Both the position numbers and the translations under genes were made by a program. Shown here one piece after another: positions 1-64,000 of a DNA stretch of 64,000 nt. Source of the stretch: Coptis chinensis (lineage: Eukaryota; Streptophyta; Magnoliopsida; Ranunculales; Ranunculaceae). The notes beneath the pieces are model-generated. The model saw nothing but the letters and a program-made list of their open reading frames with translations. It was not told the DNA's origin and did no database searches. The stretch's first letter is position 1. The number at the start of each line of letters is the position of its first letter. The DNA is taken from NCBI GenBank assembly GCA_015680905.1, contig CM027377.1:37410501-37474500 (forward strand). The letters run 5' to 3'.

Positions 1-3000
1 TAACCATCTCGACCAATGCCAGTTAAGTCAAGTAACCAATCCTCGAATAAGAATAAAACTATAAATATACAAACATCCTAGAAACCCTAATACACTATTT
101 ATACAGTGCAACTAACATACATACATACATCTCCACGTTATAAATACATTCAAATCTCACCGAAGCAAAAAAAAATACATCACAGATGACAGATTACAGA
201 TTGCGCTGAGCACAAATTACACTTGATCTCAGTCACTAACTCATAGTTTTACTATTAAGATTGTGCTAGCAATATCTATATAGATAACTCTATAAATCAA
301 TTAAAAATAAAATAATACATAAATAATAAATAAAACAAAAGCTCTTATCAAATGTCTGCCTCTAATGGAAGAGTTTGTTATGCATATAATGGGGCAATGT
401 CAATATAATTCCAAAAAGCTAATCATATTTAAAACCTCTGAGAAACTTAATTTTGTTTATGTCAATAATATTTTTGTTTCTGTTTTGAATTCATGGAAAA
501 ACACCAAAACTAAAAAGAGAAATATGAGGTGGAGGATTGGCATGATCTTTTTTCTTTGACTAACTGTATACAAAGGCAGAGATCCAAATGTTAGATTACG
601 CAGACTTCTTGTCATAAAAGTGGTTAACAAAACATGGCTGCTTTGTTAACAAACCATCCTAATAAGAACGTATAGTGATGAGATTACATAAAAAAAAAAT
701 CCATCATTTCCTCATAACACCATTCGAGCAGTACATAATAGTGTCTACAAACTTTTTTAAAAAAAAAGTTTTAGGCTAGAGTTCTACCAAAGATCCTAGC
801 AAAGAAGCACCCAACAAACGCCTCGCACCATATTTCCATGCTTGCAAAGTACTTTTAGCTCTCGTCCACCTCTAGTCCAATCTCCACTGGAAAAGTTTTC
901 CCCCTGAAAAGCACACAGAGTTCCTTAAGTATGTTTGCAACATTACCGGAACAATTTAAAAACGAAAAAAGTACAGTCATGAATTGATCATAGACAACCC
1001 AACAATATAATGTCACAACAACAATATAAAACCATGATAAACATTGTTTGAAGGGATTTTAAATGTTCTAAAATATCCACTTTGCTTGACAGCTAGTTTC
1101 TAGTTGAAAACCTGAGTTGGAATTAAATCAATAATAGCAATAACGAAAATAAAGGTGGCAATGCATACCTAATTTTATTTCAACAATTTTTTAATGTGTT
1201 CTTATATGAGTTTAGTAAAAGCCACGGCCTGAAACATAACATAAATGAAGTATAGTTTCAATCAAGCTAACATAAAAGTGTTAGTTATCTCAAAGTACAT
1301 TGGTAAATAAAGGTTTTCTGCGGGATAGTAAATCTGAAAACAAAGAACGAATAGAAAAATAGGTTGTATTTTTTTTAACCAAATGGGGTAACAATACAAA
1401 ATCTACTTAAACAAAAAGGTAAAAATGCCGTCAAACAAGATTACACATAACTTATTCAAAATAGCAAGGCATGCACACACGCTCCGCCACCCAATTTGTC
1501 TTCAAATATGTTATTACTATTAAACAAAGTGCGTGTCTAATGTAATAATTATTGAACTCATCCACAATTCAGAACAATGTTTAAGGAAAAAAGTGCAATG
1601 TGCTCGGTTAATTAGTTAACTACTCGGCATTTCCATCCTTCCAAATGTTGGAAGGAGAAGAAAGATAGTGGGGACGAATTCATAAAGCATTATATAGTCA
1701 AACTAATTACATGCGTGTCACGTAAAATGCCTATAGAAACAATTAAGAAAAAATGTCTTATGATACTCATATAGTTGGCTTCTACTTGCAGGCAAAAATT
1801 CAACTAAATAAATTAAGAAAAAGTCATTCTCCAGTTAGCATTACCCGGCAAACTATTCCTAAGTCACATCATTTTATATGTGCTGTCCACACAATGTATT
1901 GTTGACACAATAAAATGGGAGGGTCGGGAGGGTCTTAGTCTTTAGGGAATCATTATCATTAAAGGAATTCTGGAAAATAGTTGTGGGAAAGCTCATTGGG
2001 GGTGAATGAGACAACTCTAAATTTCCATTTTCTGGCCCCAATCTTGTTCAATCTGATATTCAAAAATCACCTTGAGAGTAATTATGTACTTGCCCCGAAT
2101 TGGAAAAAGCATATACACACATGATATCATAAATAACTATTAATGATTACTACTATACCGCAATCAACAGATAGAATAAAATCAATTTGGAAAAAAGGAA
2201 ATACTTTAAGTAACTTCTTTTGCCAAATTTTAAAAGATCCTAGAAAATTCGAATCCCTTAAGGAAAGTAAACAAATTACCAATTATAACAGTTGTAAAGC
2301 AAGAAAAGAATGTATGTATTCAACACAAATTTAAAAAACACACCTATTTCTATTTTAAGTCATAAACGGATACAAAACCAAAAGAAATGAAGCTACATCC
2401 GGTATAGAAAAAGTAACACTAACCTTTAAATTGGGTGTAATAAACCATATAAGTGGAGGCCATGATTCTCAAGCAACAATAAAACATAAACATTCTTCTA
2501 TTTCGCTCATCACAATTATAGTAGAGTAGAAGAGCATGAACAAAAATAGATGCCTCAACAAAAGTCATATATATGTATATAAACAAAGAGGAAGAAAGCA
2601 TCATGTTAAGTAGTATGATGCAAAGAGCGTTAATAATGAAGATGTAGGTTATAAGGCTTGCATGCACCGTAAGAATGTGTAGGGTTTGTGTGCATAAAAA
2701 AATGAGATGAACAATCTCGTGAGTGAAAAGAACATGAAAGACAAAGTAAGAGCAGATGCATAGCCCTAATAATAATATAAAAAATAACTATTTAACACAT
2801 ATTGCATTTCGAATTTGGTCTTGACCAAAGGGGTTTCAGTTTCGATCCTCATTGTACTCGTCTCAACATATAAAAAAAGGGGGCCAAAGGTCTCGTAAAT
2901 TATTGAGCAAAAAAAGGCAACTCCTCGTGACGAAGGTTTTCTCAACCCCAGAAACCCACCACAAAGGCGGAATCACAAACTTTTGGAGCTTGGTCTCCCT

Positions 3001-5293
3001 TTCCACCCGACTTTCTACACTAATTCAGCACAGGTTTTTGAATGGAGGGGCTTAGTATTTTGACAGTGCAAGGACTCAAGCTATCGGAATAACATTAGAA
3101 CATAGTGTAATGCAAATACAAAGATACTCCTTGAAAATTAACAAAAAAAAAAAGCAATAACGTAATGTGCGGAAAAGAAAGTGTTAAGGATGGGAAAACA
3201 GGTAGGAATTGAAGAGTCATACATGAGAGTAACTTAGAAGAAAACACAGAGGGTGAAAAATGTCTTTCTCTAGAATTGACTGTATCATGGAAAAGTTTAA
3301 GGCTGAGCAATCAACAAAAATGGAACTGCATTCATGAAAGGTTCTTCTCATGTTTGAAACTAAATAAAGGGAAAAAAAATAGGACAAAAAAATAACATAA
3401 CTTACATGAGATTCATTGATCACAGGTGGTGCAAGAGATAGAAACATGCGTACCAAGTACTGGGCGTATTTAAAAAAATAAAGATCCCCAAGAGATGATT
3501 TGAGCAGGCAATGCTAAGCTAACATCAAAAAATAAATGAAATAAGGGAAAGTCTGACACAAAAAAACACAATAGAAAATCTGATTTCTAACGGAAGTATG
3601 AAGAAATATAATAAACAATTTGGAAAAGAACAAATAATGGAAATACATACCCCCTGTTATGCAAAAGCTTGCACTCCAAAATGGGTAATAACATGAATGA
3701 ATTAAAAAGCAATCAATCAGAAATGGGGACTTAAATTTTAACGGTCCTTTTAACCCTCCCCTCTCAGTTTTTATCTAGTTGTTGCCCAGTCGTTCCATCG
3801 TGAAATTGTTTCGCTTTCACATTCATGCATATGGAATCTGGTACATTTTCAATTTGAAAAACCTAACCACCACTCAATGTGCACTTTGTAACAAAATCAT
3901 TTTAGTAGGAACAATAACAATTGATTAAAGTTCAAGCTGAAAATAGAGTTCATGAAATGTCATTAAAAATCAAATTGCAAACCTGAAAGAACTTAATTAC
4001 ACAATCATAACCAAGACAACCTTAAGGTGTTATACACATCCAATTTTCATACAAATATAAGATGGTCCAATGGCTATTTGTTTCAAGAATCCTTCCTATC
4101 AAGAGAACACAAAATTTTCCAGGACTGGAAATTGTACATAAAATAACCCTTGTATTCTCCAATGGTCCTCAAAACCTTTGCCTTTAATTGCCCTATAATC
4201 CTCCCCGTCAATACAAAATATACTTAGATGACGCCTCTATGCTAGAGTTAACACCACTCATTCACTTATGCAATATAAGGGGTATATTTTTGCATTCAAG
4301 CTGCTTGAGGCCATGGTCATTATTCTTCTTTGACAACTGCAGTAGGAAATAGAAAAGAAAAAATGAAATTCAACAACTTCAACATTTAGCACTTGGTAAT
4401 TGACATGAATTTTTTTGCAAAAACAACCCAAGGCAACATTCATAGTGGTCAAAGCATATTATTTATCCCTGTTATGCCAAGTAATGAGTCAAGACAAATC
4501 GATTAAAAGCGAAAGTAGATAATAAATGTATAGGGCAAGAATAAAAAAGCAGGGAAAACCTTGCAAAACATGGTTCATTCAATGTACAAAGATATCTACA
4601 TAAGTAGTACCTTACACACATAAACTTGAAACAGCTAAATAATTGGAGTGTTTTAACCTTGTGCATTAACAAAATAGAAGTTTCAAAATTAGAACTAAAA
4701 AATTTGGAATATCAAGAATTTAAGAGAATCGAGTGTATAACCGAAAAAGAGATAAGAAAGAAATCGAATGGAAGGCTTAAGTAAATAGCGTAAACAATTC
4801 TAGAAGCTAACATTAAAGACATTTAAAGGACTTTGTACAATATGAAATACAAACACATAAGACTTTTACTTCTCAAATGGCACGGATAATACTCTTACAT
4901 GATCACCCATGTGACAAATTTGATCTAGCCAATGCCCAACTAATTTCAAGGTCTTAATGGCTTTCTGGTTAATAAATCGACAATCCACACAAACAAGAGC
5001 TTGCATCAAATAAATCAAAGGAGAACTCTAACCTTGTGCATAACAGATTCAAAAATAAAATAAAAAATCAAAGTTAAAAATTAAATATCCCGAAACTTTG
5101 GAGAAGCATAGGACAAAAACAAACCTAAAAGTAATGACAACTATATGCACCCCGAGCCATTTGTAATAGCAACCACCATATGTGTTTTTACAAACACTAC
5201 TTACGATAGTAGTATGACCTTCACAGCACCATAATAGCCAAGAAATACACCGAAAGAGAGTGAATATACATTTAAATTAAAGAATTCATAAAA

Positions 5294-5294
<1 letters not shown>

Positions 5295-5324
<30 letters not shown>
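5295..5324. repeat. poly(A) tract, 30 bp
   Basis: An uninterrupted A run within AT-rich DNA. It could be the tail of an old retroposed copy, but no LINE or SINE body is recognisable immediately upstream. Confidence 0.9.
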
Positions 5325-5327
<3 letters not shown>

Positions 5328-6368
5328 AGTAAAAAACTAAACCGACAATTGAGTTAATAACTTAATATTGGATATCAAATCTGAAATAAGCTTATAAGTA
5401 AAACTCAAAATCCTCTACTACACAATAGGAAGTATAGATAATTTACCCACCTCCCTTGAAAATACCATATCAAAACAACACAATATCATAAAGATTAAGT
5501 TGGGGATCAATTTCAACACTTACGATTTGAGAGTGTAGTACAACTTTGAGAGTGATGACTGCATAAGAGGAAAGAAAATAGATGCATGTAATTGCTTCAA
5601 GGAGTTATGCTCTTACCTTGAGAACTGGTTCGATATACACATTAATATTGTTGATGACGAACGGAGATTGTGGAGCCTAGAAGGTGGCGACTGTCGTGTT
5701 TTTCATTAATCACCCTAAAAGGTAGTGGTGCTAACTTCATTAAAAGAAGGCGGGGCATATTGAATTATAAGCTTGGTCATAGACGTTCCAAAGTCCTTTA
5801 AAAGCTAAGGTATGTATTCACACTTCTTTTTAGAACTGTACTTCATACATTTTCAGCTTTACCACCAACGGGACACTGTAAGCAAATTGCTTAAAAGCAG
5901 ACATCGTCCTAGAACATCTTAACACGTGCAAATGTTTTTTCTTTATGATGTGCATATAGTAGAGGGCATTAACTCATTTATGCGATGACTTTCAGGTCAT
6001 GAAGGGAAAAAAACATGAAAATACTTCAACGAATTCATCTTTAATGATATTGCTTACTCTAGAACTATAACAGATTAAATGGCCTTTCTCTCCATGAGGA
6101 CATATGACCATCGAAAGTAAGAAACGTATTAAGATAAACCTTCGCAAAAAAGTGTCAATCCATAAAAAGTTCTTCAAACATGTATTTGAGGTTCTTATAT
6201 ATAGAGAGGCACTCGGTAGAAATTATAGTTTCTAAGGTGTCTCAAGTTCACAGAAATCAAGACGTATGAACCTCCATTAACGCCACAGACAAAGAAAACA
6301 TCAAGAAATACTTATGACATTAACCTTACACTACTCAAAGAGAATGAATACGACTCGATCAGGTTTTT

Positions 6369-6384
6369 GTGTGTGTGTGTGTGT
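6369..6384. repeat. (TG)8 microsatellite
   Basis: A short uninterrupted TG dinucleotide run. Confidence 0.9.
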
Positions 6385-8459
6385 GGGGATATATGAGAAT
6401 TAGGATTTTTTTTTTCTTTTATACATATTAGAGCAAGTACAAAGGAAAGACACAACAAATGAAAAATGGGCCATTTGAAACCTAGCACCCTAAACAATGT
6501 AGTCAAGTGACGGGTGATTATTACATCTTCATATTTGATACATCTATTAGGGAGCGTTGATTGGTTACTGAATTGTGGTGGTTTTATTCACACATTCTCC
6601 ATAAAATTTGGGTATGTACGACTGGGTGAATGGTGGTCTCAAAGAGAGATGAGTTCTTGAAAACCCTCCCAGCTGCCGCAAGGCATCTTATCTTCTAGAT
6701 AAATTTCCGTATTATCGTTCTAACATAATTTCAATATTGAGCATGGATGAAAACTATATGACTTTGCATATGGTAACATTATCTATAGTATATTATAGTG
6801 CACAAATCTGTATAGAATAATCTATTATCATAACCTATTAGCCTGTCCACATAACATATAGATGAGCAATTAACTGTTTTACACAAACCAATGGGCCATA
6901 CTATAGCTCCCGACTTTTCTCATAATCATCTAAGAGCTTGTTTTGGCAATTAACATACATTGATACAAAGATTATCGACTATTCAACATTATTTAGTCTT
7001 AAGATTAAAAGCGTAAACATGAGTACATGAACATCTCCAAATTTGGGCAATGCCCGAAAAGAAAAAGAGCATCAAATCGAGCCAGTTCTTTATGTTAAGT
7101 TATTAAGTCATCAATACACAACAACGGTTTGAAAGTATGTAGCTTAAAACAACCCAACGAAAATTACAATGAATTAAAAGGCGACAAATAGGAATAGAAT
7201 CGGGAAATAAAACCAAACGCCGCAAGACTTTTTATCAATATTTCAACTCAATAAAAGCGATCAATCCATGAAAATATTACCTCGAAAGGCAAATATTAAA
7301 CGACCGATATCCTACAAAGCACTGATTATATCAATAGGCGACACTTTTACAGTCCTGCGCACTCATCAATACACATTCCTATTAGAACATTAATCAATAT
7401 AAGAAATAAATCAAAGTAGCGGTGTACACTTTATTTCGGTTTAACAGTTTTAAAATCATAATCAGTTATAAAAGGGAAAAATAGATGGCATTGTATGGAT
7501 TCTGACCCTTCAATACACCAAGCAAATAGTTAACTAACCAAATCAAACAAAATTGTTACATTATAATTATAATACACTGCATAGTTTTTGCAGACTTAAA
7601 CATGTTTCAATCCTAAATATTCCTTTACTCTCCATTTTTGTTTTAATAGAATCATGGAGGTGTGAGAGAGAGATATGATTTTGCCTTTTAATAAATATGA
7701 GTTTCCCTTAAAAAGACAATTTGAAACGAAGAAGAAAGTAGAGGCGTTAATACCGTAAAATTAGACCAATCACAAAGTTTGATTATCACAAAGATGCCTT
7801 GATTAGAGGCACAACACCTTCTTTTAGTCTTCAAACCAACTACACAAAAGACGATAAAAATCAAAGTTTGACACAACCCCATTTCTTAAACAATGAAAAT
7901 AAAGTACGTTACCTTGATTTAAGCTCCATCCATTGATCGAGTAAAATGTAAGAAATCTTTTAACCTTTTTTCAATCTTTTGAATGTTAGTAATAATAAAT
8001 AGGTGGATTAAACAAAATCGGTGGAAGAAGACGGGTGTAAAACCCGAGAGGAGGGAAGTAGCGGTGGGAAAAAAAATAGACTCTTGTTATTTGGAATAAG
8101 AAGAAGACATGTGATTTAATACATGTAAAATTAGATCATACCGAACCCAAAGCTGGATAGATAAGAAATTTTCACGCTAATTGCTTGCTTCTTCACTGAG
8201 GGGTGGGGGAGACTGGGAGAGAGAACGAATGGGTCTTCACAATTATGACTCCTAATTAAACTGAGAGGTGGAGGGAAAGAGAACCCAAGAGGTTTTCACC
8301 ATTAAGTCCCAATTAATTTTTGTAATTTCCGAAAGGTCTTCAGTTTTCCCGATAAATATGTTATAATATGCCAATCCTACACGCCATCCTCACTACTTTT
8401 TGCTAGATGAAACGGAAGGAACGAATATACAACACAATGTATAGAGTGCAGTTACAAAC

Positions 8460-9012
8460 CTTCCATAAGGTGGAAGCTTTAGAAGATTCATGCAAGGAGC
8501 CGATGTTGGCAATCGATAAAGAGCTTCTTCAGAAGCATCAGCGGCTAATCCTCCAGCTTGAGCATGTTTACTCAAGAAACAAATAGGAAAAGAGTTTTTA
8601 AAATGATAAGATGACAGTAATATTATGATTTCCTTCTTCAAGGATATATAACCTCTAGATGCAGAACTGCGGTTCTAGATACTTGAACCCAAGCAAAGGT
8701 CCGCGAGAGCATCCTGTCACAAACCTGCAAAAGGTGTTTGATCAGTTGAACTGAACTTCAGTGAACCCTCCTTGTTGTACATATAGAGGCAGCAAACATA
8801 TGTCCTACAATATTCTGAGTACTTCTTTCTGCTTTGCAACCAATGCCATTAAGTAGCAGGAGTAAAAAAATCATTTAGACTGTACACTGAACTGAAATGT
8901 ACCAAAATGATAAGGTCTATGGTACAACAATTACTTATTTCAAAGATTTCTTTTGATTTTCCAGTGAAAACTTCTTTAGAACCTCCCAGAACATCTCAAT
9001 AACATAATTTTT
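8460..9012 (-). pseudogene. HECT E3 ubiquitin ligase remnant (UPL6/UPL7-like), three exons
   Basis: Three minus-strand exons encode the C-lobe of a HECT domain. Exon a (8939-9012) reads MFWEVLKKFSLENQKK. Exon b (8653-8724) reads FVTGCSRGPLLGFKYLEP. Exon c (8460-8570) reads RLPTSAPCMNLLKLPPY, which includes the thioester cysteine in the family's TxxTCMNLLKLPPY context. Exon order, phases and the acceptor sites agree with UPL6/UPL7-type HECT ligases, which transfer ubiquitin through that cysteine. Two lesions are visible: the donor after exon a reads ATAAGT instead of GTAAGT, and exon b has an in-frame TAG where the family usually has Gln. The last C-terminal exon (ending like AGFDLS) and all upstream domains are missing. 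Functional ligase activity is therefore unlikely. The family assignment is from remembered motifs, and UPL6 versus UPL7 is not resolved. Confidence 0.75.
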
Positions 9013-9171
9013 CTGCCAAAAAAAAATCAGGTTTATACAATTAAGCAGACTATGATTGAGATGTGCCTACGAACTGTCAAAAATACAAAATGCCTTCAGT
9101 GCAAGTTGGTAATAAGTCTTGGCAATGTTAGGTTTCTCTTACCAATTAAAAATATAATTAGGACCTTTGAA

Positions 9172-9188
9172 CCCCCCCCCCCCCCCCC
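9172..9188. repeat. poly(C) tract, 17 bp
   Basis: An uninterrupted C run followed by T and five more C residues. Length in such a homopolymer is prone to sequencing error. Confidence 0.85.
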
Positions 9189-9213
9189 TCCCCCAAGAGA
9201 TACTTGCAAAACG

Positions 9214-9313
9214 TACAAAGTCTATCTACAGAGAACTTGAAATTCAACATGTTACATCACTGGTACAAAGTCTATCTACAGAGAACTTGAAATTCAACAT
9301 GTTACATCACTGG
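9214..9313. repeat. 50-bp exact tandem duplication
   Basis: A 50-bp unit beginning TACAAAGTCTATCTACAGAG and ending CATCACTGG occurs twice head to tail with no visible mismatch, so the duplication is recent (or an assembly artefact). Confidence 0.9.
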
Positions 9314-10490
9314 TAATAAGTCCCGGTTTAAGTTACCAATTTAAAAATAAGTGGCCTTTTAACATCCCCCAGCTTTATCGTCACTTTATATATATTAAAA
9401 GAAAATCAAAAGTTTGTAGAAGAAAAATCATAACTTGAAAAGATAGTGTAACATACCTTCATGCTATCCGAGAGATCGCCTTGAAGTAATCATCGATCTG
9501 ATCAAATTTCAATTTGGATTTAAAAACAAATCTTTACATTACGTTGCCATTTGATTTATCCCTTAAGGTTTTCAAAAAGCAATAGCCCAAGTGAGAGGAG
9601 AGTGAGGGGCAAAAATAGGGAGGCCGGAGAAACGAAGAGTTTAGTCTTAAACCGGTGACTCTCTTTATATTTATTGAATCCCAACCCGTCCAAGTTCTCG
9701 GTGAGACCGAGAACTAAAGTTTTGAACACGAAGGGTTTTCCAATTAATTAATTAAAATTTTTATTGTTTTTATTTATTATGTGGCACTCGTCCGACCGTC
9801 GATTTATACCCATTCAAAACAAATCCCAGCCGCGAGTCAGGAAACCGAGCTATTTTGTTAAGTTGATGACTTTGCAGGTGTCATACAAGTATTTGTACTC
9901 TATGTTGATAAAACATGGTAGTTTATGTCATTTTTTTTTTCTATATGCTAATTTTTTTTTACAGGTGTCATGTATGTCATATATCCGCAAAACAGGAAAA
10001 GTCATGCCAATTTTTATTTTTTATTTTTTTCCCAAAAACTATGAGTTTGGAGAAAAATGATAAATAATATGGATGAAATATTCTGTTTCAGAATTTATTT
10101 TCCTTTCCCCAGCTTTTGCATAACAAACAGGATTATTCTTTTCCCCAGTTTTACTTTCCTTTCCACAGTTTACCAAACAGACACCATTTTAAAACTGTTT
10201 CCATTCCATTCCATTCTTTTTCTTTGCATTGTGGACCACTTTTTTTATTTTATTTCCTTTCCATTAGTAAAATTTTAACAAACACACCCCTAGTCATACA
10301 CCGTAGAGAAGAGATAACAACACATTATAAATGACTAAAATACTCCACACCCAATTTCGTCAATCCTTTAGAGTTTTTCCATTTTGACTTTCTTCCTTGG
10401 GTCAAAATTAAATTTGGGGCCTTCATATTCTCTTACGAGTTGTTACGCCTGACTAACCTTTGGGCCTATTTTTGTGTTATTAGGCTGAGT
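9314..10490. other. Intergenic DNA, possible minus-strand promoter near 9.66 kb
   Basis: No coding region is recognised. On the minus strand a TATAAATAT-type box lies near 9.67 kb, followed by a pyrimidine-rich leader and a GTATGT splice-donor-like site near 9.46 kb. This could be the promoter and leader exon of the decayed HECT transcript unit. The 10.0-10.3 kb stretch is T-rich low-complexity DNA. Confidence 0.35.
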
Positions 10491-10495
10491 CCAAT
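10491..10495. repeat. Target site duplication CCAAT (left copy)
   Basis: CCAAT immediately precedes the left LTR (TGTCACAGCCC...) and recurs at 21270-21274 immediately after the right LTR, giving the 5-bp duplication expected of an LTR retrotransposon integrase. Confidence 0.85.
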
Positions 10496-13400
10496 TGTCA
10501 CAGCCCGAATTTCTAAACAATAACCAAGTGAATATTTGAAATATCATTATCTCAAACATCACTAGGTTCACTTATTTAAAAACCCAGACTATGACGGAGA
10601 ATACTACACATACAAACCCTAATATCCATGTCATAAAGGAAACAACTTAAAACACAATAACCCCAACAATTATCCGCAATCTCTTTATTTAGATAACATC
10701 CTTCCAAATAGAACATCAATCAAGCTCTCCAAATAAAATTCATAACTACCATGTTCTCATGCCATGAAAAAGGTAAACTACGTTATTACATTCTTCCAAC
10801 AAAGAAATCAAACCTAAAAGAAAACTAACAGACCGCTCCAGGCACGAATCATAATCACACGCCGCGGTTCCACTGCCTTCCACCTATGTTCCCAAGAACA
10901 CACCCACGTTGCCAAAACAAAGCAAACATGGGTCAGCAAATTTGAATTTGCTGGTATGAGTAGACTAAACACATATAAACATATTAAACTTTACTTATCC
11001 AACTAACATTTTAAATCTATCATAACCTAAACATTCTCAGCTTGGAAGACAAGTAGTTCCGTCATCTCAAACGGCATAGTTTCTTCCCAAGCAAAACTTT
11101 GAAATTTATTAACTTCCATCTCATTAACTCATTCTAATAACTCGTTTTAATATCTACATATTTGAATTACAACTTACCGATATCCGCTGCTGTATAAGGG
11201 TAGGACCGCGTCCCTGCACAAAATATTATTAAGTCCTACCCTCCTGCAAAAGAAAGTTAGAACTTGTATATATTACATATGTAAATATCTTATATGCATT
11301 CAAAAGTAAGCCCAACACACTCACATAATCAAATCAATTTCTCTTATAAATTAATCAATTACTTTTCTTATACACCCACCCTTTAGTACCTACTCCACGA
11401 TTTGCACTCCACACATTTGCCAAATCACACATTCCCGTGTGCCTCTCTCCCCAATCGAATACCACAATATCATAGCCATCTCTGGGCTTTCATACACATA
11501 TTTCACACGACCTCTTTGGGCACAAAACTTCGTGTCATTCATGGCACATTCAATGAATACCTATCATATCACTAACGGGCCATTCATGGCACATTCAATG
11601 AATGCCCTGGGTCATTCCTGCCACATTCAAGGAATACCCAATCCTACATTCCCGTACATTCAAGGAATACAACTAACCCGCAAGGCGAATACCTTAGTTC
11701 CTCTTTAGGGCGATCAACTACAATCCCGGTCATTCATGGCACATTCATGAATACGGGTCATTCATGGCACATTCAATGAATACCCTTATATAACACTAAC
11801 GGGCCATTTATGGCACATTCAATAAATGCCCACCTACATATGACTTCATCAGTCATAAACTAAATTCTAAGACTTGAGGCGTGGAGAGTTCTAAAAGGGT
11901 GCGGTAAGTTTTGTTTACGCATTATTGTATTTTATTGCATAGATTATTTCAGAGAACGTAGGAAAATCTTGATTCAATTATTTTTGGTCTACTCGTTATT
12001 AATTTCATGAATATATAAGTGTCATAACGTTGTGTATCTCAAAAGACTGAAAAATCACCAAGCAGTAAATACACGTACACAAGTATATTTATAAAGGTCC
12101 TAGCCTAAAATCAAACACGTTAATAGTCCTAGACTTATCCTATTAGACCGAATCATAATTTTAGGAAAAAGTCAAAATTTCGGGTCAACTGGTCAAAGTC
12201 AACCCTGGTCAAAGTCAACAGTCAACTCTGGTCAAAGTCAACAGTCAACTCTGGTCAACCCGCCTAAACTCAAAAAACCAAAAGCCCAAATCCTAAGGCC
12301 CATAGTCTAATCTAAAAGTCAAATTTTAAAATCCAAAACAAAAAATAATAGCCCACGATTTTTGGCCCAAGCCCAAAATCGTTTTTGGGTACTGTTCATC
12401 TCCTTCTTCTCTACTTTCAAACAACCACTACCGACCACCACACAGCCACCACCGGCCACCCATCAGTAAAATAAACCCCGCAGTTTGGTTCCTCACAAAA
12501 AACCCCCACCTACCCATACCATCAAATCATAGTTCTGTCATACTGAAGAATTTCGACCGACGCCATTAAAGGGTGATTTCAAGCTTCAATTGTCAAATTT
12601 CCAACACCCAATCCACCACCAACAATCCCCCTCAACCCAACAACATATTCTCACAACAAAATCTAAACAAAACGCATCCAAACCCGACAACAGTTAAGCA
12701 ACAACAACACTAAACGGTTATGTTCACCGGCAGAGCGCCATTAATGGCTATTCAAGCTTCACAGCACTCCCCTCATCTGAAACAACCACCTCTACTTCAC
12801 CACGCCCAGTCCCAACATCATTCATGACATTCACAGTAACAATTCAACAATACAAATTAAAACCATACAAAAGAAAAAGACAAGGAACGGTTTGATGCTG
12901 GCGATGGTGGCGCCATCAACCCACTAGTGTCCGGACCCGTGGCAGTTAATTGCCAAGAGTCGTCCTAATTCCTCTACTGTGGTTCCAAAGTGTATCTAAC
13001 CCTTTAACAGAGTTGACAAAAATGCAGGTAGAGAAAACGTCATTACTGGTGTGATTACTGGTGTGTTTAAATCGAAACGCATAAAAAAAATATGATATAG
13101 TATGACTACTCATTGTTAAAATCGAACAGCCCGAACAGCTCCCCGAAATCGAAACCCCGTCGTCTACTGTCACGCGAACCGATTATCTTCCCCGTTCAAA
13201 ACTCCTGTTTTTCTCTCAGTAAAACTCTCACTTTTTTTTTTTTTTTTTTCTAAACTCCAGTTTTGTTTTTCTCAAAAAAAACTCTACGTGAGAAACCCCT
13301 ATTTTCTAGTTTTTCAAACCTCTCCGAAAAACCCGGGTTTTAAACCTATCTACTTACTTACGGGCTTTTATCCTATCTACTTACTTACGGGCTTTTTTTT

Positions 13401-13504
13401 TCTAACAACTGGATATCCTATTTCTGTATTCTATTTACATTATTATTATTATTAATATTTATATTATTATAGGAAAAATGCAATTAAAAAGACGGGGTGT
13501 TATA
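10496..13504 (-). repeat. 3' LTR of the Tekay-like element (3009 bp)
   Basis: It is nearly identical to 18276-21269, differing by scattered substitutions and many 1-4 bp indels. Its interior contains a degenerate tandem array of a CATTCATGGCACATTCAATG unit (about 11535-11830) and short repeats of TGGTCAAAGTCAACAGTCAA (about 12187-12260). It holds only short frames with no protein similarity. Confidence 0.92.
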
Positions 13505-13538
13505 ATATACACACCTTAAAAGGATCTCGTCCCGAGAT

Positions 13539-14950
13539 TCAAGGTAGAGTGTCAGAGAAGAGTTCAGGGTGCATCTGCCTTATCTTATCTTCAAGTTCCC
13601 AGGTCACGTCATTTTCCCTTTCACTCCACTGCACTTTTACCAAGTTTACAATCCTCCTCCTAAGGTGTTTCACATCCCTATCTACTATCATGATAGGCCT
13701 CACTGTAAAAGTTACATCATCGTTCAACTCTAGCTCTGCTGGCTGGACAACCTCAGTAGGATCTTTCACACATTTCCGTAGCATAGACACGCGGGAATAC
13801 ATCATGAATCATCGCCAAGTTAGGCGGCAAGGCAAGACGGTACGCCAAACTACCAACGGAGGCTACTATCTCATATGGTCCAATATATCGTGGACTCAAC
13901 TTTCCTTTCATGCCAAACCTCATAACTCCTCTCATAGGGAAACCTTCAAAAACACGAAAATCGCTTCTGACGTAAAAAACTCTACCCGTTTCCTCTTCAA
14001 ATCTGCGCATAACTTTTCTGCCTACTCACGTCTTTGTCTTTATCCTTTCTCTAATGACTTTAATCTGCTTTCGGATGTCTCTCTCTACTATCTGGGCCCA
14101 AAGCAACACTTTCGGTCTCCCACATCGCCCAACAAGCGGTGATCGACATGAAGCACGCCATACAAAGCCTCAAAGGGTGCCATACCGATGCTCGACCGAA
14201 ACCTGTTATTATATGCAAACTCCACCAAAGGTAAATGCTCCTCCCATCCTCCACCAAAAATCCATTACACATGACCGTAACATATCTTCTAATATCGATT
14301 CACCCTCTCCGATGCGTCCATCATTCGGAGGATGATAAGCGGTACTCATCGCCAAACTAATGCCTATAGCACGCTGAAAACTCTTCCAAAACTCGGAAGT
14401 GAACAAAGGATCTCGATCCGAAACAATACTCACTGGAATCCCATGTAACGACCACTTCCCGAATGTACAAGGAAACTAACTTATCGTATTTCTCGTCGTC
14501 AATAGGAATGAAATGAGCAGATTTAGTTAGGCGATCAACAATAACCCAAATAGATTCATTACCTCTCCGAGACTTAGGCAAACCATCAATGAAATCCATA
14601 GAAATGTGCTCCCATTTCCACATTGGTATCTCTAATGGCTCGCAATAATCCGTAAGGCCTCGATGCTCTGCGCTTTAACCTGGCGACAAGTTAAACACCG
14701 AAAATATATTCTCCGACATCTCTTTTCATTCCTTCCCACCAAAAGGTCCTCTTCAAGTCTTGGTACATCTTCGTTCCTCCGGGATGAATTGTAAACCGAG
14801 AACGATGAGCTTCATATAATATTTCCTTCTTTAACTCTCTGCATCATCCGGTACACATAATCTCTCATGGAATCTCAATCCTCCATCGAATCTATCGCCT
14901 AATCGGACGGACGGTCATCTAAAATATCAATGACCGGATCATCCAACCGA
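13539..14950 (-). pseudogene. Integrase and chromodomain-like region of the Tekay-like element
   Basis: Minus-strand frames carry the integrase core: HISMDFIDGLPKSRRGNES (about 14610) with the first catalytic Asp, SIVSDRDPLFTSEFW (about 14430) with the second, and AYHPPNDGR before the expected Glu. A downstream frame reads GKLSPRYIGPYEIV and then LAMIHDVF, the usual gypsy C-terminal module. The last frame ends VQWSERENDVTWELEDKIRQ, a chromodomain-like tail. The pieces lie in at least four frames, so the protein is broken. Integrase inserts the cDNA; in chromoviruses the chromodomain is thought to direct it to marked chromatin. Confidence 0.85.
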
Positions 14951-15135
14951 CTTCAAAGAAATCGGTCTCGTGTTTGCATGGCAATCACTCTATCTGAAAA
15001 ATCACCGGCTTAACCTCCAAACTGCATATATACCCTCATCATCGTATTTGGTGTAGTCCGGACATCATAAGCTGCTATAGTCTCTAAACTCTTCCACTCT
15101 TGCACCATAAGAGTGGTCAAACACCAGTGCATCGA

Positions 15136-16330
15136 CTAAGTGCATCCGCCACTACATTGCCCTTGCACGGTGATACTCTCGAAGTCATAACTACTTATGA
15201 ACTCCATCCATCTCTGCTGTCTCATATTCAACTCCTTCTGTGAATAAAGGTACTTCAAACTCTTGTGATCTGTGTAAAGCTCGAACTTCTCACCATATAA
15301 ATAATGTCTCCACACCTTCAAAGCAAAAACCACTGCCGCTAACTCCAGGTCATGAGTAGGATAACGTCTCTTGTGTATCTTCAACTGTCGTGAAGCATAC
15401 GACACCACCTTCTGGTCTTGCATTAACACACAACCCAAACCAGTTCCACTAGCATCTGTAAAAACCACTAACTTTCCGCCTCTAGTCGGAATTACTAGAA
15501 TTGGAGTTGTAGTCAACCTCTGTTTCAATTCTAGGAAAGCTTTCTCACAATCATTAGTCCACATAAACTTCACATCTTTCCTAGTTAACTTGGTGGCCGA
15601 GCTGCAATAAGTGAGAACTTCTCGATAAATCTCCGATAATATCCAAATAACCCCAAGAAACTTCTAATCTCGTGGCGATTGGTTGGTTGTTTCCATTCTT
15701 TCACTGCGGCAACCTTTTCAGGGTCTACAGCAATCCCTTCACTAGATACCACATGTCCCAAGAAACGAATTTCTTCTTCCCAAAAATGGCACTTGCTAAA
15801 CTTAGCATACAACTTATGTTCCCTTTAACGCCTGCATCAATTTGTCTTCAAATGCATCTTATGTTCTTCCGTGTTTTGTGAATACACTAAAATGTCATCA
15901 ATGAAAACAATCACAAATTTATCCAAATAGGGCTGAATATCACGATTCATCGGTCCATAAAGAATCTGCAGTGCATTAAATTCAACCCAAAAGGCATCCG
16001 CGAAAAACTCATACAACCCATAACGAGTTCTAAATGCGATCGAAGGAATAATCTTCTCTTCAACTCCCATCGATAATAACCGGTCCTTAAATCAAACTTG
16101 AAAATATCTTAGCCCTTTCAACCGATCCAACAAGTCATCATCCTAGGAAGGCGGATACTTATTTTTTATAGTCACCTGATTTAAATCCCTGAAGTCAATA
16201 CACATCCTCAAAGTACCATCCTTCTTGGAAACAAAAATAGCAGGCGCACCCCATGGTGAGTTGCTCGGTCGTATGAACCTGGTCATACACACCTTAAAAG
16301 ATTCAAACCCACATACTCAAAAGATATGGT
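15136..16330 (-). pseudogene. Reverse transcriptase and RNase H region of the Tekay-like element
   Basis: The frame at 15837-16070 contains the RT active-site box FVIVFIDDILVYS, and 15585-15812 continues with [18 protein letters not shown] and the RT connection [14 protein letters not shown]. RNase H follows at 15136-15573 with [17 protein letters not shown] and [12 protein letters not shown], holding catalytic Asp residues. Frames change at about 15.59 and 15.83 kb, so the polyprotein is disrupted. The domain order RT then RNase H before integrase identifies Ty3-gypsy. Confidence 0.9.
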
Positions 16331-16841
16331 TAAGCCAAAAACAAAATCACTAAACATTAAACTCTTACCCCTTCTTGAGTAATTCCTCGACTTGCACTTT
16401 CATTTCGTCCAAAAGCTTAGGTGCCAACCACAGTAGCCGACTTTGAAACCGGTGTGCCCCCGGTAACAAGTCTATATCTGAAACTCCACCTCCCTCTTGG
16501 GTGGCAACCCCGGAATCTCTGAAAAACATCCTCGAAGTCTCTCACTACTTCCCACATCGGCGATATCCCTCGTGGGTATCTCTATAGAAACCTGAGGAAT
16601 CTAGACATCATCGAGTCCTCCTTACTAACACGGTGTGAATCAACCTCGGCATGCGGTGTATTCACTATAACCTCCCTCCTCGCCGCAATCCAAGGTAACA
16701 TGATAGCGTGTCAACCAAATCCATACCAAGTATGAAATGGAAACCCTCAAACCCCAACACGATCAAGTCTACCATAAAGATACGGTCTAAGAAACATAAC
16801 TTAAAACCTTTGCACTTTCGTCATATAAGGTAACGAACCTC

Positions 16842-17900
16842 CTAACGGTGTCTCAACACACAAGGGCTTAGGTAAAAGGGTAGTTTTAAAACTTCTTTTC
16901 TCAACATATCTTGAGAGATATAAATGAATGTGAAGCACCGAATCAAACAAAACTCGAATGTAAACCGAGATGAACTAAAGGTACCTTTCAACATTCCTGT
17001 GTCCCGCATAGCCGCATAGGCCCTAACACGCAGTGGTGGTCTTTGGTGCTCTGTTCTGGCGATTACCACGCTTGGTAGGGCAATAACGAGATAAATGCCC
17101 CACTGCTTACACTCCCGGAAGCCCTTTCAACGGGAACTATGGTTCGAGCATTGGTCTTTGCCGCGGTAAAAGTAATCTTCTGGGTCGATCACGGAAGAGC
17201 GGGAGCTCGACCAAACCGGGGACCCCGCCTCTGCGATTCCCCGAGGTCTAAAGCCTCCGATCGCCCGGTGGCCTATAACCACCCTGCTGATGAAATCCTC
17301 CCTGGGGTCGGAATACACCCTGCTGATGAAATCCTCCCTGAAACCCCTGGGATGGTGGTCTCTGAAACGGAACCCTCTGAGGTACATCATAAGGCCTAAA
17401 CCGATTCGGTTCTGCTTTCTCAAAGACCTAGGACCAACAACCGGTATCTCACCAAACTTCCTCTTCCCCTCGACTCTCTTAGGGCTGCATTCTACTCCTC
17501 ATATCTCAAGGCCAAGTCCAACACACGATCAAAAGTGTCCCCATCAAAAGGAATCAACTTGCTGGACAAGTGACTCTCTAACCCACGTATGAACTTTTGG
17601 TTTTCTTCTTGTCGGTATTCACAAGATAGGGAGCAAACCTCGATAACTCATTAAACTTGGTCACATACCCGATCCACGGACTTCCGTGCTTGAGTCAACT
17701 CGAAACTGTTGAGCCAATTTGCTCTTTATCTTGCCTCGGGGAATGAACTTACTCTCAAATCTAATCTTGAAGTCTTCCCAAGTCAAAGTTCTAGTGTCCG
17801 ACTAGGGGTGAGAGCTCGCCACCAAAACCTAGCGGCGTCATCAAGTTGGTGAGTCGCCACTCCTGATTTCTCAATCTCGATAAAAGGCGCGCATCACGCA
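16842..17900 (-). pseudogene. Gag and protease region of the Tekay-like element
   Basis: Minus-strand reading gives a gag core motif LTWEDFKIRFESKFIPRGK near 17.75 kb. A Pro/Arg/Gly/Phe-rich linker follows with a duplicated motif at 17278-17345. A zinc-knuckle half GHLSRYCPTKRG is near 17.08 kb, with its first cysteines displaced by a frameshift. Near 16.95 kb a protease-like DS(G)ASHSFIS motif is split by a missing base. Gag packages element RNA and the protease matures the polyprotein; neither can be made intact here. Confidence 0.7.
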
Positions 17901-18260
17901 CAAAAAACATTTTCACAACTTTGAATCCAAGACTCTGCTGCAATCGCGTTCCCAACACCGATGAAATCGGCGCCCACCAAGAGTACCAAACTCCTTATAT
18001 TGGCGGCAGCAAAAGGATCTCCCCTGAACCGGATGGTTATTCTCGCATAGCTGCGCAACAACCGATTCAATCAGTACTCGACATCTCAGACTGGAGTGTT
18101 CACCGCAGTCCAAATGGTATTACCATGTCGTGTCTCAACCATGATCTACAGTTCAAACAAAACTCCCATTAATATTCACATATATCCAAAACTCTCAACA
18201 CTATAACCCATATTCCACATCCGAGGATCACTTAGACTTTCCAACACTAAGCTAACCTAG

Positions 18261-18272
18261 GCTCCGATACCA
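18261..18272 (-). other. Primer binding site (initiator tRNA-Met type)
   Basis: The minus-strand sequence TGGTATCGGAGC lies 3 nt inside the 5' LTR (18276-21269). It differs at one base from the common plant iMet primer site TGGTATCAGAGC. It fixes the minus-strand orientation of the element. Confidence 0.75.
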
Positions 18273-18275
18273 AAA

Positions 18276-21269
18276 TGTCACAGCCCGAATTTCTAAACAA
18301 TAACCAAGTGAATATTTGAAATATCATTATCTCAAACATCACTAGGTTCACTTATTTAAAAACCCAGACTATGACGGAGAATACTACACATACAAACCCT
18401 AATATCCATGTCATAAAGGAAACAACTTAAAACACAATAATCCCAACAATTATCCGCAATCTCTTTATTTAGATAACATCCTTCCAAATAGAACATCAAT
18501 CAAGCTCTCCAAATAAAATTCATAACTACCATGTTCTCATGCCATGAAAAAGGTAAACTACGTTATTACATTCTTCCAACAAAGAAATCAAACCTAAAAG
18601 AAAACTAACAGACCGCTCCAGGCACGAATCACAATCACACGCCGCGGTTCCACTGCCTTCCACCTATGTTCCCAAGAACACACCCACGTTGCCAAAACAA
18701 AGCAAACGTATGGGTCGACAAATTTGAATTTGCTTGGTATGAGTGACTAAACACATATAAACATATTAAACTTTTTACTTATCCAACTAACATTTTAAAT
18801 CTATCATAACCTAAACATTCTCGGCTTGGAAGACAAGTAGTTCCGTCATCTCAAAACGGCATAGTTTCTTCCCAAGCAAAACTTCGAATTTATTAACTTC
18901 CATCTCATTAACTCATTCTAATAACTTCGTTTTAATATCTACATATTTGAATTACAACTTACCGATATCCTTTGCACAGATAAAGGGTAAGACCGGCGTT
19001 CCTCAAGCACAAAATATTATTAAGTCCTACCCTCCCCGCAAAGAAAGTTAGAACTTGTATATATTACATATGTAAATATCTTATATGCATTCAAAAGTAA
19101 GCCCAACACACTCACATAATCAAATCAATTTCTCTTATAAATTAATCAATTACTTTTCTTATACACCCACCCTTTAGTACCTACTCCACGATTTGCACTC
19201 CACACATTTGCCAAATCACACATTCCTGTGTGCCTCTCTCCCACCGAATACCACAATATCATAGCCATCTCTGGGCTTTCATACACATATTTCACGACCT
19301 CTTTGGGCACAAAACTTCAGTCATTCATGGCACATTCAATGAATACCTATCATATCACTAACGGGCCATTCATGGCACATTCAATGAATGCCCGGGTCAT
19401 TCTGCCACATTCAAGGAATACCCGATCCTACATTCCCCATACATTCAAGGAATACAACTAACCCGCCGAATACCTTAGTTCCTCTTTAGGGCGGTCAACT
19501 ACAATCGGTCATTCATGGCACATTCATGAATACCGGGTCATTCATGGCACATTCAATGAATACCCGGGTCATTCATGGCACATTCAATAAATGCCCACCT
19601 ACATATGACTTCATCAGTCATAAACTAAATTCTAAGACTTGAGGCGTGGAGAGTTCTAAAAGTGCGGTAAGTTTTGTTTACGCATTATTGTATTTTATTG
19701 CATAGATTATTTCGAGAACGTGGAAAATCTTGATTCAATTATTTTTGGTCTACTTTCGTTATTAATTTTATGAATATATAAGTGTCATAACGTTGTGTAT
19801 CTCAAAAGACTGAAAAATCACCAAGCAGTAAATACACGTACACAAGTATATTTATAAAGGTCCTAGCCTAAAATCAAACACGTTAATAGTCCTAGACTTA
19901 TCCTATTAGACCGAATCATAATTTTAGGAAAAAGTCAAAATTTCGGGTCAACTGGTCAAAGTCAACCCTGGTCAAAGTCAACAGTCAACTCTGGTCAAAG
20001 TCAACAGTCAACTCTGGTCAACCCGGCCTAAACTCAAAAAAACCCAAAAGCCCAAATCCTAAGGCCCATAGTCTAATCTAAAAGTCAAATTTTAAAATCC
20101 AAAACAAAAAAAATAATAGCCCACGATTTTGGCCCAAGCCCAAAATCGTTTTTGGGTACTGTTCATCTCCTTCTTCTCTACTTTCAAACAACCACTACCG
20201 ACCACCACACAGCCACCACCGGCCACCCATCAGTAAAATAAACCCCGCGGTTTGGTTCCTCACAAAAACCCCCACCTACCCATACCATCAAATCATAGTT
20301 CTGTCATACTGAAGAATTTCGACCGACGCCATTAAAGGGTGATTTCAAGCTTCAATTGTCAAATTTCCAACACCCAATCCACCACCAACAATCCCCCTCA
20401 ACCCAACAACATATTCTCACAACAAAATCTAAACAAAACGCATCCAAACCCGACAACAGTTAAGCAACAACAACACTAAACGGTTATGTTCTCGCTTGAA
20501 CGCCATTAATGGCTATTCAAGCTTCACAGCACTCCCCTCATCTGAAACAACCACCTCTACTTCACCACGCCCAGTCCCAACATCATTCATGACATTCACA
20601 GTAACAATTCAACAATACAAATTAAAACCATACAAAAGAAAAAGACAAGGAACGGTTTGATATCATGCTGGCGATGGCGGCGCCATCGACCCGTGAGTGT
20701 CGGACTTGGCGGTTAATTGCCAAGAGTCGTCCCTAATTCCTCTACTGTGGTTCCAAAGTGTATCTAACCCTTTAATAGAGTTGACAAAAACGCAGGTAGA
20801 AAAAAAAATTCATTACCGATTGTGATTACCGGTGTGTTTAAATCAAAACGCATAAAAAATATGATATAGTATGACTACTCACTGTTAAAATCGAGCGGCC
20901 GAAACGGCTCCCGAAATCGAAACCCGTGCCGCTCCTCTCATCCGCGAAACCGATTATCTTCCCCGTTCAAAACTCCTGTTTTTCTCTCAGTAAAACTCTC
21001 ACTTTTTTTTTTTTTCTAAACTCCAGTTTTGTTTTTCTAAAAAAAAACTCTACGTGAGAAACCCCTATTTTCTAGTTTTTCAAACCTCTCCGAAAAACCC
21101 GGGTTTTAAACCTATCTACTTACTTACGGGCTTTTATCCTATCTACTTACTTATAGGCTTTTTTTTCTAACAACTGGATATCCTATTTCTGTATTCTATT
21201 TACATTATTATTATTATTAATATTTATATTATTATAGAAAAAATGCAATTAAAAAGACGGGGTGTTATA
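18276..21269 (-). repeat. 5' LTR of the Tekay-like element (2994 bp)
   Basis: The direct-repeat partner of 10496-13504, with the same tandem arrays (CATTCATGGCACATTCAATG units at about 19320-19590). The target duplication CCAAT follows at 21270-21274. As the 5' LTR in the minus direction it contains the element promoter, which points away from the JmjC gene. Confidence 0.92.
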
Positions 21270-21274
21270 CCAAT
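21270..21274. repeat. Target site duplication CCAAT (right copy)
   Basis: It matches 10491-10495 exactly. Confidence 0.85.
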
Positions 21275-21358
21275 GGTGCATCACCCTCTATCTCCATTCC
21301 ACAAAAAAATAGTGTTTTGAGGATGGGGAGTCAATTTTGGTGTCAAATGGTTCGGACC

Positions 21359-21550
21359 ATTCTACGCCACTTCGGCTGGCGCGGAATTTTAAAAAAAAAT
21401 GCATTCCACGCCACTTCAAGTGGCGCCGTTTGAGATTTTACAAACTACGCCACTTCAAATGGCGCTGTATGAAATTGAAAAATGCATTCAACGCCACTTC
21501 AAATGGCGCCGTTTGGGTTTTTACAAACCACGCCATTTCAATTCGCGTGG
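21359..21550. repeat. Tandem palindromic repeats upstream of the JmjC gene
   Basis: About five degenerate units of roughly 40 bp each contain a near-palindrome of the form ACGCCACTTCAARTGGCGC, separated by T- and A-rich spacers. The array lies between the retrotransposon end and the TATA-like site of the downstream gene. Each unit could fold into a hairpin. Confidence 0.8.
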
Positions 21551-21581
21551 AATGCACTCTCTATTCCTCAATATTACTCTC

Positions 21582-21589
21582 TATATATG
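21582..21589 (+). promoter_or_regulatory. TATA-like box of the JmjC gene
   Basis: TATATATG lies about 195 bp upstream of the chosen ATG in an otherwise mixed-composition promoter. This is a motif match only. Confidence 0.4.
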
Positions 21590-21782
21590 GAAATAAAGGG
21601 CAAAAACCACTGCCACTCCCTCCACTTTTGAGGGAATGAGATTGCACCCAGCCTTCGAGGTTACAAAAGGTATGAATTGGGCTTATCATGCCGTTTGAAA
21701 AAGGGTTTGGGTGTGCAACTCCTTTGCATCGTTTCCGGTGGTCGTTTTGCCAAACAGAAGTTAAAAAAAAGGCACAACTCAA

Positions 21783-24700
21783 ATGAAAAAAGAAGCCAAT
21801 GAAATCCCAATACAAAATCTATGGCAAGAAGTGAGAGAACTAAGCTTAGGCACAACGTCACAAATAGACCACTTACCACACCCTCCAACCCCTCTCCAAT
21901 TTCACAGAAACTACATATCCCAAAACAAACCTTGCATAATTTCAAACGCTACAAACCACTGGCCAGCCCTCAAATCATGGACCCAAAACAACTACTTAAC
22001 TCAAACCCTCTCTCATTCCACTATATCACTTCACTTAACTCCCAACGGTCTGGCCGACTCCGTTATTCCCTATTCCAACAATACCCTTTGCTTTGCATCT
22101 GCACACGTGGAAAAAATTCCGTTTCCCAATGCAATTAAAAAAATAATTTCTACAGATTTATCGTACGTGGCATATGCACAAGAACAGAATGATTGTTTTA
22201 GAACGGAATATTCGGCATTAAGTGGTGACGTGGAAAGTGATATTAGTTGGGCAAGTGAAGCACTTGGTTGTTTACCTGAAGCAGTAAATTTATGGATTGG
22301 TAATCACAAGTCACAAACTTCGTTTCATAAAGATCATTATGAGAATCTTTATGTTGTTATTAGTGGTGAAAAACATTTTACTCTTTTACCACCAACAGAT
22401 TTCCATAGATTGTATATTGAGTCTTATCCTGCTGCTCAATATCATTTCCACAAGGTAAAATAATGAGTTACTCGTATTTTTTTACGTAACGCAAACTACT
22501 ACACTGTAGTTTTAATGTTACTGATAAATTTGTTAAAAAACAGGATAGTGGAGAGTTTAGTTTGGAACTTGAGGAGCCAGTGAGATATGTGCCATGGTGC
22601 AGTGTTAATCCTTACCCACTACCTGAAACGAAAGCGGAAGAAATGTTGAAGTTCCCATTGTATTTTAATGGGCCAAAGCCATTTGAGTGTACAGTAAAGG
22701 CTGGGGACATTCTTTATTTGTAAGTTTTCATTACCATCGACTTTTTACTGGCATTGCTTAATGTGTTTAATGTGTTTACTTACCTGATATTGTTGTTTGT
22801 AGACATTATCACTTGTTCAACTTAAACGAGGCTTTTGTAATGTAGGACATACGTATAATAAAGAAAAAAACAGAAGGAATTGACAATGGTATATGATGTT
22901 GAAAGTAATGAGAATGGTGTTACGGTGCTAATACTACAATGCTCGGATTACTGTAATAGTGTAATCTTTGTAAGGCACCAACCATTTCTTGTACTTGTCC
23001 TTAACTATATCTGTAGTTGCTTACCTATTGTGTATACTCTTACACATTCTACTTACTTCCATGGGTGACTTGAAAAGACTGGTTTAACTCTTATAAGAGC
23101 ATTCCCAATGCAGATGAATATCAAGGGGATGTAACAATATTCACCTCTAAATGGTCAAAAACCTTTGCCCAATGCAAAGGTGAATATCAAGGTGACTATT
23201 TTCCCAAATCAAAACGAGAGTGAAACTTTTAGCTGAGTCGGGAACTTCGGACGGGATGTTTTATTCCGCCTCGTGTGTTTTTTTAAATTTTTTCCGGATG
23301 GAATGTTTCATTCCGTCTCGCGTGTTTTTTCGATTTTTTTTTTAACTGCAGACGGGATGTTTCATTCCGTCCGGCACGTTTTTTCGATTTTTACATTCAG
23401 ACGGAATCAAACATCCCGTCCGAGAATAATAGTCACCTTTGCATTGGGCAACCTCACCTTGCTTTTCACCAAAACGGTGGAAAAGAGAGGAAATAGAGCT
23501 GACGTGGAGGTGAATAAGAATGGCTTGCATTGGGAATGCTCTAAGCAGAACTTGCTCCTCACTTAGGATTAGGAAGAATTTCATTTCCTGCTTCTTTGAA
23601 AGGATGTTGCCCATTTCTGTAGTAGTCAGTGCATGTATTTCCATGATTAAGTGATGCTCTAATCGTTATTTTGGAGCTATAACACGTTAACAGTTGTTCT
23701 TGTCGCGTTTTACGAATTGTTTCCTTTCCTCGTAATATCATCCTCCTTGTGTGACAGGAGTATCCAACACCAAATGGAAAGTTTCTGTGATACCTTTCAG
23801 AATCATGTTTTGCTTGCTTGTGTTAGGATGACAGACTCATTTAACTTTAGATCCCTATGGATTGAAAATTTATACAACTCATGACACCTCCTATATCACT
23901 CACTCCCTTTGCTTGAATCTTGAAATTTATTTTTGTTTGCTTCTTAACTATTATCCTTTTCATCTAAATAATCAAGAAAGATGATTAAATAGTTTTGTAT
24001 GTAGAAAAGTTAGCAGGTTTACAAACTCGACCAAATTTATGGAGTCTTGACTTAATTGTTATAGATAATATATTTTGACAAGGAAGCATGCTCCGTTGAT
24101 GAATCTTGCTTCGCAAAACTCTATCAAATCAAAATTGGATAGCTTGTAACTTGCTTTCTCGAGGAGTGTTGATTCCCTATTTTGTATTCCTTCTTTACTC
24201 TAAAGTCTTCATTTGTAAACTGATGAGCTTTGCCAACCCCCTTGTATAGTCTATAGTCGCGTCTAGCCCTCTGAATTTCTCTATCCGTCCTGCAGCGCAC
24301 ATAGGTCATGTCCAGCAGAAATAGTCACTGTGAATTCATCTCTATTGACAATTAGTGATTAGTTTTTTTACATTTTTGATCCATCTCACCATGACCCTCC
24401 ACTTTTGGCTGTTTTAAACTTGTCATTATTGGTAGTGGGATATAGCCCTTAAGTATCTTGCTCTCTCCCCCCCCCTCGTCTCTTTTCGGGAGTGTAGTGA
24501 ACCATTCATTATAGAGATAAAGTATCTGGAATCTTAATTTACCTACCTAGCAGGAAAAGGAAAAATGAGAAAAGAAAGAAATGAACCTGGAATCCTCGGA
24601 TTACAACATAGGCTGATAGGTTCGTTGCTCACAAGTCACAACAATCAAGTTTTCATACTAATATCATGAAGCGCACCTTTCTCGCCCAACTTTTTGTCCT

Positions 24701-26666
24701 CTCTTAGCTATTAGTTGTACAGAGATGGCACCATCCTGTAGAATAAGTTGTTACCATACCAAGGGCTAAATGGATTTTGGAAATTCTTTGGAAAGTCATT
24801 ATGTGGGTAATTTGGAATGAAAGAAACTGGAGTTTTTGATCTCAAGACGGAGGAGACGTACAAGATCATAGAGGAGATCAAGGAAACTTTGTACGATTGG
24901 GCAAGGGGGGTTGTTATCTTTAGATGGTTGAGATATCAAGATTTCTTATGTAATTGGAATTCATAAGTGGTGTGATTATCCCTTATTGTTTTTTTTTTTT
25001 AATTTTTTTTGTTTTAGGTAGTATCAACTCTTAGTATCTTGCTAAGGGTAATCCATCTTGGTGTTATTGTAATAGTTCTTTTGATGGTAATGAAACTGTA
25101 TTTTATCGATCAAAAAATAAATATAAAAATTTGCAGTCCCCTTTTACTTGTTACACCCACAAGGGAAGTATGAATTTTCCAATTTGCCCCTTCCTGTGAC
25201 ACTGGAGCACCATTCATAATCTTCAGATTCCCACTATGCCATCTAGGTGCATTTTGACTTCTTACTTACCCAAAAGATCGTATTAGTTAGGAGCATATAC
25301 ACTTCTTTGACAATTAGCTTGTGCCCTTTGTGGATAGAGACGTGACACGTGAGAGATCTAGACAGATTGCTTGGGTGACTGAGGTCGCTAAGAAGTAGTA
25401 CGGACAAAAGTAATCAACTAGACGGGGGATTTTTGTAAAACCTAGTTAAACTTGAAGGACAATTCTACATGTCAAGATTTTAATCCCACATCGGGTATCT
25501 AAACCCTTGCATTATAATGAATAAATCTTGGGGCTACTCCACTCACTGCCAACTGGTTTGAGTTAGATGCCAAAATTTATGATGGTATTGAAATAGCTAT
25601 TTCTCTTCCCCAAAGGGCCCTTGTACTCCACGCTACCTGTTCAAAATTATTCACGTGTTTGGCTTAAGACACACCACATGTGAGGGGGTTTGTTGAGATT
25701 TGTAATCCCACATCGAGGATCTAAAGCCTTGCATCATAATCCTGGGGCCGCACCATTATGGCCTTTTGGTTTTGAGTTGGATGCCCAAGTTTAATACGAT
25801 GTAATACAGAAGTTATAGGTCTTGGTAGAAAGTACATGTTTCTTTTCATACAACTTAGCAGTAACTGCGGAAGTGCTTTGGGTTAGGAGAGTCCAGTCTG
25901 CCTCCTCCCATTTCCAAGAAACCCAATTACAAACAGATTCAAACTTGTCCTGATTGTGGTTAGTAATGGCATAGGTGCAATACGACTTTGCCACTAATAT
26001 TTAAGGATATGCCAGCTTTGTCAAGCAAGAATAGCCAAAAAAAAAAAAAAAAAAAATCTCTTAAAAGGTGTACTGAAATAAATGGCAGTTCACACCTAAA
26101 CTTGCAATTTTTATTTGGACATTTACACTAGTATTTGTCAGACAGATGCCCCACAGATTCAGTTTAAAACATTTAATGTGTTGAAACTTAGCAAGAATGC
26201 AAGATGTCATCGCCAGGTTATAGAGCAAAAAAAAGTCAGAAGCCACCTTTGAACCTAGGACATTTTACATCCTTGTCTTACTTATCATTGAACTATCAAA
26301 TGAAGAAATACTCGTCTTGTTAGTTGTATTTATGTATCTACATGAGACTAATTAGTTGAAGTGAACGCAGGCCGAGCATGTGGTTTCATCATGTTAGACA
26401 GACTCTAGACAGTGAAGGTCGCACTATTTCTGTAAACTATTGTAAGGCTCCAAAGACACATCAAAAAGTTTTTTTATCTTCTTCAAATTTTTCTAAAAAG
26501 TGATTGTTTTAAGGAAGATTTTCTTGCAGGGTATGACATGCAGTTTGATATCAAGTATGCATATTTCAACTTCTTGCAGTCATTACGTTTTAAATCATCT
26601 CCTGAACCAACATTCTCGATAGAGTGTGCTGAAGATTCACAAATTGATGAAGCGGAGGGGATGTAA
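21783..26666 (+). CDS. JmjC-domain (3S)-lysyl hydroxylase-like protein, JMJD7/JMJ32 type, 4 exons
   Basis: The exons are 21783-22454, 22544-22719, 26371-26441 and 26530-26666 (stop TAA). All introns are GT-AG and all phases agree, giving 351 codons, close to the plant JMJ32 length as I recall it. The N-terminal cupin-like part reads NKPCIISNATNHWPALKSW. The JmjC Fe(II) site has His182 and Asp184 in TSFHKDHYENLY. The distal metal-binding His lies in exon 3, PSMWFHHVRQ (His289/His290), and the fold closes with GRTISVNYWYDMQFDIKYAYF. JMJD7 proteins are 2-oxoglutarate/Fe(II) oxygenases that hydroxylate lysine on translation-related GTPases in animals; JMJ32 has been linked to histone demethylation and flowering in Arabidopsis. 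Which applies here cannot be read from sequence. The start was chosen as the first ATG of the long frame (context CAAATGA). Intron 3 is 3.65 kb because of inserted repeats. Confidence 0.93.
23097..23541. mobile_element. PIF/Harbinger (Tourist)-type MITE in JmjC intron 3
   Basis: This 445-bp element has terminal inverted repeats GAGCATTCCCAATGCA / TGCATTGGGAATGCTC and a TAA target duplication (23094-23096 and 23542-23544), the 3-bp signature of PIF/Harbinger. Inside (about 23245-23425) are three to four imperfect copies of a palindromic GACGGGATGTTTCATTCCGTC unit separated by T-rich spacers. It has no coding capacity, so it would be mobilised in trans. Confidence 0.85.
24770..25128 (+). mobile_element. 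5'-truncated LINE-1 3' end in JmjC intron 3
   Basis: A plus-strand frame reads ILWKVIMWVIWNERNWSFF and later EETYKIIEEIKETLYDWARG, typical of the C-terminal tail of plant L1 ORF2. It is followed by a T-rich 3' UTR and an A-rich end at about 25.12 kb. Only the last few hundred bases are present, the usual result of incomplete target-primed reverse transcription. Confidence 0.65.
25469..25797 (+). mobile_element. TRIM-like mini LTR element in JmjC intron 3
   Basis: Two diverged direct repeats (about 25469-25580 and 25691-25797) share AATCCCACATCG, ATCTAAA, CCTTGCAT and TTTGAGTTRGATGCC. The first is followed by TGGTATTGAAAT, a weak match to the initiator-tRNA-Met primer site. The second is preceded by the purine tract GTGAGGGGG and starts TGTTGAG. 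The 110-bp interior cannot encode anything. This architecture fits a terminal-repeat retrotransposon in miniature; old and eroded. Confidence 0.5.
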
Positions 26667-27773
26667 GGGAAGCTTGATTGGTTTTGTGAGTCCTTTCTTG
26701 AGTTGATAGTTGAAATATAATCATGACATTACGGATGACAACTTACCCTGCATAATGTTCCGACAGTGAAGAAGTTCCCTCTAGAGATGTAGCAGGTTGT
26801 TGAATGGCCAAGCCTTGTATGCTCTTCCTGATAACACATGCCATTGGCTAAAGGGTCTGTCCCTGTCAGGTATCAGCACCAAAGTGGAAACTAGATTATT
26901 CTTATTAAAAGTAGATCGATCATGCTGCATCTCTATTATGTCCGGGAAAATGGAAGGCAATTTTATATCATGTGTTTGACCATGCTTAAAGACATGTAAG
27001 GGTTCTAGTTCTGCTTTCCACTTGTTCTGTTGACTTAAACATCTCAACTTTTACTATCTAAGGAAAGAATAGTTAGCTATGTTATAGAGAGGTGGACTAG
27101 ATCTGTTTAAGTGGTACAGTAAGCAAAATATATTTGGCCAGTAAGGGGTAGAATAAATAATTGAGATTTGTTGCGACGGAGTATATGAGTGTGATTTTGA
27201 ATGTTAGCCACTTAAAGGTTAATATGTCAGTAATGCTTTAGAAAGTAAGAAAAATATAGGCAAGGAATATAAAATTTAGAACAGTAGTCGAATAAATGTG
27301 TATGATTTGAAAAGGATGGTGGGATGAATATGTTTTTTTTTCCTCTTATGAAATGGACGATTTTCAGAAGGAATATGGTTGTTATCTGCTATAAGTATGT
27401 TCTAAAGCCATGCATCTTGCCAGAATGTAGTGTTTGTACATTCACGTATGGCAAAAAAAACTAACAGTTGTAAAACAGCCTAGAAATTGACTGTCTACAA
27501 TCAATGTAATCTTGATATGAATATCATAGTTCTCACCGTTGCATGAACATCGGTTTGATCATAAGATGTATTGGATTACCTTAGTAAATGCAACTGCACG
27601 CCAATGGTGCCAATAACAAATGTATAAGTTATCATACATCAGTATGAAAACTGCTTGAAAACATTAAACCCTTCAAAAAGCGGACTTAAATGGGTTGTAT
27701 TTTATGCAGATTGTACGATAGCTCTTCAGGATAGAACCTCTGAATAAGGATTGAGTCAATATATTTGGTTAAC
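26667..27773. other. 3' flank of the JmjC gene
   Basis: Presumed 3' UTR and intergenic DNA. I see no recognisable coding sequence. Confidence 0.5.
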
Positions 27774-27882
27774 CTTTTTTTTTTTTCGCTAACTGGGTGT
27801 CCGGGCTAGCTTATGCATACCTCGACTATTCCTGGTACTGCCCCAGCGGCCTTGAGGGAATCGAACTAGTAACCACACTCAC
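27774..27882 (-). mobile_element. SINE (Au-like, 5'-truncated) with target duplication
   Basis: On the minus strand, a GTTCGATTCCC segment resembles a pol III B box. It is followed by a body containing AGTCGAGG and GCCCGGACACCC, and ends in a run of 12-13 A. Flanking direct repeats TTTGGTTAAC occur at 27764-27773 and 27883-27892. The body motif resembles the plant Au SINE family from memory. The A box end is missing, so it is a 5'-truncated copy. Confidence 0.7.
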
Positions 27883-28187
27883 TTTGGTTAACTATTAATT
27901 ATTACCCTTAGTATTATGATTTTTATCATTGTTGTTTTTGTTTCTGTTAATATTTGAAATTTGGTTTTTCAATGTTACGCAGATGGACAATCGTAACTGA
28001 ATTTGGTTGAAAACTTCGAGGTTTTTTCGCTGTTATATAGATAGTTGCTACCGTCTGTTGATACTAGCTCAAATTCCATTGCTAAACAGAAAGTGACTAC
28101 TAACACAGCCGTCAATGTGATGGCTGGGGAAACATGGACCACCCTGTTGTGGACTTGTCGTGTCACTGTGTCGTTTAATTTTACTTT

Positions 28188-28965
28188 TTACAACTTGGTG
28201 AGATCAGTTGTGACTTGTGAGTCCATGGCAGCCGTAAGGTCCTCGCTGGTATCCTTGATAGATGCCACAATCATAGTACAAAATATCCCGATATATCATG
28301 ATATTTGGGAATATTTATTCAGATTTCATAGAAAGATATATAAATATCACGATATGTTCAGAGATATATACAACTACAAATATCGACGATATTTCAATGA
28401 TATTTGCTATATTTGGAGATATTTGGAGATATTTGGCGATATTTTATGTATATAACAATTTTATTTAATATTTACTATTATATTTCAAATAAATATAAAT
28501 AATATATTATGATATATCAAAAAATATCCACAATATCCATGATATTTTGGATATATCCACGATATTTACATGTGAAACAATGTTAAATATCCTCAAAGAG
28601 GGAGATATGTCCACGATACATATCCAGAAATTGAATATTGAAAAAATACCCATATCCTGATATTTTGTACTATGGCCACAATGTCTAGAGTTGGCGATTT
28701 GGCATCTATCACCAAGAACCTAGACTCTGCTGAGTTCTCATCATGCATGTATGTTACCAAGTATCCATCGTGCTTAGTCTCTGTATTTAATGGATCTTTC
28801 GGCACAAAGAACGGCTCTCCTCCAAAGCACCCATTATCGAACATTCTGCAGCCCACTTCTTTTCCTCCTTTCGGCGACCAGTCCAACTTGACAACGCCTG
28901 ATATCTTCGGCATTGGGTCACCTACTGCTGCATAACCGTAATTATTCTTTCTTAGAATATCCTAT
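28188..28965 (-). pseudogene. CCD4 pseudogene fragment (3' end only)
   Basis: The minus-strand sequence matches the last about 120 residues of the intact CCD4 at 57840-59738, from the equivalent of residue about 511. The longer open part (28593-28913) contains GDPMPKISGVVKLDWS and GEPFFVP. The final segment up to the TAA at 28188-28190 is separated by a 403-bp transposon. A one-base deletion and further small indels shift the frame around the final histidine motif. The upstream 500 codons are absent: similarity stops abruptly at about 28965. This is a decayed second CCD4 gene or a partial duplication, and not a functional dioxygenase. Confidence 0.9.
28272..28674. mobile_element. hAT-type MITE inserted in the CCD4 pseudogene
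   Basis: Perfect 16-bp terminal inverted repeats CATAGTACAAAATATC / GATATTTTGTACTATG enclose 403 bp. They are flanked by an 8-bp target duplication GCCACAAT (28264-28271 and 28675-28682). The 8-bp duplication points to the hAT superfamily. The interior is very AT-rich with many repeats of GATATTT/AAATATC and no coding capacity. Comparison with the intact CCD4 shows a single uninterrupted site there. Confidence 0.9.
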
Positions 28966-29433
28966 ATATTCAGTTTCCAAATATATGTGTATTCCATATA
29001 GGGTTTAACAATAATGGTAAATCACTTTATGTGCTATGGAAAATAAATAATTTACAAATGGTAAATCACGAGAAAGAAGTTTCAAGTTCAAGTTTTTTTA
29101 TTTTTGTTTATTTTTTATTGATTGATTCCATTTTTTTCTCTATGTTGTGAATTGGAAATATATTACTTGCAGAATTAGAAAGTTTTTTTTTTGGGTGAAA
29201 TTGGGTTAAAATGATAGTTTCCATCCGACCCGGATGACCCGCCTAAAACCCGCCCTGTAAGGTGACCCAACAGGACCGGGTGATGGTAGTAAGACATGAC
29301 ACTTCAACCCGTCCTGCCCTGCCCCGTCGGGGACCACTAGATTTGTATCCCCTAGACCCGCCCTGACCTGACCCATCACTATTTGACCCGCGGTTGACCA
29401 GGCCTGCCCCGTATTACATCCCTAATTCCATAT
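28966..29433. other. Intergenic, degenerate repeat DNA
   Basis: No coding sequence. About 29215-29425 is rich in ACCCGCC/GGGTC-type motifs and ends GCCCCGTATTACATCCCTA, resembling one terminus of a common plant MITE, but I could not pair it with an opposite end. Confidence 0.4.
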
Positions 29434-29646
29434 TGTATAGTTTCCAACTATAGATTCTTGCTCAGGAAGTCTTTCCTTAATGTACATTCTTGGTGAGGAA
29501 GTATTGCTGTATTGATTGTGCTTCTCCTTAGTGAGCAAGTCTTGTACAATATATATAAAATGAAAATCTTGTCTCTCTTCAGTCAGAGCAAGACAATAAA
29601 CAATCTATGTTCTTCTATACTTCTGCATACAATTTTTTATTTTACA
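29434..29646 (+). repeat. Putative 5' LTR of copia A (about 213 bp)
   Basis: It starts TGTATAG and ends TTTTACA directly before the primer site. No second copy was found in the window, so both edges are inferred from the TG...CA rule and the primer site position. Confidence 0.5.
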
Positions 29647-29658
29647 TGGTATCAGAGC
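29647..29658 (+). other. Primer binding site, initiator tRNA-Met
   Basis: TGGTATCAGAGC is an exact match to the common plant copia primer site. It lies 72 bp before the gag ATG. Confidence 0.85.
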
Positions 29659-29718
29659 GGTTACGATCCATGCTTAATCATATCAATGTCTTTTCACTTC
29701 AGTGATTTTTTTTCAACA

Positions 29719-30485
29719 ATGGGTGACGTCAACACACCAAAATCTCTTGTTTCTTCGTCTGTCAACAATGACGACATCATCGCTGCTCAAGAATCTGATG
29801 ATCCATATTATGTTCATCATTCAGATAATCCCATGACTATTTTAGTTTCTCCTTCTCTTATCGGTGACAACTATGCTACCTGGATTCGAGCTATTACTAT
29901 GGCACTCCGGGCAAAAGACAAACTAGGATTTGTTGATGGTACTGTTGCTAAACCCAAAACTGAAAAAGAATTGCGTTAATGGGAGAGATGCAATGATTAT
30001 TTGGTTTCTAGCTGGATATTGAACTCGGTTTCGAGTGATATTCGAAGTAGTATACTATATGTAGATACTGCCCATGATATTTGGATTGATTTACATGAAC
30101 GGTATTCTTAATCTAAAGCTCCAAAAATATTTCAGTTGAAGGACACTATTATGTTACTCAAGCAAGAAGGTATGTCTATTTCCAAGTATTATACCAAACT
30201 GAAATTTTTATGGGACGAACTAAGCTCTCTTGTGGTGATTCCACCTTGCACATGTGGTCATGGTCGTGCCACTGCTGATCTTGTTAGCTAAGATCGTGGT
30301 ATGAAAATTTTGCAAGGATTACATGGTTGTTATATACCACTTCGGAGTCAGATTTTGCTCATGGATACATTCCCTCCCACAACCAAGCTTTATTCCTTAG
30401 TTCGTCAAGAAGAAAAACAACAAGAACTCCATTCTTTATCATCTCCGATGGTTCAATCTGCTGCATTTACAATAAGAAATTTGAT
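29719..30485 (+). pseudogene. Copia A gag, N-terminal two-thirds
   Basis: The frame starts MGDVNTPKSLVSSS and continues with VSPSLIGDNYATWIRAITMA and DKLGFVDGTVAKP, the copia gag (Retrotran_gag_3-like) N-terminus. In-frame stops occur at 29977-29979 and near 30110 and 30290; at least the first is consistent with CAA to TAA change. The frame runs on past QEEKQQELHSLSSPMVQSAAF and then stops matching gag where the minus-strand RT start begins, marking the left inversion breakpoint near 30.48 kb. Confidence 0.8.
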
Positions 30486-32404
30486 CTTGTAAACCCATTT
30501 ACAACCAATAGGCTTCTTATTTGAGGGTAAAAGTACAAGAGTCCATATATTATTCTACTCAAGAGCTTTAATTTCCTTAGCCATTGTTTCTCGCCAATGA
30601 GGTGATTTCATGGCTTGAGAGAAAGAAGTAGGTTCATTGGTTGATAAGATGCTAGAAAGAAATGATTTATGTACATCTGAATATTTAGAATAAGAGATAT
30701 AGTTAGATAATGGAAAAACCGTTGTACCTGTCTTCTTGGAGTCAACTGAAGTGGGTAACTTATCATGAGCAGCAACAGAACAAACAAAATCCTTGAGTAA
30801 AACTGAATGTTGATGATCTCTAATAGACTGTCTAGGTGGTTCTTGTTGACGAAAAACTTGGTCTTCTAGAACCGGATTAGGAGGAACTTCAGCATGAACA
30901 ATATGATCTTGTCCTAAATCAATGTTTGGAACAATAATATCTTGTATATCAGAATGATGATTGACATCATTTTGCACGGTTTCATCAATTTGAGAAGGAA
31001 AAGTTGAATTATCCTCAATAGGTTTATTAGTAACAATAGTGGAATCAGCCAATTGAGACAAATCATGAAAGGGAAAAATATTTTCATGAAAAACAACATC
31101 ACGAGATGTATAATTTTTTTTTGATTTCCATATCATAAACAAGATAACCTTTTTGACCATGAGGATAACCTACAAATATACCAGGTTTAGCTCGATGATC
31201 GAATTTATGTTGAATGTGTGTATTGTGTGCAAAACAAAGACATCCAAAAACACGTAAATGAGAGTAATTGGGTTTGGAATTGAACAACATTTCATGAGGT
31301 GATTTGTTTGATAAAAGTGGAGTGGGGATTTTGTTAATGAGATAAGTGGCTGCAAGAACACACTCTCCCCAAAAAATGAGGGGTAAATTAGTTTGGAATC
31401 ACAAAGCCCGTGCGACTTCAAGGAGATGACGATGTTTCTGCTCTACGACTCCATTTTGTTGGGGTGTGGCAACGCAACTTCGTTCATGAATGACACCATG
31501 TTGATTGAAAAACAATTGCATATCTTTTGATCGAAAGAAACTCGGTTCCATTATCGGATCAAACCTTTTGAATTTGAGGTAAGAAAATATCACCATCTCT
31601 AGATGAAATAAATTTAACTTTTGAATTAAATTGTTGTACGACCATAGCAAAAAAATATTGGATGAATTTTTTAGTTTCTGATTTGGCCTGCATAAGATAT
31701 ATCCAAGTGCAATGAGTATAATCATCAACAATAGTTAGAAAATATCTTGCACCACTTAAAGATGATTGAGAAAAAGCACCCCAAATATCGCAATGAATTA
31801 ACTGGAAAAGTCGAACACTAGAAATGAAACTCAATGGAAAAGACAAACGACTCTGTTTTGCTTGTGGACAAATTTCACAAACATTATTTTTTGAACAAAA
31901 AATAGAACTATTTTGTTTGGCTAGAAACTGAAGACGAGAAGATGAGAGATGCCCAAGACGACAATGCCATAAATCAAAATTAGAGAAATTTGTGGAGAGT
32001 AAAGCTGTGTTTCCTTGAAGAAAATAGAGACCTTCATGATAATTACCCAGTCCAATCTTCCTCTTCGTTGATAGGTCCTGGAAAAAACAATGGTCATGAA
32101 AGAATGTTACGCAATAGTGAATAAATTTTGTAAGTTGGCTCACAGACAAAAGATTAAATTTGAAGCGAGTCACAAAGTAAACATTTTCCAAGATAAGTGA
32201 TGGAGAATAATGAACAGTCCCAATATGTGTAACCAAGTATGAGTCCCATCTGGTAATTGAACATATGACTCAACAGGTGCAGGTTTATAAAATGAAAATA
32301 AAGATAATGAAGAGCACATGTGATTTGATGCCCTTGTGTCTATGACCTAAACTAATGATAAAGGGACAGAAAGAGCAGTACCTGCGGATGGATGAATACT
32401 ACCT
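30485..32404 (-). pseudogene. Copia A protease, integrase and RT start (inverted core)
   Basis: Reading the minus strand downward from 32404: the protease motif is VIDTRASNHMCSS, with the catalytic DTG altered to DTR. The pre-integrase zinc region LWHCRLGHLSSSRLQFLAKQ follows with CEICPQAKQ, then the integrase core with HCDIWGAFSQSS. The integrase third catalytic region is [19 protein letters not shown] (31399-31731). The post-integrase motif is [13 protein letters not shown] and [13 protein letters not shown]. The RT start is MAKEIKALE, a stop, then CKWVYKIKF at 30.49 kb, where homology ends. It is split over several frames. Confidence 0.85.
32400..32404. repeat. Target site duplication of copia B, left copy (CTACC)
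   Basis: CTACC precedes the left LTR of B. The right copy at 49236-49240 reads CTACG (4 of 5 identical). On the minus strand the gag frame of A runs through the right copy and resumes in the same frame after the left one. Confidence 0.65.
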
Positions 32405-32932
32405 ATTGGAATATAATTTCTGCAACAAGAACAAACAGTGAATATAAAGAAGGCTGGCTGAGGCATGGATCGGTACGCTCTTTTTAAGGTTGTTTCGCAT
32501 CTGTTCCTCTTTATGCAGACAGACTATGTCAACCCCTAGGATACAACAGCCAGTTATTACTCTCATTTGTTTATTGCAGATAAACCAAAGAAGAAAATGA
32601 AGAACCACGATACTGATCTTATGATTGCCCAAAATGTAGTTTAGAAAATTAGTTTTTCAGATACTATAGGCTGCTGGTAGAGGAGTATTTATAGAGATAA
32701 GAAACGTGGAGCACTAGTAGATCCACTTTTGTAGGGAACTGATTCAGTTTCCCTATAGGGATTGGAGTCTACTAGTCTACTACATTTATGTTTCCTAATC
32801 CATATCCAATTCTATTTCCAACCCTATCAGGAAACAGGTTTACCAAAAAGAAGATAAGGGATCAAAGAGCCCGAGCCCAAGCCCAAGCCCAAGCCCAAGT
32901 TCACCTCTTGTTTTATTCAAAATAACACAACA
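32405..32932 (-). repeat. 3' LTR of copia B
   Basis: It matches 48720-49235 along its length, including a run of GCCCAA repeats near its end (about 32873-32897) that is shorter in the other copy. Confidence 0.85.
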
Positions 32933-33539
32933 ATCCCCCACTTATTTTTGATAAAAACAAAATAAAAAATATATTTAAGGGCAATCAATATCAGTTTCAA
33001 CATGTTATGCATAAATGAAGGTGTCCAAGACTTAAACCTTTACGTAGTGAAACTTACTCAAAGTATAAGAGCCATAAGTGACTAAGTATTAAACTTAGGT
33101 ATTGTGTATACAATAAGTTAGAATCATGCATAACACATCCCGTGTTCTCTTTTCATGTCCTGCATATTAAAGGCCATGTGCTCTCTTCCTGGATTTGTGA
33201 ATGATCTAGAGAATCAGCCCTCATTTTCATAAAAGTGGTATGTACTTTCACATTCACTAGGTGAGTCTATCAAGAGTGCTCATGTAGCTATACACTCCGC
33301 CCATAAGGACCATATAACTTCATTAAGAGTTTTCCTAGAAAAACTCAACCTATGTATTTGCTTCAGGATATCATGCATTTTATTAATCAAGCATGGAATG
33401 ATTAATAAACAACAATGCATAACTCATCACCAACATTCTATGACTTGTTCTTCCCTATGAACCTAGTTCTTGGGATCTCCAGTCCATAAGTTAGATTACC
33501 ATCATAGATGTTCATTTTTCAATTGGCTTCAGTCCCATG

Positions 33540-34690
33540 CTAGTAAAGCAATCCACATTGTATCTCTGGCCAGAGCTTTGGTTTGTGAATCTGCAAGGTT
33601 ATTTTCATATCTCACAAAATCAAAATAATATGGACTCTCCCAGTAATAGTTGTAATGCTATTAACAAAGTATCATTGTAACTAATATCGTCTATCTTAGA
33701 CTAGTATATGAGTAAGAAGGCCTTATACTCAACTAGCTTCTTCACTCGTACTAGCCAAAGCAATAATCTCAGACTCCATAACATACTATGCTATTATGGT
33801 ATGTTTCTTGGACTTCCAAGATACAACACCTCCACCAATGCTAAACACATAGCCACTGGTGATCTTGGAGTCTTCTGAAAGGATGTTCCAATCCGAATCT
33901 ATTGCCTGCTAGTGTACCTGCAAATAACACCTACTACATAGGCAATGTCAGGTCTTATATAATTTGTAGCATATCTCAAACTACCAATGATACTTGCATA
34001 TTCCTTTTGATTCACAAGTACACCATTATTCACAAATAATTTAATACAGGGATCAAAAGGAGTACTCACAGTCACGCAATCGAAGTAGTTATACTTCTTT
34101 AACATTTTTTCAATGTAGTGTGACTGATCCAACCATATGCCATCAGATGATATTGTAATTTTGATTCCCAACATTACATCAGCCTCACCTAAGTCCATCA
34201 TATCAAAATTAGAAGACAACAGGTTCTTGGTCTCTTTCACAACATGTAAATTAGAACCAAAGATTAGTAGATCATCAACATATAAGCATATGATAACACA
34301 TATCCCATCAGAGTACTTAGAATAAATGCATTTGTCACATTCATTTATCTTGAACCTACTGGTAGTGATAAATTTATCAAACTTCTCATGCCACTGTTTA
34401 GGTGCCTGTTTCAACCCATAAATTGACTTAAGTAATCTGTATACTTTTTTACCACTACCTGGTTCCACGAAACCTGTTGGCTGATATATGTAAATCTCCT
34501 CTTCTAAATCCCCGTTTAGAAAGGCTGTCTTAACATCCATCTGATGAATAACAAAATTATGAACAACAACAACATAAAATAATACTCTAATAGATGTTAT
34601 CCGTGTAACAGGTGAATATGTGTCAAAGAAACCAAAGTTCTCTCTTTGTCTAAAGCTCTTGATAACAAGCCTTGCTTTAAACTTGTGCAC
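33540..34690 (-). pseudogene. Copia B reverse transcriptase and RNase H
   Basis: The frame 33899-34690 (263 aa) holds a nearly complete copia RT. It begins HKFKARLVIKSFRQRENF, then MDVKTAFLNGDLEEEIYIYQ, VYRLLKSIYGLKQAPKQWHE, the active-site box CLYVDDLLIFGSN and the end motif RPDIAYVVGVICRYTSR. RNase H continues below 33899 with DSDWNILSEDSKITSGYVFS and GGGVVSWKSKK. Upstream of the first Met the sense sequence runs on to about 34800 with a break. This is the least damaged RT in the nest, but it is isolated from gag and protease. Confidence 0.88.
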
Positions 34691-35084
34691 TGAACCATCG
34701 GTTTTAAACTTCCTTCTTAAAACCCATTTGATTCCTTAGTTTTACAATTAATAGGCAAATCAACAAGTTTCCAAGTTTTGTTCTCCAAGAGAATCAATCT
34801 CACTTGACTGACTTCTTTCCAAAACTCGAAATCAAAAGATGTGAGATCTTCTTCAATGGAGGAGGGATCTCCTTCCAAAGTACAATGACAAAGTCGGGTC
34901 CCAAAACTTTAATGACCCTAAGCTCTTTTATATCTTTTAGGTTCATCTTCTGTGTCCATGATTCTATCATACTATCTAGATATGTCAGTGTCAGAAATAT
35001 CAATATTAGGGGCCTTGGAGGATAATATCCCCACTAGCACCCCTACTATTTCTAGATAAATATGGAAATCTATCTTCAAGAAAC

Positions 35085-35942
35085 TCAGCATAAGATGATC
35101 AACAAAACATTACTCTTCATATCTAGAAAAAAGTAGGCATTGCTATCCATAGTATTTCCTAAAAAGACACACTCAAAATCCTTACTCTCAAGCTTTGAGA
35201 TTTTAGGATCATGCTTCCTTACAAAAGCCAGACATCCCCATGTTCTGTAGTAACTCAAATTAGGCTTCTTGTTCTTCAATAACTCATAAAGTGTTACCTT
35301 TGTATTAGAATTAGCAATTCTATCCAACATATATATAACATACAATCAAAACAGCTTCATCCACAAATTTGAGGGTACTCCAGAACTAAGCAACATAACA
35401 ACAATTAATCCCTTTAATTGTTCTGTTCTTACATTCATTTACTCCATTCATTTCAGGTGAATAAGGAGCTGTCATCTCATGAATAATACCATGTTATTGC
35501 AAGAAAAAGATTAAAATCAGCAGAACCATATTCAGTATCTCAATCACTTTGAATTACTTTAATGTTTCTATCATGCTGATTTTGAACCTCAAGTACATAA
35601 GCTTTAAAAGCATAAAAAACACCACTTTTATTTTTCAACAAATAAACATATATAATGTTCGAGCAATCATCAATGAAGGTAATAAAATATATTTTATAAC
35701 CTCTAGTCCGAACACCTTCAAGCTCACACATATTAGTGTATACCAAGTCTAAGCAGATTTGTACTCCTTTCAACTGACTTGTGAGGTTTCTTTGTGATTT
35801 TGGCCTTAGTGCAAGATTCACCGTATACAAAATCATCATCATTCAAATTAAGAATTAAACCAAGTATGCTCATGTTCTTAATATATTTCTTGTTAATATG
35901 ACATAATCTACCATGCCAAACATTAACAGGACAAGAAATCAT
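35085..35942 (-). pseudogene. Copia B pre-integrase and integrase
   Basis: The pre-integrase motif VWHGRLCHINKKYIKNMSIL starts near 35.92 kb. The integrase core follows in 35540-35842 (TRGYKIYFITFIDDCSN with a catalytic Asp). The post-integrase FxGC-like motif YYRTWGCLAFVRKHDPK and ECVFLGNTMDSNAYFF are in 35085-35345. Frames are broken between these parts. Confidence 0.8.
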
Positions 35943-35944
35943 GT

Positions 35945-36795
35945 AAGTAGACGTATAAAATTATTAAGATCAACAACATCCAATTCGGTCCATACACCTA
36001 ACAATCTCCACCTTGGACCGAAACTGGTCTAACTAAACCATCAACTTTGTCTCCCCAGTTAGGCATGACCATGGCCAAGCCTAGGGACCATCCATGGTAC
36101 CCTCACAGATGTTTCACCCAAGACTGATATTGTCCCCAACCTTAGCTATCACTTAGCCCAATTCTCAGTTGGACCTCATCTAAGGTGTGGGATATCAATA
36201 GAAGTGTAGCTCCATTACTACTTGATGTGGAATTGGGATCAAGAAACTTCAATATCTCCTTACATGCATATCCCTTACCAACAAAGACACCAAAAGAGAA
36301 ATTAATGTCACACAATTATATTTAGTCAATGTAAAAAACTTTCAATGCATGTTAATCAACACCCAGTGCCACAACATATTGACAAGATAAACAACTAGAA
36401 TATATAACCTTTTTTAAATTTCCTTAAATTAAAAACCCTAGCATGTAATTTTAAGTTTCAAATCATCTCATACTAGAAAACAAAGAATTATAAGTATTTG
36501 GTAAAGAGTACGATACCTATCAGATTGAAAAATCGGATTATCACGTTTCGCTATTCGGTTGAAAATTGGCCCCATAAAGAACTATAAAATTGAACTACCT
36601 CAGGACGAATTAGGCTTCACGCCACACACCGTTGGAAACATCTCTGAGTCAGCTTTCTAATGCAAAATACGGTTCGCAAATCCGATGTTTGAGCATAAAG
36701 TTATGTCTGTTTTCGTTGAGAGTGTCTCAACATTCCGAATTTCGAAATCATACAATTTTGTATGAATGAAATAAAAAAAGAGATGCACAAGAGTA
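35945..36795 (-). other. Non-coding stretch with a PPT/LTR-start-like junction
   Basis: On the minus strand a purine tract AAGGTGGAGAT (about 36004-36014) is followed directly by TGTTAGGTGTATGG, which looks like a polypurine tract plus LTR start of another copia family. Only about 60 bp of the supposed LTR remain before B integrase. No gag is readable. It may be a remnant of a further element, or an internal rearrangement of B. Confidence 0.35.
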
Positions 36796-36800
36796 ATCAT
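36796..36800. repeat. Target site duplication of copia C, left copy (ATCAT)
   Basis: It is identical to 47979-47983 on the far side of the element. Confidence 0.85.
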
Positions 36801-37473
36801 TATTGGAGTTATCCCTTACATGAGGAAGAAGGAGAAATCAGCAATGTTTGCGTGAAGAGGTCTGAGCGCGCGCGCTCAGATTGGTTTAAGACCAAGCCGT
36901 GCCCGCGCCCTTGGTACTGGAAAACGAAATAGGTTATTGAGGGCAAGCGCGCTCGACATTGGCCTTGCTGAGAGTGCACCCATGCCCATGCCTATAATTG
37001 CGGTTTCTAATTCGCTATAGTAATTGCGAATTTTGTTTTTGGTATATAAACCTAAAACAAAGTTTTGGAACCACGAGGTAGCCAACACAAGTCAGAGAAA
37101 ACCCAATTCCGAGAGCAATCAATCAAGATTGATCGAAAAAAGCTTGTATCCGAAAACCATCCGTAAAAGGTAAGGAGAGAGGAGTGATCTAGTAAGGTGA
37201 GAGACTGAAGGGAGTGATTGTAATCTTCCTTCTCACTTTATAAAAGGATTAGCTCTTATAAAAGTAGACATCATTGGCCGAACCACTTACATCTTTGTGT
37301 TGTGGTATGTTTGTTCTTCTCTTTACATTATTATTTGTTGTTGATAGTTGTTTAGAGAGTTGGACATGCTAGGTAGGTTGTAGTGGATATTTAGAATTTG
37401 TTTGGAGTAGTAGTTAGTTCAAGTACAAATTATCTGTGTAGTGGGGATCGATTGGTATCATTATTCCCCAACA
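36801..37473 (+). repeat. 5' LTR of copia C
   Basis: It starts TATTGGAGTTATCCC (the 3' copy has TGTTGGAGTTATCCC) and ends CCCCAACA. GC-rich palindromic GAGCGCGCGCGCTC occurs near 36.87 kb. A TATATAAACC box is near 37.04 kb. Confidence 0.9.
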
Positions 37474-37475
37474 AG

Positions 37476-37487
37476 TGGTATCAGAGC
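37476..37487 (+). other. Primer binding site of copia C
   Basis: TGGTATCAGAGC lies two bases after the 5' LTR and matches initiator tRNA-Met. Confidence 0.9.
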
Positions 37488-37580
37488 TAGGTTGGATTAA
37501 CCTAGGTTGTTATTCAAATTTTGCTCAGAAGGTGTTTGACGAAATTCCCGAGAAGATTTGAGTTAAAATAACTTGTAGAG

Positions 37581-38513
37581 ATGGAGCATTCTATGAACAC
37601 TCGCATGATTAGTCTGAATAGAGCAAACTACACTATTTGGAAAGCCAAGATAGAAGACTTGCTATACTACAAGGACTTGACGCAACCCATTGAGAATGGG
37701 GGGAGAAAAACCAGAAGCGATTCCTTTGGCTGAGTGAGCAACCTTCATAGAAAACCAATAGGGTACATTAGACAGTGGATTGACGACAATGTCTTTCACC
37801 ATGTATCCCAAGAGACTACTGCTTTTGACTTATGGAAGAAACTCGAAGACTTCTATGAGAGGAAGTCGGCCGGAAACAAAGTGCTGCTCATTAAGAAGTT
37901 TGCTAACACGAAGTACAATGAAAGTTCTTCAATGTCTGAGCATTTTAATGGATTACAGAATACCATCAATCAGTTGCATTTGATGAAGATTAATATGGGA
38001 GACAAAGTTGAGGCTTTGTTCCTATTAACCTCTCTACTAGACAATTGGGAGACGTTAACAGTTTCTCTTAACGGAGCCGCAAAGGATGGAGTTATTTCCA
38101 TGGAGATGGCTACCGGGGCATTGTTGAATGAGGAGACAAGAAGGGGTTCAAGAAGCAGCTCCTCTCACTCAGAGATCCTTGTCACAGAGAAGCGGGGGAG
38201 AGGTAAGAGTAGAAAACCATCTCATTCTAGAGGTGATGACAGAAGCAAGTCTAGGGGTGAAGCTAGAACTCCTAAGGCAGAGAGACAATGTTATTATTGT
38301 GCTACCAAGGGTCACTTCAGGTATGAGCGCAGAACACTGAAGAGGGATGAGAAGAATAACTGTGTACATGAAGACATGGTACAGAGGAACGGAAACACAG
38401 GAAGAGATACTACCGCGCTAGTAGACGATGATCTAGTGGGAATTGTGCTAGATTGTGGCAAGTGCTATATTAGTATCTCATGCCAGGATACAGAGTGGGT
38501 GATAGATACATGA
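37581..38513 (+). pseudogene. Copia C gag and start of protease
   Basis: The frame starts MEHSMNTRMISLNRANYTIW and is interrupted by a TGA near 37.73 kb. It then runs 37734-38513 with WIDDNVFHHVSQETTAFDLW and the zinc knuckle CYYCATKGHFRYE, in which the fourth cysteine is lost. The frame ends at DT(stop)AS, the protease active site DTGAS with Gly changed to TGA (38511-38513). Gag would form the cytoplasmic particle. Confidence 0.88.
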
Positions 38514-38837
38514 GCATCCTATCACGTCACACCGCACAGGGGATTCTTCACTACCTACAGCTGTGGTGAATTTGGTGAGGTAAAGATGTGTAACATTGGA
38601 GTTTCAAAGATTGTATGCATTGGGGTTGTTCATATAGAAACCAATGTTGGCTACACCTTGACACTCAAGGATGTAAGATATATCCCTGACAATCGGCTAA
38701 GCCTAATTTCAGCTAGGAAGTTAGATGATGATGGTTTTCTAAACTCGTTTGGTAACAGGGTATAAAAACTGAGCAAATGTTCCATTATAGCAGCCAAAAG
38801 GAAGAAAACTTGCTCTCTTTACAAGACATAGGCTAGT

Positions 38838-39711
38838 TTGTGTAAAATAGAAGTAAATGCGGCAGAAGAAGAAGCTTCCTCCGAGCTATGGCACAAGAGA
38901 CTGTGTCATATGGGCCAAAAAGGCATGAAAGTTCTTGCCAAGCAAAATGCCTTGCCTGACATTAGAGGTACGCATTTAAATAGATGTACTCATTATTTGG
39001 TAGGAAAACAACACATGGTGTCTTTCCAAAGATTCCCGTCTCACAGAAAGGACAATGTCTTTGAGTTAGTTCACACTGACTTATGTGGTCCTATGAAAGT
39101 AAAGTCCCACGGGGGGAGATTTGTACTTCTTGACTTTCATTGATGATGTGTCAAGAAAGATATGGGCATATAGTCTGAAGACTAATGATGAAGTACTTGG
39201 CGTGTTCAAGACTTTCCATAGCATGGTGGAAAGAGAGACATAGAAGCCTTTGAAATGTATTCGCTCAGATAATGGGGGTGAGTACATAGGGCCGTTTGAA
39301 GAGTATTACAAGAGTATTGAGATTTGTCATGAGCAGACCGTTCTCGAGATTCTGCAACAAAATGGTATAGCTGAGAGAATGAACCGGACCATTGTAGAGA
39401 GGATGAGATGCATGCTGTCTCACTTTAAATTACCTAGAAGTTATAAGGTAGAAGCAATGCGTACAACCGTGAATGTGATCAACCTATCGCTGTCAAAGCC
39501 TCTGAATAGTGATTATCTAGAGAGAGTATGGTCAGGCAGAGATATTTATTATGGATACTTGAGGGTATTTGGGTGCAGGGCATTTGTTCATATTCCCAAG
39601 GATGAGAGATCCAAGCTTGATGACAAAGCCAAGCAGTGCATTTTTCTAGGTTATGGGGATGAGAAGTTTGGCTACAAACTCTATGATCTGATTAACAAGA
39701 AGGTAATCTGA
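38838..39711 (+). pseudogene. Copia C integrase
   Basis: The pre-integrase HHCC region includes LWHKRLCHMGQKGMKVLAKQ (38838-39143). The core shows VHTDLCGPMKV and IRSDNGGEYIGPFEEY (second Asp). The third catalytic region NGIAERMNRTIVERMRCML is in 39250-39711, followed by LRVFGCRAFVHIPKDERSK. A frameshift in the core near 39.11 kb and a TAG near 39.24 kb split it. Confidence 0.9.
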
Positions 39712-39936
39712 AGTCGAGATGTTGTGTTCTTGGAAGACCAAACTATAATATATTTCGAGGAAGGTGAGAAGCTACAAGCTTTCACTAATGATCTTGTTGA
39801 TTCAGAACCAGAAATTCCTACAGTGGAACGTGCAGAAGGCATTAAGAATGCAGAGAATCATGAGTTTAAAGCTCATAATGATGATCATATTGCTCATGAT
39901 GGGATATAACCTATTGATATAGAAGATGCAGATGAA

Positions 39937-41480
39937 GTGCATGAACTACCACCTGAGCAAGCAGAAGTGCATCCTCCGGAGCCACAAGAAGATGGGGTAA
40001 GGAGGTCTGACAGAGAGAGACTAGCTTCAACCAGGTATCCACCACATACATATGTTTTACTATCTGATGGTGGAGAATCTATGTACTATCAAGAGACACT
40101 TGAAGGTACAGACAAAGAAAAGTGGTTGAAGGCCATGCATGATGAGATAGATTCTTTGCATAAGAATCACACTTATGAGTTAGTTGAGAAACTGAAAGGA
40201 AGAAAAATTCTTAAGAATAAGTGGATCTACAAAGTCAAACATGAAGAGAATAATCCACACCCAAGGCATAAAGCTCACCTTGTTGTGAAGGGATTCGGTC
40301 AAAGGAAAGGTATTGACTTTGATGAAATTTTCTCTCTAGTAGTTAAGATGACTTCTATCAGGGTGGTATTGGGTCTGACTGCAAGTATGAACCTAGAGGT
40401 TGAGCAGCTAGATATTAAGACAACTTTTCTTCATGGAGACCTTAAAGAAGATGTCTACATGGACCAGCCAGGGGGTTTGAGGTCAAAGGCAAGGAGCACC
40501 TAGTATGCAAGTTGATAAAAAGATTGTATGGGTTGAAGCAAACACCGAGACAGTGGTACATAAAGTTTGATTCCTTTATGGCGAAACAAGGATACAAGAA
40601 GTCTGCTTCTGATAATTGTGTGTTTGTTCAGAAATTTCTAGATGGGGATTTCATATTGCTCTTATTGTATATGGATGATATATTGATAGTTGGACCGAAC
40701 ATCAACAAGATATCCAAGTTGAAGAAAGACTTGAGTAAGTCCTTTGAGATGAAGGATTTGGGTCAAGCAAAGCAGATACTTGGGATGCGGATCACTCTTG
40801 ACAGAAAGAGTGGGAAGTTGTGGCTTTCTCAAGAAAACTATATTAAGAAGGTGTTGAAGAGATTCAACATGGATCAAGTGAAGCCAGTCAGTTGTTCGCT
40901 TGGTGGCCAGTTCCGCATGACCAAAGAGATATGTCCAAAGGGTGAGCATGAGCAGAGTCAGTGGACAGCTTGATGTATGCAATGGTGTGTATAAGACCGG
41001 ATATTGCTTTCGCCGTTGGTGTTGTAAGCCGATTTCTGTCAAATCTGGGTAAGGAGCATTGGGAAGGTGTTAAGTGGATATTGAGATATCTCAAGGGCAC
41101 TTCCAAATTATGTTTATGTTTTGGTGGAAGTAAGCCCTTACTTGAATGCTACACTGATACAGACATGGTAGTTGATGTTGACTCGATGAAATTCACCTCC
41201 GGTTATCTAGTTACTTTTGCAGGGGGAGTAGTTTCTTGGCAATCTAAGTTGCAAAAGTGTGTTGCCCTCTCTACTACAGAAGATGAGTATATTGCAGCCA
41301 CTGAGTGTTGCAAAGAGATGCTATGGATGAAGAGGTTCTTCGATGAACTAGGGCTAAAGCAGAAATAGTTTGTAGTTCTATGTGACAGTTAGAGTGCCAT
41401 CCATTTGAGCAAAAATCCGAGTTTTCATTTTAGATCCAAGCACATACATGTGCGTTATCATTAGATTAAAGAAGTACTCG
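39937..41480 (+). pseudogene. Copia C reverse transcriptase and RNase H
   Basis: RT: WIYKVKHEENNPHPRHKAHL, VVKGFGQRKGIDFDEIFS, VEQLDIKTTFLHGDLKEDVY. After a TAG at 40501-40503 it continues with LIKRLYGLKQTPRQWY and the active-site box LLYMDDILIVG (40512-40973). RNase H (40961-41368): ECYTDTDMVVDVDSMKFTSG and VVSWQSKLQKCVALSTTEDE, with the catalytic acidic residues. Stops and one frameshift separate the parts. Motif wording matches Tork-clade elements. Confidence 0.9.
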
Positions 41481-41650
41481 AAGACAAACATTTGTGTATT
41501 GAGAAGATCTATACTGACAAGAACGGGTCGGATATGATGACCAAAGTCTTACTGAAAGGTAAGTTTGATGTTTGTTGTACTACCGCCGGAATGGTAGCAC
41601 ACTCCTGTTGATTTGGAAATTGCATGGAGGTATCCCCCCTCACTGTTCGG

Positions 41651-41660
41651 GAGGGGGAGA
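41651..41660 (+). other. Polypurine tract of copia C
   Basis: GAGGGGGAGA lies immediately upstream of the 3' LTR, the expected site of plus-strand priming. Confidence 0.85.
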
Positions 41661-41661
41661 T

Positions 41662-42275
41662 TGTTGGAGTTATCCCTCACATGAGGAAGAAGGAGAAATC
41701 AGCAATGTTTGCGTGAAGAGGTTTGAGCGCGCACATGCTCAGATTGGTCTAAGAACAAGGCTCCCCTGCGCCCTTGGTACTGGAAAATGAAATAGGTTGT
41801 TAAGGGCGCGTGCACTCGACATTGGCCTTGCCGAGAGTGCGCCCTCGCCCATGCCTATAATTGTAGTTTCTAATTCGCTACAGTAACCGCGAATTTTGTT
41901 TTTGGTATATAAACCTAAAACAAGGTTTTGGAACCACAAGGCAGCCAACACAAGTAAGAGAAAACCCGATTCTGAGAGCAATCAAGATTGAGAGAAAACC
42001 CTTGCATCCAGAAAAACTTATAAGGAGAGAGGAATGTTCTAGTAAGGTGAGAGACTGAAAGGAGTGATTGTAATATTCCTTCCCAGTTTATAAAAGGATT
42101 AGCTCTTGTGGAAGTAGGCATCATTGGCCGAAGCACGTTACATCTTTGTGTTGTGGTATGCTTGTTATTCTCTTTACATTATTATTTGTTGTTGATAGTT
42201 GTTTAGAGAGTTGGGCATGCTAGGTAAGTTGTAGTGGATATTTAGAATTTGTCTGGAGTAGTACTTAGTTCAAGT
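41662..42275 (+). repeat. 3' LTR of copia C, first part
   Basis: It aligns with 36801 to about 37426. The LTR is interrupted by the CACTA element at 42276 and resumes at 47929-47978. Confidence 0.92.
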
Positions 42276-42380
42276 CACTAGGTGAAAACATAGTTTTTTT
42301 GACTCCTGGTCCGGATAGGAATTGAGTGGTACTAATCCTCAAGAATATATTTGACGGGCTTTTTATGAAATTGACTTTTT

Positions 42381-44435
42381 ATGAAATTGATGGTCCATAA
42401 CCGTCAAACAAAAACTCGACCGCCCACGCTTGTCAAGAAAATTTTCCCCGAAATCCGGCCCAAAGCGCGAATACCTTCCCCCCAAAATTTTAGCTCTTTT
42501 CCAATTTTTCTCTCTTTCGGTTTTTATTTGGTCAAAATCGCAACTCACTGTCATATACAACAAATTCAGCCAAAACTAACAATTTCATCTCTACAACAAC
42601 TTCAAAGAAATAGAGTAGTTATCAGCAAGCTTCAATTTCACCGGTTTGTTTTTATATTCAAAAAAGATGTTATTTTTTCTTTAATTAGTATATTGGATGA
42701 TGCATCTTTCTCATGAAATTTATTGGAGTTGCTGAGGGTTTGTTTATGATATGGGGGTGTATTAAAAAATTATTTTGTGAATATTTCATTGTTGTTGTGA
42801 TGTGAATTATTAAGTGATTGAGGAGTTTTAGTCAGTTCAATTTATTGAATTTGTAAGAAATAAATGATTAAAAATCAAAACAAATTTCAAAGAACTATCA
42901 TTCCGTTGATAAACAATTTGACTGGAGTTTCGCCTACTCTTCTTTTGAATAAGTCTGAACTTAGGCACAATTTCTTTGTAGTTATTTCAATTATTTATGG
43001 CACCTGTAACTCCATGAGCTAATTAATCTGTTACATATGTTGGGTATATCTGTTACTAGCTTTGAGCTTAGAGTGAAATATCATTTTTGTAGTATTTCAA
43101 TCAGTACTTGCTGTATCTTGTAGCAATTAGTAGTTGTTTATTTTTGTAGAAGATTGTACTTGTATGTTGTAGAGGTATAAATTGGTATCATAACCCTTGT
43201 TTTTTTTTTCCCATTCTTGTAATGGGTTGTGTCAAAACTCTAACTTTTTAAATTGGTCGTTTTGCATATACACTACTACAGTTAGCTTTGATGGAATTTT
43301 AGTTAGTTTGCATCTCATAAACTCATAAAGGTTTGTTTTTTTTTTTTGTTTAAAAAGACTTCTTTGTTTTAAGAAATGTAACACATATCATTATCGTTGT
43401 TATTGATATGCTATTGTTATTGCGAATTAATATTGTATAACATTGTGACTTTTTAGTGCTTTATCAAAAATTTTGAGTAAATTATTGTTGTTAAAATTGT
43501 GAGTTTTCACTATTCGTTTTACTGAGTAATGGAAGTTTTCATCCTTTAATTGGATGCACTTCTTGGTGAAGATGTTGGTTTGTCGTGTTGAGGGTGTTGT
43601 CCATCAATTCTAACGATTGTTTTTATAAACTATGTTTTGTTCAACATGGTGAGGGTGTTGGTCTGTTGAAAATGTTATTCGCGTGGTGGTTGTGTCTAAT
43701 GTAGGGGTAGAACTAGGAATTTAGAGTGGGGGCATAAACATAGTAAAAAAAATTAGTTGCGTATCGACTCATGAAATTTCTGATTATATGGCTTTCACTA
43801 CCACTACCACTACCACAAGTTTAATTTAATTAGTATGTTCTTGGTGATGTAATATTACTCGTTTGTGTGTGCGTGCTGCAAGTTGTATTAGTTAGTTAGT
43901 ATGACACCTTATTTGATATGCAAGTGGCATTTGTACTGATAATTAGAATTCATGTTGTTTTTTGTTGGTGGCACTTGTGATATGTGATGTTAATGAAGGC
44001 CATGCAGCCATGTCTTTTGGGTATTTCGCCCTCCCACGTGGGTATGCCTTCATAACAATGTCTAGGTGCACAGGGACCAGAGTGGTCCATCTGCGTAAGT
44101 AGAAACTAGAAGCAGAAAACCCTATAGGAATGAGATCTTGGTATTAAGCTATATTCACCAATGGTTCACTGGTACTTTTGATGTAGCGGTTGTTTTTTAT
44201 TTTGTTATTAGACTTATTTGGACTTGATCCCCTGCTGATTTTTGTAAAAATATGAATTAACTTCACACGAGTCTATTGATCATACGTCATGTACGTAAGT
44301 AAGTATGTATGTTTAGTTCCCTTATATCGGCATGAGATTTGTCTACAAGGTTTTCAGTTTTCATCAAGTGAATGTATAGTTCGTATGTCCTTTCCACTTT
44401 GTTGTAGATCGACAATTAACTGTCCTTAAGAATTT
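42381..44435 (+). other. CACTA D 5' interior, no recognised gene
   Basis: An open frame of 111 codons (42381-42716) begins near the subterminal repeats and ends in T-rich DNA, with no recognised domain. It could be the leader exon of a transcript that starts in the transposon. The rest to about 44.4 kb is intron-like, T-rich DNA with a short CTACCACTACCA repeat near 43.80 kb. Confidence 0.3.
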
Positions 44436-46538
44436 ATGCCTATAATGACTTCTAGGTCGGTCAGGGATCACAATGAAGATGTACGTGAAGTGATTTCTAA
44501 TAAAATTCCTCTTACTACAAGACGAATGTTATTTGCGGGTTCGTTTGTTTGCTTGTGGTCAACTTCCCAAGGTACTTATCAGGTTCGCAACTTTTCCAAA
44601 CTACTAGTTTCCTTTTGGGCCATCTATTAAAATTTTCATCCTTAATAGAAGTAAGAACTTTGAGTGCAATCAATAGCTAATTGTGAAGACTGAGAAATTC
44701 TACTATATACACAACATGCACATGTTTTGCCTGAGGAATGTGGACATGTGCTGAAAACATATAGGCATGTCTCTGAGCACTCTGCCATAATATCAGTTCG
44801 ATACTATGGGTGAAATTCATAGGAGTATTTTTGTAGGAGGATGATTTACCAGACTAACTTTTGAGACAAGTCATAGAAGCTGGGTGACTGGGTCTCAAGG
44901 AGATCCTTACGTGGGTGGGTATGTTCGTCTCAGGCCATGCCTTTCCCTCAAGATGTTGTTTTATCTTGCAAATGTTTACTCATCTTAACATTTTAATTCC
45001 TTTTCTTTTTCGATTTGAAATACAGACTATTTGAGATTTCATAATCTCAATTTTTCAAAACGCATTTTACATATGTGAAATGACGTTATCTGTATCGATG
45101 TCCATTCGTTCATGGAATGATGGAACCTTCTGCAGACTGGCTTGACAACACTGCATTCTCTGTACTGAGAACGTAATTCAGTGTTGATTCAGCCCTGCTA
45201 GACTTCTACTATTGGCTGTAGAAATCCTGTTTTGAGTATTAAGGCTTTGACTTTGGTCGTAGTGAAATTGTATTTATGTTAATGGAGAAATAGTTTGGAG
45301 AAAAGGAGGATACAGCCTAATTAGGTTTGGCCTTGTATCACTTCAATATATATATATGAAAATCAGGATTTACAACAATAGAAACTGCCAAAAATATTCT
45401 GGTCGGGGCCCTAGTCCGCCCCTCGGGAGATGTCCTCCTAGAACTCTAACAGTCACCATTTTCTTAAGTTTGTGTCGAAAGACATGGCGTGAAACATACG
45501 TGATCACTTCTAATTATGTTTGTAAATTTTGAATTACAACACTGGCTTTAGGGGATCCATCTGTGGCAATTGAAGAAGTGACTCCGCCTGTCTATCCATC
45601 CAATGGACTCTTCCTTCATGGGGTTTTTTTTTTCTCAATAATTACTCAGTTCTATCTTTTTCATTTATGGAATGTTTCTTTTTCGTGATTTACTCTGCTA
45701 TATTGGGCTGTGTGTTTATGGTAGGTGAATTTTTATTTCTATATGATAGGGTAGAATTGTCAAACTCTTTGAGACGAATACTTATTCTGTCGTCAACATC
45801 TTCGATGTAACATTACACCATCAATTCAACGTAACAGGTGTTGTCGAGGTACTTTCCACGACTTTCATGTGTATAAAGAAATATTTTACCAGGAATTTAA
45901 ACTGGTTGGACCATAATTTTGCATTAGTAAACCACAACACGCTTCAACTTTTTCCTTAGTAGTTTTCCTCCCGTGTCTTTGCATGATAATAATGTGAATT
46001 ATTGTCTCACTTGGCCCATATTCCAGAAGGTAATGGTTCTGGAGTCGTTTGGGATGAACAGGGGCATATTGTGACTAGTTATCATGGTAATGTTATTCAG
46101 AAAGTACTTAGCTTGGTTTAGTAAAACCAATATACATTTTCCTAATGAGCTATTTTCAAATGGACTATGGTCAACTCAGATGGCAGCTCTTTGTATCATA
46201 GAATGTCGGTATTGGAACTCTCTAAGTTTGTTTTACTTATTCTAATTGTTCTTTCTTGTAGTTGTTGGTAATGCACTTTCTAGAAATCCAAAGACCGGCA
46301 AAGTGGTTGCACGCGTAAATATTCTTGCATCTGAAGGGTGAGTCTTTCGGTAGAATCAGTGACATGATCTGATTGCTGATGTATGCAACTATGATATTCT
46401 TTGGGATAATCTTTATTTAATGGGTGTAAGAGTAGTATCCAGTTTGTCTGATTGTCATCTTTTGTTGGTAGGGTGCAAAAGAACTTTGAGGGTACGTTAA
46501 TTAGTTCAGATTGTGACAAAGATCTTGCTGTCCTGAAG
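44409..46538 (+). pseudogene. Captured DEG8 (chloroplast lumen Deg/HtrA protease) 5' fragment
   Basis: Six exon-like blocks match the N-terminal half of plant DEG8, a thylakoid-lumen serine protease that helps repair photosystem II. About 44409-44571 ends TTRRMLFAGSF...STSQ. From 45552: GDPSVAIEEVTPPVYPSNGL. 45750-45848: RIVKLFETNTYSVVNIFDVT. About 46019-46086: PEGNGSGVVWDEQGHIVTSYH, with the catalytic His. 46262-46337: VVGNALSRNPKTGKVVARVN. 46472-46538: VQKNFEGTLISSDCDKDLAV, with the catalytic Asp. Intron phases mostly agree, but the acceptor before the fourth block looks altered. The catalytic Ser region and PDZ domain are absent: the gene is cut off and followed by CRWN1 sequence. Confidence 0.85.
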
Positions 46539-46817
46539 GTATTTGCAAGTTTATCTAAACTGTTTTTCCCTTTAAATGGGTATACAATTATACATTTCCC
46601 AACACTTCACTTTTTTTTTCCTGTCATTAGACTGGACTACTGGAGTAGCTGTCATATGAGTGTTCATCAACGCTGCCATCTTGTTTACTGCTTTATGAAA
46701 GGTCTATTACATTGGATATTGTTTGAAGTAGTAATTTAGTTGTTATGCTAAGAAACATGCCCCTTGAGAAAGGTTTCTCAGTTTATCTCTCTCTCTGCCT
46801 TGCTTGTCCTTGCAAAG

Positions 46818-47373
46818 GAGAAGGCTCTGCGTGAGATGTGTACTGAAACTGCCGAAACCAAATATAATGCTGATTCAAAGATGGCTAAAGCTAATGCTCT
46901 AATTGTTAACATTGAGGAGAAATCTTTGGAGGTGGAATCAAAGTTGCATGCTGCTGATGCTAAGCTTGCTGAAGCTAGGAGAAAGAGTTCTGAGATGGAG
47001 AGAAACTTGAAAGAGGTTGAAGCGCGTGAAAGTTCACTGCGAAGTGAAAGACAGTCTTTTACAGCAGAGTATGCTTTAACACGTCCACCTACTCATATTT
47101 TTAAATTTTTTCTGTCGATTACTTTGACACGTTTTCCAACTTTTAATTGTTACTATGTTTAGGCGGGGAATGCATGGAGCAACTTTGTCTAAACAAAGAG
47201 AAGAACTGCGAGAGTGGGAAAGAACACTACAGGAGCGAGAAGAGATGCTGAGTGAGGGACGAAGAATCCTCAACCTGAGAGAGGAGGCAAATGAAAGCAA
47301 GCTGAGTATTAAGCGGAAAGAGAAAGATCTTGAAGAGATGCAGAGGAAGATTGAAACCAGTAATGAAATCTAG
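46818..47373 (+). pseudogene. Captured CRWN1/NMCP1 (nuclear lamina-like coiled coil) fragment
   Basis: Two exons (46818-47068 and 47163-47373) with a GT-AG intron encode coiled-coil sequence typical of CRWN/NMCP proteins: [40 protein letters not shown], then ATLSKQREELREWERTLQER and REEANESKLSIKRKEKDLEE. The second ends at a TAG inside the element. CRWN proteins build the plant nucleoskeleton. Only a central segment is present, directly downstream of the DEG8 fragment, so the two genes have been joined inside the CACTA transposon. Confidence 0.85.
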
Positions 47374-47589
47374 TTGGTTTTGCATACACATGAAGATGCA
47401 TGGTTTTGTATATGGAGCATACTAAAACTCATGTAATGTACTTTGCTTCAATATTTTGGTGTTTTGATGAAAGAATCTATTGTATTTTGCTAGAATGTTG
47501 ATTTGAGTTGGACAGTTTAATTTTTGCAGGAAAAATGGATATGAAATTTAGATTAGAAGAATTAAAAAAAAAACATTAATGCTTAGAAA

Positions 47590-47925
47590 AACGACGGATA
47601 TAGACTGTCAAGAAAATTTATGTATACAGAAAATTAACGTAGCAGACCGTCAATAATTTTCAAATTTGCATTCCAAATTTCATTAAAATCATACAAATTT
47701 GACTAGTGAAATAGTAAAGTTTGACGGTTATAGACTGTCAACAATTCTATTTATTATTGACGTTGACCACCCGTAAAATAAATTTAAAGTTATTGACGGT
47801 AACTAACCGTCAAGAAAAAAAACAACTGCAAATTGTTTGGCGGGCCTTGAGACGGGCAATGTCAGTCAAAAACAGTGTTTTTTTATGGGTTTTACCCGTC
47901 AAAAAAATCTTATTTTCACCTAGTG
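47590..47925. repeat. CACTA D 3' subterminal repeats
   Basis: Several copies of a GACGGTnATAGACYGTCAA-like motif, in both orientations, precede the terminal inverted repeat (around 47592, 47645, 47722, 47756, 47796, 47851 and 47894). Confidence 0.7.
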
Positions 47926-47928
47926 AGT

Positions 47929-47978
47929 ATAAATTATCTGTGTAGTGGGGATCGATTGGGTATCGTTATTCCCTAACA
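47929..47978 (+). repeat. 3' LTR of copia C, terminal part
   Basis: It continues the LTR after the CACTA insertion and ends CCCTAACA. ATCAT follows (47979-47983). Confidence 0.88.
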
Positions 47979-47983
47979 ATCAT

Positions 47984-48719
47984 TCTATAACAAGTAGACC
48001 ATATATTACCCATGTGATTCTAAGCTAATAACATGCTAGTCACATACTCACAATCCCTAGAATGTGAACCACAACCATCAACACCTTGTTTACTTTCATA
48101 GAATCCTTCTTCGCATAAGAAAGAACTTGACACACTTAATGTCATGTAGTTGCAGCAACTCAACCCATACAAAAATAAACAAGTAAACATAACGTTTACA
48201 CTCCTGACCTATACGTCAAGAAGGTCAACCAAAACGTCTGTGTCAACTACTCAAATCCTAGTGGCTACACTTTCTTTTACTTGAACAGTTCTGCACTTCT
48301 ACTTCAATTATTGACATAAAATACCGAGAGCTTATTAAACTCATCAATTGTCAAGCACAATATTTTATCTCATGCCTTACGGCCTGGCGGCGGTCTATCT
48401 TCTAATCATATATTTAGTGAATTACAATAAACCTTTTTAAACCTCGAATCAGGATCGTATTAATCCAAAAAGTAAAGACAACTATTGTTTTTCACACCAA
48501 TATCTATGATCAGCGGAAGTCTAATTGAAGCTCAATTTATTATCACCTTCGGCTCCACATACTAACTCTTAGTGTGTGTGCATTAGAGGCAATCTAGACA
48601 ATAATATATTATAGTAATGATAATGTAATACGTAACTTTTAATCGCTTAACCCATAAACGAAAACCGATAAACAAACCTTAACCTTTCTTCGTATTCATT
48701 GTCAAACAACCTTGAAATT
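47984..48719. other. Remainder of copia B 5' region
   Basis: It lies between copia C and the 5' LTR of B. No gag, protease or standard primer site can be read; AT-rich non-coding DNA. Confidence 0.45.
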
Positions 48720-49235
48720 ATTGGAATATAATTTTCGTAACAAGAACAAACAATGAATATAAAAAAGGTTGGTTGAGGCACGGATCGGTATGCTCTCTTT
48801 AAGGTTGTTTTGCGTATGTTTCTCTTTATGCAGACATACCACGTAAACCCCCATGATACAACAACCAGTTATTACTCTCCTTTGTTTACTGCAGATAAAC
48901 CAAAGAAGAAAAGGAAGAACCACGATACTGATCTTATAATTGCCCAAAACGTAGTTTAGAAAATTAGTTTTTCAGATACTATAGGCTGTTGGTATAGGAG
49001 TATTTATAGAGACAAGAAACGTGGAGCACTAGTAGATTCACTTTTGTAGGGAACTGATTCATTTTCCTTATAGGGATTGGAGTCTACTACTCTACTACGT
49101 TTCTGTTTCCCAATCCATATCCAATTTTGTTTCCAACCCTATTAGGAAACAGGTTTACCAAAAAGAAGATAAGGGATCAAAGAGCCCAAGCCCAAGCTCA
49201 AGTTCACCTATTGCTTTATTCAAAATAACACAACA
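48720..49235 (-). repeat. 5' LTR of copia B
   Basis: The partner of 32405-32932. CTACG follows on the right, then the gag C-terminus of copia A resumes. Confidence 0.85.
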
Positions 49236-49624
49236 CTACGTGATGAGAGTAGAGCCAACAACTTGCTATACTACTCCTGAGAAAATGGTGGTGAAGTCAA
49301 CTTAAAACCAACATTTTCGTAGGTACTTGGAGTAGAAACAACAAGAGAAGTGGATTCAATCTTTTTTGGAGGAAAGCCATGAATCTTGTAGCATTTTTCC
49401 TTTGTGTGACCTTCTTTCCCACAGTGATCACAACAAGGAACTCCATAAATCTTGTAACAGATCGCCTTTGTGTGGCCATGATTGCCGCAATGATCACAAT
49501 AAGGACGCCCTTTTAGACCTTTGCTGGAGAAGTTTTGCTTACTTGTTCCACCAAATCGATTATATGTATTGGTATTTTTGTTACGTATTTCAGATTTAGG
49601 AAAATTAAGAGCAGCATATTGCAT
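49236..49624 (-). pseudogene. Copia A gag C-terminus with two zinc knuckles (inverted core)
   Basis: The minus-strand frame contains two CCHC knuckles, CDHCGNHGHTKAIC and CDHCGKEGHTKEKC, each CX2CX4HX4C and each followed by YKI(Y/H)G. It ends at a TAG just after PPFSQE, a position where related gags read through, and stays in frame across the B insertion into the protease at 32404. Two adjacent knuckles rather than one suggest a local duplication. Confidence 0.88.
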
Positions 49625-49628
49625 CTAA

Positions 49629-49905
49629 GTGGTTTTTGTGATTCAGATTGGGCAGGATGTCCAACTACTAGGTGTTCTACAACGGGCTATTGTACCTTGT
49701 TAGGTACTAATCCTATTTCTTGGAGAACAAAAAAACAACCTATTGTTTCACGTTCTTCTGCCGAGGCCGAGTATCGTGCGCTTGCTACTCTCGCCTGTGA
49801 ATTGCAATGGTTAAAATTCTTGCTCAGAGATCTTGGAGTACCTCATTATTCTCCCATCTCAGTTTATTGTGATAATCAGGGTGCCATTCACATTGCAGAA
49901 ATGGC
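49629..49905 (+). pseudogene. Copia A RNase H (plus-strand 3' part)
   Basis: It reads GFCDSDWAGCPTTRCSTTGY, ISWRTKKQPIVSRSSAEAEY and VYCDNQGAIHIA, a well-preserved copia RNase H with the catalytic Asp, Glu and Asp. It begins abruptly about 4 bp from the inverted gag C-terminus, marking the right inversion breakpoint, and stops matching near 49.90 kb before the usual C-terminal motif. Confidence 0.85.
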
Positions 49906-49940
49906 AAATACATGAATCGGACCCCAAATTAGCAGATATA

Positions 49941-50420
49941 CCACAATAGGGCGTTGAAATTGTTGACCCATGTTTTGTACCAAAACAAGATGTCGGACCC
50001 ACTTGCTGATGTCAGCAAACAAATGTGAACTTCCTATCATGCCCTTCTTTCTCTCTAGTGTTAATACTATTTTACCCTTAGGACCTCATCTTCCAAATTT
50101 GGACCTCATCTTCTTCTCTCTGTACCCATCGTCTATAGTATGTTTCAGAAGAGGACTTAATCTTCTTCTCCTTCTTCCACGCACTCCAATGAAGCACATT
50201 TCCCTCTCTTTTCCTTACCTTTCCCGCCCAATGATCCCTCCATTTCCTTATGTTTCTTTTGAACACTTGTTCTTGGAGCAGAAGAAACTCTTATCCCCAC
50301 ACTTCCCTTGAATTCCATTATAGTCTTTGTATATTCTCATCACCAAGATACTCAAATCACCAGTATCTTATAAGCCCTATAATTCCATTATACTCAAATC
50401 ACCAGTATCAGTACATTAAT
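49941..50420 (+). repeat. Left arm of a 480-bp inverted repeat
   Basis: It is inverted relative to 53886-54362, with high similarity and a few indels. Its outer end is CCACAATAGGGCGTTGAAAT and its inner end is near CACCAGTATCAGTACATTAATG. The size of the arms would suit a Mutator-like element. Confidence 0.75.
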
Positions 50421-50429
50421 GGAAGGAGA

Positions 50430-51190
50430 GTTCTGTGAAGAGGAGAGTTCTGTTGTTAAGGAACCAACTGTGAAGCTTGACTTGTTTGTGGAATATAACT
50501 TTGATCTTGAGAACCTGGGGGTCCAGCATTTTGTCTCCAATAATTGCCTTGAAAGTTATTACCACCTTGGTTGGGCCTCTGAAATGAGTTTATATATATT
50601 GTACTCTTCAACTGATGCATGTTGATAGTAACCAGGACATTCTAGAGTTGCATGGGAAGTGTCCGAACAGACTTTGCAGTATCGGCTAGCTTGCATGACT
50701 GGGAGAGATTTAGCTTGAGACTTGTTGATCTTGGAGGGATTCATGGAGAACTGGTCAAATTTCTTACTCAGAGTTTCAATGCTGATGGCTAGACTTGCCA
50801 ATGTAGACTTCAGTTCTTGATCTGATTGTTCGTGTGCTTGGTAACCAAATTGCTTTGGCTCCCCCTCCATTCTAGCTACATCCTCGTTGCTAGTAGTCCA
50901 TTGTTGTGTTTCATCAGCTAAATTCTCGAGAAAGTTGTAAGCTTCCTCTCCATCCATTGATGTAAACTTGTCTTTGTGCATTGACAATATCATCTGCTTG
51001 TTCATCATCGAGAGTCCTCGATAGAAAAAATGAGCCAATGTGCTCTTGTGATATCCATGATGTGGACACGAGACTAGCAGATTGTTGAATCGCTCCCAAC
51101 TATAATGATATTCTTCAATCACTTTTCCTTTGAAATTGTTGATAGATTTGACACGCGCTCCTTTTGTGTATATGAGATGGTATATGGATG
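50430..51190 (-). pseudogene. Ty3-gypsy gag fragment
   Basis: The minus-strand frame (50559-51218) reads EEYHYSWERFNNLLVSCPHH, HFFYRGLSMMNKQMIL and then a CCHC-like CKVCSDTSHATLEC, all typical of gypsy (Athila/Tat-type) gag. After a frameshift at about 50.58 kb the Asn/Gln-rich C-terminus continues (NNFQGNYWRQNAGPPG) to about 50.43 kb. The frame lacks the gag N-terminus and no pol follows: a truncated insert inside the inverted-repeat unit. Confidence 0.8.
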
Positions 51191-51239
51191 ATGTAGATAG
51201 ATAATGGTCGTTGAACAAAATAGAAGCGTATCAAAACCT

Positions 51240-52728
51240 AATTATCCCTCAATAAGTAAATGATGAGAAGGGTATCGTTCCACTTTTAAGTGTATGTTTA
51301 TATGAAGGACATGACTGGAAAGGGGGTTTGAGGGATTAAATACTATTATTATAGATTTTAGATTCTAATGCTAAACTAAACTAAACTAATTAAACTATTG
51401 AGAATTTATAAGAGAGGAAATTCAAGATATTAGAATCCACTAATACTTTTGATTCAATGACCTTTTGCTTCATGGTTGTTCTCACAAGTAGACTACAATT
51501 AGGCAATCGAGAGAGTGCCGATCCCCTCTTGGACGAAACATCATTAACGAATAACTCTACTTAAGGTTGTTCCTATGTTCATGTTAAGTTACTAGTATCT
51601 TCTTTCTTTTTATGTGAGCTTGGGCAGCTATTCAATGAATCACCATCTAAGGCAAACACAAGGAATACTTCCCTTACTCTAAAACATTACACAACTAGAA
51701 GAAAAGTAGAGAATAATAGTATAATATTCAATTACAATAAATAAAAGCATGTCACTAGCAAATATTCAATTGCAATAAATAAAACCCTAAACTAGCATGA
51801 TACGATTGCAATAAATAAAAACCTTAATATATACTTCCATCCCCTAGTCTGGGCAAATGTAACTAATAACTAAAAACATAAAGAATTAACTTGATTGAAG
51901 AACACCATGAACCAGAAGAATCATCAAACCCTAAGCACCGGCTTCATCTTCTCCCTTGAAGGAGAAGATTAGCCTTCCATAAAGAAGGAAGAACACACGA
52001 AGAACGAGAAGAAGAAGAGTCGAAGAACATAAGACTAGAAAGACTAATTTATTAAAACTCGACTAGTTAAAACCAAATCTTTTGTTATTAATCTCTCTCT
52101 ACCTCAAGTTCGAGAGACAAGAGTATAAGTGAATTTGCCAAATACATGAGGCACTTAGGTCCTCTATTTATAGGGGTTACAATGAGTTCTAGAAGCATTC
52201 CAAACTGCCATTTGTTTCCTAGTACAAATCAACTTCTTTTAGAGTCCAACTTCATCTCCAAATCTGTGAAAGAAGTGGCTACAGTGTTGTTTCATGCATC
52301 TAGACACACGATCCTTGCGTCTTAGACGCGAGCATTGCATCTGGACGCATGATCCATGCGTCCCAAACGCGGAAGTCTATTTTCCCTCTTTTGCTCTATA
52401 CTTCTATCCTCTTTTGCGGGCTTTGGTCCAAGCAATGAATCCTTTGGCCTTGGGCTTCCAAATAGGCTTTAAAATAGGTCCAAGTCGCATCCTTAATAGC
52501 TTCAATTCCTTGGCCTTCTCCATGATTGTCCACAGGCTTCCCATGTGATCCTTAATGCTCTGAATTGCTCCGTTTTACCCCTTTTTCTCTAATATTCCAC
52601 AAAACTCTCTCTTTCACATATAAAATCATAAAACATAACTTACAAACACTATTAGTCCACTAAGATGGCTAAACAAGAGGCATAATCGAGGGTTAAATTA
52701 TACTTTTTGAGCACTTATCAGCGGGTTA
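51240..52728 (-). repeat. Probable gypsy LTR or leader, non-coding
   Basis: On the minus strand it begins TGATAAGTGCTCAAAAAG at 52728, a start commonly seen in gypsy LTRs, and lies upstream of the gag fragment in the same orientation. No second copy is in the window and no primer site was found, so its lower boundary is not defined. Confidence 0.4.
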
Positions 52729-53015
52729 GGCTACCACTGTACCAAAACTTAAATTCACCACTAGTAGTGGTTTTCTTATTCCACTCTTCCACAGGGGAGC
52801 ATATAAATTATGGAGCGCTTCTTTGGCATTGGAGGATACCAGACACCTTGGACGATTTCTAGTCTTCGTCTTTTTGTAAGAAAATTAAAAGCATCAAATT
52901 CTATCTCCTCGGAAATGCCCATCTCTGAATCCATGTCAGAGTGTTTTCATTTCATCGACTGTAACAAGTAACAACAAACAATACGACTAATTAATTAATA
53001 CCAACTGTAATCTAA

Positions 53016-53708
53016 TTACAACCAGACATTATATAGAACCTCTCCGACACTATAAAGTGACAAGGACATTGAAATCACCATCAATCCAGCACGAGGCGCT
53101 AGGGGATATGATTGTGGTGTAACCTCTGGATAGGGTGCAGACAAAGAAAATTCTTCTAGAGTATCGAATCCACCTAGAAAGTTAAATGTTGAAATGAAAG
53201 TGGGAGAGCGAAGAAACATCATTATCATAGCCATTTTGATATTTCTGGCCGCACAAACTAACTCAACTCTAACAGGATCGATTTCTTTTCCAAGTCCACC
53301 AACATGACATTTACCTAACAGACCATCTGTTAGAATTTGTACCCATCGCAACTTCTGTATTGTCATAGACTTGTGCTTACATTCAATCTTCGCAAAACCA
53401 ACTGAAAACTTTCCAGAAAGTACATTTAGGCTCTGAATGTTCTTTTCAATACAATAAGTAGACATGTCTAAAACTTCTTCACAATCACATACCATTTCCC
53501 AAAGATATTTAGCTATGAAATTGGCGTCAAAACCCCAGGACCTCAACAAATCGATTTCCACAACCAGATTGTAAAAGTATTTACTAACTACTGTTTCCGT
53601 GTCTAGCTTGAACTTATACAGCTTATTCACGGCCACAATGAAAATCTTCCACAAATGAGCCAGAGTATCAATATCTGGGCACTTTGGTGATTGGGGATGC
53701 CATTTCAA
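53016..53708 (-). CDS. Unrecognised 230-aa reading frame inside the inverted-repeat unit
   Basis: An uninterrupted minus-strand frame of 230 codons. I do not recognise the protein with confidence. It is Leu-rich in parts (LWKIFIVAVNKLYKFKLDTE, then ELVCAARNIKMAMIMMFLRS) with a faint resemblance to the C-terminal leucine-rich part of plant F-box/LRR/FBD proteins. It lies entirely between the arms of the 480-bp inverted repeat, so it may be a host gene fragment captured by a Mutator-like element, or an exon of a larger frame. It could also be a chance frame. Confidence 0.4.
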   Translation of the reverse strand: MKWHPQSPKCPDIDTLAHLWKIFIVAVNKLYKFKLDTETVVSKYFYNLVVEIDLLRSWGFDANFIAKYLWEMVCDCEEVLDMSTYCIEKNIQSLNVLSGKFSVGFAKIECKHKSMTIQKLRWVQILTDGLLGKCHVGGLGKEIDPVRVELVCAARNIKMAMIMMFLRSPTFISTFNFLGGFDTLEEFSLSAPYPEVTPQSYPLAPRAGLMVISMSLSLYSVGEVLYNVWL

Positions 53709-53885
53709 GAAACCCTTAAAAGCAGGACCATGCCACTAGCGCAACCGAATTCTTCCTTACTATCCAGTATTCATCAAAAGTCCCTTCCTCTACATGTCAT
53801 TTCCACCACTTGTTCGCCTTTTCCCTTCTATAAAAATCCCTTACAGATCTCTCCTCTTCACGACCCTCACAAGAATCATAAAATT

Positions 53886-54362
53886 TCATGAATATATTGA
53901 TACTGGTGATTTGACAGAATATAATACGGCACTATACTGGAATTATAAGATACTAAATTAGGTGGGAAGTGTGGAGATAAGAGTTTCTCCTGCTCCAAGA
54001 ACAGGTGTTCCAAAGAAACAGAATGAAATATAGGGAACATTGGGCAGGAAAGGTAGGGAAAAGAGAGGAAAATGTGTTTCATTGGAGTGTGTGGAAGAGG
54101 GAGAAGAAGATCAGGGCAAGTCCTCTTCTGAAGCAAACTGCAGAAGATGGGTAGAGAGAAAAGAAGATGAGGTACTAACTTGGAAGAAGCTAATAAAGTA
54201 ATTACGCATGATTCAACACATGGGTAAAATAGTATTAACACTAGAGAGGAAGAAGGGCATGGTAGGAAGTTCACATTTGTTCGCTAACATCAGCAAGTGG
54301 GTCCGACGTCCTGTTTTGGTACAAAACATATATGGGTCAACAATTTTAACACCCTATAGTGG
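53886..54362 (-). repeat. Right arm of the 480-bp inverted repeat
   Basis: The reverse complement of 49941-50420. The outer end is CCACTATAGGGTGTTAAAAT on the minus strand. No clear 8-10 bp target duplication was found outside the arms. Confidence 0.75.
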
Positions 54363-57300
54363 AACTCTAATATAAGAGATATAATTTTCTCTTTCCTATG
54401 TGGCACTCTAATATGAAAGATAGTCTTTTCTAATAGCCTACAATCCCATGTACATGGAACCTCTTTGGAGAGTTTGAGTGTATTTCTAATTCTTATATTT
54501 AGAGAGTTTGAGTGTATTTCCAATTATTATATATTTGATCAAATAAAAAAAATTGCTAAAAAATAGGTGATTTGTAGAAGGTAATTTCCTATTACGAATC
54601 AAACACTTTTAGTTTTCCAATTCTTATATATTTGATCAAATAAAAAAATTGTTAAAAAATAGGTGGTTTGTAGAAGCTAATTCCATATTACAAATCATAC
54701 ACTTTTAATGTCTATGATAAATCACCAACTTATTTCGAATATATCTTTAATGCAGCCTCAAAAACATTATATATTCTTCAATTAAGAACTTATAATAGGG
54801 TGTAAAATCTGCTTCCGACGGTTCCCCACATTCTCTAAGGATTATGTGAGATATAGTGATATACCGAATTAGAACACTCAAAATGTTATTCGCATAACCC
54901 TTTCATATACCTGGAATTTGTATTTGTTGTTAGTTATTAACTTCTTAAGAAGTAGACCAATATACTTCCCGAGTAAGTGCCCGAATATCCATCACGCACT
55001 CTCACATTTTTAACATATGCACTTTTCTTCCTTTTTGTTTTTCTTTCTTAGATCTCATTCTGATTTTCAAACACATCTAGGCTACAATATGATAATATAT
55101 ATTAAAAGTCTAAACCTGTAAAAAGAACACCGACTTATTATGAAGGGGTGCTTTTATTTGCACATTTGATTTATGCTTCTTTGTATGACATTATTTCTTT
55201 AGACAATCTAATGATATATCTAATAATCATCCAAACCCAACCTCTCACATACATACACTCAAACACTTGATTCATAAAATGCCAAAGTTAACACGAGATC
55301 AAATGCCAAGGTGCAAACTCTCCCAAGTTCTTTACATATGCACTTTTCTTCCTTTTTGTTTTTCTTTCTTGGTTCTCATTCTGATTTTCAAACACATGTA
55401 GGCTATAATATGATAATACATATTGAAAGTCTAAACATGTAAAAAGAACACCGGCTTATTATGAAGGGGTGCTTTTATTTGCACATTTGATTTATGCTCC
55501 TTTGTATAACATTGTTTCTTTAGACAATCTAATGATATATCTAATAATCATCCAAACACAACCTCTCACATACATACACTCGAACACTCAATTCAGAAAA
55601 TGTCAAAGTTAACACGAGATCATATGCCAAGGTGTAAACTCTCCCAAGTTCTTTCTCATTAATGTAGAGAACTGTACTTCTATCGGTTTAAGAACACTAT
55701 GAAAGGATCAGACGATCACCGATAGTCATATTTGGAAGACAGGTAGATGTAATGTATAGTTATGCATGTGATGTTGTTTTTCTATTCAATGTATATAGAG
55801 CAATAGAGTACGTTTACATGTGGATCCATAGAGCTTTTTCTATCACAATAAGAGCTGACTATAACAATCTAGATTTCATATTTAGATATCATTGGGAAAC
55901 ACAAATGAACTCAAAAGCAAAATTGTATTTGGCACTTGGGACGGTTTCCTTTAGGGCCCAAATGGTAAGCAAAATCTTAAATATATGTACTTAACTAATT
56001 TCATTTATAAACAATACATTGGCTTTCTTTGAACTAAATATATACAACATTCTTACATTTCATTTAAGCTCCTGGAACACAAATTGGAACTGACTCTTAT
56101 AACAAATACAAGATACGGTGAGTGAAATCACTTCATTCAAGAGCGAGGATTAAATTAACTGATCAAGGCGACTGTCTTTGGTTTCCTAAATTTTGTTCTT
56201 GTTTTTCCCGAGTACAGGAAGATGGGATAGTGCTAAAAATAAATTTTCAAAATTTGTGCTCATTCTAAGTGCAAGAAGATGTGATAATGCTAAAAGATAT
56301 GGGTTAGGATGCTTATAGAATGTCCATATCATGGAGTAGAATCCTGCCAAGTATGTTTCACCTCTCTAACTTCATAAATGGGTGTAGATGCTTATAGAAT
56401 GTCTATATCATCATGAAGTAGGATCTTGCCAAGTTATATAATAATATGATGTCCTATATGAGATACCCTTGGTATTGCATAAGAAAGCTATCATTAAATT
56501 TGCATTGTGATGAGTATTTCAAAGCGATGGAACTACAATTGAACTTACAATAGCTCAACAACCTTTATTCGATACGCAACAAACTTTGGTTGCAAAGAGA
56601 GCCACCTAAATATTTTTTGGTTGTAGGAATTTTAATAATTTTGGAGTAAAATATATCAAAGCTTAAAACTTCTTATGAGTGTTCTACTGGTAATTGATCG
56701 ATAATAATTATTTGGTCTAAAAGAGTGAAGAGTGTTTGTGTGAATTATTGTTATAATTATTTTTGTGGCACTTTATTGATACCATCAAACTTAATCCTTT
56801 CAATATTAGTACAATATTGGAAGAACTTTGTGGTACTATTTATTTATCTGAACTTTGTTTTGCAATGTGCTTGCAGAAACATTGAGATAGATAAATCTAC
56901 TATAAGAAATAAGGAAAAATGTGGAATAAAATGGAATATTTGAACATTTTATTGTAAGTTAGTTCAAAGTGTGTTAGAAGCTTCAAGTTTGGAAAATGGA
57001 ATGTTATTTGAAAGACACACTCTTCTTCTATCCATTTGATTATTAGATTGTTCAAATATGAAAATTAATGGCCATTACTCATTTTACCCAACCAATCTTA
57101 CGTTAACACTTTGATATGTTCACATTGATGAAAGACATAGAATGACATGATCTTCTCTGTTATTCATGTTGGAATTGAATAAGTATATTTTGCATGTATA
57201 CAAACAATCACCTAGAAAAAGAGAAAATACTTGGGGGATTATTTTAAGTAGGTGAACACATTTTCTTGAAAGAGAATTTTTTTTGTATTCATCAATTCAT

Positions 57301-57839
57301 CGTAGAACACGTTCATGTGATAAATCTTTTTAAGTGGGAGTAGTGCATTCTTTGAGGATATATAAACAATCAATCTGTTTTAGTGATTTGATAGATATTT
57401 TAGTAATTTGTACACATAATTACGTAAGCTGAGCGGTGATGATTTACCGCTAAATCACCATAAATCTAAGAAAACCATTATACAAGTTAGATCGAGTTTA
57501 AGATAATTTTATTTGAAAATTACGACTTAATATCCTTAACCACAAAGTGAAAGGGTTTTCTCAATTTGATCCCTTAGTTTCCAAGTACTTATGTACTATA
57601 ATCGCTACTCTTTGACGTATTTAAGTTTATTTTCAATAAAAACATATTCTGATTCGAAAATTGTGTGAGACATTTTATAAAACCTTTTCAGCACACAAAA
57701 TATTTAATAAATTCGTGTATTTGCCCACTACTGATTAATATACTAATTACTAAAGCACAACCGTCATTATGCTTCTAAGGGACGGGGACCATTGCTTTGA
57801 CTTCTGGGGTGTTACTTTATTTATTCAACTGCTAACTTT
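54363..57839. other. Intergenic region with tandem duplications
   Basis: AT-rich, no gene recognised. It holds a two-copy degenerate repeat of about 100 bp containing ATATTTGATCAAATAAAAAA (about 54525-54720), the 321-bp tandem duplication listed separately, and a partial repeat around GATGCTTATAGAATGTCYATAT (56309 and 56389). Its right end is the 3' flank of CCD4. Confidence 0.6.
55013..55654. repeat. 321-bp tandem duplication, two copies
   Basis: Copies 55013-55333 and 55334-55654 are head to tail, about 95 percent identical by eye, with no extra sequence between them. There is no coding content. Confidence 0.9.
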
Positions 57840-59738
57840 TTACAGCTTTGTGAGATCAGTGTCCCTCACAAAGAGCCCATGGAAGCCGTAAGGTACCCGC
57901 CGGGGAAGCTTGACTGATGCTACAATGTCTAGAGTTGGTGATTGAGCATCCATCACCAAGAACCTAGACTCCCCTGAATTCTCATCATGCACATACGTTA
58001 CCAAGTACCCGTCGTCCTCTTCCAATTCGTCGGTATTCTGTTGGTCCTTTGTTTTAGGTACAAAGAATGGCTCCCCTCCGTAGCACCCATTACCGAACAT
58101 TCTACAACCTACTTCCCTTCCTCCTCTGATTGACCAATCTAACTTCACTACCCCTGATATTTTTGGCATTGGGTCTCCCACCGCAAGGTAACCATACTTA
58201 TTCTTCCTACCCATGAAGGCCGGGTTGATAACACCAAAATCAAGATTCTTGGTGGATATTGGAGATCTCGTTATCATCCCAGTCTTAAGGTTTATCCTTA
58301 CTTTCTCAACCGACGCATGGATCAGCTCCATCCTCTCTAAGGTGTGCTCTACAGAGAGTATGTTTGGTGCTACAAGCACTATACTATCCTCTTCGTCCCA
58401 GGCATTAATGGCATGGATGATGTTGAATCCTGGCACGTCAAACCATTTCATTTCTGACTCATCGCTTGCGTATCTTGGGATCACACCTATCCTTGGTACC
58501 TTCTTTTTGTCTGCTCCGACCACTGATCCACTACCTCCTAATAGCTCCAATGGATTGGTAGTCATACCTATTTGTATATCTGCGAAAATTGCATGCTTTT
58601 TTGTGATCGCAAAATCATGGATAAATGCTGGGCTTGTCAAGGTGTATATGGGAACGTCTGGCTGCTTTGATCCATTTTCATCAATTCGAAAATAGGTAAG
58701 AAAGGGAGGCATCGGGCTATACCGGAATGCAAAAGTCTCGCCTGTCTGTGCATCTATTTTAGGGTGAGCCGTCATGCTGCTCATGGAAGAGACTTCGCCG
58801 CCAAAATTATGGCGTCTAATTGTCACTATATCGCCATCTGAAGTGACTCGAATTTGATAAGGGAGGTCAGACTCTCCTAAGGCAAAGAGTTTGTCACCAA
58901 TGAAAGCAAGACTTGTGTTGGCTAGACCAATGCCATTGGTTAAATTGAATTGGCCAGACAAGACTCTTGCAGCTGAGAGAGCTCCGCGTGCAGCCATGGC
59001 AGGGAGGCCATTGAATCCAGAGAATACATTTGGAAAAACCGGAGAGCCAGTTTCAGTCTCGATTTTGTATTTATAGGTCTCAACGTAGCGGCTGCAGAGA
59101 GTGGCACGCCCATTTGATATCCTGATGGAGTGCAGCATGCCATCACCATCAAATAGGTGATATGGTCCTTTAGGGAGGTACTGCGGATTCGGTCCATTTC
59201 GGATGTAGGCACCGTCTAGGCACGATGGCAGAGTACCCTCAATCAAGGGACAATCTGTAGGAGGAAGCTCCTCGACGGGAGCAAAGTTGTTTGAGAGTAC
59301 ATGCTTTGGATCGACGGAGGGACGAAGAGGAGGGTCGATAAAGTTGTTCACAATGTCATCCAATGCGCTAAATAACATGGACGTGGTGCTTGTTTGCAGT
59401 GGTGCTGTCCGACGACTCTTCTTAGAATGTTGTGATCGTGCTGGTGCCTTCGTGGACGTTTTTGTTACTGTTGCGGCACTAGGACTACGTCTACCTATGA
59501 CTGTTTGTTGATGCAGTGCTGATGTTGGCTCATTAGTAAGAGTGGTCGAACTTGATTCAGGGTCTTCTTGGGGTTTGTCTTGCTGAATAACAAGAGCGGA
59601 GGAGATGTGGAAGGAAGGGGTAGTAGTGATGTACTTGTGAGGTAGAGAAGGAGATGTTGTATTGAACTTAGATGAAGATCGGATGCATTTTGGGTGGCGG
59701 AATGCGTTTGTGAGAAGGGAAGAGGACATGGCGTCCAT
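57840..59738 (-). CDS. CCD4: Carotenoid cleavage dioxygenase 4 (CCD4), intact single exon
   Basis: A 632-aa protein with no interruption. The N-terminus (about 1-120) is Ser/Thr/Lys/Arg-rich, as for a plastid transit peptide. The seven-bladed propeller starts near EGTLPSCLDGAYIRNGPNPQ (167-186), with HLFDGDGMLHS (194-204). The four Fe(II)-binding histidines are His325 (MTAHPK), His374 (FIHDFA), His442 (IIHAIN) and His620 (GFHGLF). Other family motifs are FGVINPAFMGRKNKYGY and GEPFFVP. CCD4 enzymes sit in plastoglobules and cleave carotenoids at the 9,10 or 9',10' bond (7,8 in some citrus types) to apocarotenoids such as beta-ionone; they control petal, fruit or tuber colour in several species. 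The chosen Met is the first of the frame; a second Met is at residue 4. A decayed relative lies at 28188-28965. Assignment to CCD4 is firm; substrate specificity is not readable. Confidence 0.97.
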   Translation of the reverse strand: MDAMSSSLLTNAFRHPKCIRSSSKFNTTSPSLPHKYITTTPSFHISSALVIQQDKPQEDPESSSTTLTNEPTSALHQQTVIGRRSPSAATVTKTSTKAPARSQHSKKSRRTAPLQTSTTSMLFSALDDIVNNFIDPPLRPSVDPKHVLSNNFAPVEELPPTDCPLIEGTLPSCLDGAYIRNGPNPQYLPKGPYHLFDGDGMLHSIRISNGRATLCSRYVETYKYKIETETGSPVFPNVFSGFNGLPAMAARGALSAARVLSGQFNLTNGIGLANTSLAFIGDKLFALGESDLPYQIRVTSDGDIVTIRRHNFGGEVSSMSSMTAHPKIDAQTGETFAFRYSPMPPFLTYFRIDENGSKQPDVPIYTLTSPAFIHDFAITKKHAIFADIQIGMTTNPLELLGGSGSVVGADKKKVPRIGVIPRYASDESEMKWFDVPGFNIIHAINAWDEEDSIVLVAPNILSVEHTLERMELIHASVEKVRINLKTGMITRSPISTKNLDFGVINPAFMGRKNKYGYLAVGDPMPKISGVVKLDWSIRGGREVGCRMFGNGCYGGEPFFVPKTKDQQNTDELEEDDGYLVTYVHDENSGESRFLVMDAQSPTLDIVASVKLPRRVPYGFHGLFVRDTDLTKL

Positions 59739-59888
59739 TATTGTTACTAGTGGACTAGTGGTAGGACCTAATTAAAGCATTCTTCGAAAGCAGGGAACCT
59801 AGATCCAATTTAACTCCGCCCACACACCTGGCTGGGCAACTATGCTTCTTCAGATGGAAATATGAATTGGTTTGGAACAGATGATAGT

Positions 59889-59896
59889 TATTTATA
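59889..59896 (-). promoter_or_regulatory. TATA box of CCD4
   Basis: TATAAATA on the minus strand, about 150 bp upstream of the ATG, leaves a 5' UTR of roughly 110-120 nt. Confidence 0.55.
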
Positions 59897-60891
59897 AAAA
59901 ATCTGGATGGATGCGTGAGATGAAGTTAAAAGAGTTTAATATACAATGTGAAATCCTTTTCACCTCTTTGCTAAAGGGAAGAGAGGCAGACAAAAATGTC
60001 AAAATAAAATTTAAACTAAAGCAACAGAAAAAGAAAAATCATACAGTTAACACTTCGCCAAAAGTGCAAAAATGCTAATAATAAACGTACTTTTGAAACA
60101 GTTTCTAATCACCGTCAATTAAATAAACACGGTGTGCCTATGTGGCTGTTAAGATCATCCACCAACCTTTCCTGCTAATGTGTGATTTTTTGTGCCTATG
60201 TGGTAGTTTATATTTTGTGATTTTTCTTTTTCTTTTTATAGCTAAGGTGAGCAGTTGTATTATAAAGAAAAGAAGAAAAGAAAAGGTTACAAAGAGATGT
60301 AGTGGCCCTTGAGAAGGATCAATACAAAACCGTTGCTTGCTGTTACATGGCAAAATTTTGATATTTAGGGAGGTTGATCATTTAGCCCAAAATATGGCTA
60401 TTGCGAAAAATTCACATTTTGGTTTACCAAAGCCACATTTCTGATCTTTGTGTAGTCGAGTTTCTGCACAATCTCTTCAAATATTTTTGGTTATGTGGAT
60501 ATCACGATCTTAACAAGAAGAAATCATCATTCAAAAAAGAAATAGATATTTACAGAAAATGTTTTATAAGAATTAATGAAATAAATATATGAATTGAAAT
60601 TTCGCGTGGGTGTGTCGAGCTGATTATTCCTACAAATTTAAAGGTGGCCACTTCTTCATGGATTTTATGAAAGTGTCACGAGCAAGGGACCATTTGGAAA
60701 ATGGATAAGTTGTACATATGGCAATTTGGCATGGCAGCATTTAAATCCTATTAAGCAAGCAACAAAAATCTACTTTGCAACTTGCAAGTTAATACTTTGT
60801 AGACAGTGTACCAAATTCAATTTCTATAGTTTATCTCGTCCCAATGATGACTGGAGTCATGTGAACATGAATGGCAGCACGTCTCCGTGAA

Positions 60892-60953
<62 letters not shown>

Positions 60954-61083
60954 GCAAATCTGTTTTTAAATGAGATCGGTAACTTTTTGATGCTGGCAAG
61001 ATTCGAGTTCCAGACTTCTAGTATCATCACCCAAAAATTTTACAGACTTTGCTAATAAGCTATCTTCATACTTTAAAGAGCGG
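59897..61083. other. CCD4 upstream region
   Basis: No gene recognised. It should contain the CCD4 promoter. An AT microsatellite is near its left-hand limit at 60.9 kb. Confidence 0.5.
60896..60949. repeat. (AT)27 microsatellite
   Basis: An uninterrupted AT dinucleotide run of 54 bp, about 1.2 kb upstream of the CCD4 start. Confidence 0.95.
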
Positions 61084-62315
61084 CAGTGGCGGAGCCAGGA
61101 AATTGGGTGAGGGTGAGCCACAACTAGTCACTATATAAAAACTAAAATAAGATAACACCCAATTTGTCGAATTTTTGTTTTCCCTTGCATATTTTTTACA
61201 AAGTAAAAAAAAAAAAAAGCACAATTCGAATCCCATCACAAAAGATATGTAAATTTTGGAATTACAAAAGACTACATTGCTTAATAGATCGATTTAGGAG
61301 AAAAAAAAAAATTACACGGATATTTAGCTTTAGAAAATTAGGAACTTAAGAAGAAAGTGCCTACAAATATATGCTTCTTACAAATATATATGCTTATGGA
61401 AACCACTTTAAAATTCCACAAATAAAAAAAACAATGAATTCTTTAGAACTGTAAGGAAAATAGTCCAAAAGGCATTGGGAAAAAAAAAAACATAGGCTAA
61501 TAAAAATATTATACAATGTTTAGACATTTTTTTTTTGGCTAAAGGGTAATTAATATTAATAACAAAAAATGGTGTTACAGACTTACAAAGCGTTTACAAA
61601 TTCTGGATTGGGAACATAATTCTCATGTTTACGCTTTCTCAAAAATCTATAGTGGGTAAGCAAAATTTGGATTTTCAAACTAGCTTGTTGCGCCAACATG
61701 GTTTATGATCCCACCATTGTTTTAAACTATACATGTTTAGACACCAGTATATTTTTTTTGTGGTCACTTTAGCATTTATTTTAATTGTTTTCGTTTTCGT
61801 TTTCATTTAATCCCAAAATTCCAATCAATGCTTTAAGTAGATTCAAAAGTAAATTTACTACAATTTTATGCAACAAATTAAAATTGTAATGGACTCAAAA
61901 TCGATGGATTGAATTCATTACGTACAAAATTGAATTATAACTAATAAAATTTATTATAAAAAAACTAAAAAATAAAGAGTTTGGGGAATTAAGGTTTAGA
62001 AAACATACCAATAAACATACATACATATAATTATTGGGACTGAGATTTGAAAATGTTATTACTTTTTTTTTCTTTTCATCTTTTTGTTTTTCCAAACGAG
62101 GAAAAACACTGCCAAAAGTGTTGTTTACCAAAATACATAAAATTAGAAATGGAGAGCTTTCTTATGTTAGTTAGGGGAAGGGGGTTTTTATTTTTGGTCA
62201 GTTACAGTGAGGGTTTAGTAACAAAATCATTTTCATATATATAGTAGTCATTTTTTTTTGGAAGAAATTGAGGGTGAGCCAGGGCGTACCCTGGCCCCCC
62301 CTGGCTCCGCCACTG
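61084..62315. mobile_element. Non-autonomous hAT-type element (1232 bp)
   Basis: Terminal inverted repeats CAGTGGCGGAGCCAGG / CCTGGCTCCGCCACTG and a perfect 8-bp target duplication AAGAGCGG (61076-61083 and 62316-62323). The subterminal motif AGGGTGAGCC occurs at both ends. No transposase frame. Such CAGTGGCGGAGCCAGG ends are abundant in plant genomes. Confidence 0.9.
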
Positions 62316-62323
62316 AAGAGCGG

Positions 62324-64000
62324 CATGAATGCTACGTTATCCGACTTCCACCGGCATGGATTGCTACCGGATCCATACAGGATCCGACCACTCGGTGGTC
62401 TGTATATTTTACAGCTATTTGCGTACAGTAGTTTAAAATCTCGTAGCAACAATTGTCCCTTGAAGTCTTAGTATACATTAATATCCCGTGCTACAAAACA
62501 GAAAGTAACTCATGGTTGTTAGTTAGTGCCCACTTATATAATTTTAAATCATGCAGCAAAATGTCAATGAGAAAACAAACTATGTCTTTGTTGCGTGTGC
62601 GAGATGGAAATATGGAATGGCTATATAGATAGATATATATATATATATATATACAAGCTAAGTGTTTTCCTTTTCTTTTCAAAGTATGGTTGGTATATGG
62701 ATTTGATATTTTCATCCATAAAATTTATAGATAATTTGGAAATCATTGTTTGCCTTCGATCCTATTTGTCCAATGTTTATGTACTACAAGACATCACCGT
62801 CAATATTTCCGTGTATAGTTAATTACTAGCAGCTAACTCTGTCCATTTTTTAGTTCTAGCCTCCTTTTTTTCAGCTACGAAGTCACTTGGTAGAATACTG
62901 TCATTACCTGAAGTTAATGTCTATATCAATTTGTGGGTCAGGTACCAAAAATAATACGATCTTTGATGGTTCTGCCGCAAACAAGGAATTGATGGATCAT
63001 GTATATATGGTTATAATTTAATTGTTATCAATCTTTTGGATAACCAGTTAATGGTTATTTCTTCTTTCAATAATTGTTATGGATACGGTTTTGTAATGTG
63101 CAAGAAGAAGAAGAAGCAGGCTTAAGCAGATATACAAATCAATTTACTGGTTGAAATAAAGGGAAGTTGAGTTGGTGCCAAAAATTAAAAACAAAGGCTA
63201 TATAGGGGTGTGCCAATTTTAGTGAAAATAAAATAAAATACTAGGGGTGTACAAAAAACCGGCTGAACGGACTAAACCGACACGAACTTAACCGGGCAGT
63301 TTTGGTTCGGTTTATATATAATAACCGGTTCAGTTCGGTTTGAAAAGATGAGTAACTAACTGGGTCTGTTTAGATTTCGGTTTCCAAAATTTATAACCCG
63401 TAATATCCGACCCGAACTGCTACTTATGGTTTGATAAATACTTTTAAAGTTTTTGACCATTAGATGCTAATAATTCACCTTAGCCGTTAGATCTTAGAAT
63501 AAAACATAACGAAACTTTACATTCTCATGTTCTTATTCCTAGCCGACACCACTACTCTTTCATCCCAACTCTTGTTATTAGCAATTCGTCGAATTATTCG
63601 CGAATCGAATCTTTGAAGGGCCATACGTTTCGTTGGTTGTTAAAATAAATAAATAAATTGAATGAAAATTATATTTTGTTTTGTTATTTTTTATGTACTT
63701 TATATCCCCCACTCTTACTTCCTTAGTAATAAATTAATCCAAAAGCTTTACTCTCATACTTTTTGGACAATATTTAAATTGTCATGCCACGGTGTGTGTA
63801 TTTTAAAGTTTGAAATGTAATTTTGTGGAATCCACGAGCAAGTAAATGAAGGTACTTATGTGGACAGTTCAATTGGTTTCAATGTTTCGTAACTAAATTG
63901 CTTGGATATATATGTTTGTTATGTTGTAGAAAATGACAACTATTATTAATACTAGCAATAATGCATGTGCTCTGCACGTGAATGCCAAAGGAATAAAACT
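62324..64000. other. Intergenic, right edge of window
   Basis: No coding sequence recognised. There is an AT repeat at about 62634-62653. At 63243 a sequence starting AGGGGTGTACAAAAAACCGG looks like one end of a common plant MITE with several AACCGG/CCGGTT repeats, but its second terminus was not identified. Confidence 0.45.

Follow-up and report, generated by a model that had tools for sequence, protein, structure and literature searches.

A non-autonomous CACTA element of Coptis chinensis carrying DEG8 and CRWN segments that match a single chromosomal neighborhood

The 64,000-nucleotide stretch of Coptis chinensis DNA analysed here (the window) contains a 5650-bp element at 42276..47925 (Table 1). 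Its terminal inverted repeats begin with CACT(A/G), are perfect over 13 bp, and are 86% identical when extended to 29 nt. The insertion site is in a copia element, whose right LTR is split. The left LTR of the same copia element (match 36799-37474) is uninterrupted at the insertion site and carries one AGT, thereby providing a paralogous empty site for the 3-bp AGT/AGT target-site duplication. An earlier note on this DNA, made from the sequence, had described an element with both perfect ends retained, which these features bear out. It had also described subterminal repeats. The motif TTGACGG/CCGTCAA, counted over the 5650 bp with at most one mismatch, yields 10 + 13 matches. Of these 23, the last 350 bp hold 11, a clear cluster at the right end, and the first 130 bp hold 3, so that the left cluster is weak.

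Table 1. Coordinates of the element, its cargo, and its insertion site within the window
Feature	Position	Strand	Basis
Left target-site duplication, AGT	42273..42275	.	Sister LTR with single AGT
Left terminal inverted repeat, CACTAGGTGAAAA	42276..42288	+	Sequence read
Left CACTA segment, ending in 5-bp overlap CTGAT	42276..43940	+	Family members match up to element position 1665
DEG8-derived segment of genomic DNA, exons with introns, 94% identity to two C8 loci	43936..46653	+	Genome match
DEG8 exon block 1, start approximate	44460..44571	+	Exon comparison
DEG8 exon block 2	45552..45622	+	Exon comparison
DEG8 exon block 3	45750..45848	+	Exon comparison
DEG8 exon block 4; splice acceptor AT instead of AG in this copy	46020..46086	+	Exon comparison
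DEG8 exon block 5	46262..46337	+	Exon comparison
DEG8 exon block 6, DLAVLK	46472..46538	+	Exon comparison and PDB match
2-bp filler AT at DEG8–CRWN junction, without clean microhomology	46654..46655	+	Bases read
CRWN/NMCP1-type segment, two exons, 95% identity to C8:19472203-19472920	46656..47368	+	Genome match
CRWN exon A, frame open in window copy	46818..47068	+	Donor comparison
CRWN exon B, truncated at right junction; frame open in window copy	47163..47368	+	Donor comparison
Right CACTA segment with subterminal repeats	47364..47925	+	Match to family DNA and motif count
Right terminal inverted repeat, reverse complement of CACTAGGTGAAAA	47913..47925	-	Sequence read
Right target-site duplication, AGT	47926..47928	.	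Sister LTR with single AGT

In element coordinates, matches to the CACTA family cover positions 1-1665 and everything from 5089 onward, and the interior is tiled by a DEG8 locus (1661-4388) and a CRWN locus (4381-5093). The window element thus retains 1.66 kb of family DNA at its left end and 0.56 kb at its right, and relatives carry the target-site duplications GTG/GTG and ATG/ATG. One of these, a member of ~15.7 kb at C7:13859039-13874718 with the same terminal inverted repeats and a GTG/GTG duplication, encodes Transposase_21 (PF02992, E 9e-79), accompanied in sequence L077 inside this interval by PF13952 (E 1e-12); a PF13963 match in the same relative scores below its Pfam cut-off. The left CACTA segment corresponds to the DNA upstream of this transposase gene, which lies just beyond the position of the capture breakpoint and has the same orientation as the captured exons. 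Beyond element position 1665, family members carry on with different sequence, and the captured interior stands in place of the transposase region of the relative. Being explained by donor DNA and non-coding family DNA, the interior leaves the element without a transposase of its own, as the earlier note had it. Two ORFs inside the element reach 110 aa or more (stop to stop); neither matches a transposase in Pfam, and one has a sub-threshold match to DUF4200.

All six DEG8 exon blocks and both CRWN/NMCP1 exons that had been read from the sequence were located, all in one orientation, and the donor matches include the introns. The DEG8-derived DNA starts earlier than the first block recognized by the earlier note, whose outline of the DEG8 part was to this extent too short. 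The donor equivalents of the blocks match Arabidopsis DEG8 (PDB 4ic6) with an E of 4e-62. The name CRWN/NMCP1 is our assignment from a comparison with two Arabidopsis sequences, with identities of 41% and 42%; a PDB search found no match, and the donor frames have no Pfam match. Within the DEG8 part, we take block 4 to be the catalytic His block and the DLAVLK of block 6 to hold the catalytic Asp. The junctions consist of the CTGAT overlap on the left, the AT filler in the middle, and about 2 bp on the right. Overlapping BLAST ends had pointed to an 8-bp microhomology in the middle, which was dropped upon inspection of the bases.

Parental copies of both pieces are present on C8, in line with the proposal of the earlier note that the join arose by capture of genomic DNA and that donors should be found in this genome. 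The complete exon set of DEG8 lies at C8:19564308-19555107. A truncated DEG8 copy that matches the captured segment occupies C8:19484435-19481712, and the captured CRWN exons match C8:19472920-19472203; around this match lie additional CRWN exons whose open frames are long. All three lie on one strand in the order found in the element: DEG8, then ~80 kb away the truncated copy, and then the CRWN gene ~5 kb on. The captured pieces cover 12.2 kb at this donor locus, of which the 8.8 kb between them are absent from the element. Unlinked donors are thereby excluded, and the separate source loci that the earlier note had implied give way to two neighbors on the same strand. No match to the CACTA ends of the element was found within the 20 kb examined at the donor. 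A 508-bp direct duplication (95.1% identity) flanks the truncated DEG8 copy, whose block runs 137 bp and 309 bp past the captured segment and which was therefore rejected as a product of the element. The element is equidistant from the truncated copy and the full gene (49 vs 44 sites, p 0.68), and a tree likewise favors neither as the template. With CAG/CTG contexts masked, divergence is 0.034 between truncated copy and gene and 0.036-0.050 between the elements and either of them.

DEG8 DNA is carried by four genomic copies of the element; besides the window copy on C1 there are three, two of them with the DEG8–CRWN join. The window copy has all three junctions in common with C8:76827593-76832893 and C4:53863522-53872554. 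The C3 copy, which ends before the middle junction, has the left one in common with them; its right end was not found in the 8.3 kb examined. The C8 copy has its own target-site duplication (TCA/TCA), and the C4 copy is bordered by the unlike trinucleotides CTC/TTA. Identical junctions on three chromosomes, with individual duplications on C1 and C8, indicate that the cargo moved as a unit, and the four copies with DEG8 DNA, three of them with the join, point to one capture followed by amplification. In three of the four, changes in the DEG8 part cluster at CAG/CTG sites; this is the pattern that CHG methylation would cause, and it hints at methylation, as read from the assembly sequence alone.

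We consider the window element, with a probability of about 0.85, to be a non-autonomous Pack-CACTA with cargo from the C8 neighborhood, its exons being passengers. The best reading of the origin of this cargo is local capture with an internal skip. The element would have taken up a 12.2-kb stretch running from the truncated DEG8 copy to CRWN, the middle 8.8 kb would have been lost or skipped through end joining or template switching, and a transposase of another element would have mobilized the product in trans. Because the element is equidistant from both DEG8 copies, the capture of a single contiguous stretch is something we infer, and the exact template could be either copy. This equidistance counts against the preferred reading, as do the unlike trinucleotides around the C4 copy, the lack of CACTA ends in the donor DNA examined, the non-significance of the exon–intron contrast between elements and donors, and the open DEG8 blocks of the C8 copy.

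The same equidistance would suit a separate capture of the two pieces, in which gap repair switched templates between the full DEG8 gene and CRWN and the truncated copy was a bystander. The overlaps and filler at the junctions also resemble the gap filling described in excerpts on animal Pack-TIRs (PMC8277862). Such a history is possible if doubtful, given that a copy of the DEG8 segment lies 8.8 kb away from the captured CRWN exons, correctly ordered and oriented, which makes capture of one stretch the simpler account. More tentative still is the idea that the ectopic DEG8 copy and the capture are two products of one local burst of break repair, in which a break induced by CACTA close to CRWN would have drawn in DEG8 from 80 kb off, with one copy remaining chromosomal and a second ending up in the element; its basis is the 508-bp duplication and the similarity of the masked divergences. 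It is unlikely that the fusion pre-existed as a deletion allele of the donor locus, to be captured by CACTA ends as fused DNA: the middle junction is common to all three copies that reach it and resembles end joining, but the reference donor locus contains the 8.8 kb, and none of the 36 candidates scored for DEG8 exons (36/36) is a fused chromosomal copy outside the elements.

It is very improbable that the element makes a DEG8–CRWN chimeric transcript whose function is under selection, be it through a protein or through small RNAs directed at the two source genes. Since the captured exons lie downstream of DNA that precedes the transposase gene of the relative, and in the same orientation as that gene, low-level chimeric RNA is possible, and soybean Tgm-Express1 is described as splicing captured fragments into chimeric transcripts (PMC1947982, excerpt). 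In the window copy, AG acceptors precede five of the six DEG8 blocks (the first approximate), and the CRWN exons are open. A clean coding transcript is nonetheless unlikely from this copy, because use of the next AG, 7 nt past the lost acceptor of block 4, would run into a stop within that block. The C8 copy has open DEG8 blocks throughout, all with AG acceptors, but lacks 270 bp of the CRWN part and bears small indels in that part; in the C4 copy, block 1 contains a stop and frame shifts occur as well, and the C3 copy is truncated. None of the four looks able to encode the entire fusion. Site counts reveal no exon constraint on the element branches (23/354 changed sites in exons vs 106/1841 in introns), and the contrast with the donor branches (7/354 vs 68/1841) is not significant (Fisher p 0.11). 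The captured exons are probably passengers, with no sign of a protein being maintained.

Gene capture by transposase-less CACTA elements is a process already known in plants, of which the window element is a clear example. In the excerpts cited, Pack-CACTA and other Pack-TYPE elements are non-autonomous, with CACTA terminal inverted repeats, captured coding DNA, low copy number, and more than one source locus (PMC8903248, PMC13317346), all of which the window element shares. It differs from those descriptions in the linkage of its two sources, whose native order is kept across a gap of 8.8 kb, with a donor identified for each piece and no CACTA end in the donor DNA examined; the same excerpts mention a proposed capture of DNA lying between neighboring insertions. 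The case is unusually readable, as one genome provides the donors, the type of the parental element, the empty site, and the sister copies. An apparent join of two unrelated genes can thus derive from neighbors on one chromosome, which favors locally acting models of capture. Tgm-Express1 of soybean, as far as its excerpted description goes, is likewise a CACTA element (5.7-kb) with host gene fragments and retained introns; its fragments are five in number and unrelated, and it lies in a gene from whose promoter chimeric transcripts are made (PMC1947982), whereas the window element sits in an LTR. Animal Pack-TIRs, in the excerpted account, form by gap filling or fork switching and resemble the window element in junction microhomology or filler and in capture followed by transposition into several copies, but they are mostly hAT and Tc/mariner elements with a median capture of 224 bp (PMC8277862), compared with about 3.4 kb here.

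The two sources of the element, a non-autonomous CACTA transposon at window positions 42276-47925 (C1), are neighbors on C8. Comparison with the element's own genome (935.6 Mb in 116 contigs) resolves it into four blocks, listed below with related loci. Its left 601 bp have at least 53 genome matches (40 of 113 candidates scored), and its right 551 bp at least 40 (40 of 55 scored), a list in which the C8 copy's right end is missing although another genome comparison does show it.

Blocks of the element (counted 1-5650 within the window copy), with donor loci, further copies and relatives in the same genome
Feature	Position	Match or context
Family DNA, left	element 1-1665	genome comparison
DEG8-matching block	element 1661-4388	loci on C8
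CRWN-type gene block	element 4381-5093	gene on C8
Family DNA, right	element ~5089-5650	genome comparison
C-terminal exons of DEG8	C8:19557603-19555107	
Truncated DEG8 copy	C8:19484435-19481712	near CRWN
C8 copy	C8:76827593-76832893	
C4 copy	C4:53863522-53872554	
C3 copy	C3, from 121194208	
Relative with transposase	C7:13859039-13874718	
2.85-kb relative	C4:103293539-103296386	

The earlier note had named DEG8 and CRWN1 as the captured genes, and genomic donors were found for both: two candidate loci for the former and one gene for the latter. The DEG8 name is based on the translation of the donor exons, which matches PDB 4ic6 (E 4e-62). A genome search for the N-terminal exons, in which all 36 candidates were scored, gave 28 matches; these fall in two chromosomal loci and four element copies, apart from a match of a single exon on C5 at 59%. 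The C-terminal exons, located with a checked query sequence, adjoin just one of the two loci, and we regard this one as the DEG8 gene. The second locus is a truncated piece ~80 kb away from the gene, in which none of the searched Ser-exon motifs was found in the 20 kb read. The Asp of the DLAVLK motif, presumably catalytic in DEG8, is a Val there. This truncated copy is part of a 3.2-kb block situated between 508-bp direct repeats of 95.1% identity (minus strand 3920-8093 of the 20-kb donor region C8:19469001-19489000). A large flanking duplication of this kind resembles patch-mediated break repair, and the truncated copy looks like a stretch of DEG8 that entered while a staggered break was being repaired.

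About 5 kb beyond the truncated copy, on the same strand, lies the start of the CRWN donor gene as judged from open frames; one of the open frames in this gene is 633 aa long or more. We take it to be a CRWN from its 41% and 42% identity to two Arabidopsis sequences, an assignment at the level of the family and not of a paralogue. The same exons match further loci on C1 and C6 at 44-63%. Random capture would place both pieces on one strand and no more than 90 kb apart in about one case in ten thousand, a figure of arithmetic only (90 kb in either direction over genome size, halved for strand).

The junctions bear on how often this capture took place. On the left, the bases that follow CTGAT are TTTTT in family DNA and AATTAG in the donor, which makes CTGAT a 5-bp overlap. 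The middle junction reads CTGTC-AT-ATGAGTG, its AT found in neither flanking source, and the right one shows an overlap of ~2 bp (AA), or of 5 bp if imperfect matching is allowed. DEG8-carrying copies other than that in the window lie on C8, C4 and C3. The window, C8 and C4 copies have their junctions in common, and the C3 copy, whose match ends at element position 3950, has the left one in common. These identical junctions mean a single capture, followed by amplification. The C4 copy also bears a nested insertion of ~3.4 kb (~3999-7428 of its extracted locus, L043) that starts with TC, ends with CTAG after a short palindrome and sits between A and T, all features of Helitrons.

In an unrooted tree of the DEG8 part, the two chromosomal loci group together (100%), separate from the element copies. 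A ~120-bp segment (window 43043-43162, element 768-887), shared by the window and C4 copies and missing from those on C8 and C3, agrees with the C8+C3 grouping. Where the DEG8 gene and the truncated copy differ, the element majority sides with the truncated copy in 49 positions and with the gene in 44, so that either may have been the template. With CAG/CTG contexts masked, distances are 0.034 between gene and truncated copy, 0.036-0.050 from elements to either locus, and 0.016-0.032 among element copies, which makes DEG8 duplication and capture similar in age and puts amplification later.

In the DEG8 part, scored with the majority state of the remaining sequences as reference, the C8, C4 and C3 copies change near CAG/CTG at 4-5 times the rate elsewhere (30/369 vs 43/2363, 44/364 vs 62/2345 and 39/304 vs 61/1988, respectively). 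These three contrast with the window copy (8/364 vs 41/2364) and with the two chromosomal loci (11/364 vs 101/2351 and 9/366 vs 100/2347), the loci showing no excess. Against the donor, the CRWN part has 38 events near CAG/CTG (132 bases) and 28 elsewhere (577) in the C4 copy, 22 vs 21 in the C8 copy, which lacks part of the segment, and 11 vs 20 in the window copy; with a majority reference to which C4 and C8 contribute, the window copy gives 20/101 vs 28/589 (p 2e-6). The left CACTA segment has a milder excess in all four copies: 10/94 vs 40/1421 in the window copy, 8/100 vs 40/1559 on C8, 6/100 vs 38/1556 on C3 and 7/94 vs 44/1420 on C4. The changes are C-to-T plus transversions and indels. 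Possibly CHG methylation lies behind them, either through deamination or through long-read base-calling errors at methylated sites; on either account, the C8, C4 and C3 copies appear to be silenced, and their divergence would come out too high.

Coding potential differs from copy to copy. The window copy is free of stops in the native frame of all six DEG8 blocks, and its CRWN exons are open; the acceptor AG of block 4 has become AT, and the next AG, 7 nt on, runs into a stop. In the C4 copy, block 1 is interrupted by a stop, and there are frame shifts as well. The C8 copy retains AG acceptors and open frames in its DEG8 blocks, but its CRWN part is missing 270 bp and carries small indels. The C3 copy is truncated. 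Part of the C4 and C8 lesions may be sequencing errors. Constraint on the exons was weighed from branch counts, using only two-state columns with all six sequences and leaving out blocks 5 and 6, which are missing in C3. Exon and intron sites changed at 23/354 and 106/1841 on element branches and at 7/354 and 68/1841 on donor branches, a contrast in the expected direction that is not significant (p 0.11). In the window copy, the higher change in exons (8/354) than in introns (14/1841; p 0.017) argues against constraint.

The ends of the element are perfect, as the earlier note had claimed, with CACTAGGTGAAAA at both extremities and AGT on each side. The insertion lies in the right-hand LTR of a copia retrotransposon that has gag and reverse transcriptase matches. 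Its left LTR has a single AGT and runs uninterrupted across the site; as a paralogous empty site, it demonstrates the insertion and the AGT duplication. The Ty1-copia LTR matches span 36799-37474 and 41660-47978, are ~88% identical, and the right one is split by the CACTA element. Elsewhere in the window, a long intronless frame at 57840-59771 (minus strand) is a carotenoid cleavage dioxygenase gene of the RPE65 family, which we take to be NCED-like, and a fragment of a similar protein lies 29 kb from it at 28593-28961 (minus strand).

The element lacks a transposase, as the earlier note had also claimed. The C7 relative has the same TIRs, flanked by GTG on both sides. In the 6 kb read directly past the end of its similarity to the element, it encodes Transposase_21 (PF02992, E 9e-79) and DUF4216, on the strand that the captured exons occupy in the element. 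The captured cargo thus stands where the transposase region was, with the DNA preceding the transposase gene retained. The 2.85-kb relative has identical TIRs and an ATG/ATG target-site duplication; genome searches reported no DEG8 or CRWN match in it.

Titles and abstract openings of the papers listed on CACTA with CRWN1, and on capture of DEG8 by a transposon, contain no description of such an element. Related papers describe Pack-CACTA elements with several source loci (PMC8903248), a proposed model in which two neighboring insertions mobilize the intervening DNA (summarized in PMC8903248 and PMC13317346), chimeric splicing of captured fragments in soybean Tgm-Express1 (PMC1947982), and template switching with microhomology in animal Pack-TIRs (PMC8277862). 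Set beside these, the element is a real, well-resolved Pack-CACTA of an already known type, to which it adds the point that both sources are neighbors.
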